This document shows positions 1-64,000 of a stretch of 64,000 bases of DNA, one piece after another. How positions within the stretch are numbered: the stretch's first letter is position 1; the number at the start of each line of letters is the position of its first letter. Under the pieces are notes generated by a model. That model worked only from the letters and a program-made list of their open reading frames with translations. It was not told the DNA's origin and searched no databases. Both the position numbers and the translations under genes were made by a program. Location: contig JAHRBC010000005.1 in NCBI GenBank assembly GCA_022702545.1, positions 4,154,001 through 4,218,000 on the forward strand. Reading direction: 5' to 3'. This DNA comes from Phycomyces nitens. Its lineage: Eukaryota > Mucoromycota > Mucoromycetes > Mucorales > Phycomycetaceae.

Positions 1-940
1 GCCCCGTAGCATTTTTTAGTATATGCTTAGTGTGCTTTCTTTTTTCTTTTCTTTTTTTGCTTCTCTTGTCTTGTCTTTGTATTGACTCTTTGAAATAAAA
101 CCAAATGAGCCTCCTTCATATAAGATTGGCACGGTTATAAACACCTGATTGACATCCCGATTGAACTATCTTTAGCTCGATTACCTTTGATTTAGGAATG
201 AAATGCAGCTCGCTCTTTTTTCCCCCAGAAACAAAAGAGCGAAAACTTTTTATGGCTATATTACAATACGGTTTGTCCTTTTTACACTTGGTAATCTCTG
301 TAAGATATACACTTTTCTTTTCTAATGAGCTGATTACTCTGTTTGCTATAATGAGATTCAAATCAGTCTTGAATCATATGATTTGAATATGCCAAAGTTG
401 ATTTTCTATGGTAAGACAATTGTCTAATAATTATATTCTTCTTCAACTAATTTTACCGGCATATCCTATTCACCTCCTATTACATATAGTGTTTATATCT
501 GGAGATCCCTTTCAGTATAATCATTCAATACAAGAGGCATGGTATAGTAATTGACAAGCATAATATATACTTGTAAGCAGTACAAAATAATGTACTAGGT
601 TTATATAATTGTTTATTTTTCTGACCACAATGAATTTTTAGCAATTAATGAATGCTAAGGATCATCTAATATATATCAACGTAGTATTATTATGCGTGTA
701 TAGCTTATAACAAAGGTTTGTACTATATATGTTTTATAATATTAAATAGCATTAGTTTTAAGTATTTTTCTATAATAATTGTGTGCAAAATACGGTATGA
801 ATTAAATCAAGACATTCTATAATAAAGAATAAACCATTCTTTCAAAAGAATGGTCATAAAAGAATAGCAGAACCCATTATCAAATAGAGTACTATAAAAG
901 AGAGGTTATAGTGTATAACGGGAGCATTTTTGGTTGGATA
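1..940. other. A+T-rich spacer, no gene seen
   Basis: I find no convincing gene. Open frames of 60-80 codons exist on both strands, but they overlap each other, have no recognisable motif and run through low-complexity sequence. A pyrimidine-rich run lies at about 38-70. Confidence 0.6.
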
Positions 941-943
941 AAA

Positions 944-1282
944 AAATGGTAGTTATGTTACCAAAATGGTAGTTATCTGCCATTTTTTTATTAGCAAAAA
1001 ACGGTAGCTACTACCAAACTCGCCTTACACAGGGTCATATCCACCGTTTTGCCCCACCAAACAAACAGTAGCAATGTTACCAAAATGGCAGATAACTACC
1101 ATTTTTTTAGTGAAGAAAAACGGTAGTTATGTGACCAAAACAGTAGTTATCTGCCGATTTTTGCCACTATAAAAATGGTAGCTACTACCAAATTTGCCTT
1201 ACACAGGGTCATATCCACCATTTTGCCCCACCAAAAAAATGGTAGTTATGTGACCAAAATGGTAGATAACTGCCGATTTCTT
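944..1282. repeat. Short satellite-like repeat with inverted submotifs
   Basis: Two copies of a unit of about 120 bp lie at about 944-1065 and 1117-1237, with a partial third at 1236-1282. Each full unit contains GGTAGTTATGTNACC, a second GGTAG(T/A)TA(T/A)C motif ending in CCATTTTT, then GGTAGCTACTACCAAA, and a shared stretch around ACACAGGGTCATATCCACC. The stretch between the units (1065-1116) carries the same motifs in inverted order. An inverted copy of the motif recurs at about 5911-5932, so this is a dispersed family, perhaps subterminal repeats of a DNA transposon. The family is not identified. Confidence 0.75.
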
Positions 1283-1306
1283 AGCCGTAGTGTTTTCTAA
1301 ACCTAC

Positions 1307-1453
1307 TCAGCCATCATAAATGTCTGTTTCGGTTTCTAATCTACTTTTGTTATAACTAATGTCTTCTAGGTCTTCAGAGAGCAAAAGGGAATCAATTCGG
1401 TCGTCGTTCTCAAAAGAGAACTCTGTGTAATTGTCATCCTGATTGGCTGACAT
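1307..1453 (-). CDS. Small acidic ORF, unidentified (48 aa)
   Basis: An ATG-initiated frame of 48 residues is rich in Asp and Glu (it contains FENDDRIDSLLLSEDLEDIS). The composition is clearly not the Lys/Asn/Phe/Ile bias of random A+T-rich frames here. It may be the end of a larger, decayed transposon gene. An upstream stretch in another frame (around 1500-1540) is also acidic. No family is recognised, and it may not be expressed. Confidence 0.25.
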   Translation of the reverse strand: MSANQDDNYTEFSFENDDRIDSLLLSEDLEDISYNKSRLETETDIYDG

Positions 1454-1499
1454 TAATTCAGGCACGACAATTCCTGTGTCATTCCTGATGTTGTTCCTG

Positions 1500-2312
1500 A
1501 TCTAGGCTATCTTCCAATTCACTGTAAACGTAGTCGAATTGGTCAAACTTTAATACACAAGAGTATTTAAAATAAGAGAGAGGAAAAAAGATAATTTTTA
1601 TTGTTTTGAATTGTGATATCTTATATATTTTTCTAAATGATTATTCATCTTTGACTATAACAAAGAGGTGTCTAATGTTCTTACAAAATTATTATAAATG
1701 GATTACAAATTTCTGTAATTACAAACAGATGAATAATCATTTCAAATCATGCCTCATTTGTAAAGACAAGTCACTAGAGCTTGTTTCACCAAAATTAGGC
1801 ACAACACTAATCTGGGATGGTCTTCCTTTTACTATTGTCAAGTCTAAACTGGGTGTATCTTGCTAATGCTTGACTTAGATAAGTTTTGCAATAGATCACC
1901 ACCAACTAGAACGTTTAGGATAAATAGGAATATAGAGAATTGAATGTCTTTTTATTGATACAAATTGTTGTAGTATTTATACAGATTTTGTAAGTGAAAC
2001 TATCTAAACTAATTACTTTTTACTCAAGACATATTGGTTATCTCTTTATGAGAGGCGATGAGAATATGTCTTGGTTTTACAAAAAGGGGAACCAATCGGT
2101 ATAACATTGAGGACATATGTTAAAAGCATTACCAATTGGGTACCTGATTATCTGGGTTATTATTTGCTATGTCAACTCTGACACTATAACAAAGCCAAAA
2201 GGTTAATCCCACTGGGGAAACAGGAGTATATGTGAAATCAAAGAGAGGATAAAAGATACCTTTTATTATTATGACTTTGGTTATCTCATATAGTTTTCTA
2301 ACTAATACTGTG
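1500..2312. other. Spacer with a diverged internal repeat
   Basis: No supported gene is present. An 86-codon frame at 1606-1866 has no recognisable motif. The stretches 1563-1650 and 2224-2310 resemble each other: both carry GAGTAT, then AGAGAGGA(T/A)AAAAGATA, then a T-rich run and TTTTCTAA. This suggests two decayed copies of one element end. Confidence 0.45.
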
Positions 2313-2692
2313 TGTTGTATCTAACATAATCGTAGATTGAAACATTAATACAAATTACCAATATTGAAACATATTAAATAACTGACCTACTGGAAGTGCA
2401 CTAAAGAGTGTACCTTTCCAAATATATTATTCATACGTAAAGACACACTAACAACTAGTACTAACACACTGGTTAATAGTACTAAGTAAAATAACAAGTC
2501 ATAACTAATAGTTGGTAGAGAGAACAGACATTACATGATATCATCATATCATCACCAGCACTCATCTCAATGTCTATATAAACGCACAATACAAATAGCA
2601 ATAGTCTTCATCTCATTCACAAGTTATTTCTCTCTCAATAAACAAAGTTTCACCGTACTCTTGTCCATGCTTTGTTTTCCTCTGATTTAACA
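2313..2692 (-). repeat. Putative LTR truncating a Ty3/Gypsy pol
   Basis: On the plus strand this stretch begins TGTTGTATC and ends GATTTAACA, short imperfect inverted termini of the TG...CA type. The pol reading frame of the flanking retroelement runs into it directly: the last reverse-transcriptase-like codons are followed by codons read from this repeat. No 5-bp target duplication is seen at the proposed ends. Either the left boundary is wrong, or this is one LTR of an element whose remainder was lost. Confidence 0.45.
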
Positions 2693-3972
2693 CCTTGTTC
2701 AAATCCTGGAACTGGACACATAGCCTTAATTTGCCATCCTTTTTCTTGACATACAGGGCCGGGAATGACCAGCCGCCAGCACTCTCTCCTTTACCGTCTG
2801 GAGCATGGGTTGCTGGCATGATGATACCATGTTTCAACATGGTGTCAAGTTCGGTCTTGAGTATCTCTCTCTCTGCAAAGGATATGTAGTGATTGGGCCT
2901 TTTCATAATGGGTCTGGCCTCACCAGTATCTACGTGTAGTTCAACAATATTGGTTTGGGTAAGGTCATAATAGCTCATTCCAAATACATCCCTATATTCC
3001 AGAACTAGTGCCTTGAGGTCCTCCTTCTCCATGTCACTTAAGTCGGCTCCTCCCACGCTTTGTAGCAGTGCCTGTTCCAGTGCTCTGGGATCCTCTGCTT
3101 CCGACTTGTCCTGTTTCTCCTGTTCCACTAGCATTGCCATCTCCTTCCAGACCTCTTCTTCTTCTACTGGTAGTATGAGGTAGGAGCTGTCTCCCATTTC
3201 CTTGGTAGAGTACTCAGTTTCTGTTTCCACTGGTACTTCTCTCCTTTCTTCCTGCAGACTTGGGTAGGTTACATGTAGTGGCCTAACTGACCTATCACTT
3301 CCTCGTCCTTGCCAAGTATGGGTCGCCCAGTCGGTCACTATTCCCAACTTATTCATGGCTTTTCTACCTACTAGTAGTTCATAGTCTGGTATATCAAAGC
3401 AGATTGCCTCCACCACTATGGGCTCCAGCTCCCCTACTTTCAGTACAATATCTGTGGCAATTCCCAGCGACTTCACCTTCCTGCCGTCCACCATGATGTG
3501 AACCATTGAGGTGGGGGCCAAGTCCACAATCCCTGAGATTCTTGCCTGCTGCAGACTGATGATGGAGGATGTTAATCCACCATCCAAGATGTCGTCAACT
3601 GGCTTTCCATTGATCTTGGCACCTACATGGGGCGCACTGTTACCAGTATTGTCTTGAGTGGCCAAGAGAGCTCCAGTCTTGTCCTTCTTGTGGCCCCTAG
3701 ACTTCCTGGGTTGGACCAGCCTATGCCTGAGGTCTGAACGGGTGGTAGGTGACAGTTTGGCTATTTGGGCCATGGACAACCAGTATACCTGTTGGTTGAG
3801 TAGGTCTCCTGCGATTCCTCCAGTTTCCTTGGTGGCCTTAGTTCCCTGGGGACTTGTTGACTGTATTCCCATCATGGGATTGTCCTGCTTGGCCAGGAGG
3901 TCTTGGATTCTAATCTGCTTGTGGTTTTGCAACGTCTGGTCAGCCAGATCTCCAGCTATGTTCCCAATGTCC
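2693..3972 (-). pseudogene. Ty3/Gypsy pol fragment (protease and start of RT)
   Basis: This is the downstream part of a single-frame gag-pol polyprotein. It contains a retropepsin-like region (GKPVDDILDGGLTSSIIS) in which the expected D-(T/S)-G active site reads D-G-G. An acidic linker follows, then the entry to a reverse transcriptase (WSFPALYVKKKDGKLRLCV, then DLNK). The RT stops there because LTR-like sequence begins. The YxDD motif, RNase H and integrase are all absent. There is no native ATG, because the frame continues from the gag part on the other side of a solo LTR. This is a non-autonomous, dead copy. Confidence 0.85.
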
Positions 3973-4258
3973 TGTCAGGAACCGATCTGGACAGGAGCAA
4001 GGGCAGAGAAAACAGACAGAGAAATGTAGATAGATTCCTTTATTAAAGAAGTTGTTCACTTGATCTTTCTATGATCAAGCTCTACTGGTATTTATATGAA
4101 TATGTTTATGTCTGCTATTTATAAAAGATAATTATGATTGGTGTTATAAGTGTTCTGTCTATGGGAATGAATACAATAGTTTGATTGGTCAGAGAGTATT
4201 AAAGACGGAATCAGTTATGATTGGTCTAAAGGTCAAGACCAATTAGAGGTTCCTTACA
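3973..4258 (-). mobile_element. Solo LTR inserted in gag-pol
   Basis: A 286-bp segment has inverted ends TGTCAGGAACC and GGTTCCTTACA (TG...CA type). It is flanked on both sides by the 5-bp direct repeat TGTCC (3968-3972 and 4259-4263), the target-site duplication expected of LTR-element integration. No internal region remains, so it is a solo LTR left by LTR-LTR recombination. It differs from the host element's own LTR at 5427-5673, so it belongs to another family. It introduces the stop codon that ends the upstream gag frame. Confidence 0.9.
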
Positions 4259-4263
4259 TGTCC

Positions 4264-5267
4264 CGTTTGACTAGGGCGGGCACAGGTTTGTGCTCTGAAT
4301 CCTCCTCTGGATGGACCTCTTTGTCTTCCAGTGCAAGCATGGCTCCTTGGGGTCCTCCTCGCTTGCCTTTCTTTGGACATTTGAAGAAGGGATGGTCCAC
4401 CAGCTCTTTGCTACCCTTGCAGATCTTGCAGGTTTTCTTACAGACGGCTGCATTGTGGCCCTCTTCTTGGCAGCTGTTACAGGCGGACCGACAGATAGGA
4501 CTCTTTAAGTGCTCAGCAAGAAAGATCTGCATTTTGTCTATCCAGTTGACCAACTCATCGATACAGAATTCTCTACTCTGCTTCTTCTCTTTCTTGTGGG
4601 GCCTGTGGGTTTCTTTTGAAGCCTCCTTGTCCTTACCTTTGACAGACTTCTTCTTTTGCTTTCGTCCTGTCTCGCAAGACCGGTACTTCTCTTCCTCCAA
4701 GTCAGAATCATTGTTTGCTGATGAGTCTTCAGATTCTTGTCCATCACTGTCACTATCTTCATCCAAGTCATCCAACTCTTCGGCTAGTTTGATAGTTGCT
4801 CGAACTACTTGAGTTAAAGTGCTGGCCTTCTCCCTTTTGACTTCACTCCTTAAGTCTTTGTTATGGAGTCTGACAATGAATTTCTTCTGGATGTCCCTGT
4901 CAGAGAGCTTGGATGCCTCTTCATCTCCTTGGATTTCATCCTTATAGTCTTCCACTAACTCCTGGAAGCAATCAGCATACTCCCTGACGGACTCCTTGGA
5001 TTTTTGTTTGGCTTTTATTATTTTGTGCAGAGCATCCCAGTCCTTACGCGTGGGGTTATATCTTTCCTTGAATGCAGCTGTGAAGTCCTCCCAAGTCTTG
5101 AAGTCCTGTTGCATGAACCATTGCTGGTGTGTTGATTTTAATGTTTGGAGTACTGCGTCCAGTTTGTCCTGGTCCGTGTTGAGGCGGCTCATGTGTGTGA
5201 ATGCTTTGAACTGCAACAGCCACCTGGTGGCACCATCTGACTTGTGGAACGCTGGTGGTTTAGTCAT
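4264..5267 (-). pseudogene. Ty3/Gypsy gag-like capsid/nucleocapsid region
   Basis: The ATG at 5267 opens about 335 codons. The N-terminal half resembles the retrotransposon Gag family (FKAFTHMSRLNTDQDKLDAV, WEDFTAAFKERYNP, SVREYADCFQELVEDY). A Lys/Glu/Ser-rich hinge follows, then a CCHC zinc knuckle (CNSCQEEGHNAAVC) with more Cys pairs. The frame is open until the solo LTR, where a stop is read within LTR sequence. By codon phase, gag and pol would be one uninterrupted frame without the LTR and one target duplication. The gene is interrupted and presumably non-functional. Confidence 0.85.
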
Positions 5268-5408
5268 TATCAGTGCTAGTTTCGCTCTAGAATGACTCTT
5301 AGACTCTGGTTTGGCTGAAATTTTGGTGGGTGTGGTGGTAGGATGGGTTTTGGGAGTGATTGGCGTTGATTACTTAAGTAGAGCCCAGATAATCTTTCTG
5401 TGTTGAGT

Positions 5409-5426
5409 TTCTGGCAGAAGGCACCA
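5409..5426 (-). other. Retroelement primer-binding site
   Basis: Reading the minus strand, TGGTGCCTTCTGCCAGAA begins immediately after the ACA end of the putative 5' LTR. A PBS starting TGG, complementary to a tRNA 3' CCA end, is the expected arrangement. I cannot name the tRNA. Confidence 0.6.
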
Positions 5427-5673
5427 TGTATCGATTATGATACAGTACATCTCTCTTTTACCCTATTGGCATATGGCTCTTGGGATGGTCTTAGAGATCG
5501 GTTACAATATAATCTTTATTAATCGGTTGTTGTGGTTAGGTTAAGTGAGAATTCTTGGGTACAGTGTTGATGTGGGAAGAAGACTGTTTTTATTGAAATG
5601 TGTGATTGAGTGATTATATAGGGGCAACCAAATATGGTAATGATTTATGACTTCAACATTGGCCTCTGTCACA
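5427..5673 (-). repeat. Putative 5' LTR of the Ty3/Gypsy element
   Basis: This 247-bp segment reads TGTGACAGAGG...CGATACA on the minus strand, next to the primer-binding site and upstream of gag, so it is in the right place and orientation for the 5' LTR. The outer boundary (5673) is set only by the TG...CA rule. The matching 3' LTR is missing because the element is truncated in pol. Confidence 0.6.
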
Positions 5674-6007
5674 ATATTAATATTTATTAGAGCACTTTAT
5701 CTCCACAGATTGTGGTTGAAAGGTAATGTCATCGATGCCAAATTATAAAAGTCACATGTAATCTCTTTTCCTCTGGCAATGAGATAGTTGTAGTAACATA
5801 GAAAGGGCTTGTAAAATTTTAGGTAACGTTGTTTATCGAAATGAGCATTTTATTTGGTGTTGAAGATATTGAGCATTCTTAAAAATAATTTTTGTCCTGT
5901 GTGAACGAAACGGTAACATAACTGCCATTTTTTGAAACCGAATTTTTGTTTTTGACATTATTAGCTGCTTTATTTTATTTGGTGTCTGTATAATAATATG
6001 GGGAGAT
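5674..6007. other. Spacer between two transposons
   Basis: No gene is seen. An inverted copy of the GGTAG/CCATTTTT motif of the 944-1282 repeat family lies at about 5911-5932. Confidence 0.5.
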
Positions 6008-6086
6008 TCTTGATACACTCCCTTATTACACTCTGCCCGTCAAAAAACCAAAAAAGTCTGACGTAGGCTTTTTGTGAGGATTGTAA
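6008..6086 (+). repeat. MULE left terminal inverted repeat
   Basis: About 75 bp is nearly identical in inverted orientation to 10321-10398. Shared blocks are TCTTGATAYACTCCCTTATT, CACTCTGCC, an A-rich run around CCAAAAAAGT and TGACGTAG. Confidence 0.85.
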
Positions 6087-6091
6087 TTAGT

Positions 6092-6256
6092 TCTTCATAC
6101 ACTCCCTTGATACACTCCCACCAAAAGAAAATGGAAAAAGTGTGACATAGACTTTTTTTGTAAAGTGAATGTCTTTTTCATACACTCCCTCAATACACTC
6201 CCACCACAAGAATATCAAAAAAAACTAATGTAGACTTTTTCTTTGTAAAAGTGAAT
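6092..6256 (+). repeat. Tandem subterminal copies of the MULE end
   Basis: Two more copies of the terminal motif follow the left end in the same orientation, at about 6092-6165 and 6177-6256. Each starts TTCATACACTCCCT, continues ATACACTCCCACCA, and ends in a variant of TGTAGACTTTTT and GTAAA(A)GTGAA. The right end has only one copy. Iterated subterminal motifs are plausible transposase-binding sites. Confidence 0.8.
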
Positions 6257-6287
6257 TTTAGTACTGTAATTGATATAATATATTTTT

Positions 6288-7530
6288 TTAACTCTTAAAA
6301 AGGACCGAATAGTCGACACTGTTGCATGTCTGAGGGAATGCCTCTCTAATTCGAACATGGTCAAAGTTGAGAGTTGGCTTATCGAATTTCTTCATTTGGC
6401 CTGTAGGAGTACGCTGAAATTCAACGTAGTAAAAGTGCAAAAAGGAAAGAAGAAGTGTGATCGGATTGTCTGCAGATGTTAATTCCATGTGAATGAGTGG
6501 CCAATAAACCTGAGATTCATGGTATACATTCAGTTTGCTTGTGGTTCTGACAGAATGTTCGGAGTACGTGTAGATTATGACAGGTCTTTGGTATGTGTCG
6601 GCAACAATTTGAGGGCAGATAAAGGTGCTGAACCACAAGGATAGATCCGTTTGCCCCAAACAAGGCGATTTGCTGGATTGTAGTCTGTTGATCATTCTCT
6701 CCTCTTCATACTGGACTACAGCATCTGTACCAATTGCTTTGTATAGAGTGTCTTTGTATCTCATATACATCTTGAGCATATCACCCTTTACATCCATCCA
6801 TTTGCATTGGTCCTTGTGTATACCAAAACTGACAGCTCGAAAGCCACAGTTACCATCAGCACCAACACTATGAATAGCAGCAATTGCATTTCTAGTTGAC
6901 TGTGAGTGTATCCATTGGAACGGGGCATCTTTCTTTACATTGCGATATGTTTGTAAACTAAGTGAAAATAGGCCCAATATTTAGTTGTTTATAAGCATTG
7001 TTTTTAGTCTTTACATACCTATCATAGGCAGAGGAGCGATGAGATAAATCTCTTTTGGTGCTTGTTGTATCCTCTTTGGCTTTAATGGTGCTTTTGTCCG
7101 GATAAGAGAAGCTACCATTGACGGCACGTACAAGCAATGTCAACTTTCTTTTTTTCTGTTCAATGCTGACATGTCTTTCTTCAATCTCTAATTGTCTTTT
7201 CTTCTTGTTGAATTCTTCTTCTTCTTTTTTCACTTTTTCTTTTTTTTGATTTCTTTTTTTTGATTTCTTTTTTTTTTGGCTTTCGTCAAATAGCTCTTGG
7301 AGGATTCTCGGCTGTCCTGTTCCACTCTTAACCCCTCTCTTTGACTTTCTGCCTTTGCGGTTGGTGTTGGTCGAAGGAGGCATCAAGAGATCCATGTTAA
7401 TAGCTGGCTTAAGAATCACTGCCTCTGTTTTCTCCAAAATTTTGATTGCATCGGAAATCTCTTGCTGGGTACTGTATAAAGTGACAGTGTTGTATATCCC
7501 ATGAAGGAGTTGTTCTACACGTGCCAATAA
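6288..7530 (-). pseudogene. MULE gene, 3' part: Lys-rich linker and OTU protease
   Basis: Two exons are clear. The upstream one (ending at 7019) encodes a basic low-complexity linker (STNTNRKGRKSKRGVK, then Lys/Glu-rich helices). Its donor GTATGT pairs with the acceptor CACTTAG, and the second exon (6288-6957) continues in frame. That exon encodes an OTU-type cysteine protease: the catalytic Asp/Cys motif HSVGADGNCGFRAVSFGI, the W-x-S...IVADTYQRPVIIY core, and the His motif LSFLHFYYVEF near the end. OTU proteases cleave ubiquitin or ubiquitin-like chains. Here the domain is the C-terminal part of the transposase polyprotein. The stop follows SVDYSVLFKS. Confidence 0.8.
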
Positions 7531-8480
7531 GACCTCTTTGTTGGATGGACAGATCTTTTTCAGATCGAGATTTTATATAAAAAACATGAGTCATTAGACC
7601 AAGAACAAGAGTTTCAAGAAATGACCAATATAATTTTGTACGCTTACTTTCATCAAATTGATCAGCATCTTTTTCATTTTTCAACAAAGCACTCGTAGGA
7701 TCAGTTTCATCATCGCAATCTTCGGCGTCTTCAACCACCTCGAAATCTTCACCTAATAAACATAAACAGATAATCATAATGGGTTTAGTATTTATCTAAT
7801 AAAAATCTCTTTTCTTACTACAAGAATAGTCATTATTGTCGTTCTGAACAGAGGAAGTTGGTTCAGAAACCAAAACAGAGTTGGCAGTAGAATTATCTGC
7901 AGATTCTATTATTTACGTAAAAATAAAAGAAACACATGAAGCAATTAATTTAGAGGTCTTTACGGGCACTTGGGAGGCATTCATAGAAGCGCAAATAAAA
8001 GTATGTAATATGATTTATGGGTCATTAAAATTAAGCCTTTAATAAAGCATATATAATAACCAAGTTTTATAAAAGTTGTGGTTGTCAGGTTTATTTGGGT
8101 TTTATTTCCAAGAAAAAACAAGGTCCCTCTTTATCATAAATTGGAGTTTTACTTTCTTTCAACGGTACTCTGATATTATACTTACCTGTATAAATGCACC
8201 CCTAGAAGCCTCCATAGATTCTCAGCACTTACCTAAGTTTTCTTTGCTCTCTAGATCAGGCTCAACAACACAGTTGAGAGGGACATTCTCTGTTTTCTCT
8301 TCAAAGTATATGTAAAGAAATATCAGTTAGAACATATAAATGTTATGCTTAGTATAGTTGCTTTCAAGATACAAACTTTTGTCACATTCAAACCGCCAGC
8401 GCATATCAACAATATCAAGAGGTAAAACCTCAGGACTAGCAGCAATGATGCAAGTGCATGGCAACTTGTATCTGATACGA
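7531..8480 (-). pseudogene. MULE gene, small linking exons
   Basis: Several short coding-like pieces on the minus strand link the SWIM region to the OTU part. One spans about 8252-8300 (NVPLNCVVEPDLESKENL, with flanking acceptor and GTAAGT donor). Another acidic one spans about 7650-7752 (GEDFEVVEDAEDCDDETDPT). Exact exon borders are uncertain. A typical SWIM tail (LPLDIVDMRWRFECDK) sits at about 8385-8430. Confidence 0.5.
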
Positions 8481-9731
8481 TCCTAGCACTTGCAATTGAC
8501 ACCTTTTGAAACAAAATCAGATTGCAGGCTGGTAATTGTGTTGGTCCTGATCTTGTCCATTGCAAATCTGACCACTTTAAAAGCAAGATGTTTGAATCTA
8601 AACTCTTTTTCTCTGTCGAATAAAACTGAATCGATGCTGATCCTCTCAACATTTAGCTTTCTGTAGCGATTTTGTCTCTTTAAAAAAGTTAAAATATGGA
8701 TGATGGGTTTTCTGGGATTAACCATTTACCTTTTGCTCATAGTACGCATTCATTCGCTTAACAGTAAGCATGAGCTTGGATGCAGACTGGCTACCCAAAG
8801 CTCTTTTCAAACCTGAATGGAAGCTCTCTGCTCTTCCAGAAGTTCGGTTTCCCATATGAGGGTGATCGTTGGCATACATACCCACCCAGTGTTTGACCTC
8901 ATCATCCTGGAGCAAACTAATACAAGATTATGATTAGCAAAAGACTTTAACAAAAGCACTATAGCTTACACATCCTTCAAGTAACGCAATGCCAAACTTC
9001 CATTGTTCTTGAAGTAGCCATGAGTTGTGATCAGCTGTTCAAAGCTGCCAAGCGCCTCCTTATAGCTTGCTTCGTCAAAGCTAGACATGATCGCCTTGAA
9101 CTCCAATTCAGCTTGAGCACGACGAAGATTATACTCGGCTGAATCTATTGTTCCAATTGGGAGCTTCGTTGCCATGGTATTCCACAAATGCCAGGAACAG
9201 AGCAAGTGCTGGCTTTCGGGGAAAATGGCACCAATTGCATTGTGCAAAGCTTGCTCGTTGTCAGTGACAAATACTGATGGCGAAGGGTGTTCATTTGTAG
9301 GCCAAATGGCCTCTCGCAACTCCTCTAGGATCCAGGTATACGTTGCCTTAGTTTCCGAATTAACAAAAGCTGCTGCAATTGCAAAAGTTTGCAGCTTATT
9401 GCTTCCTTTATCAGAGGATGCATTACTTGTGCCAACAACATCTACAAGAGACAGCTTGTGGGCATTGGTCTTGTAGGTCGCATCGATTGTAACTGCCTCG
9501 GGCCAAATTCTTGCCTCTTGAATCGCTGCATAATGAATAAAGAAGATTCCTTTAACTTCTTACATGTCCCCTTTCGTCTCTACTTGAATGCGAACAGTAT
9601 ATCCAATGCTTTCAAGATGGGATATAAGAAGAAACATTTCTTTTCCATTCTCATTCTTCAAAAAAAGAGTTTGTATGTTATGAATGTCCTTTTTGATGAT
9701 ATTCGTTACATTCAAAGCTTTCAAAGTCTAG
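8481..9731 (-). pseudogene. MULE transposase core and SWIM finger, with nonsense codons
   Basis: The reading frame shows the MULE DDE landmarks in order. First is the first catalytic Asp in AVTIDATYKTNAHKLSLVDV, and then PSVFVTDNEQALHNAIGA with the second Asp and the LLCSWHLW motif. Next come a helical insert and GNRTSGRAESFHSGLKRALG, and last a SWIM-like CKC...LPCTC. In the SWIM finger the usual final His is replaced by Cys. The frame is broken by TAA at 9561-9563, between TKGDM and EVKGIFF, and by TAG at 8483-8485 inside the SWIM finger. Further upstream, a spliced intron (about 9726-9780) joins the FAR1 part. This copy cannot make full-length transposase. Confidence 0.85.
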
Positions 9732-9779
9732 GTAAAAATAATTTAGAAATAGTTGCCAAGTGTTGATATGTGCACTTAC

Positions 9780-10273
9780 GTCCATAACACTTGTAACTGG
9801 GTCTTTATGCCCACTAGCCAGCAAAGTGTAGATTCGTTCCATGGTTTTAGGTGGCTGCTTACGATTGACTGCATAAGTAGTGTTATCCTGTGAGATGGGA
9901 TGATTGTGCTCCATGTTGCTTCTAGTTATGGCGAAATCAAACAAGTTGAAAGAAGCAGGACAATCAAACTTTTGGGTGCTCCGTTTCACTTTTTTCTTTA
10001 CGGTCTCAGCACCTTTAAATGTTTCTTGCTTCTCAATGTCAGCAGAATTCTTTTCCAATTCACGTTTTAATCCTCCATGCTTGCAAATGTAAGCAAATTT
10101 TCCTCGCTTAAGGACTCGAGCTTTTGGCAGAAAAGATGACATTGTATTTTTTTTCCAAGGCTTTCAACATTTTCGGTAAGCTCTTCTTTCGATTGAAATT
10201 GTGTTCTAATGGTAACGTTTTTCTTAAATTTGGTGTTCATGTTATCGCGAGTTCGATTAGATTGAGAAAACAT
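9780..10273 (-). pseudogene. MULE gene, 5' part: FAR1-like DNA-binding domain
   Basis: This part encodes a FAR1-type WRKY-GCM1-like zinc-binding domain: FQSKEELTENVESLGKKI, then KRGKFAYICKHGG, KRSTQKFDCPASFNLF, and the HNHP motif in RSNMEHNHPISQDN. A putative ATG (10273) starts MFSQSNRTRDN. The first 45-55 codons are in a different frame from the rest, so a 1-nt frameshift lies near 10095-10150, where an A8 run also occurs. In plants and fungi this fold precedes MULE transposases and binds the terminal repeats. Confidence 0.75.
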
Positions 10274-10320
10274 TTTGACAAGATAAGGTTCAGGGTAGTT
10301 TTGAAAATATGAACACTGAA

Positions 10321-10398
10321 ATTCACTCTTTACAAAAGAGTCTACGTCACACTTTTTTGGATTTTTTGGCAGAGTGCAATAAGGGAGTATATCAAGAG
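10321..10398 (-). repeat. MULE right terminal inverted repeat
   Basis: The reverse complement matches 6008-6086 over about 75 bp with few differences and a small gap after CACTCTGCC. Confidence 0.85.
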
Positions 10399-11029
10399 TC
10401 TCTTGGTGTGCGTGTTTTTGTAAAATATGAAAATAAGATAAGATTTAAGCTTGCAAGAGATCTGGATAGGGAAAGGCCAATGCTCAGGATTTTCTTTGAC
10501 ATTCAAGTGAGAAAGCAGGGAATTGGCTGTGGTAATGGTATTGGTAGTAACAAAGGGTGCTTGGTCAACCATAAAGATCTAATGATGTCGTCACAAAGTT
10601 AAAGGCACAAATCAGAAAATAAAGGCAACTTAAGGGGTGGAGTCAAGAGGTGGTGGGAAGATTGACCTGTTAACACATTATGGGTGTCAGAGGTATGAGA
10701 GGAAAAAAGCCAAAAATTCGTGTACCAAAACGTCTGCCAGAGGGGAGTAGGGGAGGGGGGAACTTGAGTGAGCATGTAATGAGAAGATAATGGGCTTGAG
10801 AATTATCTTTTGTACCACAAAGAGAGCAAATGGGAGATGGAAATGTAGTAGGAACAAGACAATGCAAGACTGATCAACAAGAAACCTTGCAATGGAGCAA
10901 CCTTTCTTGTCATTCTACAAGAACCTTCCAAGTGTTGAAAGTTGTGGCTATTTGTATCAGAAAAGACGATTGCGTCTCTTATAAGCCAACAATGTCAGAA
11001 ATGCGCAGAAAATAAAAATAAAAAATAAA
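10399..11029. other. Spacer, no clear gene
   Basis: Short frames occur on both strands without motifs. The stretch at 10830-11015 may be decayed sequence from the Tc1/mariner copy that follows, but it does not translate to recognisable transposase. Confidence 0.45.
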
Positions 11030-11255
11030 AGACTTTGGCTTGGATTTTTGAGGTGCACCAAACAGTCCAAACCTCAGCCCGATAGAAACCATTTGGAGTA
11101 TTCTGGGTAATCTTTTGAGGATGAGTCTTCCAAGCCTAATAAGCTGAATAAGCTGAATAATCTCACACCCGCAAAAATGTAAAAGTTGGGGGCAGTAGAT
11201 GTTTGGGAAGCATACTGTCTTTGACAATTGGATGGCAGCTCGCAAGGAAAATCAA
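11030..11255 (+). pseudogene. Tc1/mariner transposase C-terminal relic
   Basis: The plus strand encodes APNSPNLSPIETIWSILGN, a close match to the Tc1/mariner signature (S-P-D-L-N-P-I-E-x-x-W) that carries the last catalytic acidic residue. The frame has a stop directly upstream (DFGLDF*G) and others downstream. No N-terminal part or terminal repeats were found nearby. Confidence 0.75.
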
Positions 11256-14200
11256 TTTATATGCTATAGAATAGTGTCTGCAGATGATGACTGTAAACTT
11301 TTTAATGATATTTATTAATTTCAGGAATCTACATGGCTTTATACCCTTTAGGACATGAGACTACAAGACATTTTTATTTTATTTTATATTCTTTGTGTCA
11401 GGCTAACAACGGATAATTTATTTATTTTTTTAGATCCTGTAGGCTTTCAATAATTTGAATAATATTAAAGGTTAAAGATGTGAAAAAAATAACAATATCA
11501 GTCTTTGTTTCACTCTATTCATGGAATTCGTAAACTGTGGTTAGATGTAGAAAGAAGCTTTTGTGTACCCCTATCTTTTTTTAAATAATAATAAGAAAGG
11601 GAGATTTGTTTTCAGAATAATGATATCCCTGGCAACAAATAGACAAAGGTTTATTTAAATTTCATTTAGGCAATCCTCAAAGAACAATGTATAAACATTT
11701 TAATTAGAGAACCTTGGTCATTAAATCGATTTCTGCAATGCCTTTTTTTTTTACGATGAGTTGCATACTGATTTTTTAAAGGTAAAATGAATACTGATTA
11801 GAAAAGATATGCAAGGGTCTAAATGGACAAGTATTTATAGATATACTTTCTCGCAAACGGGTATATTGCTGAAAACAATTTGTTCTATTGCCCAAAATAA
11901 AATAAACTGGTCAAATATATTCTTTGTACTTTGATTATTTTTATTTATATGGAAAAGTGTGAATATTTTGTTACCAAGGTCTCCTTTAGGGAGAATTGGA
12001 TCATCTTTGTGAAAACTGTTGTTCTTTGTCATTCGTTATTATGATGATTTAATTAGGGGCATATTGATACCAAGGTCTCGAATAAAACGTAACTGATCAA
12101 CTATCATTATTATCATTAGTATTATTATTTTGTTCTATTGTCTCACAAGAGCGTAAATGCTACCTGGATTCTGTGTACGTGAGAATATTCGAGGATTACA
12201 AGACTAGATATTTCAGACTAGAAGCTTAGATATATCAATATTGACAATCAAATAAAGTATGGTACAACTATTATAGATAATAGATAAAGAAGTCTGGAAT
12301 GCGTATAGTCATGATATAAATCAAAGTAGGAATGATCACATGCTTAGCTAACCAATTGTCTGATTTGGAGGACAAGGGAAGAATATTTAAAAATGTTCCA
12401 TTCCATCTAAAATGCCCAAAACCTCTTTAATGTCAAAGACTCATCCTTTTATTTCTGACGACAGGATGACAAGGGAAAATTATTTATATAGATCTATTTA
12501 TGGAAAGTATTTTCGTTGGGATGAGTATTTCTATTGAAAATATTGGGTCTGTAATATTCATACACAGTGAGGCTAAAGAAGACATATGGTACCAAGAGTA
12601 TTACATGGTTACACGTCTGCTAAATAAAATAAAGTGTCTTAAAGGTAAAACCAAAAAAAAAGACGAAGAAGCTTTTATTACAAGATTAAGAAATAAGATT
12701 AAGAAATTCAATATCAATTTGGGATTGTATTCAATCAAGATATTGCCTCTCAAAATCAGTTAGATTTGTATACATTTTCATTATGGAATTGTTTCGTGTT
12801 TATTGGTATGACCGTCGCTCATAATTCGTTTTAAGCATGTAAGGATAGAGGAGCTTTTTATTAATGTTATATTACACAGGGTATTGGTGGGAATCAATAT
12901 AATGCGATATTTTGACTTTTTTTTTTTTGAGAAATAAAGTACACCTTTTACAATACTATATCATTGAATTTATCTCTAGAGTACTTTATAAATTGCAACA
13001 TATCTGATCTAACCTTGGAAATTGTCCATTATCTTTTTATAAATGTTTCCTCTTTTTGTCTTTTTTACTGGTGGCCTGGATATTGTGTTTTGTTTTTATT
13101 TTTATCACAGCCATCGTACTAATCGCATGTTCTACCATTGGCTATATACCAACCAAAGATCATTTCATGAAACAATTATTGTTGTACACTATGAATATTC
13201 CTGCAACATTTCCTCCAATCAATATATCCTCCAAGCTTGTCAATATTATTTTTCTCCCAAATCAACACTTTACACAATCCAAGACTATCAGCGTATTTTC
13301 CTCTAGGTCTACAAAGATTACTACTGACTATTGGACTCGTGCGATTATTGCCCATGGGACCATTGTTAATACCATTTAATATATGATGGCAAAAAGAGCT
13401 CAATGTCCCCAGTAGATTGTGTCGCGAGTACTTGAGCATTAAAAAAAGACTGTCTTTTATGAAAAGTGAAAATTGTGCGGGAGATAATAAATGATCCAAC
13501 GCAGCCCATGTCCGTCATTAACTAATATGTTGATCCTACATCATAAAGATATTTAGGAAATTTCTTTACTGCCATGACATATATGCACAAGATGATGAGC
13601 TCAATATCTTTGAGAAAATCAAAAATTATTGGCATGTGCTGTTATATATATATTGTCCTCATCAAATTACAGATATTGGCTCTATTAAACATATCTAGGA
13701 CAAGAGAATATGGTCAGGTAGATACAGCTCATATAGTCTGTAACATCCTTTAGGAGAATAATGATCATGCAATAAAGACACCAAGCAGCCATCCATATAT
13801 ATATAAATAAACTAGCAAATATCAATTGATTGATGGCTGTATACAGTTTGAAAGCTGGTATCATTTACTCACTGTACATTGTGTACTTTATTTATTCATA
13901 AAAGGGAAATATAAATTGAAAATTGACATGAGAAAGAGGATTGTGGATATGTGAATCGACTTAATAAGTCCAAGGCTCATTACTGCCTACTTGTACCAGT
14001 AACCCCAATGCAGCCAGACTAATTATTGAGAAACTCCCACACACACAATAATTCCATTCCAATTTCAAATGAACTTGACTGCAGATATACTCGAGGCATT
14101 TAATAAGAAACAAATGTTTATTAGAAGAAGAAGAAGAAGAAGAAAAACCGATTATCATGTATCATTCTTTAGTAATGAATACATGTATATATGTATATTT

Positions 14201-14609
14201 GTTTCAATTACAGAATAAAAAGCTATTTTTAAAGAATGATGAAAAACGTATATATATATTGTACCCCCATATTTTCTAATTTTGGAGATTTTATTTTCGT
14301 TCTTTACAAGACAAATACATGTATATTTACATAAATGGGCTCGTTTGATCATCGATGGTCTATTTTAAGAAACCACAAAGAACCAATATTTTATATATAT
14401 ATAAATATATATATATCAACTTGATGATTTTGACAAAAAAATAAAAAAAATAAAAAAATTAGCAACCAACTTCTTTTATACATTTATACATCTTTCAAGA
14501 CCAAAAAAAACAAAAAAAGAAGAAGTATGCGCCATGACAGCATCGGCAATAAGAATAAGAAAAGGACTTTTAATGATGAATAAACCCATTTGCTTTCTAG
14601 ATTGACAGC
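11256..14609. other. Long A+T-rich spacer
   Basis: No supported gene is found in 3.3 kb. Frames at 12500-12763 (87 codons, Lys/Ile-rich) and 13043-13379 (hydrophobic, overlapping frames) have no recognisable motif or intron-exon structure. Low-complexity tracts include a GAA run near 14125-14145 and TA-rich runs near 14390-14415. Confidence 0.5.
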
Positions 14610-14833
14610 ATGGGACAAACTCTTTCTGAGCCAATTGTCACTAAACATACCACCCAAGAAAGTAGCGACAAGCTGTTCTATGGAGCATCTGCCATGCAAG
14701 GATGGAGATTGAGTATCCTTTTTTATTATTATTATTAATAATGGTGCCATTGATGGTGCAATGAAACCTGTGAAATTGACTAGATGGTCAAATTAATGTT
14801 CCAGAGACCTTGTTTTTGTCAAAGTTATACCCT

Positions 14834-14867
<34 letters not shown>

Positions 14868-16194
14868 TCTTCTTTTTTGGTTTTCTTGAAAATAGCAATG
14901 GAAGATGCACATACTACATTGCTCAAACTGGATGACACTAATCTCAGTTTCTTTGGTGTCTATGATGGACATGGTGGTGCGTAAATTGCGTGCTGGTGAT
15001 AAAGACCCAATTCTAATAAGCGATACTCTCTTGCAGGAAAAAATGTTGCAGAGTACACTGGAAGACAGATGCACAACAAGGTTCGCAAGAGTCCCTTCTT
15101 TGACAAAAAGGACTACAAGGAAGCTCTCCGTGATGCATTCATGTCTCTAGACAAAGAAATCAACAATGGTAATTGCTTTTTAATGTTCCTATTGGATTCT
15201 AATGGTGCTTGGTTCTAGACAAAGCATTTGCCTCTGATCCCTCTGGATGTACTGCCGTAACTGCTCTTATTACTCCTGACAAGCGAATTTTTGTGGTATA
15301 GTAAGATGGTGGGGAAACCAAAGGATTGCGAATATCAAGAGCAATGCTGATCATACGAGTTATAAAAAGGCAAATGCAGGCGACTCTAGGTCAGTGATCA
15401 GTGTCGGTGGAAAGAACAAGCCATTGTCCTACGACCATAAGCCTACAAACCAATCCGAGTCTCAGCGAATTGTGAATGCAGGTGGATTTGTAGAGTATGG
15501 CCGTGTGAATGGTAAGCATTAGGCTCTGGATATCCATTTACTTATGAATCCCAAGGCAATCTGGCTCTGTCGCGTGCTATTGGCGATTTTGAATTCAAAA
15601 AGAACACTCAACTGCCTGCAGAGGAGCAAGTGGTTACATGTAAGTCTGTCTGGGACCCAAGCACAATCCTGATCGATTGATAGGCAACCCTGATATCATT
15701 GAGCACAAGATTACCGACGAAGACGAGTTCTTTGTCTTGGCCTGTGATGGTAATTGAATCCAAAGCACTCTTATCCATTGACTCCAAACAAAACAAAACA
15801 AAAAATAATAACAACCATGATAAAAGGCATCTGGGATTGCATGTCCAATCAACAGGTAGTCGATTTCATTCGGACCAAGATCGTCGAGGAGACTCCCATA
15901 GAAAAGATCTGCGAGACTATTATGGACCACTGCCTTTCGTCGAATAATGATAACGCGAGTGTAGGATATGACAATATGTCGATTGTGATTGTCGGCATTC
16001 TCAATGGAAAGACAGAGAAAGAATGGTATCAGTGGGTTGGTTCTCGTGCTGGAGCAGAGGCCAAGAAGCATTTTGTTTCCAATGACCACAGCAAGGATTC
16101 GGACGTGGCAAAGGAATCTGTGGCAGAGAAACCAATCGAGGTCAAGGTTACAGCCAGGGATGTTGAGGCAATGACCAAAAAGGATTATAAATAA
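14610..16194 (+). CDS. PP2C-type Ser/Thr protein phosphatase (Ptc2/Ptc3-like), 8 exons
   Basis: Eight exons give a 350-aa protein: 14610-14712, 14896-14976, 15037-15168, 15219-15295, 15370-15511, 15556-15639, 15684-15749 and 15827-16194. Phases agree throughout. PP2C landmarks appear in order: a putatively myristoylated start [20 protein letters not shown] (about 31-42), metal-binding [10 protein letters not shown] (53-62), [39 protein letters not shown], and [10 protein letters not shown] near the end of the domain. The C-terminal 60 residues are charged and not conserved. The Mn/Mg-dependent enzyme removes phosphate from Ser/Thr. Relatives act on stress MAP kinase, checkpoint kinase or cell-cycle targets. 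Intron 1 has an unusual donor, GTATCCTTTT (see findings). The other introns are 44-77 bp with GT-AG ends. Confidence 0.93.
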
Positions 16195-18311
16195 AATAAT
16201 AAAATAATATATATATAATCACCTTGATACCAAGACACATTCCTGGATTTCTTCTAATGAACAGGACAATTGTGATTTCAACTTTCTGTCAGCTTCTGAC
16301 TCCTTGCGCATTATAAAACTCACATTTTAAATCCAAAAGGAATCCAATATGGTCAATTCTATTGATTAATGAACCATCATAGTTGGCTATCAAAGTTGGG
16401 ATTTCGATTGAATAGCTAGCTATTAAATTCACAAGACATCCTTTTTTTTGTTGTTGTTCCAAAGGCATACACACCTGTCCATCTCGATCCAAGGGCCTCT
16501 CTCTCTCTCTCTCCCCCTTTTTTTTCCCAGAATATAATTAAATATTAATAATATTCTATTAATCAAATACAGGAATCCACGGTCGTAAGATATAAAGTAT
16601 TAAAAAGATAGGAGTAGATTTGTTGATTCAAGCACAGGCCAATTAATTATACCTTTCATAAATACTCCAACAACTCGTCTGGCTCCTTTTATTTGGATAT
16701 AGAAATGGTGGCATATGCAAACAGGAGGTGGGTGGGAGAGGCAGTTCAAGGATTTCCTGTCAAAGTTTTTTTTTCTCTCGTCTTCCACCAGTCCACATGC
16801 TGCCATAGGTACAAGGGAGTATTCATGTAGATTCACCTAAAAATATCCACATTCTATGAGCATCCATGGTCCCAAGATTCACTAGATCCCAAGCTTTTCC
16901 AACAAAATTACGCGCCAAACCAGTTGAACAACTTGGATATTTGGTAGCCATAATATTTTTATTTTTTTCTTTTGGCGGTAGAGCTTCCAAAGACTATACC
17001 CTGTGAAATGATTGCGGTGGAATCATTTTCAATTGCCCGTATATTCTTAGAACTCTACCCTTGAAGAGATGGACAGGGTCAACATAAAGTCGTCATCATC
17101 GTGATTAACTTATTTGACGATCAAAGACATGTTTTGTGAAAGGCAGTAGAGAATGGAATCTTGTGGTTACCTGTGCCAATCAATTGAATTCACGGAATTT
17201 TCATGCGATTTGCGCGCCAGTAAGGACAGAAATCTTGACATTAATGAAACAATATTCATTTCACAGTTCAAATAAGATCAGATCAGCAAATACCAGCTCT
17301 GATCTGATCTAATTGTCTTTTTAGGTCTCCCTTTTTCCTACTTGTCATTTGCAAGATAAATATGTATATATAAAACTTCTTGGATACCAATTACTATTAT
17401 TTTTGGAAAATAATGACGTGAATTACATGTCTTTAAGAAACCCTTGTCCTTGGAGACAAATACATGAAAAAAGGGGGAGTCTGGGTTATAATTACGCTCC
17501 AAAAACTACATGGTCTTTCGTTGGTTTTGATTAATGTTGTTGCTGTTTTTTTTTATTATATTGGGGGGAAACCTACCCCAAATCTAATTCCCTGGTGGCA
17601 TATTTAGATCCCAGTAGAGGGTAAAAAAAGAAAGAAGAAAAAAGAATCAAGAATACAGAACTATTGATATTTAGGAGAATGACAAGATCATCAACCATGT
17701 TACACGAGATTCCTGGAGACAAAGGGCTGGAAATAGAGATTGTTATGGAAGAATGGATTTCTCAAGACACTTTAGGAGTGAGATTGTGCAAAATGGAGAT
17801 TGTGCATTGTATAAAAATTCCCCCATTTCATGATTTGGATTTTATTTCAGGATTCCTTTTGTCTTTTTTTTTTTAATTATTATTATTATTATCCTTTTTG
17901 TGCTCTATCAAACGCTTTCTTAATGTTACCGCATATCTATTCCAACCCTAGCCACGACCTTGTGAACTGATGGCAGGCTTTGGTAATGTAGGTTTACTAG
18001 TAATGCTGAGAATGCAATCAAGTCTTCATTTGTTGGTCTTGACAATCCTTGTATTCTTTATTGAAGCGATGTATCCTATTTCTCATTCGCTACAAACCAC
18101 GGCAATCAATACCGGGCAACATTTCAGCTCAAAAAATGATGTGTCCACAAGAAGAATCGAATATTTGTCAAGAGCAAATCGCTGGCCCTATGCATGAAAC
18201 ATGAGCTGCCTCCAAAAGCCAAGGTCTCTTACTACCGATCAATGGAAATATTGTCTCTAAAAGTTCTGCTTGTGATGTACATCACTTTATCCAAACCATT
18301 TCCGTGCAATA
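16195..18311. other. A+T-rich spacer
   Basis: No supported gene is present. A frame at 17970-18197 has a hydrophobic N-terminal stretch (LLVMLRMQSSLHLLVLTILV) but no recognised family. A CT run lies at about 16499-16512. Confidence 0.5.
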
Positions 18312-18795
18312 ATGTCAACTGTCTCTCAAAACAATATTAAAGGTTTGTCCCTGCACACTTTTGCTCTTTTTTTTTCTATTTCTATTTCTATTTCCATAAT
18401 GTCAAAATAAAAGACATTTTTTATTTTATTTTCAAGCTTTGTTGGATGCATATGAGGACAGCCAGCCAGATAACCACCAGCCCAAGCTGCTCTAAACCTC
18501 AAGGTCTAATTATGGCTTTGCAACAACAAAAAAAAGAAGTCCTGAACCCAACCAAGCATTGCTGATGAGCAATTACGCGATATATTTATCAAGATATGTT
18601 GGTCTATGAACCATCGATTGATAGGCACAAGTTCCTCGGCTAATTTTGGCCCATGATCCTAGATTCGTCAGGAATCGTGTTGCTGACATTGTGACCAAGA
18701 AATACAACCATCTCTATATACTACTTACTTTCAAATGTTGTGGATGCTCTACAGAAGCCAATAGAACCCAAAGAACTCTAGTCTGTTTTGAAAGA
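18312..18795 (+). pseudogene. Unidentified gene relic with coding-like pieces
   Basis: Short plus-strand pieces look protein-like but are in clashing frames. First is MSTVSQNNIK, spliced (donor at 18343, acceptor TTTTCAAG ending at 18436) to ALLDAYEDSQPDNHQPK. Next is ADEQLRDIFIKICWSMNHRL near 18560-18620, and then FVRNRVADIVTKKYNHLY near 18665-18720. Last is VVDALQKPIEPKEL followed by a stop, near 18738-18781. No single model joins them, so this may be a decayed gene or one with unusual small introns. I do not recognise the family. Confidence 0.3.
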
Positions 18796-19276
18796 AAGAA
18801 AGAAAGAACAATTTAAACCAATGCCTTGTCAATAGTACCTTTGAATGGCATGTACCCCAAATAATGTATATATGCTTATTGTTCAGCAATTGATAAATCT
18901 ACCCAGATAATTTATAGTTTTGATTTCGAATATTGCTGAAAACAGATGCTAAATGATGATGAAAAAATAAAAGAGAAAATAAACTCCCCCCCCAAAAAAA
19001 AAAAAAAAAAGTATAAAATATTTTAAAGAGTTTTTACGCAGAGAATACGTAAAAGCCGACATGAGGCCAACAACCACCACTGGCTAGATTCTGTCCTGAG
19101 CATGGTGTGATGTTGCAACGGCTTACCATCTGCATAATATACATCTTTCATAGATGATTTGTATATATTAGCGAGGTTTGCAATACAAAATATGCGCCAA
19201 AGAATGATATCCTAACATTGGAGCAGCAGAACCTGCAATCCAAGTAAGCGATATTTTGCTTTCAGGAGAAATGATT

Positions 19277-19308
<32 letters not shown>

Positions 19309-20417
19309 CATTGATAAATTATGCATAAAAAAAACAAAAAAATATTGAATTCCTAAAAATGTTTGATGCAACATTATAAGTAATAAAGATTGTTACTCCA
19401 TGGTTTTGGCAAATGCGATAAGATCTGTACGAAATGCATGTGCTATAAAGAATGTCACATAACGTTTCTTTCAGGCGAGGTCAAACCTAATGCAATGCCG
19501 GTTCTGTTGAAGAAGAAGAACAAGAACAAGAACAAGAACAAGAAGAATAATAATAAAAAAAGCTAAATTAGGATTGTTCCAAATATAAGCCTTGCAGCCT
19601 CCTATGCTCCAAGGTAGTTTGCATTGGGGATAGTATTGTTAGAGGTTTCTTTGGCCATGACAGTAATGATTTCAAAAAGACCGGGTTTGAGCATTACAAG
19701 ACCATGTTTGGTATGTCTGTGATAATGGCAAGACTTTCATGACCTCGAGTCCAGTATGTTGAAATATTTTTTTTAAAAAGATTTATTTTGTTTATATCCA
19801 TGCTATTATTTTTTATATATATCGTCGTGCAATAGACTTTTTTTTAAAAAATATTTTCTTTTGTTGGGTATACAATTTGCTAATGGAGCATATTGATACA
19901 TGTACTCAAAGTCCTTATTATATACCCTGTCATTCCAAACATTATATGTGTAAAAAAACACTATATCATTTATTTAGAAAATAATTTACAAAAAATAATA
20001 ATTGATAAATAAATACATAATCGCTGTTTAGACTACAGATCCTCAAGCACATTATCAACCCCACATGCTTGTCAAGCGTTTGTATTATTCTTAATTGCAT
20101 GCCCACTCTTTCTTTGTACAGGATTTCCAGCCAACAATCTTCAATTTGTTGCATATCGACATTTCATTTAAAGCAAGCATCTCTTTTATTTGTATCCAAA
20201 ACAAAAAACAAAAAACAAAATCTAGTCCAAGGTTAAAGTTTATTGGATACCATGATAGGTCATATATTTGAAAATTAATTGTTATTACTTGCAGGTTCCA
20301 AAGTAAACAAGGCATCGTACAAAGCAACATTTTGAACCCTGCGAGATATTCCCGACGCCATCAGTGATCTAAAGAAGCTTGGCTTTGATTGATAGACATG
20401 GATAGGTCTGCTGGTAA

Positions 20418-20456
<39 letters not shown>

Positions 20457-20938
20457 GGGGGGGGTGAAGGCCCTTGACGTTCTTTGGTACCGGTTAGATA
20501 CTTGAAAGGTGGCTGAAATTAATCATTTTATAGAAACAAGACTCGTTTCTTGATGTGGATATAACCTTTTTTTTTAATGGGCTGATGTGTATGGTGCTTG
20601 GTATTAATTGGCCCAAAGTCAAAATTAGCGTACACTACTGTTTTTGTTAAAAAGAGTTTATCACATTTCCGAAATCATCTTTAGACTCTCAAGACGGTCT
20701 TTAGAGTATAGATAGTACCTGTCTATCGACCTGTCTATCAAGTCAAGTACTTGATAAAAATACTTGGAATAAAAATAAACACTTTAAAAATCTTGTAGAA
20801 CAAATAAATAAATAGATATTATATTATATTATATGTGTAATGATAATAAATAGTTGGATTTGATAATAATAACAACAGTAAAAAAAAAAGTCTATAATTC
20901 CTCAATTCCCACCACTGCGCTTTGGTGCTGCTGCTGGA
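18796..20938. other. A+T-rich spacer with microsatellites
   Basis: No supported gene is present. A (TA)n run lies at about 19277-19302, a GAA/AAC-type run near 19510-19550, and an (AAT)n run at 20416-20455. Confidence 0.55.
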
Positions 20939-22860
20939 CTAGAGACGATAGATGAAATTCTCATCCTGCTTATCCGTCATGTCTTCGTCCACATTTGTCG
21001 ATTCAGAAACCGGTTCAGACAACCGTCGCTTGTTGATCTTGACCATTCTCCATCGTACAAAGAGAAACAATATGATCGCAAGAATGTCTCCACCAACATA
21101 TCCCATCATTCCCCCTATATAATTGGGGGCCTGGCTCGCGACCAACGTGTATGGCCCAGTGAAATTGCCAGCTGTATAGAATATCATGATCATGCCATTG
21201 TAAAAGATCTTTTTCGTGAACCCAGACACGTTCATGGTCGTGGAAGAGAGGAGCATCACATAGGCAGCAGCATACCCCCAGCAAATGTAGAATCCAATGA
21301 GTTTGTACTTGTCAACTGGAGTAAATTCAAGGACAACCAGACCAACCGCCGTACAAAAGATACAGCAGCAGGCGACATAGATTGACTGGCCAGTGCGCTG
21401 GCTGACATAGGCAGCCGTAACAATGTAAAACACATCAACAAGTCCGGTTGGTGTCTGGAGTAGGATTGCATCAAGGTTTGTGAACCCAAACCCTTGGGTG
21501 ATTGTAGTACTAAAGTTTGTCAGGGCGCCATTTTGAATGTTTAGTAGAAAACTGATAAGACAGAAACACCAGAGACGTGATTCTGTCAAGGCCTCCTTTA
21601 TCTGAGCATAATTGACCTTTGTGGTCCTGACCACCGCATTGTCTCGGATACGCTCTTCGACAAGGATCTGCTCTTCAGCATTGTGGCGCCATTTCAGCGA
21701 ACGAGGGTCATCGATCAAGAAGAAGAAACAAATGAAGCCAACCAGGACAGTCACACTGCCGAGAATAATCATGCACCTATGAGAGAAATGAGCTGGCTTT
21801 CTAGTGAAACGTGTGGAACGCTCGTTATAATAGGTACCATCGCCAAGGGTGCAATCCGAGAATATATGGAATCTTGCCTATACCATAACTGATAAATCCA
21901 CCGGCACAAAGGGCGACACCGTTGCACAGCCAAAAGGCACCCAATCTAGAGGTCTGCTCGGATCTGCGATAGAGAGTGCTGACAAGAAGAATCAAACAAG
22001 GGTAGATACCACCTTCAGCGAACCCGAGAAGGAAACGTAGGGCTGCCAGATGAGCAAAGTTGTCTGCACTGGCCGTGGACGCCAAGATTGTACCCCAGAC
22101 TACGAGCAGGATTCCAATGTATCTTCCGATTTGGATGTGCTGCAACAGGTAATTATTGGGAATCTGGGTAGATATTTTTTAATAATGGTAATGGTAATGG
22201 TAATGATAGTGATAGTGATAGTGATAGTGATGTTTTTTTTTGACAGTTTAGACTTTTGTATGTATATATGTATGTGTGTGTCTGTGTGTGTCTGTGTATA
22301 TATATACATATTGGACATTACTGCTTGTTGATTGATTGATTGATTGATAGCCCTGTTTATGATTTAAAATGTACACAAGACACACATTGCAAGAACTAAA
22401 ATCAATCATATATATATATATATATATATACATACCTGGTAGCACAGGTAACCCAGGTAAAATAAAGAGACAACGGTGCTGTACTGGTCTCCCACTAGGC
22501 CTGTATCAGCCTGGAGGCCGAGAGCATTTGCATAGTTGATTGCTGATTTGTCTAGGAACTATATGTCCAACCAAACCGTGTTACTCGATCGTATGTTTCC
22601 AAGCCAATGTACATCAATTGGGTTTCGCTTTTTTGTTTTTTTTGGGGATCATTCCATTTTACCTGGAGGAAATTGACTAGACATATGAGTGGTAAGACGC
22701 ACCAATCTATCTTGCGGACAAGCGCCCTTTCCTCGACGGATATCGGGCGCTCGTGTTTGTTGTTGTAGATCAGACTGCTGTCAGATTCATTGAGGGACGT
22801 AAAAGAGTCTCGATTACGGTTCGAAGGTAAGGTTTCGAGAGGATATTTGGAGAGTGACAT
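20939..22860 (-). CDS. MFS permease, anion:cation symporter (Dal5/Tna1-like), 4 exons
   Basis: Exons 22663-22860, 22436-22558, 21838-22139 and 20939-21776 join in phase to a 486-aa protein with about 12 predicted membrane segments. Family signatures include KIDWCVLPLICLVNFLQ and FLDKSAINYANALGL (TM1 region), STVVSLFYLGYLCYQ, and RFLLGFAEGGIYP (the conserved TM4/5 motif). YNGMIMIFYTAGNFTGPYTL and a polar C-terminus (SEPVSESTNVDEDMTDKQD) complete the picture. Fungal members import allantoate, nicotinate, pantothenate, biotin precursors or dipeptides by H+ symport at the plasma membrane. The substrate cannot be read from the sequence. Intron 3 (21777-21837) uses GTACCT as donor. Confidence 0.88.
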
Positions 22861-24761
22861 GCTGGTGACTCTGCTACGATACTAGAGATATAGTGACCTT
22901 TAACGATCAGAAATCCAAAAGAATCGAACGGTAATATAAAGTTGTAGATTAGAAAGAAACGTATACATAAAAACAAGAATGACAAAAATCTATATTGCTT
23001 AAAATTGTATTATTATTAGAGGGATAACAGACAGGTAACCAATCTCTTGTTCACTATAGACTGAGTCAGAAATCCATTGTGTTTTTGGAACTGTATAACA
23101 TTTGTGTGAGAATAAGATTATATATATAAATATTTTCTTTTTCTTTAAAGAAAGAAAGAGGGCTTCCTGGCTTTCCTGGGCTTATTGACCAAACTAAAGT
23201 CTGATGAATTGGCTGTGGCGGACTGTCAGGGCTTTTTTTGTTTTCATATAAGCCAAATGGTCTGGAGAGCTTGGAAGGATAAAGGGTTGGACACAAAGCT
23301 AAAGTAAGTATTGTTTAGGATTGTTAAACAAGGGAATGTCAAGAAGATAAGAGGCTTATTATAAAAAATAAAATAAAATAAAAAATAAGCTTAATTGTGT
23401 ACATGAAATGTTTAAATGATTAGCGTTCAATTGAATTGGTGGGTGTCATGAAACATTGAGAGAAAATTGAGATATGAGGATGAGCTTATGGGCAATAAAG
23501 TGATAATTATAGGATTACGAGCGAAAATTAGATTATTATTTTTTTTTTTAAATTTTGCATGATTATAAATACATCTTGCTATAATTATTGCCATTTGTAA
23601 TTTATGGATAAACATGTCACTTTGTGGCTTTTTATATAAAAAATATTTTATTTTTGATCTTTTGGTAATTTAAAATAAAGTAAAACAAAAAAATATAGAC
23701 ACACACACACACATACACACAGAATAGGGCTTTCTTTAAAAGGGTTGGATACAAGCTTTATGTTGTATTACGACGCACAGAATAAAGTATACAACCTATA
23801 TCTATATATTATTGGCGCAAAGTAATAAAAATATGGATATTTGGCGTCAACTGCTGACAATGTTTATATACATATTTGTAAACATGAAATACAGAGATCC
23901 TTATTGATAAGACTATTCTCATTTGCCTTTTGACAATTGATTGATGAAACTCTCAGGAACACGGAATTTGCTAGTCCGCATTATACTAGGAGTATTATGG
24001 ATTTGTTTGATTTTATTTTTTATTTTTTTTAGAAAATTGGCTTTCACATGGATAATCAATAGAAAAGCTTAAAGCAGCCTCGCAATACAATACCAAAATT
24101 ATAGTCTATTGGGTTGCTTGTTTGGGAAAGTAAAACAAAATAATAATGAAATAATAATAATAATGAAATTCAATATTTTATAGAGTACAACCGTAAAGAT
24201 AACCCGCTCTAAATGATTATTGTGTGATTAGGATTTTAGAATTCAAGATGCCTGTGTATTTAATGAAATCATTATGAGCAAATGACAATGGCCATTTTGA
24301 ATTATCTATCGAACAATTAAAGAAAGAAATAAATAAATAAATAACTAATAATCAGAGTTTATCCGTATCTTGGTATTCTTTTAAATCTAATGTCATTGTG
24401 ATTTAAGCATTTTATTATTGATTAGCCGATATGTATAAAAATATAAATACATATGGCCTGGGCATTCATTCATATATATTTTAAAATAGCGGACAATCAA
24501 TAAAAAATAAAAAATAAGGGTAGTTTATATGAGCGACAGAATTTTGAATAGAAAACATTCCAGCTATTTATTTATAAAAAGTAACTTTTGAAAAAGAACG
24601 GAATGATGGTTGATTGAATGGAATGAAAACTCTATATATCATTCCAATCATCAGTTTAAGATACAACATTTGAAAAAGACTATTTTAAATACACACCCAT
24701 CCAAATGTATGCGTATGTGTATAATGTTGGCAGCATGTATATATAGATATATAAGTATATA

Positions 24762-24797
<36 letters not shown>

Positions 24798-26188
24798 TGT
24801 ATGTATGTATGTATGTATGTATGTATATGTATGCATGCATGTATATATAGATAGATAGATAGATATCTATATATCTATATATCTATATACTATAAGCCTG
24901 TTGAGCCTCTATTTGCCATGGAAACATATGGATAAAGATGCAACATGATTATTATTTTAGATTACAACCAAAAAGACGAACAATTGTTATTAGTATTAGT
25001 GTTAGTATTATTATTATTAGTATTAGTATTAGTAGTTTTATCATTATCGTTATTATTATTATTATTAAGTGATTTTGCCGTTTTAGGATTTAAGCTACTT
25101 TTGAATAAAGTAATTTATCAATCGGAGTATAGTATCTAACGTGGAGAATTCTGGATGTTGTATTTCAAGTACACCCGAAAAAGGAAATAGATTGCTTCTA
25201 CTATTCCAACTCCCCCACCTTTCTCTCTCTTTTTCTCTTTTTCTCTCTCCCCCCCTTTTTTTTTTCATTGATTTATTATCTTCTTTCTCTTTCTTTTCTT
25301 TCTTTTGCCTGTATTATCCCCTTGTTATTTATTAATTTCAGAGTGTTTAAAATAAGCTATATATTTAAATACAATAATAAATAAATAAATAAAAAATAAA
25401 TATAAATAAAAATATACACAATTTTTATTTTTATTTTTATTTTTATCTTTATCTCTCTTTTTTGTCCTTTTTATTTTATTTTTATTTTTATTTTTTTTCC
25501 ATTTAATAATTTAAATAATAAAAATTAAAAAAAAAAAGAGAGTTCCAGACCACCAGAAATCAAAAAAGTTACATTACAAAAATCATGACATCAAGATCAT
25601 AATCGAGATAAATGCTTGATTTGGTTATTCAATCATTTATACATTTCTATTTACCCCCTTAAAATTTCTATACAACCAGAACCCCCCAAAGAATGTTTTT
25701 TCCCCCTTTATCTCTTTTTTGCATGAAACATATGCTATTTTCCCACTTTCTATGCTTATTTCCTTGTTTCCATATTTATCCATAAAATTACTATTACTAT
25801 TACTATAAGTATTAGTATTAGTATTACTATAAGTATTATATAATATAATAATATATTATATATTATTATTATTGTTGCTGGTATTTTAAAATGCAAATGA
25901 CACAAGTTTGCTGATCGTGAAAAATAAAATAAAAAATAAAAAAGTTTAAAGGTAAATCTTTTTTATTTTTTCTTTATTTTATTATTACTATTACTATTGT
26001 TATTTTATTTTTTTTATTAATAATAAATAAATATAAATACTCGTAAAAATTTAATTCCTGGCCTTCTTTTCACTCCATCCTTTCTCTTGCAAAATATTTA
26101 AAAAATATATATAATATATATATATACATCATTCCATCCATCTAAATAATCTCTTTAAACCAAACCAAAGCAAAAGCAAAAAAACACA
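22861..26188. other. A+T-rich spacer with microsatellites
   Basis: No supported gene is seen over 3.3 kb. The sequence is dominated by simple repeats and T-rich or TA-rich tracts. The end nearest the WOPR gene (about 25,340-26,180) is an A/T-only mosaic that probably includes its long 5' leader. Confidence 0.55.
24771..24824. repeat. (GTAT)n microsatellite
   Basis: About 13 uninterrupted GTAT tetranucleotides, followed by a mixed ATGC/TATA stretch and a short (GATA)n run at about 24848-24866. Confidence 0.95.
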
Positions 26189-27100
26189 ATGGAATCTTTT
26201 ATTGGTTACATCAAATCTCCTCAAGATGCCCTCATCATATTCGAAGCCTGTCGAAGAGGCCAGCTCAATCGTGTCCAACGTCGATTGTCGTCAAAAGAAC
26301 GAGTCCATATCTCATCTGGCTCCGTATTCGCCTGGGACGAACGGGAAGCAGGCATGAGACGCTGGACAGATGGCAGAACCTGGTCACCCAGCCGTGTCCT
26401 AGGCAGCTTCCTTACCTACCGCGAACTAGACACCAAGCGTCGGCCTCGTCTCTCGTCCTCTTCATCAACATCATCCCTACCAATCAGCAAAGCATCTTCT
26501 GCCTGTTCATACAAGACAGACGGTCTAATCAAACAGAGCTTTTCAATCTGCACAGCCACCAACCAAAAGCTTCATCTTATTTCGTACTACTCAAAGTCTG
26601 ACATCATAGCCTCTCGTCTCAAGCGGCCTTCTGCTGACCCTTTGTTGAGCAAGATTGTGATTCCCAAAGGTCTCTATCCTGAATTGAATCCTCTAGACAC
26701 CAGTGGCGGCCACTCTGCAACTGTGCACAATATGCGCCAAGACAGAATCTACAGACCATCTCTCTCTCCATCTCTCACCCACCAATCGTCTGACAGCAGC
26801 AGTTCTGACCAATCCATCTCCAACACACCATCATCACCACCCTCATTATCCTCATCGCCTTGTACTTCTGACGAAGATCTTTTGGCAGAATTACCCCAGT
26901 CCATCTACACCAGCAATAACACCCATAACAGCAATAGCAGCAGCAGCAATATCAATAGCAGCAGCAGCAATAGCAATAGCAGCAGTTATACATACCAAGA
27001 CTACTCTAATCTACCAACCCAAGATATCGCCTGGGAAAGGTTACCATGTTCTGAAGACCGACGACAACTGAGTGCCCTACAGGGGCTCGTACGACTCTAA
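26189..27100 (+). CDS. WOPR (Gti1/Pac2) family transcriptional regulator
   Basis: An intronless 303-aa ORF starts at ATG after an A-rich leader. The WOPR domain is intact. WOPRa covers about residues 5-82 (GYIKSPQDALIIFEACRRGQ, VQRRLSSKERVHI, GSVFAWDEREAGMRRWTDG, RTWSPSRVLGSFLTYREL). WOPRb covers about 110-140 (DGLIKQSFSICTATNQKLHL, ISYYSKSD). A conserved tail (RLKRPSADPLL) follows. The C-terminal half is disordered, with Ser/Asn runs encoded by AGC/AAT repeats near 26925-26990. WOPR proteins (Wor1, Ryp1, Gti1, Pac2) bind DNA directly and control morphogenesis and development. The targets here are unknown. Confidence 0.95.
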   Translation: MESFIGYIKSPQDALIIFEACRRGQLNRVQRRLSSKERVHISSGSVFAWDEREAGMRRWTDGRTWSPSRVLGSFLTYRELDTKRRPRLSSSSSTSSLPISKASSACSYKTDGLIKQSFSICTATNQKLHLISYYSKSDIIASRLKRPSADPLLSKIVIPKGLYPELNPLDTSGGHSATVHNMRQDRIYRPSLSPSLTHQSSDSSSSDQSISNTPSSPPSLSSSPCTSDEDLLAELPQSIYTSNNTHNSNSSSSNINSSSSNSNSSSYTYQDYSNLPTQDIAWERLPCSEDRRQLSALQGLVRL

Positions 27101-28128
27101 CTCAATATATATATTTTTATTGTTTTAATAATAGCATTCTCTTTTGACCTGTCAATTTCACTAGATTTATCTCTCTTTCTCTCTTTTTCTTTTTTCCTAA
27201 AAGAAAAAAAAAGAGAGAGATTGGTTTTTTTCTTTCTTTGTATAAAACACACCCACCTACACAAACTCATTACATATTACAATTACATTTACACTCACTC
27301 ACATTTATACAAAACAAAAAAAAGTATAAATATTACTATTCTATATATATATTCACATGTCAATGTGTACAATAAAATAAAAAATATATATTTTAAAAAA
27401 AACAAAAAGGAAATTACAAATCAAAAGGATGATTATGATTATGGTTTAAGAAGTGGCCGGATTCTCTCTCTTTAATTTTTTCTTTTTTCTTCCAAAGTAA
27501 AATAAATAAATAGTGAGAGAGAGAAATGGCAGACTAGGAGATTTATCATTAATAATCAGTTGTTTTAATTTCTTGTGAAAATGCCCAAGATATTAGGAAT
27601 GCCAGAGTTGTACCAAAACCAACCAAAAAATCAAATGGAGAATGTTTTTTTTTTTTTTAAGAAAAAAGATATCACAAGAAAAACTTAACCTTTATTTTTT
27701 ATTTTTTTCTTAAAAAAAAAAAAAAAAAAAGAAAAACCTTTATTTTTTTAAAAAGCAAAAAAAAAAACAATGGCTCATTTGGTCTCCATGTTTCTACCGC
27801 CAAATTCTTGGATTGAGAATGTATCGATTATGATTATTATGATTATTATGATTATGATTATTGTATGGACAATAAGCACAATAATTGGCTGGTTAGGATG
27901 TGCACCTGGTTTCTATAGTTGGCAGTAATTAAACTTTACTGTCCTAACAACATTTTAAAACAGCTAACCTGACTAATTGTTACTCTTAAATTTAATATTT
28001 AATTTTTTTATTTTTTTATTTTTTTATTTTTTTATTTATTTTTTGGTGAAAACAATAAACACAAGAATGGAAAGAGAGATCACCATTAAAATTCATTATC
28101 TAGGCGCTTGTTTATCGAAACGATCTTT

Positions 28129-28164
<36 letters not shown>

Positions 28165-28453
28165 TGCAAGAAATATTAGATACTTTATATCCAAAAATAT
28201 ATTTATATATATATGTGTGTGTTTTTGATTTTTTATTGATTTATTGATTGATTGATTTATAACAAAAATACTGAGAAAATTTAGAGAAAGATGGAATGAA
28301 TGTAAAGAGGATTTTGATTTATACATTTGTTTTGTACATTCAGCGAAAAAAAAAATATAATGAGATATAGGTATGTTTTTTTTTTCCTGATAAGAAATGT
28401 GGAAAAAAAAAAAAAAAAGAGTAAAGAAGGCTGGGCAATTTAGATCTTGGATC
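27101..28453. other. A/T-rich spacer between convergent genes
   Basis: This is the 3' region of the WOPR gene and of PEP carboxykinase. It contains long homopolymers (A-tracts at about 27712-27730 and 28131-28160) and no supported gene. Confidence 0.6.
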
Positions 28454-30290
28454 TTAGATCTTGGGAGCAGCAGCCAAAGTCTCGGGTGCAGCCTCGCTCT
28501 TGTAGGTCTCAAAGTTGGAGACAAACATCTGGGCAACGTTCTTGAGAGAGCTGTCAAACTCAGCAGCAGTTCCCTGCCAGGCCTTGCGGGGGTGCAACAA
28601 CTCTGCAGGAACGCCAGAAACACTGGTAGGAATATCAAGGCCAAACACCTCAAACTTCTCAAACTTGCCCTTTGCGAGTTCACCGCTGTGGATGGAGTCG
28701 AGGATGGCACGGGTGTACTTGAGAGGGCAACGCTTGGCAGTGGCAGCGGATCCACCGACCCAGCCGGTGTTGATCAACCAGGCATCGGCCTTGTGCTGAG
28801 ACATCTTTTCAGCCAACATGGAGGCATAGCGCTGGGGGTGGAGGACAAGGAAGGGTGCACCGAAACAGGCAGAGAAGGTGGCCTGGGGCTCAAGGATACC
28901 ATCTTCAGTGCCTGGGACCTTGGTGGTGTAGCCAGAGATAAAGTGGTACATGGCTTGTTCGGCAGTCAATCTGGAAACGGGGGGGAGGACACCAAAGGCA
29001 TCGCAGGTCAACAAGATGATGTTCTTGGGGTGGCCACCAACACAGGGGATCTTGGCATTGGGAATATGGTCTATGGCACAAAAGTTAATTAGTTTTTTGT
29101 TTCTCTTTCTCATTGGCAAACAGTTTTTTATACTTACAGATGGGGTAGGCACAACGGGTGTTCTCGGTCAAGAAATCATCAGAGTAGTCGACAACACGGC
29201 TCTCCTCGTCAAGAACAACGTTCTCGAGAATGGCACCGAAACGGATAGCGTTGAAGATATCGGGCTCCTTCTCGCCAGACAAGTCAATGCACTTTGCGTA
29301 ACAGCCACCCTCAATGTTGAACACACCATCATCACTCCAGCAGTGCTCATCATCACCAATCAACATACGCTTGGGGTCAGCACTAAGGGTGGTCTTGCCA
29401 GTGCCAGAGAGACCAAAGAAGAGAGAGACATCGCCAGCGGGACCCTCGTTGGCAGAGGAGTGGAGGGAAAGCACACCGGCCTTGGGCATAAGGTAGTGCA
29501 TCACAGTAAAGATCTATTATATTTGAAAAAAATGCTTATATTAGCGGCCATTCAATAACATTCCCCCGCATCCCAAAATAGAAATAAAAAATAAAGATTG
29601 CTTTTTTGTTTTTTTACTTACACCCTTCTTCATCTCTCCTGCATACTCTGAGCCAAGGATGACCATCTCGGCGCGCTTAAAGTTGACGGACACAGAGGTG
29701 GTGGAGGTCATGCCGGTGGTGTATCTGTTGGCAGGGAACTCACCAGCGTTAAAGATGGTAAAGTCGGGGGTGCCAAAGTTCTCGAGTTCTTCTTCGGTAG
29801 GGCGAATCAACATGTTGCGCATAAAGAGCAAGTGGTAGGCACGGGAGGCAACCACACGCACCTTGATGCGGTACTTGGGGTCCCAACCAGCATAGCCATC
29901 AAACACGTAGAGACGGGGACGGGTGTTGAGGTAATCAATTGCACGTTCACGGTTGATCAAGAACACCTCTTCGCTCATCTTGGTGTTGACAGGGCCCCAC
30001 CAGACATCCTTTACCGAGCTTTCTTCCTCAACAATACGCTTGTCTTTGGGGGAACGACCGGTCTTCTTGCCAGAGTAGGCACAGAGGGCGCCGGCAGAGG
30101 AGATGACGGTGCCTTGTTCGTAGGTCAGAGCTTCTTCGTACAGGACAGCAACAGAGGGGTTGCGCTTGATGGTGACCTTGTCATAGTCAATGCCAGCAGC
30201 CTCATAGAGTTCTTCTTCGACCTTGGTGTGGACCGAGTTGGAGCTGCCGGGACGGCCATAGGGAGAAGCGGGTCTGTTAAAGGGAGCCAT
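28454..30290 (-). CDS. pck1: Phosphoenolpyruvate carboxykinase (ATP), 3 exons
   Basis: Exons 29622-30290, 29138-29513 and 28454-29070 encode 553 aa, the usual length for the fungal ATP-dependent enzyme. Diagnostic sites include the substrate loop [32 protein letters not shown]-loop [16 protein letters not shown], the metal-binding and PEPCK-specific [15 protein letters not shown], and the arginine motif ENTRCAYPI. The enzyme decarboxylates and phosphorylates oxaloacetate to PEP in the cytosol, the first committed step of gluconeogenesis. All catalytic motifs are present. G+C is visibly higher than in the surroundings, with strong codon bias toward C-ending codons, as in highly expressed genes. 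Both introns have GTAAGT donors. Confidence 0.97.
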
Positions 30291-30347
30291 TTTGATATGT
30301 AAAAACTTGAGAGAATAAGATGTCGAAAATAAACCCAGTGGGGTTGG

Positions 30348-30355
30348 TATATATA
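30348..30355 (-). promoter_or_regulatory. TATA box of the PEPCK gene
   Basis: TATATATA within GTATATATAC lies about 58 bp upstream of the ATG on the coding strand, in a promoter that becomes G+C-rich further upstream (30,400-30,700). Position and context fit a strong inducible promoter. Confidence 0.55.
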
Positions 30356-30360
30356 CTTTT

Positions 30361-30864
30361 TTTAAAAAAATAAAATAAAGAGGCGAGACACGGGCTGTTA
30401 AAGGGTGCTGGTTTGCTGTAGGCGCGTGCAAACCAAAGGATCAAGAATCGATTCCTCGGGAGGGCGGGGTAATCTAGGCTGTATTGGATTGGCGGCCTAA
30501 ATAGAGAGGGTTTTGCTAGAGAGGTCTTTACAACATGGGGTCCGCCTTTTCCATGTGGTTTCCAGTCTTTGAAATGGCGCTCCACATCTGCCCTCTCAGG
30601 ATCCATTCAGGAGCCCGCATCACGGGCCATCCCACTCGATCCACACTAGTCGGGCCAAGTCGGGTAACCCCACTTCCGGCATTTCCCTTGCCCATATTCT
30701 CCACATTTTTTTTTTGCTAGGGCTCTCCTTCGGCTATTCAAATAAGCACATGTGAAGAGTGTTTTAGACATGTCTTTATATTTCTATATTTGTCAAGAGC
30801 TATATAATTTTGGGCCAAATTCATATAATAATATATATTTTTATTCATTATTCATTATTCATTA
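30361..30864. other. PEPCK promoter region / intergenic
   Basis: The stretch between the PEPCK start and the stop of the WD40 gene is unusually G+C-rich for this window (for example CGGGAGGGCGGGG near 30459). It probably holds the upstream activating sites of PEPCK. I could not assign any specific factor site. Confidence 0.4.
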
Positions 30865-32063
30865 TTATACGTCATTAGCATCCCTCTGCCAGAGTCCGTA
30901 AGACTTGGTCGGTGTTGTTTGCCACAAGCGAATCGTTCCGTCCTCTACCGTCATTTTCATAAGCTGTTGCTTCACGTGTCTATAATGAATGGACTTACCA
31001 GACCCAGTTGCATACATATCACCATCAGGACTATAGCTAACAGTGTGAATTGGACCATGGTGTCCCTTGTAGACCTCTTTAAAAATCCCGGGGAGTTAGA
31101 ACACTAGGGTCACACAGGCATCATAGTTACCAAGTTCTTCTCCATTTTCGAATCCGTAGATACGAACCCAGAGGTCTGCATCACTCCCAGCCACAAATTT
31201 TGTATGGTCAGGGTGGAGAGAGACCGACGAGAGCTTCTTTTCGGTCTTGTAAGTCTTTACATCCTCAGGGCGCCTAAAACACTCGTCAGCCACCAACCAA
31301 ACCAAACCAAATTCATATCAATATCCACATTCACAAAAACTTACCCGTCCGTACGCAGGAAATTGGCAGTGTTTCCGGCTGCCCACATCACATACTCCTC
31401 ATCATTAGACATTGTCATTGTCGACACTGGATTCTCGCACTCAATCTTGGCCGTCTCTCGCATGGTACGCAGATCCCAGATACGAATCGTGCTGTCTTCA
31501 CCCGCACTCATTACCGAGTGAGTCTTTTCATCCCACACCACGGCCTTGATCAGTCCAGTGTGTCCTTCGGCCTCCAGAGGTGGTGCGTCTGGGCGGTAGA
31601 GATCAAAGATCCTTAGTCGCTGTTCCTTACCACCCGTCACAATCTTGGTGCCGTCCTTGCTAAAGTCAACAGCCCGGACAATGTGCTCATGGCTAAACGA
31701 ATGCAGAATCTCTCCACTAAATGTATCCCAGACCTTTGCAGTGAAATCCGCCGATCCGGTAACTGCCCGATGAGCCTCTCTGGTGAGCCGGGCACTCCAG
31801 ACCGCACCCTTGTGGCCCATAAAGGTACCGATCCAGTCGCCAGTCATGCCAGCTCGCAGCATAGGGTTGCCGTCTTGAAAGCTCAATTTTTTAGCATCGT
31901 ATTAATTTGTCTAGTGATTATATATATATATACCTTTGCAAGCGGAAATCAAGTAGTATTGGCCATCAGAGGTCTTTGGCGAGAAATGAATGTCTACAAC
32001 TGGACGCGTGTGTCCAGAGCAAGTTAAAGGAATGACACGGCTGCTTGGAGTAGCGGATAGCAT
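30865..32063 (-). CDS. STRAP/UNRIP-like WD40-repeat protein, 5 exons
   Basis: Exons 31934-32063, 31345-31873, 31131-31273, 30999-31076 and 30865-30944 give 319 aa, a seven-blade WD40 propeller with almost no tails. The start ([20 protein letters not shown]), [83 protein letters not shown] and the end ([20 protein letters not shown]) match STRAP (serine-threonine kinase receptor-associated protein) very well. In animals STRAP is part of SMN and UNR complexes and of TGF-beta signalling. In fungi the role is poorly defined, with RNA-protein assembly likely. The intron-3 branch-like CTAAC is visible near 31106. eIF3i is related but less similar. Confidence 0.9.
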
Positions 32064-33329
32064 TGCGAGACTTTTGTTTATATATATATGTATATATATA
32101 ATATATATATATAGTTTTTTTTTGGGAATAATAAAATGAGAAAATGTGAATATATGGATTCGTGATTGGAATGTCTCAAGTGGGATCAAAGAGATTTTTA
32201 AAGAGAATGGCTATTTACAGATGAGATCGTTAATGAAAAAAGAGGCGTCGTAGTACAATGTACTGAATTCAATGGATATTTCGTTAGAGAGAGAGAGAGC
32301 GAGAGAGATACGTTAAAAAAAAAAGAGAAAAAAAAAGAAAGAGGTATAAAGGGAGCCTTTGGGATTCGTTTGGCCTTGAACACACGTCTTTGGTGCGTAA
32401 AAGAAGATGAGGTGTATATATTTTTTTGCAAAAAAAGAAAAAGAAAAAAGATTCTTTGGAGATTTACAACAAAAAAACACGTGATGTGTATAAACTCATT
32501 ATACGCCTTTTTTTTTAAAAAAAAATGTAACCTATGCATATATTCATAATCTTTGGGTAATTAATCCATGGTCTCTACACCTATTGATTATCATGGTTTA
32601 ATATAAAGCCATTGGATTTATGTTTATACAAGAGGGGGGAGGGCCAAAAGACAATAAAAGACAATGAAAGACTATAGAGATCAACAAACAGCCTGTTACA
32701 CCAAGGGTTGTGCCATTAGCATAGTCCAAGGGCACCAAATCATAATTATCTGCTTGTTAATGCAATCTGCTTGCTAATAGACTATTGATGATATTGATGT
32801 TTCCTAGTATTCTCATTTCAAGAGATATTAAATATCATCTTGTTTGAAATCAAATTGTAACCCATACATTTCAATATTGCCCACCGTAGTGTGATGAACC
32901 ATTTGACTGGTTGGTTTGAATAGTTTGAATTATTGCTATGAAGAGGCTAGTGGGAAATTTTTAAAAAAAAAGCAATTAAAAATTTATTGGATTTTCATTA
33001 TAGATCGATCAAGTAAGTAATATCCATTTGACCTGCCTACCAAAAGCCATTGTTGATCAAGAACCCTTTGATTATGTTTTCAGCTGTATATATATATGTA
33101 TATAGGTAGGCATTTATGGTTTAATACAAGGAGTCTCTGGACCGATGGTTGCAAATAAAAACATTGCAAGATATTTACAGTTTCCTACAATACCTTTTTT
33201 TGGTTACTTGGAAACTCTGAAAATGTTGGAGTACATTAATTTTTTATTAAATGGGGCTCACAATGGTATTATTGAAATACAAGAGGGACATGTAAAGATA
33301 ACCTTATAAAATGAATAGTATAGACATGC
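32064..33329. other. A+T-rich spacer
   Basis: No supported gene is found. The promoter side of the WD40 gene has TA-rich runs (32074-32112) and a GA run (32288-32308). Confidence 0.55.
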
Positions 33330-33916
33330 TTTTTAACCTTGGAAGCACACTTTGGAAGCACACTTTGGTATCCAAGAAACTATTTCACAAGAGATGTTTG
33401 TCCACTCTTTTATCAATAGTTACAACTGGAACAGAGAAGTGGGCAAAATATTTTTTATCTTTAATCTTGTTGTCGATTGTATTGAGATTCAAACCATTTG
33501 CTGACCATGGCAAAACTAGAACATTGTTGCCTGATGTTGTTGTAACATATATTCTGTGGTGTGTTTATCCAAGAGATCATAAAGAAATGAGAGATAATGT
33601 ACTCTTTGAGTGTCAATAGATCTTTTTGTTGTTGTTGCTGTTGTCATTTTGGTATCCATGACAACAAGAGGCACAACACCTGGCAAGATAGATTTTCATA
33701 CAGAGACAGAGCCACTTTAAACCTTGTGCTTTTTATTAGGCTATCTCCAGACATCCTACTTTCCACCCTTATTTTATTTTTATTTTGATCACTCCAAATG
33801 GCTGTTGTCCATTTGTTACCCCAGTTCTTTCCAAATGCCCAGTTGAAACCATGTGCATCTGTATGGTCCTTGCCAAGCAGAGTCTTTAAAACTACAATAG
33901 ATAAAAGTAGATCCAA
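33330..33916 (-). pseudogene. Tc1/mariner transposase relic
   Basis: Two minus-strand blocks match the DD34E transposase in the right order. FNWAFGKNWGNKWTTAIWSD (about 33801-33860) corresponds to the W-A-x-x-H-x-x-W-T...V-W-S-D-E region with the first Asp. VLVLPWSANGLNLNTIDNK (about 33479-33535) corresponds to V-L-P-W-P-A-N-S-P-D-L-N-P-I-E-N, with the last Glu replaced by Asp. The frame differs between blocks and stops intervene, so the copy is dead. Terminal repeats were not found. Confidence 0.7.
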
Positions 33917-34503
33917 GCCGTAATGTATCTACGGATTGACTATTAGACGTCATGTAGTTGCTCATCATGCGTAATCTTGCAATGTCATTGTGTTTGTCTA
34001 TTTTGGCAGAGAATTATAAACAACGTAAGGTCCATGGTACTAATTTTTTTTTTTAAAAAAAAAAGATCAAAGATACTCTTTGTCTTTGTAGGTTCCCTCT
34101 TCATCACTCAAAACAACACAGCTCACAGCCCACAGTTTATTGTAAAACGCCCTCTATAATAAATATCACGAGTGCCACACCTTTATTTGTGTCTTTATCA
34201 AAATCTAATGGCTTTTTTTAATAAAGACTTTTGAGGTGATGATTCATTTGTCTTTGGCATGGCAATTGTTGTAATGATTATAGAGATTGTTGCAAGATTA
34301 AAAATATATATATAAATATATATAAATAAATTGGCAAACATGCGCTTTTACAGAAAATTCTGACCAGAGTTCAGGTAGTCCCAAAACAAGCAAGAGGAGC
34401 CTGTATTATTGTAAAAATAATAATAATCCTAATAATAATGATTCTCTAATCTGCAAAAAAAGAACGAGAATCCTTTTCTTCAACATCTTGAAAAATTTGA
34501 AAG
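33917..34503. other. Spacer upstream of the snRNP gene
   Basis: No gene is seen. It holds A/T-rich sequence and presumably the promoter of the following gene. Confidence 0.5.
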
Positions 34504-35091
34504 ATGGACAATGAGCTTATTGATGAACTTGAAGAAAGAATCGACCTGCTCTTGAAAGATCAACTACTCAATGACATTTCCAAACATGATTCCATTCAAG
34601 ACATTGACACCTTGATTGCAATTGAACAAGGCCATGCCTATCGAATCCAAATAGATCGTACTCCACTTGATCCTGTTTGTAAGCATCATATTATTCTAAA
34701 AGAGCCTTTTTTATATTTCAAAGAGCACCTAGTAACAATCAAGCCAAAAGTTGTGGTGGTTCGGCAGGCTTCTACAGTCCAGCAGCTCAAGAAACTGATT
34801 CGGATAGAACTGGAGCGTATAGATCCAAAGGCTCACATTAGTTGGTAAGCTTCTTCTTAAACACACACACACACACAATGGCATTGGATATATACGATTT
34901 GATTTGATGGTGATATTCGTCAAAGGAAATACATCTGGCGTTCGTATTGCCTGGTCCTCCAAGGCCAGAGGTTGATTGATGACAAGGCTGTTGTGAGCCA
35001 ACTTGGTATCCGGCAAAACAGTGTCCTCAGATTCTCTCGTCTTGGCCATCAAAAGGGTCAACATCGAAAGGCCTGGTATTGGTATCGGTAG
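34504..35091 (+). CDS. snrnp25: U11/U12 small nuclear ribonucleoprotein 25 kDa-like protein, 2 exons
   Basis: Exons 34504-34844 and 34926-35091 join as TG|G (Trp) to give 168 aa. The C-terminal ubiquitin-like domain matches U11/U12-25K: VVVRQASTVQQLKKLIRIEL, HISWKYIWRSYCLVLQGQRL, DDKAVVSQLGIRQNSVLRF. The N-terminal helix-rich part (ELIDELEERIDLLLKDQLL) is also family-like. In animals and plants this protein belongs to the U11 part of the U11/U12 di-snRNP of the minor spliceosome, which removes U12-type introns. Its presence implies a retained minor spliceosome, which ascomycete yeasts lost. The domain is small, so a generic ubiquitin-like protein is the main alternative. Confidence 0.85.
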
Positions 35092-37021
35092 ATAGAGATG
35101 AGGTGGATTTATTTTTTATTATTATTAAAAAAAGATATAAAGGTTTCTTATTTTATGTATTGTATTGTTTACAGAATATTTGCAAATTGCAAGTATTGAC
35201 CAGAGTATTAAAAAAGGCCATGTTGGAGAGTACGAGTATGGTGTATAATTAGAGAATAAAATATATAAAAGTATTGGTTCTATTCATTATAAAGAGGGTA
35301 TATATATCGACATTCTTTGGCCTTGCTATTATAGTCTACCAAAGATTATGGCAATGCTGTATTAGGTATTAGTAATCATGATGGGCTAGACATGAGAATT
35401 AGTCTTTATATCTTCAAATCGCACAAGCCGTTTAACCTTTGCCTTTGAGACCATATATATATATATATAGATATACTGGAGGAGTAGTAATAATCAAAGG
35501 TTCGATGGATAAACAACTACAAGTCGAAAAATGTACATTGTAGCCATAAAGCCTTTGTTCTTTTTTTAAAAAAAGAAAGTACAATTTTGCTTCCTAGACT
35601 GAATGGTGGTCATTCGGATAAACTAGAAATAAGAAACCACCCGAAAATTACCCATTGATTTATCTGTTAAACCAAAGCCTGGGATTATAAGCAAAAAGAA
35701 AGAAAGAGTGATATGGCTTGGATAGGAACCACAGTCTAGATTAAATGAATTCCAAACATTGTCTCCTTGGAACTAATAGAGTTGGTTAGACCATTGCCTA
35801 GAATGCTACCACGAGAATAGAATAAATCACCAAGATATATTTTGAATAATGCATTCATGTTTCTCCAAAAAGCACAATATATATGTTCCAGACGGCAAAA
35901 CTAACCAAAGAAACCTTCTCGAGTGTATCACAAGACCATGCCAGTCAAGTTTGTTGAGTGTAGGGAAACAAGGGTAGAATTGTACAACATATTGAGCGAA
36001 TATATGCCACAAAAGCAAGTTTGGGAAAACCAAAATAGCGTATGTTTACTGGCTGTCAGGTTTGTTTTGGAGGTGCAAAAAGGCAACCTGTACTTTGGAC
36101 CGATCGTCAAAGTTCAAGGTTATTTTTATAAACGAAAAAAATAAAAAATAAAAATTCCGTGGTCCCCCAACCGAGCTCACAATTGTACACCATATTCGTA
36201 CAATTAATTCTTCAGAATAATAATAACAATAGTAATAATAATAATTACATACTCCTTGCGCTAAAAAACATGGCCCTAAAAATCGGCTGACGATTTTTCT
36301 GGGGTGTAGATCATACCATTCAAATCAAAGAAAGCAAGAAATTAAACACGACTTAAAGTGATGGAAAACTCGTGCAAAGAAAAAGAGAGAGAGACTCTGG
36401 AAAAGCTTAGTAAGGATGGTGGAGAAAACTAACTTTATTTGTCTGAACAAATAAAATAGACTTGCAAATTAATAAAAGAAAAAGAAGAAGCAAAAGCGCC
36501 TACTGTTTAGTGCAATGTATGGCCAGGATGAGAATAAAGCACTAGATAATGAGGGCTTGGCAGGGGGGGGGGGGAGAATAGCCACCAATAGCTTGGCTTC
36601 CTGGCGGGATAAAGTCAAAAAGTAAGAGACTTTAATGACGATGTCGAGGGACACGCAAAAGGCTGTTATTTTTAACAAGGTATATACATATGTATAAATA
36701 TAAAATACGATTCTACCAATAGGAGTAGAATTAGGCGCAAGAAACTTTGTTTGGTGTTAAAGTGCCTGTTAAACATTACAGGAACTACTGCTAAACACAC
36801 TGTGTCTTGAAATATTCATCGTTTGGTATCAAATAGTTTGGTGTGGTGACAAAGTGTTTATTCATTATTTGGCTGCATTCTGTTCAATCTCTGTTTGTTT
36901 GAAAAGAATGGGCCAATATTTTCCGAATAAAATACATCTCCGAGACAACCGCTAGTATTTGAGCTGTTTGGAAAATACAAGAGGACACTTCTTGATCTGC
37001 GTTTGATAATCATTCCAATTC
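35092..37021. other. Spacer, no supported gene
   Basis: A 73-codon plus-strand frame at 35923-36144 is moderately protein-like (VECRETRVELYNILSEYMPQ) but has no recognised family. A G10 run lies near 36564-36573. Confidence 0.5.
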
Positions 37022-37974
37022 ATGTTTGGCTATGAATTGGACTATCGATGGCCGCTTAGACGAGCCTCTCTGCCATACTTTATAGCCCATTTCCTTGGGT
37101 ATCGTCGACCTGGCTTCAAACAAAAAAAACTGAAGCTTTGGCGAAACTGTGTTTGGTCGTTTTTGGGTGCATGGCTAAGCATTGGACTATTGGAAATCAT
37201 GTTCATGTACGCACCACTCTTTCGTGCCCACAGGACGCCTTTTATTATCGGTAGCTATGTAAGTGAACTGTCTGGCTTGAGGCTCATTGTTTTGACAAGA
37301 CCAAAAATAAAATAAAATAAAAAAAGGGTGCGGCAACCACGTTATTGTACGGTGCATATACCTCACCAACAGTTCAGCCTCCAAACGTCATATTTGGTCA
37401 CTTAATCGGATCGTTTATTGGTGTTGCTATAAGTAAGCTCTTTACACAGACGACTACTCATTGGGCATCCACTGGACAGGAGGAAGCAGTGCTGTGGGTT
37501 GCAGGGGCATCTGCAATGGCACTCACTCTTGTGTGCATGGAAATCACTAATACCGTTCATCCGCCGGCTGGGGCAGCAGCACTTATTGCGTGTGTTGACA
37601 AGAGTGTGATAGATATCGGATGGTATTATATGGGTGTCATTATGCTGTCTTCTACCATTCTTTTGGTCCTAGCTTGCCTGATCAATAACATCGAGCGTCA
37701 TTATCCAGTGTATTGGTGGCAACCTAGAGCCAAAAATAATAGCGAGCATAATGATAATAGTACAGCCGAACAGAATGGCTCACACTCTCCCACAAACCGG
37801 AATCGAGTCACACCAGTAATAAAGGTGTTTGGAATAAGCCCATACCCGGCACACGTCCAGTCCGCAGTCGATGCCCTTTTAGAGTATGCTGACAGCCCGG
37901 ACGGAAAGGAAAAGGGGTTTAGGGTCAAGATGGCAGGAGAGAGAGCATCTGGATCCTTGGAAGATGTAAATTAA
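37022..37974 (+). CDS. HPP-family integral membrane protein, 2 exons
   Basis: Exons 37022-37258 and 37327-37974 (phase 0) encode 294 aa. The N-terminus LDYRWPLRRASLPYFIAHFL and GYRRPG are typical of fungal HPP proteins. Four or five membrane segments follow, with GAATTLLYGAYTSPTVQPPN, GHLIGSFIGVAIS and the name-giving TNTVHPPAGAAAL. The C-terminal 80 residues are polar and may be cytosolic. Plant and cyanobacterial HPP proteins transport nitrite, and the fungal function is not established. The intron has a GTAAGT donor and an A-rich end. No partner gene is adjacent. Confidence 0.9.
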
Positions 37975-39812
37975 ATTATGGTAAGTTTTTGATCGATGCC
38001 AAGACTCCAATTTGATTAAATCCAGGCTATAATTATACGCATATTTGAATACAAATATACAAATACAAATACAATTAAAATTAACCAGGCAAATCATTCG
38101 ACAAGTATGAAATTCCCTTTTAAACATGAAAAAGGTATTTATTTAATTGTTTTTGACGATTGTTTTTAGTATAGATACATGTATAAATATGTATATATAT
38201 ATACATATATATATATTTATCTTGATTTATATATATTTATATCTTAATTGTATTCTAATTATGGAATAAACATCCTTTTTAGATTCATTACTGCACACAC
38301 ACACACATATTTAACACACACACTTATTTATCTATCTTTAATCATAAAAGACTAGCAATCGTTTACTGGTCTTTTGGTGGCCAGAAGCAGGGACCAGAGA
38401 GGGAGTGAAAAGATGTGTGGGTGGCAAATACACATTTGGTTTTGGTGTTTATAAATACATGTATGGAAATCTAAACGCGTGAGGCATTTATTGGGAGAAA
38501 TCGTTTTGAAGTACCACAACCACTCGTGTAGCCGTCCTCTGCCTCGGTTACCTTGCACTGAACACCTTGTCTTATTCAGAAAACAAGTGTATGTGTGACG
38601 TAGTGCTTGTACTGGAGTTTCACAATTTACCGTCCATGTTGTATTCCTACTTTCTGCTTTTGAGGATAATAATCAGACCAGTGCGAGACGGTTTGATACC
38701 AGGAAACCAGCAAAAAATATAAAAAAATGTCGAGATATAGATGCGTATTTGGGATTTTATAAATGCACCTCAACACAGCCGCCAGATGTGCTCCAAGCCA
38801 CCATATCACGCACACGCACACACACACATATATATATCTTTCTTATACTAAACAACAGCCACAAAAGATGCTTAAAAGAGGTTGATTTTGATGTCTACAG
38901 CATCACTTTACATGTCATAATTCGCAATCGTTTCACCAAGACGCACGTCCCCCAGGGTGGACTGTCTAGACTGCAAGAGTCTATATATTTTCATTTTATT
39001 GACCTGTCCTATTTTTAGGGAAAATTATTACTGTCATGATAAGATTGTCTATAGGTTTGAATGATAATCATGACGATACATATTGTGGGCCCAATTGACA
39101 GCAGATTTGGTATCCCTGAAGCACCTGGAGATGCTAAAACAGAGTTGGATTTAATTGCCAATATATGCTCTTGAGCGTGTTATATATAATTATTAAATAC
39201 AATATGATACATATGTTTATGGATTTTAGATTTCAACAGCCCAATTGTGGTAATATTATAAGGCTGCAAGGTATATATATATATGACACGCGGCAACTGG
39301 AAAACTTTGTACCATATAATTATTGTTAAAAAATAAAAATAAAATCTACAATGGATTCTAGTGGCTGGCCAGATCAAGGTCCAAAGTCTTGGCACTTCTA
39401 ATTTGGGTGAATTTGCTCATATACAGACATTTATTCTTTTTATTATTTTAACTCCCAGTTTAGAAGAAAGCAGTCGTAACAGCCACGCGTCCTGATTGGC
39501 TTTTTTTGTTTGGTTACCGGTCTCCAAAAATTAATAATTTCACTCGAAATAGGTTTGTCTGCAGACTAGAATATTTTTATACAAACAAAAAAGTCTATAA
39601 AAAAAAAGCTTGTCCAACAAAGCCCTAGCAACCGGAAAAGTTCTTTCCCGTCTCTTACTGTTCTTTTTTTTTCTTTATTTATTTCCCCTTCTTTCTTTCA
39701 TTCTCGGTTCGTCGTTTCCAACTCTTTTCCGACCTTGCCTGCACACATACACACACAGAAAAAAAGTCCAGAATCACCACCACCAATACTACTACTATTA
39801 CTACTACTGAAA
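37975..39812. other. Spacer, no supported gene
   Basis: Contains CA-rich and TA-rich microsatellites (38166-38240, 38295-38325, 38811-38838). A CT/T-rich stretch at 39,650-39,720 probably belongs to the velvet gene's promoter or leader. Confidence 0.55.
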
Positions 39813-42061
39813 ATGCTGGAGCAACCGATATCCGAAACCATCGATGACCAAGCCGTACAGTCCAGCTCATGTACCTACCGCTTCATCCCCAGCACTCTAA
39901 ACTACCTTGCCGAGCAAAGGTAAGGCATTTGGTACCTTGACCCATACTTACTCCTGCCCTAGAAACTACCAGCTTATCATGAGACAAGAGCCCCAGAGGG
40001 CAAAAATGAGCGTCATCAATGAGAGAGGTAAATAAGCCATTCTAAATCTACCCACAAAAATACTAATTATAAGAATAAAAAGACCGACGGCCAATTGAAC
40101 CCCCACCGATTCTCCAGCTCAACTGGCTCAACTGCTCCACTGAAGAAACCAAGTAAGCAAACAAGGAAAATATGTATATATTAGTAGATGGGGGGCAATG
40201 CCGATGTTTCTAGAACCTTTTTTGTTAGTTAGTTAATAGTTTTATATTCCTCTATTTTATGATGCTCTGATTGGAGAAAAATATATATTTTCCATCTATA
40301 ATCCAATAAGAATATCTTTATCACACTGATTGCCATCAGAACATTTTATTGACCATTTTTGGAAATTATCTTTCATCTTCTTTTCCAATCCAGAAAATAC
40401 CTTCAAAGTCCGTTCTACTTTATGGTGGCAAATCTAATGAAGGCCAATGACACCACAAAAGCACTCGATTCCCACGAATATCTGTCTGGTTCCACAGTAT
40501 CCTCTCTCTACCGACTACGGGACGTTGACAATACTGGTAAATAGCCATTGTAGCATCTGATTTGTATTGACCAATTATTATCCTAGACGGAGGATTTTTC
40601 GTGTTTGGGGATTTGGCTGTCAAGAAGGACGGCTATTACAGGTTACAATTCAACCTTTTTGAGATTACGGAGTAAGTCATTCAGTTCTTATTTCTATACA
40701 CGGTGGATTTTACCCGGAAATTTCGCTTTTTCTTTTTCTTTTATATATATAAAAAAATAAGTTCCATATCCGCCAACAGTTTGTACTCAACCCCCTTCCC
40801 ATTAGTGCCACTGTCCACAACAGAAAAACCATGCTCTCAGAGGTATTCGTGGTTCATTTACCAAAACAGTTCCCGGGTGCAATCGAAGCCACTTTTCTGT
40901 CCCGAACATTCTCTGACCAGGGTGTCAAGATGCGAATCCGCAAGGAACATCGCCTGCAGACGTATGTAGTTTTAATATCTTTATTCCATTACTCATATTC
41001 ATTATAGGCGCAAACGAAAGGCGGAAAGACTGCCCGACAACGATCCAGCGGAGATCAAGAGAATTGATCAGGAACTCATTCCAGGGCAACGCACTTGTCA
41101 AAGCGACGTTCTCTTTGGACGTTGGCAGTCAAATGTCGGCATGACTAGTCGATCTTTTGGCCAGCCTGCTACCGAGACCGTTCACCAGGCCAGCTCAATG
41201 ACCACCATCAATCCCTTTAACCCTGGTGGTGAAGGACGGCTTAGATACAAGGATCTCACGAGCAGGTTTCGCTATTATCCAAAACAAAATGAAAACAAGC
41301 ACTACGAGGATAGCATCACCAACACCAACACCAGCAGCAGCTCCCCAAATAGTCCCAGCGGATGTATCAGCACAAGCAGCATTTCTGATCACCTTCAAGA
41401 CACCTCAGAGTTCCCATCTCCCATTTCTCGGACACATTCCATCACTTCTGACGTGCCAGAACGCTCTTTGCCTTGGACACCTCCTTCCTCTGGCGACATT
41501 ATGAAGATTGAGATGTTGGCACCTCATGGAATCAGCTCTCATTCTGGCCAATGGCCCCTGTCAAATGGGTATCAGGACACACCAGATCTATTCCACAACC
41601 CAGCCAACTCGCCCCCTTCACCTACACCGACCACCTACACCGCACAATCTCCTCCTGCCTTTATTCACCAGGCACCTTCTTCTGAAGCTCATCTGGCCAG
41701 TTACCATTTTACAGGCAGCGACCGACACCCCCCACACACACCCGAACCCACTCATTACCTTCCTCACACACCCTATGCAACCACCAATAGCGAGAATTGG
41801 GGAGAACGCCTGCCTCCACTAAGAGATATCATTGAAGACTATCCTGGCCACCGCAGCACCCACAGACCCATTCCTGCCCTAGAACTTCCAGCCATCATTA
41901 CACCAACAAACCCCCGCCGGCCTGTTGCTGCAGACTCCTCTTTCCTACCGACCCTTTTCCCCTCTTATGTCTCTCAATCGGCTCAACACCAGCAGCACCA
42001 AATGAGACAGCCCCGTCCAATGTCAGGACAAGACATGGCAGGTTTATTTGCTCATTGTTGA
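39813..42061 (+). CDS. Velvet-domain transcription regulator (VosA/VelB type), 7 exons
   Basis: Exons 39813-39919, 39963-40027, 40083-40152, 40394-40536, 40587-40671, 40806-40961 and 41008-42061 join in phase to 559 aa. The velvet domain occupies about residues 17-212: [101 protein letters not shown] basic stretch follows (RKRKAERL). The remaining about 340 residues are Pro/Ser/His-rich and disordered. Velvet proteins form homo- or heterodimers with an NF-kappaB-like DNA-binding fold and couple development, light and secondary metabolism. Which velvet subfamily this is cannot be settled by eye. Intron 3 is long (241 bp). Confidence 0.93.
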
Positions 42062-44653
42062 AAATCCAGATTCCCCTAAAACCAAACGAAAAGATATTCT
42101 TAATCCCTCCCATTCCCTTTTATACTTGCTCGTTCATTTCCCACACCTTGTTGCCCTTTTTCTATATATATATATGTATATGTATACATATGTATACATA
42201 TATGCCAACTAGCATTGTTTTATACCTCTTTTTTCTCAATTCACATCTCTATATCCTTAGGCTTTCTTTGTCATATTATTTCCTTGATTACTCGTGTACA
42301 GATTTCTTTTTTATTTTATTTTTACTCTTATTTTTCTACTCTATATATATTATTTTGTATGCACATGAAATAGATGCCATGTTTCTTTGTCAACGCTAAA
42401 ACAAATGTGGTACAAGAATGAGAGATAGCCCAAAGAGGCCTATGGAGGCGTGAGGTCTTCTTTTTTGTTCAAAAATAAGAATAATAATTCTTAGTGTTAT
42501 GATGTACATGTTAATTTAGATTAAAGCTTTTTAAAAACAAGACGCTCGATATCCTTATTATTATAGATTGTGATTTGAGTTTATATTTTATTATAATTAC
42601 CAAATGCTTTTAGGAGAATGAACGGCCTGTATATTTATAAAAGCAACAGTTATTGGACAGGCTGCCATTAGTTTTATATCCCTACTTTCTGCAATTCACG
42701 AGCTCCGATAGGCTCCTTTACATATCTAGGTAGAAAAAGAAAATATTACATACTTTATAATGCAGAATATATACATATACACACACACGCATTAATATGC
42801 AATCGTATTTGAAATCCCAAAAACACTTGGATTATATAATTAGTATTACAAGATTATTGCAGTATCCATGACTACGGCTGTATTCTACCCCCGGGTATTG
42901 ATGCTCAATTGGTCATTGTTCTTTTGAGCTCTAGACCACAGGCTACACGATTTGGTTTGGACCAATTGCGTTTCCAACAACTGTCATAATGTTTATTAGC
43001 ATGCGTATTTATTTATTTATATTTATATTATGGCAAAAGTGGCGCAACCATTACAGACATTACATGGTCCTAAAACATTAGCATCGTTTCAGATCAATAC
43101 TTTAATTCACTTGCATCATTTCTTATAATCTCTAGAACCCAATTGCCAAATCTACCATCATTTCCACCACATTACGCTTATTTATTTATGGCTAAACATA
43201 TACATATATATAAAGGGTATCATCATTGGCCTTGGAATTGAGGAACAATTACCTCCCACCCCCCAATATTTTAGCCGAGGCAAATATACCAAAAGTCAGT
43301 TGACATAAATGTTTTGGAAATAATCCTTATAGCCAATAAAGGCCGTTTTTAATAAATAAATTAATATATTTTTTTTATTCAGCACCAAACATCTGCCCAC
43401 TGCATATCAAGCCATCTATTCAAATTTCCACCACTTGTCACCTCATACAGTCTTCCAGCAGACTCTAGGACTCGAGATTTCATATCCATAAACTGGAATT
43501 GGCACAAGAACATGTAGAGTTAAGCTGGCAAAACAGACTAGAACGCATATTTCTAGTCGATCTCGGTGCAACAATGTTCAAAGCCAGGAAAGTAATTGGG
43601 ATTGTCATTTGAAATGATGAATCGTATCTGTCACTCTAGAGAAAGCACAAGGGTCCAAGGGGAAAGTTTTGCCAGCAATACATGAATCGATTGCCTTTAT
43701 CCAAACAAGCAAGGGGAAATAATGGCTAGAATGGGCAAGATAGAAAAGGCTATAAAGAGGCCCTTGAGCCCAAATTGAATGGCTTTCAATAGGTTTATTG
43801 CTGCTGGTGAGAGCATTTATTACTCTAATGGCAAGAGACCCTGGATGAGGTTTTGGGGAGGGGAAATTGGTGCGTGAGGGTGCCAGGCCGTTTAGAAATA
43901 AATGGCCAGCAATGTGGGATATCCCACATTAAAACCTTTTTACTCTTTATGATTCTTGTGCGCCTCTTACCGTGGGTTTGATGTGATATCTCCTTGTTAT
44001 ATATTTTTGCAGCGGACATTCAAGCAAACAGTCATTTCTGTGGGTCCCTGTATTTTGCTCGTGTCCATAGTCTAAAATAAAGGTCCAAACTGACATCTTC
44101 TGTTATGTATATAGTCTTCAGATTAAGACTCCGACTAACGAGCAGTAGTTGGATCTTGGTACAATGTATTTTCCACTTGTGACCAGTGCTTGACCCAGGT
44201 ATTTTGGCATCTTTGGATATCAAGCCAATTCTCTCATTCCCAAGGTATAGTTGCCTAAATTAGTATATGCCTGTCGTCTATGTTCCGCTAATCATTGTAT
44301 ATATACGCTGTCCAAAAAAGGAAAGAAAATCGTCTGGCTTTCTATGCTTACTCCGTCCAAAAGAGGTAAACATAGTTCCTGGGCTTCAATTGTAAATTGT
44401 CCAATGAGAGACAAAGAACGTCTGAACTTCCAAGTCGAATAGAAATGTACACACAGACACAAATGTACAAACAATATTTATATATATATATATATAATTA
44501 TTATTATTATTTTTTGGTTGAACAGCGATCCAAAGACACTCCTTCCCCTTCTTCCCCTTCTTTCTCATCTTCATCTTCTTCCGATTTCCTTCCTTTTTAT
44601 ATATATACACACTTTTATATTACATTTAGTCTAACAACAATCAATCCTCGACA
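42062..44653. other. Spacer, no supported gene
   Basis: The first 350 bp are T/A-rich and probably the velvet 3' region. No motif-bearing frame is seen in the rest. TA/CA microsatellites occur at 42163-42202 and 42768-42790. Confidence 0.55.
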
Positions 44654-45037
44654 TGGTAGACATCATTGACAAAGTCAAAAGCCAGTATGCGATCTGGAAA
44701 CTCGAAAAGTACACAAAAAGACGTTCGTTTATGCCAGAATACGACTCAAAAGGTATTTCTGGCAGAGAATCAGATGGAGGATGCTAAAAGACTCCAATTG
44801 GGTCGGGTAGATAAAGAGTACTATAATCAATATTACCAAGATGGCACCTACCATGATCCTACCAGTGCACCTCCACCCAAACCACAAGCATCCGCCAAAC
44901 GCACTTCATCCTTGCGAGCCATTCACCGTGCACCTTCTCTCTTGAGCCAAAGGGCCACAACCTTGTTCCGCAAGACGTCTACTGCAAGCACACCTCCTCG
45001 GTGCTCAGAGAACTACAATCAGACAGCACAACGGTAA
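44654..45037 (+). pseudogene. Small unidentified gene with a one-base frame break
   Basis: The ATG at 44654 opens a protein-like frame (MVDIIDKVKSQYAIWKLEKY, RRSFMPEYDSK) that soon ends. From the same point a +1 frame carries on convincingly (VFLAENQMEDAKRLQLGRVD, YYNQYYQDGTYHDPT, then a Ser/Arg/Pro-rich tail) to a stop at 45037. The switch is at about 44748-44752 (TCAAAAGGTATT). No intron of normal size fixes it, since the nearest GT...AG pair encloses 21 nt and preserves the frame. It is either a 1-nt indel (mutation or sequencing error) or a programmed +1 shift. The total would be about 128 aa. No family is recognised. Confidence 0.45.
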
Positions 45038-45305
45038 AATAGATACAAGTGTACTTAATAAACAAAAAAAGGGGATAAAAGACAATATAAATTTCCCGCT
45101 TTTTGTTGTGTATATCAAAATGTATAATGTGGAGTTCAAAGAGGAGTATTCTAATTAATTTATATACACATTTAATTATTATTATTTTTGAAAAAAAAAA
45201 GAAAAAGAAAAAACTCAAAACCTTTATCTCTTTAATAATAATTATTTAATTTTTTATCCCGTTATTTTCCCGTTCTTTCTCCCTTTTTTCTTTATTTTGC
45301 ACATC

Positions 45306-45830
45306 ATGGCTGCCTCTGCTGCTTCTCAGTCTGCCCTCACTCGATTCATCAACTCTCCTGCTGGCCCAAAGACAATCCACTTTTGGGCACCTGCCACAAA
45401 ATGGGTGTGTTTTTTCTTTCTTTCGTTATCTAGTCTTGTCGTTATAACTCTTGTAGTTCTAACTCTTGTCTAGGCTCTTGTTATCGCTGGTGTAGGAGAC
45501 CTTAACCGTCCTGCAGAGAAGCTCAGTTTGACCCAGAACCTCTGTAAGCCAACATAAACCCTATAGGCATCTACTGACACGATTTCCATAGCTCTTTTGG
45601 CTACCGGTCTTATCTGGACTCGCTATGCCACAGTCATTATCCCCAAGAACATGACTCTCTGCACAGTCAACATGTTTGTTGCTGCCACAGGATTCACTCA
45701 GGTTGCACGCATCTTAAAGTAAGGCATATAAATAACCAGAGTGGGAAAATCTTGGACCTAAAAATTCCATACTGCTAGTTACCGCCGATCTGATGAATAC
45801 AAGGCAAAGGTGGCTGCTGGATTGGCCTAA
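45306..45830 (+). CDS. Mitochondrial pyruvate carrier subunit (MPC2-like), 4 exons
   Basis: Exons 45306-45404, 45474-45543, 45592-45718 and 45779-45830 give 115 aa. Family signatures are AGPKTIHFWAPATKWALVIA, GVGDLNRPAEKLSLTQNL, SLLATGLIWTRYATVIIPKN, NMFVAATGFTQVARILNYRR. The protein has two or three short membrane helices in the inner mitochondrial membrane. It pairs with a second MPC subunit to import cytosolic pyruvate into the matrix. The Trp/Asn pattern (FWAP..KW, NLCTVN-like NMTLCTVNMF) places it nearer Mpc2/Mpc3 than Mpc1. The partner is not in this window. Introns are 48-69 bp. Confidence 0.92.
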
Positions 45831-47048
45831 ATATAATTAATTAAATAGATAGAAATTATCACTTGTTGTGGAATAAAGAGCAAAAAAGATTCATTAGGGG
45901 GTTGGGTTCTGGATAATGTTGGGTTTGTTGGGATACATCTTTTAGCTGCCAATCAAGGGCAAACAAATGTGAATATCTGGGCCAAGGAACATGTTTATTG
46001 GCTCACTACAGACAAAGTGCGAACAAAGGGAACAATAGCCTACGTTCAGCCCTATTCCCAAGCACCAAGCACCAAACCAACTCTTGCCCCAAAATCCCTT
46101 TGATGTTTACATTGGTTACTGGGATTTGAGCCATTTGGCTAAATCTATTTTTTTAAAATAACCCTTTGCGTCTGACTGACCTCACTTTCTTACCAGAACC
46201 TAGTCACCAAGTCTCACGTCACTATTCATATGCTGACATTCATTTGTTAAACACCTCTGCGAAATCCTTGAACAAAAAGAATGAATCTTGATGGACAAAG
46301 TCTGACCTGTCATTGATACTCCAAAAGAATTAGATGCCTCGAAAAAAAAAACGGCCTTGAATTCTTTGGTGTAATCATTTTTCCTTGTCCAACCCCCCTG
46401 ACTTAATACATGCTCTCTTACCTGGACATCACAAACCAGCCAAAACTTGTTTTTGGACAATGTCTATCCAAAATGAGAGAAAATATATAGATTCTTTTTA
46501 AAAGAACCATTGCCGACCAGATATCTATAAAGGTATCAACAGCAAACAAGATTCTGAGTGAAATTTGGCATGCAAAATATAAATTATGCTCATTTGATCT
46601 TTAAAGTGCCTGACCACCACGGCTAAAAAATAAGCACACGAGTGTCTAGATGGCTCCATGCCCAATGCTTGGTATCAATATCTTTTTTAGAAAAGTGTAT
46701 ATTTGGAGATAAAGGGGAAAAATATATAGATATGATTACATGTTATCCATGCTTACCCTTTAAATAAAGAGATTGTCATTTGTATCGACCTCTAGTCATA
46801 TAAATATTAGCTACACGCAGAATATATATATATAAAGGGATAGACCTTTGAATATCATGAAAAGCAAGTGCTATATTTGACTATAATAGCATGTTTATTA
46901 TATTTTATATAAAGATTAAAGTGTCAAATAAATAAATAAATAAAAAACTTTGTGTATAATATATAGGATACTATTTAAGCCAAACTAGTCGCCTCTGTTT
47001 ATTCTCATGGCAGTTTATCCAACACACATTCATTTTTAAGCACTGTCT
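45831..47048. other. Spacer between convergent genes
   Basis: No supported gene. A minus-strand 86-codon frame at 46200-46460 has no known motif. Confidence 0.5.
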
Positions 47049-50000
47049 TTATCTCAGTCTCTTTTGTGTCGTGCTGTTATAGCTCAGATCACTTTCTTCA
47101 GATATAGTACCCGAAAGATCTTCGTTGCGATTGGAAATAGCTCGATCGAGCTCCCTAAAGATCTCAACATCAACATAATAGGCCTCCAACAGACTTTCTG
47201 TCAGCTGTACGCGTCTTTCCATCTGGGACATGCGGTGTCGCAAATACTTTAGCTCTTCCTCTGGGGAACTCTCAAGTAACAAGTCTTTTGTTTCGTCAAT
47301 CTGGTCATCATATTTCTTGCCAATGTCCTCAGATTGGCCATAGACAGAGCTGATAAAGGGAGTAGGCGTATTATGCCTACCGAATTTCTTTTGCAGATTC
47401 TCCACCAGAGAATCCCTCATGGGACCATGGGACCAGCGTTGAATAATACCCCATGGAGATTTTGGACGGAAACCAAACAGTAATACTTGAATACCAATGA
47501 CAATGCTGATGATACCACCGACTGAACCAAGGGAATTGATAATCGTGTAAATCTTTTGGTCTTGTTCAATGATATCGAAATAATCAATCGGATATATGGT
47601 GGCGGTACCAAAGATGTAAAAGGAAGACATGAACCTTTCATTCATGATACTAAAATTGCTTTTAGTAGACGAATAGCTAAGTTCTGGCGTGTGGTTGTAA
47701 CGGGACAAGAAGCCGATTCGGTTCCACCCAGTCTCTTCGAGGTACTGATGGTCTTTGATCTGATACTGTATACTCAAGGCCTCGTTTGTATAAACTGTGA
47801 ATGTGTTTGGGTCATTGATTCCCTGTATGTCGCGCATACTCCATTCTTTGATAGCTTCGTCAGACATAAGAGAGGGTACATCGGAGGTGTTGGTCTTATA
47901 GACCTTAACATTGGGATCCATTCCTGGCGGGTATTGGGTAATCCGAGTGGTAACAGTAGTTTGGATATTGCCATTAAACTCAAACTGAAGTTTGGTGCCA
48001 TTGCTGTATCCGTCATTTGAAGTTCCTAGGCGAAACCAACTTGGGGGAGAGAACAGGTAGCAATCAGAGTATCCAATCGAATTCTCAAATTTGGGAAAGT
48101 GAGTAGACATGTCGAGCCATGTAATAAACGAAGAACACCCGACTCCCTTGTCAGTTGTGCAGGATATTCTGTTCCTAAATGCTGCTATTGTAGTTTCAGT
48201 TGGGTAGACAGGCATGTCAAGTCCTTCGACGCAGAATCTTACGTCTATATATATATATAAAAGTCAATAAAAGCAAATATTGTACAAAGGGTGCCTAGAA
48301 TAAATTACCTGGGACCCTCACAGACGAGATCTTTGTACGAATTGTAATACTTGTTGTTGGACTTTCAAGGGCTTGTCGAATGGAGAATACAAGATAGGCC
48401 AAGAATAAAAATGTAAGGATAAACTTTAATATCAGTCGAGATATCTCGGTCCATATCGGCTCTCCACCCCTAAAACAATATTAGAACCAATACAAGGTGT
48501 AGGTCGACATATGCTTACCTTTGATCCCATGCAAGGTTTCGCATTGTATTTGGTATGTAATTAGCATCATTAAAGGTCTTCCAGGCGCAGAATCCCAGAA
48601 TTGCTGTAATAATTAAGACACCAACAATTATTCCTGCAATTTCTCCTCCACTCATTCCACTTTTGGTATTTTCAGAGCTATCCAAGTTCAAATAGTCGTC
48701 TGGACCACTTAACCATGAAAAGTTGCCTTGATCATCAATACGAAGGATATTGATATCGTTGTATCCAATGTTCATTCCTCCTCCTATAAAACAAATGGTG
48801 TTTAATAATAATAATAATAATAATAATAATACAGACTCTAATGGATTAGTTACCATAGAGAATTGCTAGGATATTTGTATCAATAAATCCCATGGAAGGA
48901 TAAGAACGAATAGTAGGATAGTTTCCACTTATATATGGGGTTGTCCATATCCAAGTAGTTGTATCCAACAGAAAAATATTGTTGTGGAATGTGTTGTTCA
49001 TATCATTTCCTGTGTTGGATCAGAGGATTAATAACCAGTATGTTTTAGCTTGGTATTTTTTTTTTTTTTTTTGGTTGGGCAAACCAGAGAGGAGAAAAGC
49101 TTGGTATTTCTAGCAATTCATTACCACCAAACACAAAGATTGTTTTATTGTCTGGACCTACATACAAATATGTTAGGAGTTTTCTAAAGTACATTTATGG
49201 ATCCAAAGTGTTCAAAATGTGATTTATAGTTACCCAATACTGCACTTGAGCCCCACCGAGTTACTACTCGCTGACCTACGGTAGTCTTTCGCGTCCAGGT
49301 ATTTGTTATTGTGTCATAGATATCAACTGTATTCATATTTGTAATAGCCAAGTTCGAGTCGAGTGTTCTTGAAAGTCCATCGATATACACAATCTGCCCA
49401 TTTCTATACAATGGTTTGGATTGTTACTAGTCATTTCGTAACAAGGTATCTTAATGCTTACGGGAGGGCTGTGGCTGTATGTCCATAGCGGTAAAGTAGA
49501 TCTGACCGAGAAAGATTTGTATATTGACGTGTATTTGGATCAAAAGACCAAAAGTCCTGGTATATCAGATCCATCTTGTGGCTTTCTCCACCGTATATAT
49601 AAACCTTTCCATTTGGTGCCAAGGTGGCCGCAAAGTCTCTGCGTACAATTGGTGCTGTCAGATTGTTGACGGAAAAGATTTCAACCCAGGAGCCATTCGG
49701 ATCTTCTAGATCGTAGGTGTATGTATGTATAATATCCGTATAGTTAAAAACATTGTAATCATATCCCGTAAACATTAAAGCCGTGTGGCCATCTGGCAGA
49801 ACAATGCTCTGGGAAAATGAAGAGGATGGACCAAGCTGAAATTGGGGGACATTCTCGTAGATTATTTCTCCTTTTGAATCATCTTTGGTTGACAGAGATA
49901 TAGCAGAGAAAATCCTGGATGAAGTTGTCCTGGTAGTTTGACCGCCGTAACTGTAAAGTTTCTTGTCATACAGAAATGTAGCTGGAGCATAGCGAGGTTG

Positions 50001-50162
50001 GATATATCCCAGGCCCTTTGAAGGTCCAACATAGCTGGCTGAGACTAGGCCTGCAAAAAACAGGTGGATTACAAGTGCAATTAGGGTAATGTGGTATACA
50101 TATCGATGGTTAAAGGAAATCATTGTAATCGAAATTAACAGGAACCAAGAGATCGAAGCCAT
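47049..50162 (-). CDS. Kelch-repeat protein with membrane segments and second ectodomain, 7 exons
   Basis: Exons 49462-50162, 49234-49403, 49125-49157, 48854-49009, 48519-48783, 48309-48469 and 47049-48244 stay in phase and give about 893 aa. An alternative ATG at 50123 gives a cleaner signal peptide (ITLIALVIHLFFAGLVSA). Residues about 50-370 form a kelch propeller (YSYGGQ, PNGKVYIYGGE, DNKTIFVFGGND, LAILYGGG). A membrane helix follows (IAGIIVGVLIITAILGFCAW), then a second (FILTFLFLAYLVFSI). A domain of about 230 residues with paired Cys and N-glycosylation sites comes next. A third helix (about 735-760, GSVGGIISIVIGIQVLLFGF) precedes a cytosolic coiled-coil tail (EEELKYLRHRMSQMERRVQL). It looks like a surface receptor or scaffold. 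Its function is unknown. Confidence 0.8.
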
Positions 50163-50787
50163 ATCTTCTGTGTCATTAAATAGCCAACCACCCACTTGGC
50201 CAAATGATCCTGTATTGGATTTCGTTTGCTTTGTACTCTCAATCTTGTCCTATGGAAATAAAAATTACTATAAAAGCACATAATATATGTGGTCATTGAA
50301 CAAAAAGGCCTTGGGATGCAACGTTTTACGAACCTGATAAAAAAAAAATCCAATAAGTGATCATTTTTTTTTGTTTTACCAAGTAATTGCAACCTATTCA
50401 AGTAAGCTGTGATATATTACACAAAAGTCTCAAGTACATAAAAAGAGTTGATATCCTAGTATAAAGTGTATATGTATATATATATTGGTTTAGTATTTTA
50501 TCGAGTTTAGTCTGGTAAATTCGAAAACGAATTTTTTTGTATAATAGAACAGTGACTATAATCCAAAGGTTTAAAGATGTCGATAAAAGATGTACATATA
50601 TAATTATTCTATACATGGTATTTACTCTTTTTGAACGTTTTCAACCATAATCATGCTCTTATAAGTTTGTCAAACCCGAGCTGCTGCGCATCTTGTTGCC
50701 TTTCTTGTAAAGATATTGCAAGTGTGAGCAACAATCTTTAGACGAGAAAATACCAATAGATTTCATCAAATATTTCCAAAGATTGAT
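50163..50787. other. Spacer between divergent units
   Basis: No supported gene; presumably the promoter of the kelch-type gene. Confidence 0.5.
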
Positions 50788-51178
50788 ATGTATATTGGTG
50801 AAGCGATACAAGAACATCAGCGTTATCAATTCGGTCTACTGTTGTATACTATGCACACACAAAATAAAACTACTGGATATCATGGATTATTCTTACAAAG
50901 TGCAGTTATTTTATATAGAACATTACAAACAGTGATTTACGACTATAAAACATACATGTAAGCATTTTTTTAATATATATACTTGTTTTGATATTCATGG
51001 AAGTAATGATTTATATCAAAGTGTTGGATTCCAAGTGGGACTATGCTTTAATACGTTTCTAGGTTCCTTGTTGTTAACCTTTGATCATCTTGAAGAATAC
51101 AAGTATTATATTATCTATATTACCCATTTTTCTGGATCTTGGTATCACAGGTACGACCAAGCTGTTGGATTGAGGTAA
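50788..51178 (+). CDS. Possible small two-exon gene, unidentified
   Basis: An ATG frame (MYIGEAIQEHQRYQFGLLLY, then TLQTVIYDYKTY) runs to a GTAAGC donor at 50958. Splicing to 51022 (after ATCAAAG) continues in phase with VGFQVGLCFNTFLGSLLLTF and DHLEEYKYYIIYITHF to a stop at 51178, about 108 aa. The spliced composition is more protein-like than random frames here. No homologous family is recognised and there is no independent support. It may equally be decayed sequence. Confidence 0.22.
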
Positions 51179-51559
51179 GATCAGATTTGTTGGTAATACA
51201 GGCCAGAATAGTGACATTTACTGGGATTATGTTCTGGCTAATACCATCTTATTACATACTGGAATTAGTTTCTGTAAGATTGGTTGTCAATCAAGGCAAA
51301 TAGGTCCAACATAACAAATTGAACTTTAGAACATTGTGTAATTATGCTGACTTTTAGCAATTACACCATACTCTTTATATCCTGCCAAATATACTTCCAG
51401 ACCATCACTGGATCTTCAGTGCCCTGTAGACCATTATATAGTCTTATAGACTGGCTTATATCTCCAGGCAAAATACTAGCATCTCAATTCCTGAAATACG
51501 CCATGAATATGGACTATACACACCAAATAATCCAATTTCAATTTCTGGTTGTCCCAAAA

Positions 51560-51860
51560 AGCCTCATTTGAAATATTCAACGTGTTTCTTTATTTGGCCA
51601 CGTTGTGTAAAAGAGGCCTTCTCGGTGGCCATCATTGGCCTTTGACCGTACTCTTTAATATAACTGCGGACGGCATCTCTTTTGATCGACACATTGGCTG
51701 ATGTCTGGATTGCATTTGTAATTGTGTCCGGGGCTACAATCAGATCCTTTTGTAAAATCCTGGCTAGGGCTCTGATACCCTGTCATTCAATATTGACCCT
51801 TCTCCCCTGACATTTCTTGACAAGGGTTGTGTCAGTCTTTCTTTACTCTCTGAGTTGTTG
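51560..51860 (-). pseudogene. Tc1/mariner transposase N-terminal relic
   Basis: The minus strand encodes ALARILQKDLIVAPDTITNA and NVSIKRDAVRSYIKEYGQRP, then MATEKASFTQRG. This is the paired-HTH DNA-binding region and linker of fungal Tc1-like transposases. A stop lies in the preceding stretch. No clear catalytic part follows. Confidence 0.6.
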
Positions 51861-52278
51861 TGGCCACAGATGTATAAAGAACGAAAAAAAAAACATGGTT
51901 GCATGGAATCTCAGCATTAGAATGACCGAAATGATGTGTACCGACAATCTTGCCCGTAAATAATTCAAAAGTTCAACATTCTTCCTACACCCCTTTTCTA
52001 TTCTTGCTGGCGACATTAAAAAAGAACGAACAAGAGAAAAAAATCAATAGATGTAGAGATAGGCAGGTATTTTCAAGAAGAAAAAGAAAAAGAAGAATCT
52101 AATTAGTGAATGCTATAGATCTTTTCTAGGCCATTATGTATTTTGTTTTTATATTGTCCAAATGGTTCGTTAAGTAATCGAGCTCTTCAAAGCACAAGTG
52201 GGATTCTACAAGATAGCTGGACAGATTGTCGTTAAAATTGGGAATAAAGACACCTCATGGGCATGTATAGATTGGTCT
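51861..52278. other. Spacer, no supported gene
   Basis: No gene is seen. It holds the 3' flank of VTC4 and short A-rich runs. Confidence 0.5.
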
Positions 52279-54572
52279 TTATATTTTGAGTACTCCAGAC
52301 TTGGTAGACTCAGTCACACGCACTACAAGAATACACACACACACATTAAATCTTTTGTCATAATCTGGCTGCCAAGAAAAGTAGTCTCTGGATCTCTTGA
52401 CTTACAGTAAAAGTTGATTCCAACCGCAACAATCACAGAGGCCGTGAGTATTGCCGGTCCGTACTTGTCTGAATAATCGCCTGGATCCTTACGCCCCACA
52501 CGACTTGCACGGCTATGAAAACTCACGAGAGCATAGACCATTGTACCAACCGAAACAATCGTAAATACCATTGCAGACACACGCCCAATTCCATCTGAAA
52601 AGTTCAACAGCCCAATTGCTAGGGCTCCTAACAAGAGGGTGAACTGCAACCAATGCAGAAATGTCCTTTCATTTGCCATCCACAGCTTAACAGGCGGGGC
52701 CATCTCAGGTATTGCTCGTGTGGTATGTCTATTCTCCTGTCCTAAACTACTGCCGGCAGAGGTTGTAACAAGGGTCTTTTTTGGACGAAATACAGTCTTT
52801 GTTCTGTTCCAGAGGGCGTACAGGCCAGGCAATCTTGCTGAATCTGGATCTGGAGGTGGAAGAGTTGACGATGAAGGATCATCAATATTGACCAGAATGG
52901 ATTGGTCACTATCTGTGTCTTCCTTGATTGTGTCTGGCTTGGTTCTGAATAGTCCAAATGCCTTGTTTCGTGGTTTACGAATGTCTGTTTCCATCTGTGG
53001 CAGCCAGAATGGCAAGGCACGAACATTGGTTTCCAAAAGAGTCGCACAGCCATGGATAAACTTTGAAAACTTTGGAACAGACTCTACGAGATGCGAATTT
53101 ACCAGTTCTGTCACCCACTCTGGAGGGCCTTGGCCAACATGGGTTTGTAGCTTGACTTCTAGTACAGCATAAGGGAATCTGCAGATGTCTTCCTCGGGAA
53201 GATTCTTGAATGGCCAATTGACGCCAATATCCATCCGTCTCCAATGATTTCCCGATCGCTTTCTGCCATGGTTGTCTTCTCGGATCAACGAGAGTTCTGT
53301 GTCAAGAGAGATACGAACCCGTGCATCACCTGGCAGCTGAAAGGCAGTTCGATTGTAAAAAGTGCGCATGACAGGCGAAAGACGCTTGGTGAGAACGGTG
53401 TACTGTACTTCTCGAGCCAGCTGCTCCATCTCATCTAGTTCTGCCTTGGATTTGCGGCCTTGTTCTCTGGGCTTGATCATCAACTCATCCACCGTGTATT
53501 CTCCAGAAAGATAGGCATCCAAGTGCTTTTCTTTAATTGGGAACCGCGCCTTGACACTCTTTTCACCAGTCCAGTCTTCCCGATGAGTCTTGCGCTCCAC
53601 AAATATAGTTGTGGTATCCATTCCACCATACCATCGCATCCGAATAGCTTCTGCGCCTTCCGTCTTTTCGAGCCGACCCATGTAAAAGTCCATATCTTCA
53701 TTATCATAGTATATACTAGTGATTGCAGAGTCTTCCTGAGAGAACTCTTTGTTGGGATTAAATACAAGTACTGGCAGATGCTTGAGAATAATCAACTTTA
53801 GTTCCAAGATGTTGTCCGGGTGAACCCTTTAGGAAAAATCAATAAAAGTGACCAGAATCAACTTGGACTTGACACTCACCAGTATTTTGTAGTGTTGCGA
53901 ATAAATGCCGATTGTTTCCCACCTGCGCCCGAGTCACCACCTCGCTGAATACCTCTTGTACGTACTCGATCATAAAGACAAGACAGTCTGACAATCAACG
54001 CATCATAATTCTCTTTATAAAACGGCTTTGCGTTTAGTCGTGCACTGAACATGGGTCGTATTATCCAACCAGTTACTTTCTACACCATTTATAGAGTGTC
54101 CATTGATTAGAATAGGTCAATAAGATGATTGCGTCCACACTTGCATCGTGTTTCTTGACAATCTTCAAGAAGCCAGTGTAGTTGAGCCGAGTGAACTTTT
54201 CTAAATCATAGACATCTGCAATGATCCTCTCCAACTCAACCTGACAGAGGGAAAATTCCTCATCCTTTGCGTTGGGCTTCTGACAGACAGAGTCTACTTG
54301 CTGGGTCTCTTGTTTGATCCTGAAATGGATTTCGTCGAGTTTAGCTCTCTGGAAACTATAGACCTTGTCGAGCTCCCTTTCCAGATACTCAATGAATTCT
54401 GACTCGTCTTCTTCTAGCCACTCTTTGTTGACACGCTTTTTCAGCATAGCCTTGAGGCCATCGTAGTCTACACAAGAGTGAGTCGTGCTTCAGTTGGTTC
54501 AAATGTCGTACCAAGGTAGGACGAAGTCCATTCAGGGTAAAGAGATGTCTTGAGAGTCTGGCCAAACTTCAT
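52279..54572 (-). CDS. vtc4: Vacuolar transporter chaperone subunit VTC4 (polyphosphate polymerase), 5 exons
   Basis: Exons 54512-54572, 54141-54467, 53880-54075, 52406-53826 and 52279-52322 give about 682 aa. An N-terminal SPX domain ([35 protein letters not shown]), residues 1-150, senses inositol pyrophosphates. The catalytic tunnel domain (about 190-480) carries the active-site motifs [67 protein letters not shown] and [12 protein letters not shown] linker and a three-helix VTC membrane domain follow. VTC4 makes polyphosphate from ATP and translocates it into the vacuole. The conserved basic and acidic active-site residues support the catalytic subunit rather than VTC2/3. The last exon rests on a GTAAGT donor and TTGTAG acceptor. 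Without that splice the protein would end at 52323 with a different tail. Confidence 0.94.
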
Positions 54573-55008
54573 TATAGTCGGAAAATACTGAATAGCACTG
54601 GGTTATATACGCGAGCTTGAGAGTAGGAAGATGAAGAACAAGAAGAGCAAGAATGAGTGGCAGATAAGAAAATAGAGAGAGAAATAATCGTCATTTGTTA
54701 TGCAGAGTTCGCGGTTTAAAGACCGATGCTCTTTTTTGGAGTACCGTTAAATCAGCAATCCTAAATACGAGTCACATTTGGAATGGGCAACACTTGTAAA
54801 GCAAAGACAGAGGGTGTGGTTATAAACTTTCTAACTACACTCTGATCCGCATAATAATGTATATTTTATTGTAAATTTATCTCTTTTATACACTAGGTAT
54901 AAGCATTACGCTTTTGACGAGTAGGCTAGTGGCAAGAGGAGGGAAATAAACTACAAGTGAAAACGAAAACAAGATGGGTCTTTCTAAAAGAAGTTTCGCT
55001 AAACTTAG
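54573..55008. other. VTC4 upstream region
   Basis: No gene is seen. This should contain the VTC4 promoter. I see no certain phosphate-response site. Confidence 0.45.
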
Positions 55009-55286
55009 GGGCACGACGTTTTTGATTCCACCGGACATTTTAATTGTGACATGCTGTCCGGTGTCTAATAAATATATCTGGTCCCTAAGACTTTAACATC
55101 TCTTTTATAAATGACATACTTTAAAAACGATTTTAACTTGTAATGGAGGTGGTATATTAAATGTAGCTTATATCCTCGATGTATTTTGATGTCAAAAAAG
55201 TGTAAAGTGTAACATGAAGCTCTACGACAATGTCCAGACACCATGATATCTATAAATACTAGACCCCATCAAGAAACGTCGTGCCC
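55009..55286. mobile_element. Short inverted-repeat element (MITE-like)
   Basis: Inverted termini GGGCACGACGTTT (55009-55021) and AAACGTCGTGCCC (55274-55286) enclose about 278 bp without coding capacity. TA dinucleotides lie just outside both ends, as for Tc1/mariner-derived MITEs. A further GTCGTGCCC follows at 55296-55304, and a third occurrence, in a longer shared block, lies at 62735-62755. Confidence 0.65.
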
Positions 55287-55368
55287 GCTTAAAATGTCGT
55301 GCCCATGAGATCGCTGCTTTATTGCCAACCATAGCCAAACTAATATTGCATGCGTAAACATCCCTCGA

Positions 55369-55692
55369 TTGACAGTTAGTAGTACCATCAAACTCTGGAA
55401 AGAAAGCGGTATAGCGAATATGAAGCCTAGCCTTGGGATACCAAGCAAACTTAGTATCACAGATGTTAAGAGTATTTGCTTGAGTGCGAGATGGGATCCT
55501 TTTGAAAGTTTTTCTTATGTAAATCTGGGAATTTCAAGTGCAGTTGTCTGTAGTGAAATATTTATCAGATATTTGAGAAAGGGCTCCAGATTTTATAAAC
55601 CTGTATTCAAGCCAAACCTAGCTATCAAACATAAGAAGAATCGGCCGCGTTGGGCAAGAGCTAGACTCAACTTTAACCTCGAATACTAGAGT
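55369..55692 (+). pseudogene. Tc1/mariner transposase N-terminal half
   Basis: This open frame of about 106 codons resembles Tc1-type transposases from the helix-turn-helix to the linker: GIPSKLSITDVKSICLSARW, then the basic end FKPNLAIKHKKNRPRWARAR LNF (K-P-x-L-x-x-K-H-K-K-x-R-x-x-W-A-R pattern). The stop after NLEY removes the catalytic domain. It is in the opposite orientation to the relic at 56,090-57,000, so the two are separate insertions. Confidence 0.65.
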
Positions 55693-56089
55693 AGTGTAGT
55701 ACGGTCAGAATAGTCTCTCTTTATAATTATTGGTGCTCGGAATCCATCAACACCTTTGAAAGCATGTAAAAAGCACAATATTCTCAGCCCAACTAGACTT
55801 TCCTTCAGAAACTTTGAGATTTAATAAAGGAAGCATACAGACTCCTTCCCATAGTAATGGGTCAATTCAATATCTACAAAATAAAAATAAAATAACTTCT
55901 TCAACTCTCTGGTTGTATTATACCTACTTTTGCATAATAAATTATATATAAAATTACACGAGCAGAAACATACGGCATTGAATAATAGTAATAATGATGT
56001 TAAAGAAACTTGGTATTTTGTGCTAACTTTTGCCTTTTTTCATTTCATCTATACAATTCGGCATTAATATCCAAGGCCTTTCACATGCC

Positions 56090-57010
56090 TCAACTAACAT
56101 TTCCTTCCACTCTTAACGGATTACAGAATCCAACACCTTAATATTTATTGAAGCTGATACAATTCCACCCACTATGTGTTCAAGATAAGACCACAATTTG
56201 TTAATAGAACTTAGACCTGGATTATTTGGCAGCCACACTATTACTAGGATACCGCGACACTTTTTTTTCAAGCATCAACCAGCTTCGAATCACGACAAGG
56301 AGCATTATCTTGCTAAATAAACTCTATGTCATAAAATTCATTGAAATTGATCACAAAAGGGACAAGTTTACTTGCCGATATACTAATGCAAGCATATTGT
56401 AGAGCGTTGATTATGGTCTTTAGAAGGGCCAACTCCTCCTCCCAACGAATAGGCTTACACCATTACTGAAACACGGCCAAACTGCATTATTAACATTAAT
56501 GGGTTTTTCTTGAATTTATTTACTGGAAAGCAGCACACCCGAATGCTTCCACTCCTTGGGAAAAAGCATAAATCTAGATTCATCCTTGTAATGACATGAC
56601 CTAATCATTGTTTGATTTTCTAGAGTGCTGAACAAAAGCTAAGCACTTCTTTTTACGTACTTTGAATAGTTGTGGCATAAAAAATAATGCGATGAGACGA
56701 CATTTCAATTTTGTAAAAGACACGACGGATGGTAGTCTTGGAGATTTAATTGACAATTGTATTTCTCATGGTGTCTGGTAGCTCTTCAAGTGTAGCCCCA
56801 AGGGAATATGTTGATTAAGTCTCAAGATAGCATATATTGAGTTCAATAAGAATCATTGCACATCTTTATGCTTTTTGGCAAATGGGGTGCCTCGTGTATT
56901 TTTGTGCAGTTCTTTTGTTAGTTGTTTTACGTATAGCAGTTTTGGTCGAAATGGCAGAGTATGACATGACATGAAGAGCATGTCTGTTGACCAGACCTTT
57001 CTAGTAATCT
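56090..57010 (-). pseudogene. Tc1/mariner transposase relic, near full length but heavily decayed
   Basis: Reading the minus strand across frames gives a transposase in order. The HTH/linker is near 56,640-56,800 (LEELPDTMRNTIVN, SKTTIRRVFYKIEMSSHRI). The MSLQG...IYAFSQG... block, equivalent to the D-E-S-R-F region, is near 56,520-56,610. QDNAPCRDSKLVDA (second Asp) lies at about 56,272-56,320, and PNNPGLSSINKLWSYLEHI, equivalent to S-P-D-L-N-P-I-E-N-L-W, at about 56,180-56,235. Several stops and indels are present, and the final acidic residue is lost. Confidence 0.75.
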
Positions 57011-57506
57011 AAAAATTGCTTATTTTGATAAAGATGTTTTTACTAATTTGATGAAAAATTGTGAATAGGATCAGAAAAAAGATGTAGAAAGAGAATAATA
57101 AGAATATACTATTAATATGCTATCTAAACGAGTTTGAGTGTGTATTACTACTGACACATGGTGGGTGTGCTATGTAGTATAAATGTCAAACTCAGTGACA
57201 AGAAAATGAATACGGGCAGAAGGACAATTTTAATGAAGAACAGATTAAAAGACTATTTAACTACTTTGGGGCATTTCTACAGATAACTCCCTACTTCAAA
57301 GTTCACTGCGATGAGCGATACAAAAACATCGGTGAATAAAATATATCGTGTCATAGACAACCCTCCACCTCCCCGCCTTTCCAACCATACAGATCGACTG
57401 ACAACGACAGAACATGCCCGTGAAAACTGGCACTGGATCTAGAACTAAAAAAAACGAATTAATAGCAACACATTCATACTTAGCTGCAACCCTCCACCAA
57501 CCCCGT
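57011..57506. other. Spacer, no supported gene
   Basis: Nothing recognisable. A CCCTCCACC motif occurs twice (about 57360 and 57490). Confidence 0.45.
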
Positions 57507-57678
57507 TGTTGTGTTTTAGGGTAATAAAACAATAAAAATAGTAATGGAGATATAGACAGTAAGTGAGTACTTTGAGACTGTATATAAGCTTGTCTTTATT
57601 AAGATACAAAATGTGCCACTTTTTATATACTCTTTCAATGTGCTGTTACACAAGATCTTGGACTTCCTGATACGTGGG
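57507..57678 (+). repeat. 172-bp dispersed repeat, copy 1
   Basis: Starts TGTTGTGTTTTAGGGTA, contains GAGTACTTTGAGACTGTATA, and ends CTTCCTGATACGTGGG. It is about 90% or more identical by eye to 61137-61309 in the same orientation, and similarity ends abruptly at both sides. The TG start suggests a solo LTR or LTR fragment, but the other end lacks CA. Confidence 0.85.
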
Positions 57679-58436
57679 GTCTTTCACCACATTAAGATAT
57701 TAGATGGAGTAAGCTTCTGAGCTCAACATCCATGTTGCTATTATTCTAATGCATTGCTATACTTCGTTTATCGTACCTTATTAGCTCTCAGCTAATCTGT
57801 ACTTATAGCTTATGTGTATGTAAAATATACATTAATAAGGCTGGATCACCACAATGCATATTAATAATCTACATGAATTTTACAGCTTCTCCAGTGTTTA
57901 AAATTACATGGCTTTAAATAAAATTCTCTCAGATTACAAGACAATAATTATGTTATGAATCGTATATAAAATGTATAGCTTCAAACTTATCAAAATATAA
58001 TGATGACTGTTAGTATATTTTATAAATTTATTCAAATAAACTTTTTATAAAAGTAACATTTCATTTTAAGATATCTCGACTCTTTGTAATAATACAACAA
58101 AGTCAGTATTCAGAGCATCCCAGTCGGCAAATCAAAGTTAAATAGAATGTACTAACAATCAATTCATAATAAAAAGCCCATCTATCCTATCACACTAGTT
58201 ATAAAACCATTTACAGCCAAACAAAGTTACATGAGTAAAGATAATTAAAGATTACAGAATACAGGCAATTTAAAAAGCCAAGTATTTATCGCATGTCGCA
58301 AAATATGAGGAATACATGAAAGTAATAATAGAGTAGTCAGAAAAACATATCCTAATTTCAAGAAACCACGGGTTTCAATGATACATCAATGTCCACATGT
58401 AAACAAGCAATAGATAATGACAAGTCCATATGTATA
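57679..58436. other. A+T-rich spacer before the tandem array
   Basis: No gene is seen. Confidence 0.5.
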
Positions 58437-60010
58437 CGGTCGCCCACCCTATCCCACTGGCAACAGAAACCAGCACAACCAAACCACATCCATGTTCTTG
58501 AGTCCACCAGGATTCCAGACAGTTGGTGTGATAAAGAGAGGCGGATATCGGAACCAACAGAGCGCATCATGACCAGCCTTGACCGCCGCGAATGGGAGCT
58601 CAGAAACTCTTGACGTCTAAGAGCAGGCCATTGGAATATGTTCACCTCAATCGAGTAGCCCAGCAGACCATGGAGTGATTCACCGGCCAAAAAACGGCCG
58701 GTCGCCCACCCTATCCCACTGGCAACGGAAACCAGCACAACCGAATCACATCCATGTTCTTGAGTCTACCAGGATTCCAGACAGTTGGTATGATAAAGAG
58801 AGGCGGATATCGGAACCAACAGAGCGCATCATGACCAGCCTTGACCGCCGTGAATGGGAGCGCAGAAACTCTTGACGTTTTAGAGCAGGCCATCGGAATA
58901 TGTTCACCTCGACCGAGTAGCCCAGCAGACCATGGAGTGATTCACCAGCCAAAAAACAGCCGGTCGCCCACCCTATCCCACTGGCAACGGAAACCAGCAC
59001 AACCGAATCACATCCATGTTCTTGAGTCCACCAGGATTCCAGACAGTTGGTATGATAAAGAGAGGCGACCATCGGGACCAACAGAACGCATCATGACCAG
59101 CCTTGACCGCCGTGAATGGGAGCTCAGGAACTCTTGACGTTTTAGAGCAGGCCATTCGGAATATGATCACCTCGACCGAGTAGCCCAGCAGACCATGGAG
59201 TGATTCACCGGCCAAAAAACGGCCGGTCGCCCACCCTATCCCACTGGCAACGGAAACCAGCACAACCGAATCACATCCATGTTCTTGAGTCTACCAGGAT
59301 TCCAGACAGTTGGTATGATAAAGAGAGGCGGATATCGGAACCAACAGAGCGCATCATGACCAGCCTTGACCGCCGCGAATGGGAGCTCAGAAACTCTTGA
59401 CGTCTAAGAGCAGGCCATTGGAATATGTTCACCTCAATCGAGTAGCCCAGCAGACCATGGAGTGATTCACCGGCCGAAAAAACGACCGGTCGCCCACCCT
59501 ATCCCACTGGCAACGGAAACCAGCACAACCGAATCACATCCATGTTCTTGAGTCCACCAGGATTCCAGACAGTTGGTGTGATAAAGAGAGGCGGATATCG
59601 GAACCAACAGAGCGCATCATGACCAGCCTTGACCGCCGTGAATGGGAGCTCAGAAACTCTTGACGTTTTAGAGCAGGCCATCGGAATATGTTCACCTCAA
59701 TCGAGTAGCCCAGCAGACCATGGAGTGATTCACCGGCCGAAAAAACGACCGGTCGCCCACCCTATCCCACTGGCAACGGAACCAGCACAAACCGAACCAC
59801 ATCCATGTTCTTGAGTCCACCGGAATTCCAGACAGTTGGTGTGATAAAGAGAGGCGGATATCGGGACCAACAGAGCGCATCATGACCAGCCTTGACCGCC
59901 GTAAATGGGAGCTCAGAAACTCTTGACGTCTAGGAGCAGGCCATCGGAATAAGGTCACCTCGACCAAGTAGCCCAGAAGACCAAGACAATGGAGTGATTC
60001 ATTGTTCAAA
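58437..60010. repeat. Six-unit 262/263-bp tandem satellite with trimeric higher order
   Basis: Units begin CGGTCGCCCACCCTATCCCA at 58437, 58699, 58961, 59224, 59487 and 59750, and the last unit fades out near 60010. The unit is G+C-richer than the surroundings. Units 1 and 4 share TGACGTCTAAGAGCAGG and CAATCGAGTAG. Units 2 and 5 share TTTTAGAGCAGGCCATCGG. Units 3 and 6 share ATCGGGACCAACAGA. This indicates duplication of a three-unit block. At each unit junction a short hairpin ACCGG...CCGGT with an A-rich loop is present or partly present. The open frames on both strands repeat with the array, shift frame because the period is not a multiple of three, and are not taken as genes. Confidence 0.95.
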
Positions 60011-61136
60011 ACAGAAGGTTGGCTGCCATTTTCTATTGGCCATTGTGTGGTCGGCATACTGGAATCAACAATCATATATCAGGAGTAATGGACCAGGCGA
60101 TAATATGAACTGCTGGTAACGGAAACAATACACTCTTGATTGGCTTGTATCAAGAGATCATGAAAGGTAGTAGCCATGGATAAAATAGCATACTGGGAAT
60201 GAGCCAGGAGGGTGAAATGAGGGTCATTTCCATGTTTGACAGAGATGGCCATTAGACATCACGCATTTGCTAGCGCTTTTTGACAGGTCATTTGAACGGC
60301 CACCAGCAACATGCAGAGCAGACGGGTTTTGGTTTGAAATTTTTTTGACACCATGTGTTTATTACATCTGAATGACACGTTAGTTTGATGGTTCAAAAAC
60401 ATCATAAAACACACCCATCCATCATTAAAAGTCCGTCCAACATAAAGGCGGAGCCATAGTTGACGAAACTAGGAGTGGATGAAGTGAAAATTTGCTTACC
60501 TTGACATGCCCTTGATAAAGTGAAATGGTAACTGAAAGAGAAGTAAGGAAACAGAAACAACAATACGCGCCCAAAGCCCCTGTCTTTATAGACAAATATT
60601 TTGTGGGTGTGAGGTCACCGCGCTTTTTGGTGATGACGTGAGCCAGTGTGGGAATATATTTTTGACATGATGAGAATAAGTATTTTACCGTGAGAATCAA
60701 CGCTTTTAAAAAGAAACAGGTAAAGAAGTAAAGAGGTAAACATCAAGTTAAAGGTTGGCCTTTATCTGTGTACTGTTAACTTTAAAGACAGTGTACTTCT
60801 TTGAACGGCGATTGGTTTTCTTTTAATTTTAGGTAATCTTGGTAGGTCCGTGCATTTGTTCAAGGATGATTGATTTTGTACAAACAGGTACAAATAATCT
60901 TTGCGGACATCAGAAATACATTTGCCCTTTCGAAATACTCAAATATCTCATTCTTTTTTCATATATCATATAGAGTTGTGTATCCCATTTGTCCTAAACA
61001 CTTGTTTTGCAAATATCAAAGATAGAGTGTACTCTGCCACATATTTTTATTTGGTGTAAGGGCAAATGGAGTTTTGATACGAAATAACAATAAATTTGTT
61101 TTTATTTATTCATTATTCTGTGCTCTTAAAGGGCAA
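60011..61136. other. Spacer, no supported gene
   Basis: A minus-strand 91-codon frame at 60425-60700 has no recognised motif. Nothing else stands out. Confidence 0.45.
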
Positions 61137-61309
61137 TGTTGTGTTTTAGGGTATTAGAACAATAAAAAATGATATTGGAGATATAGACAGTGAGTGAGTA
61201 CTTTGAGACTGTATATAAGCTTGTCGTTATCAAGATACAAAATGTGCCGCTCTTTATATACTCTTTCAATCTGCTGTTGCACAAGATCTTGGACTTCCTG
61301 ATACGTGGG
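61137..61309 (+). repeat. Dispersed repeat, copy 2
   Basis: Direct repeat of 57507-57678, 3.6 kb downstream. The flanks differ (CAA before, TGAGG after), so the repeat borders are well defined. Confidence 0.85.
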
Positions 61310-61437
61310 TGAGGTATATGGTTTGTTAGTATCTTTTAAGGGAAATAAGAATACTGTGAGAGTGTTATTTATTGAAGAAAGAATATTATGATTGCTTATA
61401 TACTATTATTCAAATTCCCTTGTAATTAAAGTCCCCG

Positions 61438-61475
61438 TCGTGTAATGGTTGGTTATCACTGTAGCAGTGTGAAGT
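61438..61475 (+). other. tRNA-like 5' half
   Basis: TCCCCGTCGTGTAATGGTTG and the following GTTATCACT resemble the acceptor stem, D-arm and A-box of a eukaryotic tRNA. No anticodon arm, T-loop or B-box (GGTTCGA-type) follows, so this is not an intact tRNA. It may be a tRNA-derived SINE head or chance. Confidence 0.25.
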
Positions 61476-61568
61476 GTACGTGTACCTGGTGTGTAACTGT
61501 TCCTGAGATGTTAACTTGCCAGGGTTATTAGCAAGTAGTAACCAGAGATCGGTTGTGGAGTCTGTATT

Positions 61569-62445
61569 TCACTCAACTGTGGTGTGTATACCACAATATG
61601 AAGCCTGTTGTTCATTCGAAACACAGGCAAAAGCAATAGGAAAAGATTTAAGGGTCTCCCCTCCAAGACTATGGATTCCTTCCGCACAAATGAGCGGCAT
61701 TCCGAGATTATTGGTGGAGTAAATTGCGTCTACAACCATTACCTCAGAGAAACAACGGGCTCTCTCCAGCATCTTTGGATGAGCAAACATAATCCTCTCG
61801 AGGGACCCATTCTTGCTCACATCATAGCGAACTTGATATCCTTTTGCTTCCATATCCCTCACAAGTTTTGTTCCAGCATTCTCAATAACGGGGGCAGAAA
61901 CCCGAGCGAATGCGGCCTTCATGTTGTTAATATCATTTATGTACAATTTATGACCAGGGGTGGTGTCATCGTTGATTGCTTTTTGGATCTCACAAGAAGT
62001 TGTCTTTGCTCCAATAAGCTTCAGAATTTCTCTGGCATCGTCTACATTCATCTTTGACAATCTGCCTTTCAGTGTCGATTCTAGACACTCATCATCAAGA
62101 GGATGATTGTAATATGACTCAATATCATGAGTGGCTTTCAAAGGAAGATACCCTTTGATGCTCTTCTTGTAGGAAACCTTCAAGAGATAAGGGGATTCAG
62201 TCATTCTACTCGATGGAATCCTTATTCTGTCTTTGTCTTTGATTTTGCGGGTGTTCTTATACTATCCACCCTTGGAAAACTTCAAGTAAGCTCGAGTTGG
62301 CTTACGGTCTTTGATTGTCAGGCTAAAGTTATTGGCAAGGGTATACTCTTGCATCTTTCCAATTGCCATGGTCATGTCCTGGTATCCATTAGCAGGTGGG
62401 GCTGGGAGGGCTTGACGAACAGGATATTATTCCTTTCCATCGATA
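61569..62445 (-). pseudogene. Second MULE transposase, 5' half only
   Basis: A FAR1-like start lies at about 62,215-62,420 (AIGKMQEYTLANNFSLTIKD, KPTRAYLKFSKGG). It is broken by an in-frame TAG at 62262-62264. The open frame 61569-62204 then includes a helical region (DDECLESTLKGRLSKMNVDD). The beginning of the MULE catalytic fold follows: HPKMLERARCFSEVMVVDAI with the first catalytic Asp, then YSTNNLGMPLICAEGI. The frame ends at 61569 before the second Asp, the Glu, the SWIM finger or any OTU part. It is a different subfamily from the element at 6008-10398. Confidence 0.75.
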
Positions 62446-64000
62446 AAAATAGTTTCTTTATTGGTAAGGTTCATAATAAAGTGAGTTCTATAAAGTATTT
62501 GTAATTTCAAGTTGGTCACGAGTAAAGTGATCTTGTTGTAATCTCCGGGGAAATGACTAATAGATGCAATAGATGATTAGTTCTTACACGATGAGTATAC
62601 GAAAGAGAAGTAAGCTTTATTTAAAGTCTTTGAATATCTTTTTTTCAGGACACAACATTTTATTTCGTAAACTGGGAACAGGCACTAAATGCCGGACCAC
62701 AAGTCCCTTTCAAAAAGTCTGGTAAAACAAAAGCGTCGTGCCCTTAAGATCGCTGAAGAAGTTTTGGAGGTATTCCTTCCATGTTGAACTAGAGCAAGTA
62801 GCAACTATGGCTACCGTATTTTTTTTTAACAGCAATTGAGTGGCATTCAAAATACAGTTGATGTTGGCTATATTTCTTGGATATATTTTGTTCTCGGTAA
62901 CCTTATAAAGAAACTTTTCTGTCAATTGTTTGCCTCAAAGTATGCTGATTTGATGGTTTAAATAATGTCTTTCAAAATGATAACTGCTCAAACCTTGGGT
63001 TAAGTATAGACTTGTTTCTTATATATAAGTTTTATTTACGACTCATTCTTACTTGTAGCCGATTGTGCTTAATGAACTGCGAATAAAGACATTCATACTG
63101 GACTTGTATTCTTTATAAGGTTTGTAAGAAAAAGGTAATAGTCTTTCGGCAAATGTTTTCTCATCCACTATGTTTGGTGGTAAATGCTGCACAATTGTAT
63201 TGGAAAGAAGCTGCTTGTTTTATTGGCAGTACAGAGCCTTGATATGTTCCCATGAATCTCCTTGGGCTGATGTAGAATCAACAATAAACCCTCAGGGTGT
63301 TGTCAGTCAAATATCGTTGCTAATAAAATGAATCACATAAAGCTTAGGGGACACAGATTTATCAAGTGAGGTAAGTTTAACAAATATTGTTGTGTCTAAT
63401 AAGTCTTTACATATTTTTTTATTCTTCCCATTCTTTTAAAAAAGCCATCTTACCTTTACATCTGTTATATCTATAATGCACTTTTATACATATCATTTAC
63501 CTTTATACAATCCCTGTAATTATTTTCTACTACATAGGCCGTCTTTTTTCTTTCTTGGACCTATGGGATTCGGACTGAGAGATTTAGAATTTTAATATCC
63601 AACAAAAGGATACAGTGAGTCTTATATTTAATCATCTAGTGAAGTGTATCAAACCTATATAGATCCCTGAAATTCATAAAGACTATTCTTCAAAGTATAA
63701 AGTTTACAATGAGAAAATAGATGCTATATTTAACAAATAGTGTGTCAATTTATCTTCATTGAGGGTAGCCAACCGATAATCTATAGCCCTGGATGTTGGC
63801 TAATGAGACATATTTGACCTCCTAATAAAAATATCTATTTTTCATTTTCTACTATGAGAATACGATATAAAAACTTACTGAAATGAAGAACACAAGCTTG
63901 TTATTAATAAATATATATATATCACTATAGAAACTCTAATATTTTGTATGTAATCGATTTAGCATTGAATTGCAATGAGCTACATATGCTTTAGCTGGTT
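62446..64000. other. A+T-rich end of window
   Basis: No supported gene. A minus-strand frame at 62710-62925 is weakly protein-like (SSSTWKEYLQNFFSDLKGT). The block GTCGTGCCC(A/T)T(A/G)AGATCGCTG at 62735-62755 is shared with 55296-55316, so transposon debris continues here. Confidence 0.45.

What the first reader, a model, noticed from the sequence alone, without database searches (positions are those of the whole stretch)
6008..10398. MULE transposon carrying an OTU deubiquitinase-like domain
One minus-strand gene between matching inverted termini reads FAR1-like domain, MULE transposase, SWIM finger, Lys-rich linker and OTU protease with the catalytic GADGNC and HFYYV motifs. The OTU part is joined in phase to the linker by a normal intron, so it is part of the element and not a neighbouring host gene. 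SUMO-protease (ULP1) MULEs are known in plants. An attached OTU protease suggests that some elements protect or process transposase, or counter ubiquitin-based silencing. How widely this architecture has been described I cannot say.
Basis: partly seen in the sequence, partly recalled or inferred. Interest (0 to 1): 0.75.

Follow-up and report, generated by a model that had tools for sequence, protein, structure and literature searches.

The report
Transposon with fused OTU protease domain
A jumping gene in a Mucor-like fungus encodes, in one protein, its DNA-moving enzyme and a domain shaped like an enzyme that removes ubiquitin tags; intact recent copies exist, so the pairing belongs to the element, although similar pairings were already known in other transposons.

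Summary
Confirmed. Window 6001-10404 (minus) is a 4.4-kb Mutator-like element whose nine-exon gene reads FAR1-like / MULE transposase / degenerate SWIM / acidic and Lys-rich linker / OTU. The window copy is broken. The same genome holds seven further near full-length copies (93.7-96.1% identical), six with both termini; two, 99.7% alike, are open through 1056 codons. OTU identity: the family profile hits human OTUD5 at E=2.8e-8, and the AlphaFold model (pLDDT 80.8) matches OTU structures, though Pfam alone misses it. Asp/Cys/His are kept in 19 of 19 near-full OTU copies. OTU shows purifying selection (pN/pS 0.09; transposase 0.05). Diverged MULE families here, and Mucor saturninus and Phycomyces proteins, carry it too. 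Five OTU-less relatives read are truncated; four were not read; some more distant MULEs show no OTU. Precedents: Ginger1 and Helentron OTUs, and a Hydra MULE listed with an OTU gene; so this is a new variant, not a new kind. Deubiquitinase activity and a role in transposition are inferred, not shown.

The parts
6001..10404 (-). whole Mutator-like element, window copy (broken)
   Evidence: 93.7-96.1% identical to seven other near full-length copies in the genome
10335..10404 (-). 5' terminal inverted repeat (about 70 bp)
   Evidence: pairs with 6001-6073
6001..6073 (-). 3' terminal inverted repeat
6051..6256 (-). subterminal tandem repeats, about 83-bp period, carrying near copies of the terminal motif
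9780..10273 (-). exon 1, FAR1-like N-terminal domain; frame broken in this copy, open in several others
8970..9727 (-). exon 2, MULE DDE transposase domain (PF10551); stop codon at 9562-9560 shared with the C7:4041662 copy
8730..8916 (-). exon 3, rest of transposase core
8377..8677 (-). exon 4, degenerate SWIM-like zinc motif (CKC..CTC); stop codon at 8485-8483 in this copy
8233..8298 (-). exon 5, linker
7819..7905 (-). exon 6, linker
7648..7752 (-). exon 7, acidic linker
7019..7535 (-). exon 8, Lys-rich linker
6288..6957 (-). exon 9, OTU protease-like domain with DGNC and HFYYVEF; open in this copy; joined to exon 8 by a GT-AG intron (6958-7018) in phase

Best explanation
This is one degraded copy of a cut-and-paste Mutator-like transposon of a Mucor-like fungus whose single transposase protein ends in an OTU domain. 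Shown: the fusion lies in one gene model between the termini, complete copies exist, the OTU fold and its Asp-Cys-His are conserved, and selection has kept it. Inferred: the OTU is an active deubiquitinase that travels with the transposase to the element ends and strips ubiquitin there, most likely from the transposase itself or its bound complex, so that it is not sent to the proteasome before excision and insertion are finished.
Against: No activity data and no transcript data. The catalytic loop varies outside family 1: DGWC in most family-2/3 OTUs seen, also DGLC, DDWC and, in one M. saturninus protein, DGKC; the Cys stays. Four family-2 copies (one, C5:7557391, with a 657-aa frame free of stops) have no OTU hit within 12 kb, and 30 low-scoring hits of another MULE group have none downstream (0 of 30), so MULEs can do without it. 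Four of eight near full-length copies have a frame break in the linker. Subgroup g2 versus g3 shows no constraint on OTU (1 synonymous, 4 non-synonymous; too few to judge). The substrate is a guess. Linkage of transposase and OTU in one ripe protein assumes no internal cleavage.
Confidence: 0.5

Rival explanations
1. The OTU is an active deubiquitinase whose main target is host: ubiquitinated repair or chromatin proteins at the break or at the silenced donor site, not the transposase.
For: A role through DNA repair was proposed for the OTU/Ulp1 tails of Ginger1 transposases (PMC2836005, passages).
Against: No substrate evidence either way; fusion in cis works for both targets.
Confidence: 0.25
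2. The OTU acts as a processing peptidase or as a ubiquitin-binding module without chain cleavage, for example cutting the linker to release the transposase.
For: A long acidic and Lys-rich linker separates the two parts; the loop varies (DGWC) in families 2 and 3.
Against: Asp, Cys and His kept in 19 of 19 copies argues against a dead module; OTUs are known as isopeptidases (recalled, and PMC10318531 passages).
Confidence: 0.12
3. Captured host gene fragment carried as a passenger (transduplication) with no role.
For: MULEs capture host fragments (PMC13317346, passages); two single-copy OTU loci without a MULE hit nearby exist.
Against: pN/pS about 0.1 in two of three subgroup comparisons; OTU at the same place behind transposases only about 40% alike and in M. 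saturninus and Phycomyces proteins.
Confidence: 0.08
4. A neighbouring host OTU gene wrongly joined to the transposase.
For: None found beyond the six-frame ORFs being separate.
Against: The OTU exon lies inside the termini, after a GT-AG intron, in 8 of 8 near full-length copies (C4c lacks the outer part of one end); 14 of 23 MULE-exon hits have OTU under 5 kb downstream on the same strand, 13 of the 14 at 1966-1989 bp.
Confidence: 0.02

Closest known systems
MuDR-6_HM (Hydra), MULE group 14 of Dupeyron et al. 2019 (PMC6446971, table passage)
   Same: A Mutator-like element listed with 'Ovarian Tumour Gene' among its other motifs/ORFs and one ORF
   Different: Cnidarian host; no TIR and no zinc finger listed; its sequence was not compared here
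MULE-Mucorales, group 5 of Dupeyron et al. 2019 (same table)
   Same: Mucoromycota, SWIM, 40-bp TIR, 10-bp TSD, one ORF
   Different: No OTU listed; sequences not available here, so membership not tested
Ginger1 transposons with C-terminal OTU or Ulp1 (PMC2836005, passages)
   Same: Cut-and-paste DNA transposon whose transposase ends in an OTU protease domain
   Different: Gypsy-integrase-like transposase, not MULE
Helentrons with OTU-like proteases and VTD deubiquitinases (PMC4067079, PMC9741609; passages)
   Same: Transposon-borne OTU with conserved catalytic residues; [quoted passage not shown]
   Different: Rolling-circle elements with Rep/Helicase
KI-MULEs / Ulp1-carrying Mutator elements of plants (PMC13317346, PMC2836005; passages)
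   Same: MULE with a ubiquitin-like-protease domain
   Different: Ulp1 instead of OTU; non-TIR MULEs in Arabidopsis, where it is one of three coding genes
OTUD5/DUBA and other OTU deubiquitinases
   Same: Fold and DGxC..H layout
   Different: No transposase attached (recalled); 8-26% identity in the structural alignments shown

Membership tests
Mutator-like element (MULE) | MULE-type DDE transposase | tested here: met
   PF10551 86.4 bits, cut-off 27.6; CSWHLW motif seen in the translation (recalled as typical)
Mutator-like element (MULE) | terminal inverted repeats | tested here: met
   about 70 bp, 88-91% complementary; same ends in other copies
Mutator-like element (MULE) | 8-11 bp target-site duplication | tested here: inconclusive
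   exact in 2 of 8 copies (C4a 8-10 bp, C9 8 bp), a 7-of-8 match in C7a, none clear in the window copy and the other four
Mutator-like element (MULE) | dispersed multicopy, mobile | tested here: met
   38 terminus hits, 22 transposase-exon hits at 85% or more (lower bounds); two copies 99.7% identical
OTU cysteine protease | OTU fold | tested here: met
OTU cysteine protease | catalytic Asp, Cys, His | tested here: met
   19 of 19 near-full family-1 copies; D, C and H invariant in 15 of 15; their catalytic role is recalled from OTUD5
OTU cysteine protease | match to Pfam OTU/otubain over the curated cut-off | tested here: not met
   15.9 of 24.3 bits (PF10275); PF02338 finds two other places in the genome but not these copies. 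A divergent OTU branch; fold and residues carry the assignment
OTU cysteine protease | ubiquitin cleavage | not testable with these tools
   needs biochemistry
FAR1-type DNA-binding domain | match to PF03101 over cut-off | tested here: not met
   14.9 of 28.1 bits, not listed for the intact copy at E<=1; family 3 (L050) 13.6 bits, P0005 13.9 bits; FAR1-like only
SWIM zinc finger | CxC..CxH (recalled consensus) | tested here: not met
   last ligand is Cys (CPC/CTC) in this family and in the M. saturninus proteins; CxC..CxH in L048, L049 and L050
Ginger1 | Gypsy-integrase-type transposase | tested here: not met
   core matches MULE models
KI-MULE | Ulp1 domain | tested here: not met
   no Ulp1 family listed by Pfam scan at E<=1; OTU instead
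MULE-Mucorales group 5 (Dupeyron 2019) | clade in their transposase tree | not tested
   their sequences were not at hand

The most novel reading that the evidence does not exclude
The OTU is a working deubiquitinase kept for a long time as a standard part of a Mucoromycota MULE clade (a DGNC branch and a DGWC branch), acting in cis on its own transposase, and at least once released as a single-copy host gene. These elements would then be a direct test bed for ubiquitin control of DNA transposition.
Probability: 0.3. Interest if true: 0.68.

Novelty: new variant of a known kind. Interest (0 to 1): 0.45.

Why it matters
Several unrelated transposon types (Ginger1, Helentrons, plant and Hydra MULEs) carry ubiquitin- or SUMO-protease domains, and PMC9741609 notes that transposon OTUs had not been tested for activity. 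This fungal family adds a cut-and-paste element with the protease fused to the transposase, recent complete copies, other MULEs in the same genome that seem to lack it, and a related species with the same kind of protein. That makes the question 'why do transposons keep deubiquitinases?' testable by mutating one Cys in a transposition assay.

Tried and rejected
Rejected: neighbouring host gene; OTU-less intact sisters within family 1, as far as read (five of the nine MULE hits without OTU within 5 kb were read; they break off at element positions 2411, 2648, 2713, 2807 and 2939 with no right terminus in the stretch held); chance motif.

Led nowhere: a first AlphaFold job on a shallow alignment (pLDDT 45.7) and its Foldseek search (no OTU among the 50 of 395 rows shown, best E 0.54). 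A single-sequence PDB search gave only weak hits, led by ERp44 at 0.088, with OTUD5 at 0.24. Literature searches showed no description of an OTU-carrying MULE in fungi in their listings or in the passages opened; they cover only the held open-access library, one search listed 20 of 1,272 papers and 15 of 54, and Babu et al. 2006 and the paper asked for by DOI as Muszewska 2017 were not held; what those two papers hold is recalled only. tRNA and Rfam scans of the window were empty. A species name for the genome was not sought. The flanks of the two single-copy OTU loci could not be read.

Results against the reading: 9 of 23 family-1 MULE hits have no OTU within 5 kb downstream, and 6 of 24 family-2/3 MULE hits none within 2.5 kb. 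In one search I gave 33 of 72 OTU hits and 23 of 82 MULE hits; three smaller family-1-like MULE pieces (C1:6134856, C8:1259387, C5:767334) were left out. In one search I gave 24 of the 68 MULE hits, those I judged near full length, and 37 of the 98 OTU hits, so it is a selected set; itself scored 63 of 174 candidates. One search took the 30 lowest-scoring MULE hits of a distinct kind: 0 of 30 have OTU downstream within 6 kb. No tree was made, so 'sub-branch' rests on identity alone, and a copy of 68% identity (C10:302227) does have OTU.
Full report
What is there. The minus strand of window 6001-10404 holds a 4.4-kb element with inverted termini of about 70 bp and 83-bp subterminal repeats at the 3' end. 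The window lies at C7:4154001-4218000 of a 49-Mb, 11-contig genome. That the host is a Mucor-like fungus is an inference from the nearest proteins (Mucor saturninus, Phycomyces).

Gene model. I laid nine exons on the window by eye and projected them on an alignment of eight near full-length copies (the window's included) plus one truncated copy. All eight introns are GT-AG in the eight near full-length copies, except for one donor of intron 1 in copy C7a. Two of the eight, C5 and C9, read open from ATG to stop, 1056 aa. They are 99.7% identical over 4489 aligned bases, which points to recent movement. C4b is open from exon 2's later part through OTU; C4a, C4c, C7a and C7b have a frame break in the linker exon. 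The window copy has a broken frame in exon 1 and two stop codons, and is open from there through linker and OTU. It shares both stops with the copy at C7:4041662, 118 kb away, which has other flanks; the simplest reading is that a defective copy was moved in trans, but duplication is not excluded.

Element or neighbour. Seven of the eight near full-length copies have both outer termini, and C4c lacks the outer part of one. Of 23 family-1 MULE hits, 14 have an OTU hit on the same strand within 5 kb, 13 of them at 1966-1989 bp. Five of the nine others were read: each breaks off at a different point before OTU and has no right terminus in the stretch read. The remaining four were not read; two of them have OTU hits 7.5-7.7 kb downstream. 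Of 17 OTU hits without a MULE hit upstream, 12 have a terminus hit within 1 kb. Exact target-site duplications flank copies C4a and C9; C7a has a near match and the other five copies have none clear.

Selection. Between subgroups g1 (C4b, C5, C9) and g2 (C4a, C4c, C7a) the OTU exon has 17 synonymous and 6 non-synonymous differences (pN/pS 0.094) and the MULE exon 26 and 5 (0.052); g1 against g3 (window, C7b) gives 0.117 and 0.113; g2 against g3 gives 1.05 for OTU on only five changes, 0.127 for MULE. The subgroups were set by eye from the translations. The P values treat changes as independent and are rough. Asp, Cys and His are intact in 19 of 19 near-full OTU copies, 11 of them free of stops. 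In seven pairs from other families OTU pN/pS is 0.19-0.47.

How widespread. A second MULE family (701-711 aa first ORF) and a third (L050) in the same genome also have an OTU-type exon downstream, joined by introns that I placed by eye, mostly with DGWC instead of DGNC. In a selected set of 24 family-2/3 transposase hits, 18 have OTU within 2.5 kb; four family-2 copies of 66-69% identity have none within 12 kb, among them one with a 657-aa frame free of stops, while another of 68% has one. A more distant group of 30 low-scoring MULE hits (16 with frames of 450-510 aa, some below Pfam's cut-off) has no OTU hit downstream (0 of 30). In a 5.8-billion-protein database three searches returned six proteins in all: four from M. 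saturninus and two from Phycomyces blakesleeanus. Five of the six hold the OTU part; P0004 (743 aa) ends before it, perhaps by annotation. The two Phycomyces proteins have SWIM and OTU but only part of the transposase and no Pfam MULE hit, so the full architecture there is inferred. The search finds only relatives sharing short exact words, so absence elsewhere means little.

Function. Transposase plus conserved OTU, under selection, in one protein: the best mechanism is a deubiquitinase delivered to the element ends, protecting the transposase complex from the proteasome. Activity, linkage preference and substrate are inferred. The chief rival is a host target at the break or in chromatin; a role through DNA repair was suggested for Ginger1 (PMC2836005, passages). 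That some MULEs seem to lack OTU suggests that it is helpful rather than required for the superfamily.

Compared with what is known. Ginger1 transposases with C-terminal OTU or Ulp1 (2010), Helentrons with OTU and VTD deubiquitinases (2014, 2022) and plant MULEs with Ulp1 are in print (passages). Dupeyron et al. 2019 list MuDR-6_HM of Hydra with 'Ovarian Tumour Gene' (abstract and table passages). So OTU in a transposon is known, and in a MULE at least listed. I saw no description of it in fungi in ten searches of the held library, which lacks most subscription papers; [quoted passage not shown] Verdict: a new variant of a known kind, moderately interesting.

Noticed in passing
window 61593-62576 (minus): Fragment of a family-2 MULE transposase, 77% identical to L048 over residues 1-327, with two stops; the second MULE in this window.
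   Followed up: partly
window 2613-5369 (minus): LTR-retrotransposon-like gag (with zinc knuckle) and protease/RT-like ORFs just beside the element; named from the sequence, no search made.
   Followed up: no
L057 147-821 (C4:922046-922720) and L056 379-1032 (C5:4441281-4441853): Two single-copy OTU loci, 46% alike and 29-38% to the element OTU, open frames with DGNC and HF, no MULE hit nearby: domesticated transposon OTUs or relatives of the donor gene.
   Followed up: partly
G000 C5:7557391, C5:490291, C8:1072215, C4:2558915: Family-2 MULE copies of 66-69% identity with no OTU hit within 12 kb downstream: secondary loss or the state before capture; no tree made.
   Followed up: partly
window copy and C7:4041662-4045981: Both share the same two stop codons in exons 2 and 4 yet have different flanks, as if a defective copy was moved in trans.
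   Followed up: partly
L050 3530-3899: A 130-bp inverted repeat, 98% complementary with 110 bp between the arms, just upstream of the family-3 MULE gene.
   Followed up: no
C4:7364538 flank and C9:2871167 flank: The flank beyond one end of copy C4b equals the left flank of copy C9 for about 19 bases, perhaps recombination between copies or insertion into the same repeat.
   Followed up: no
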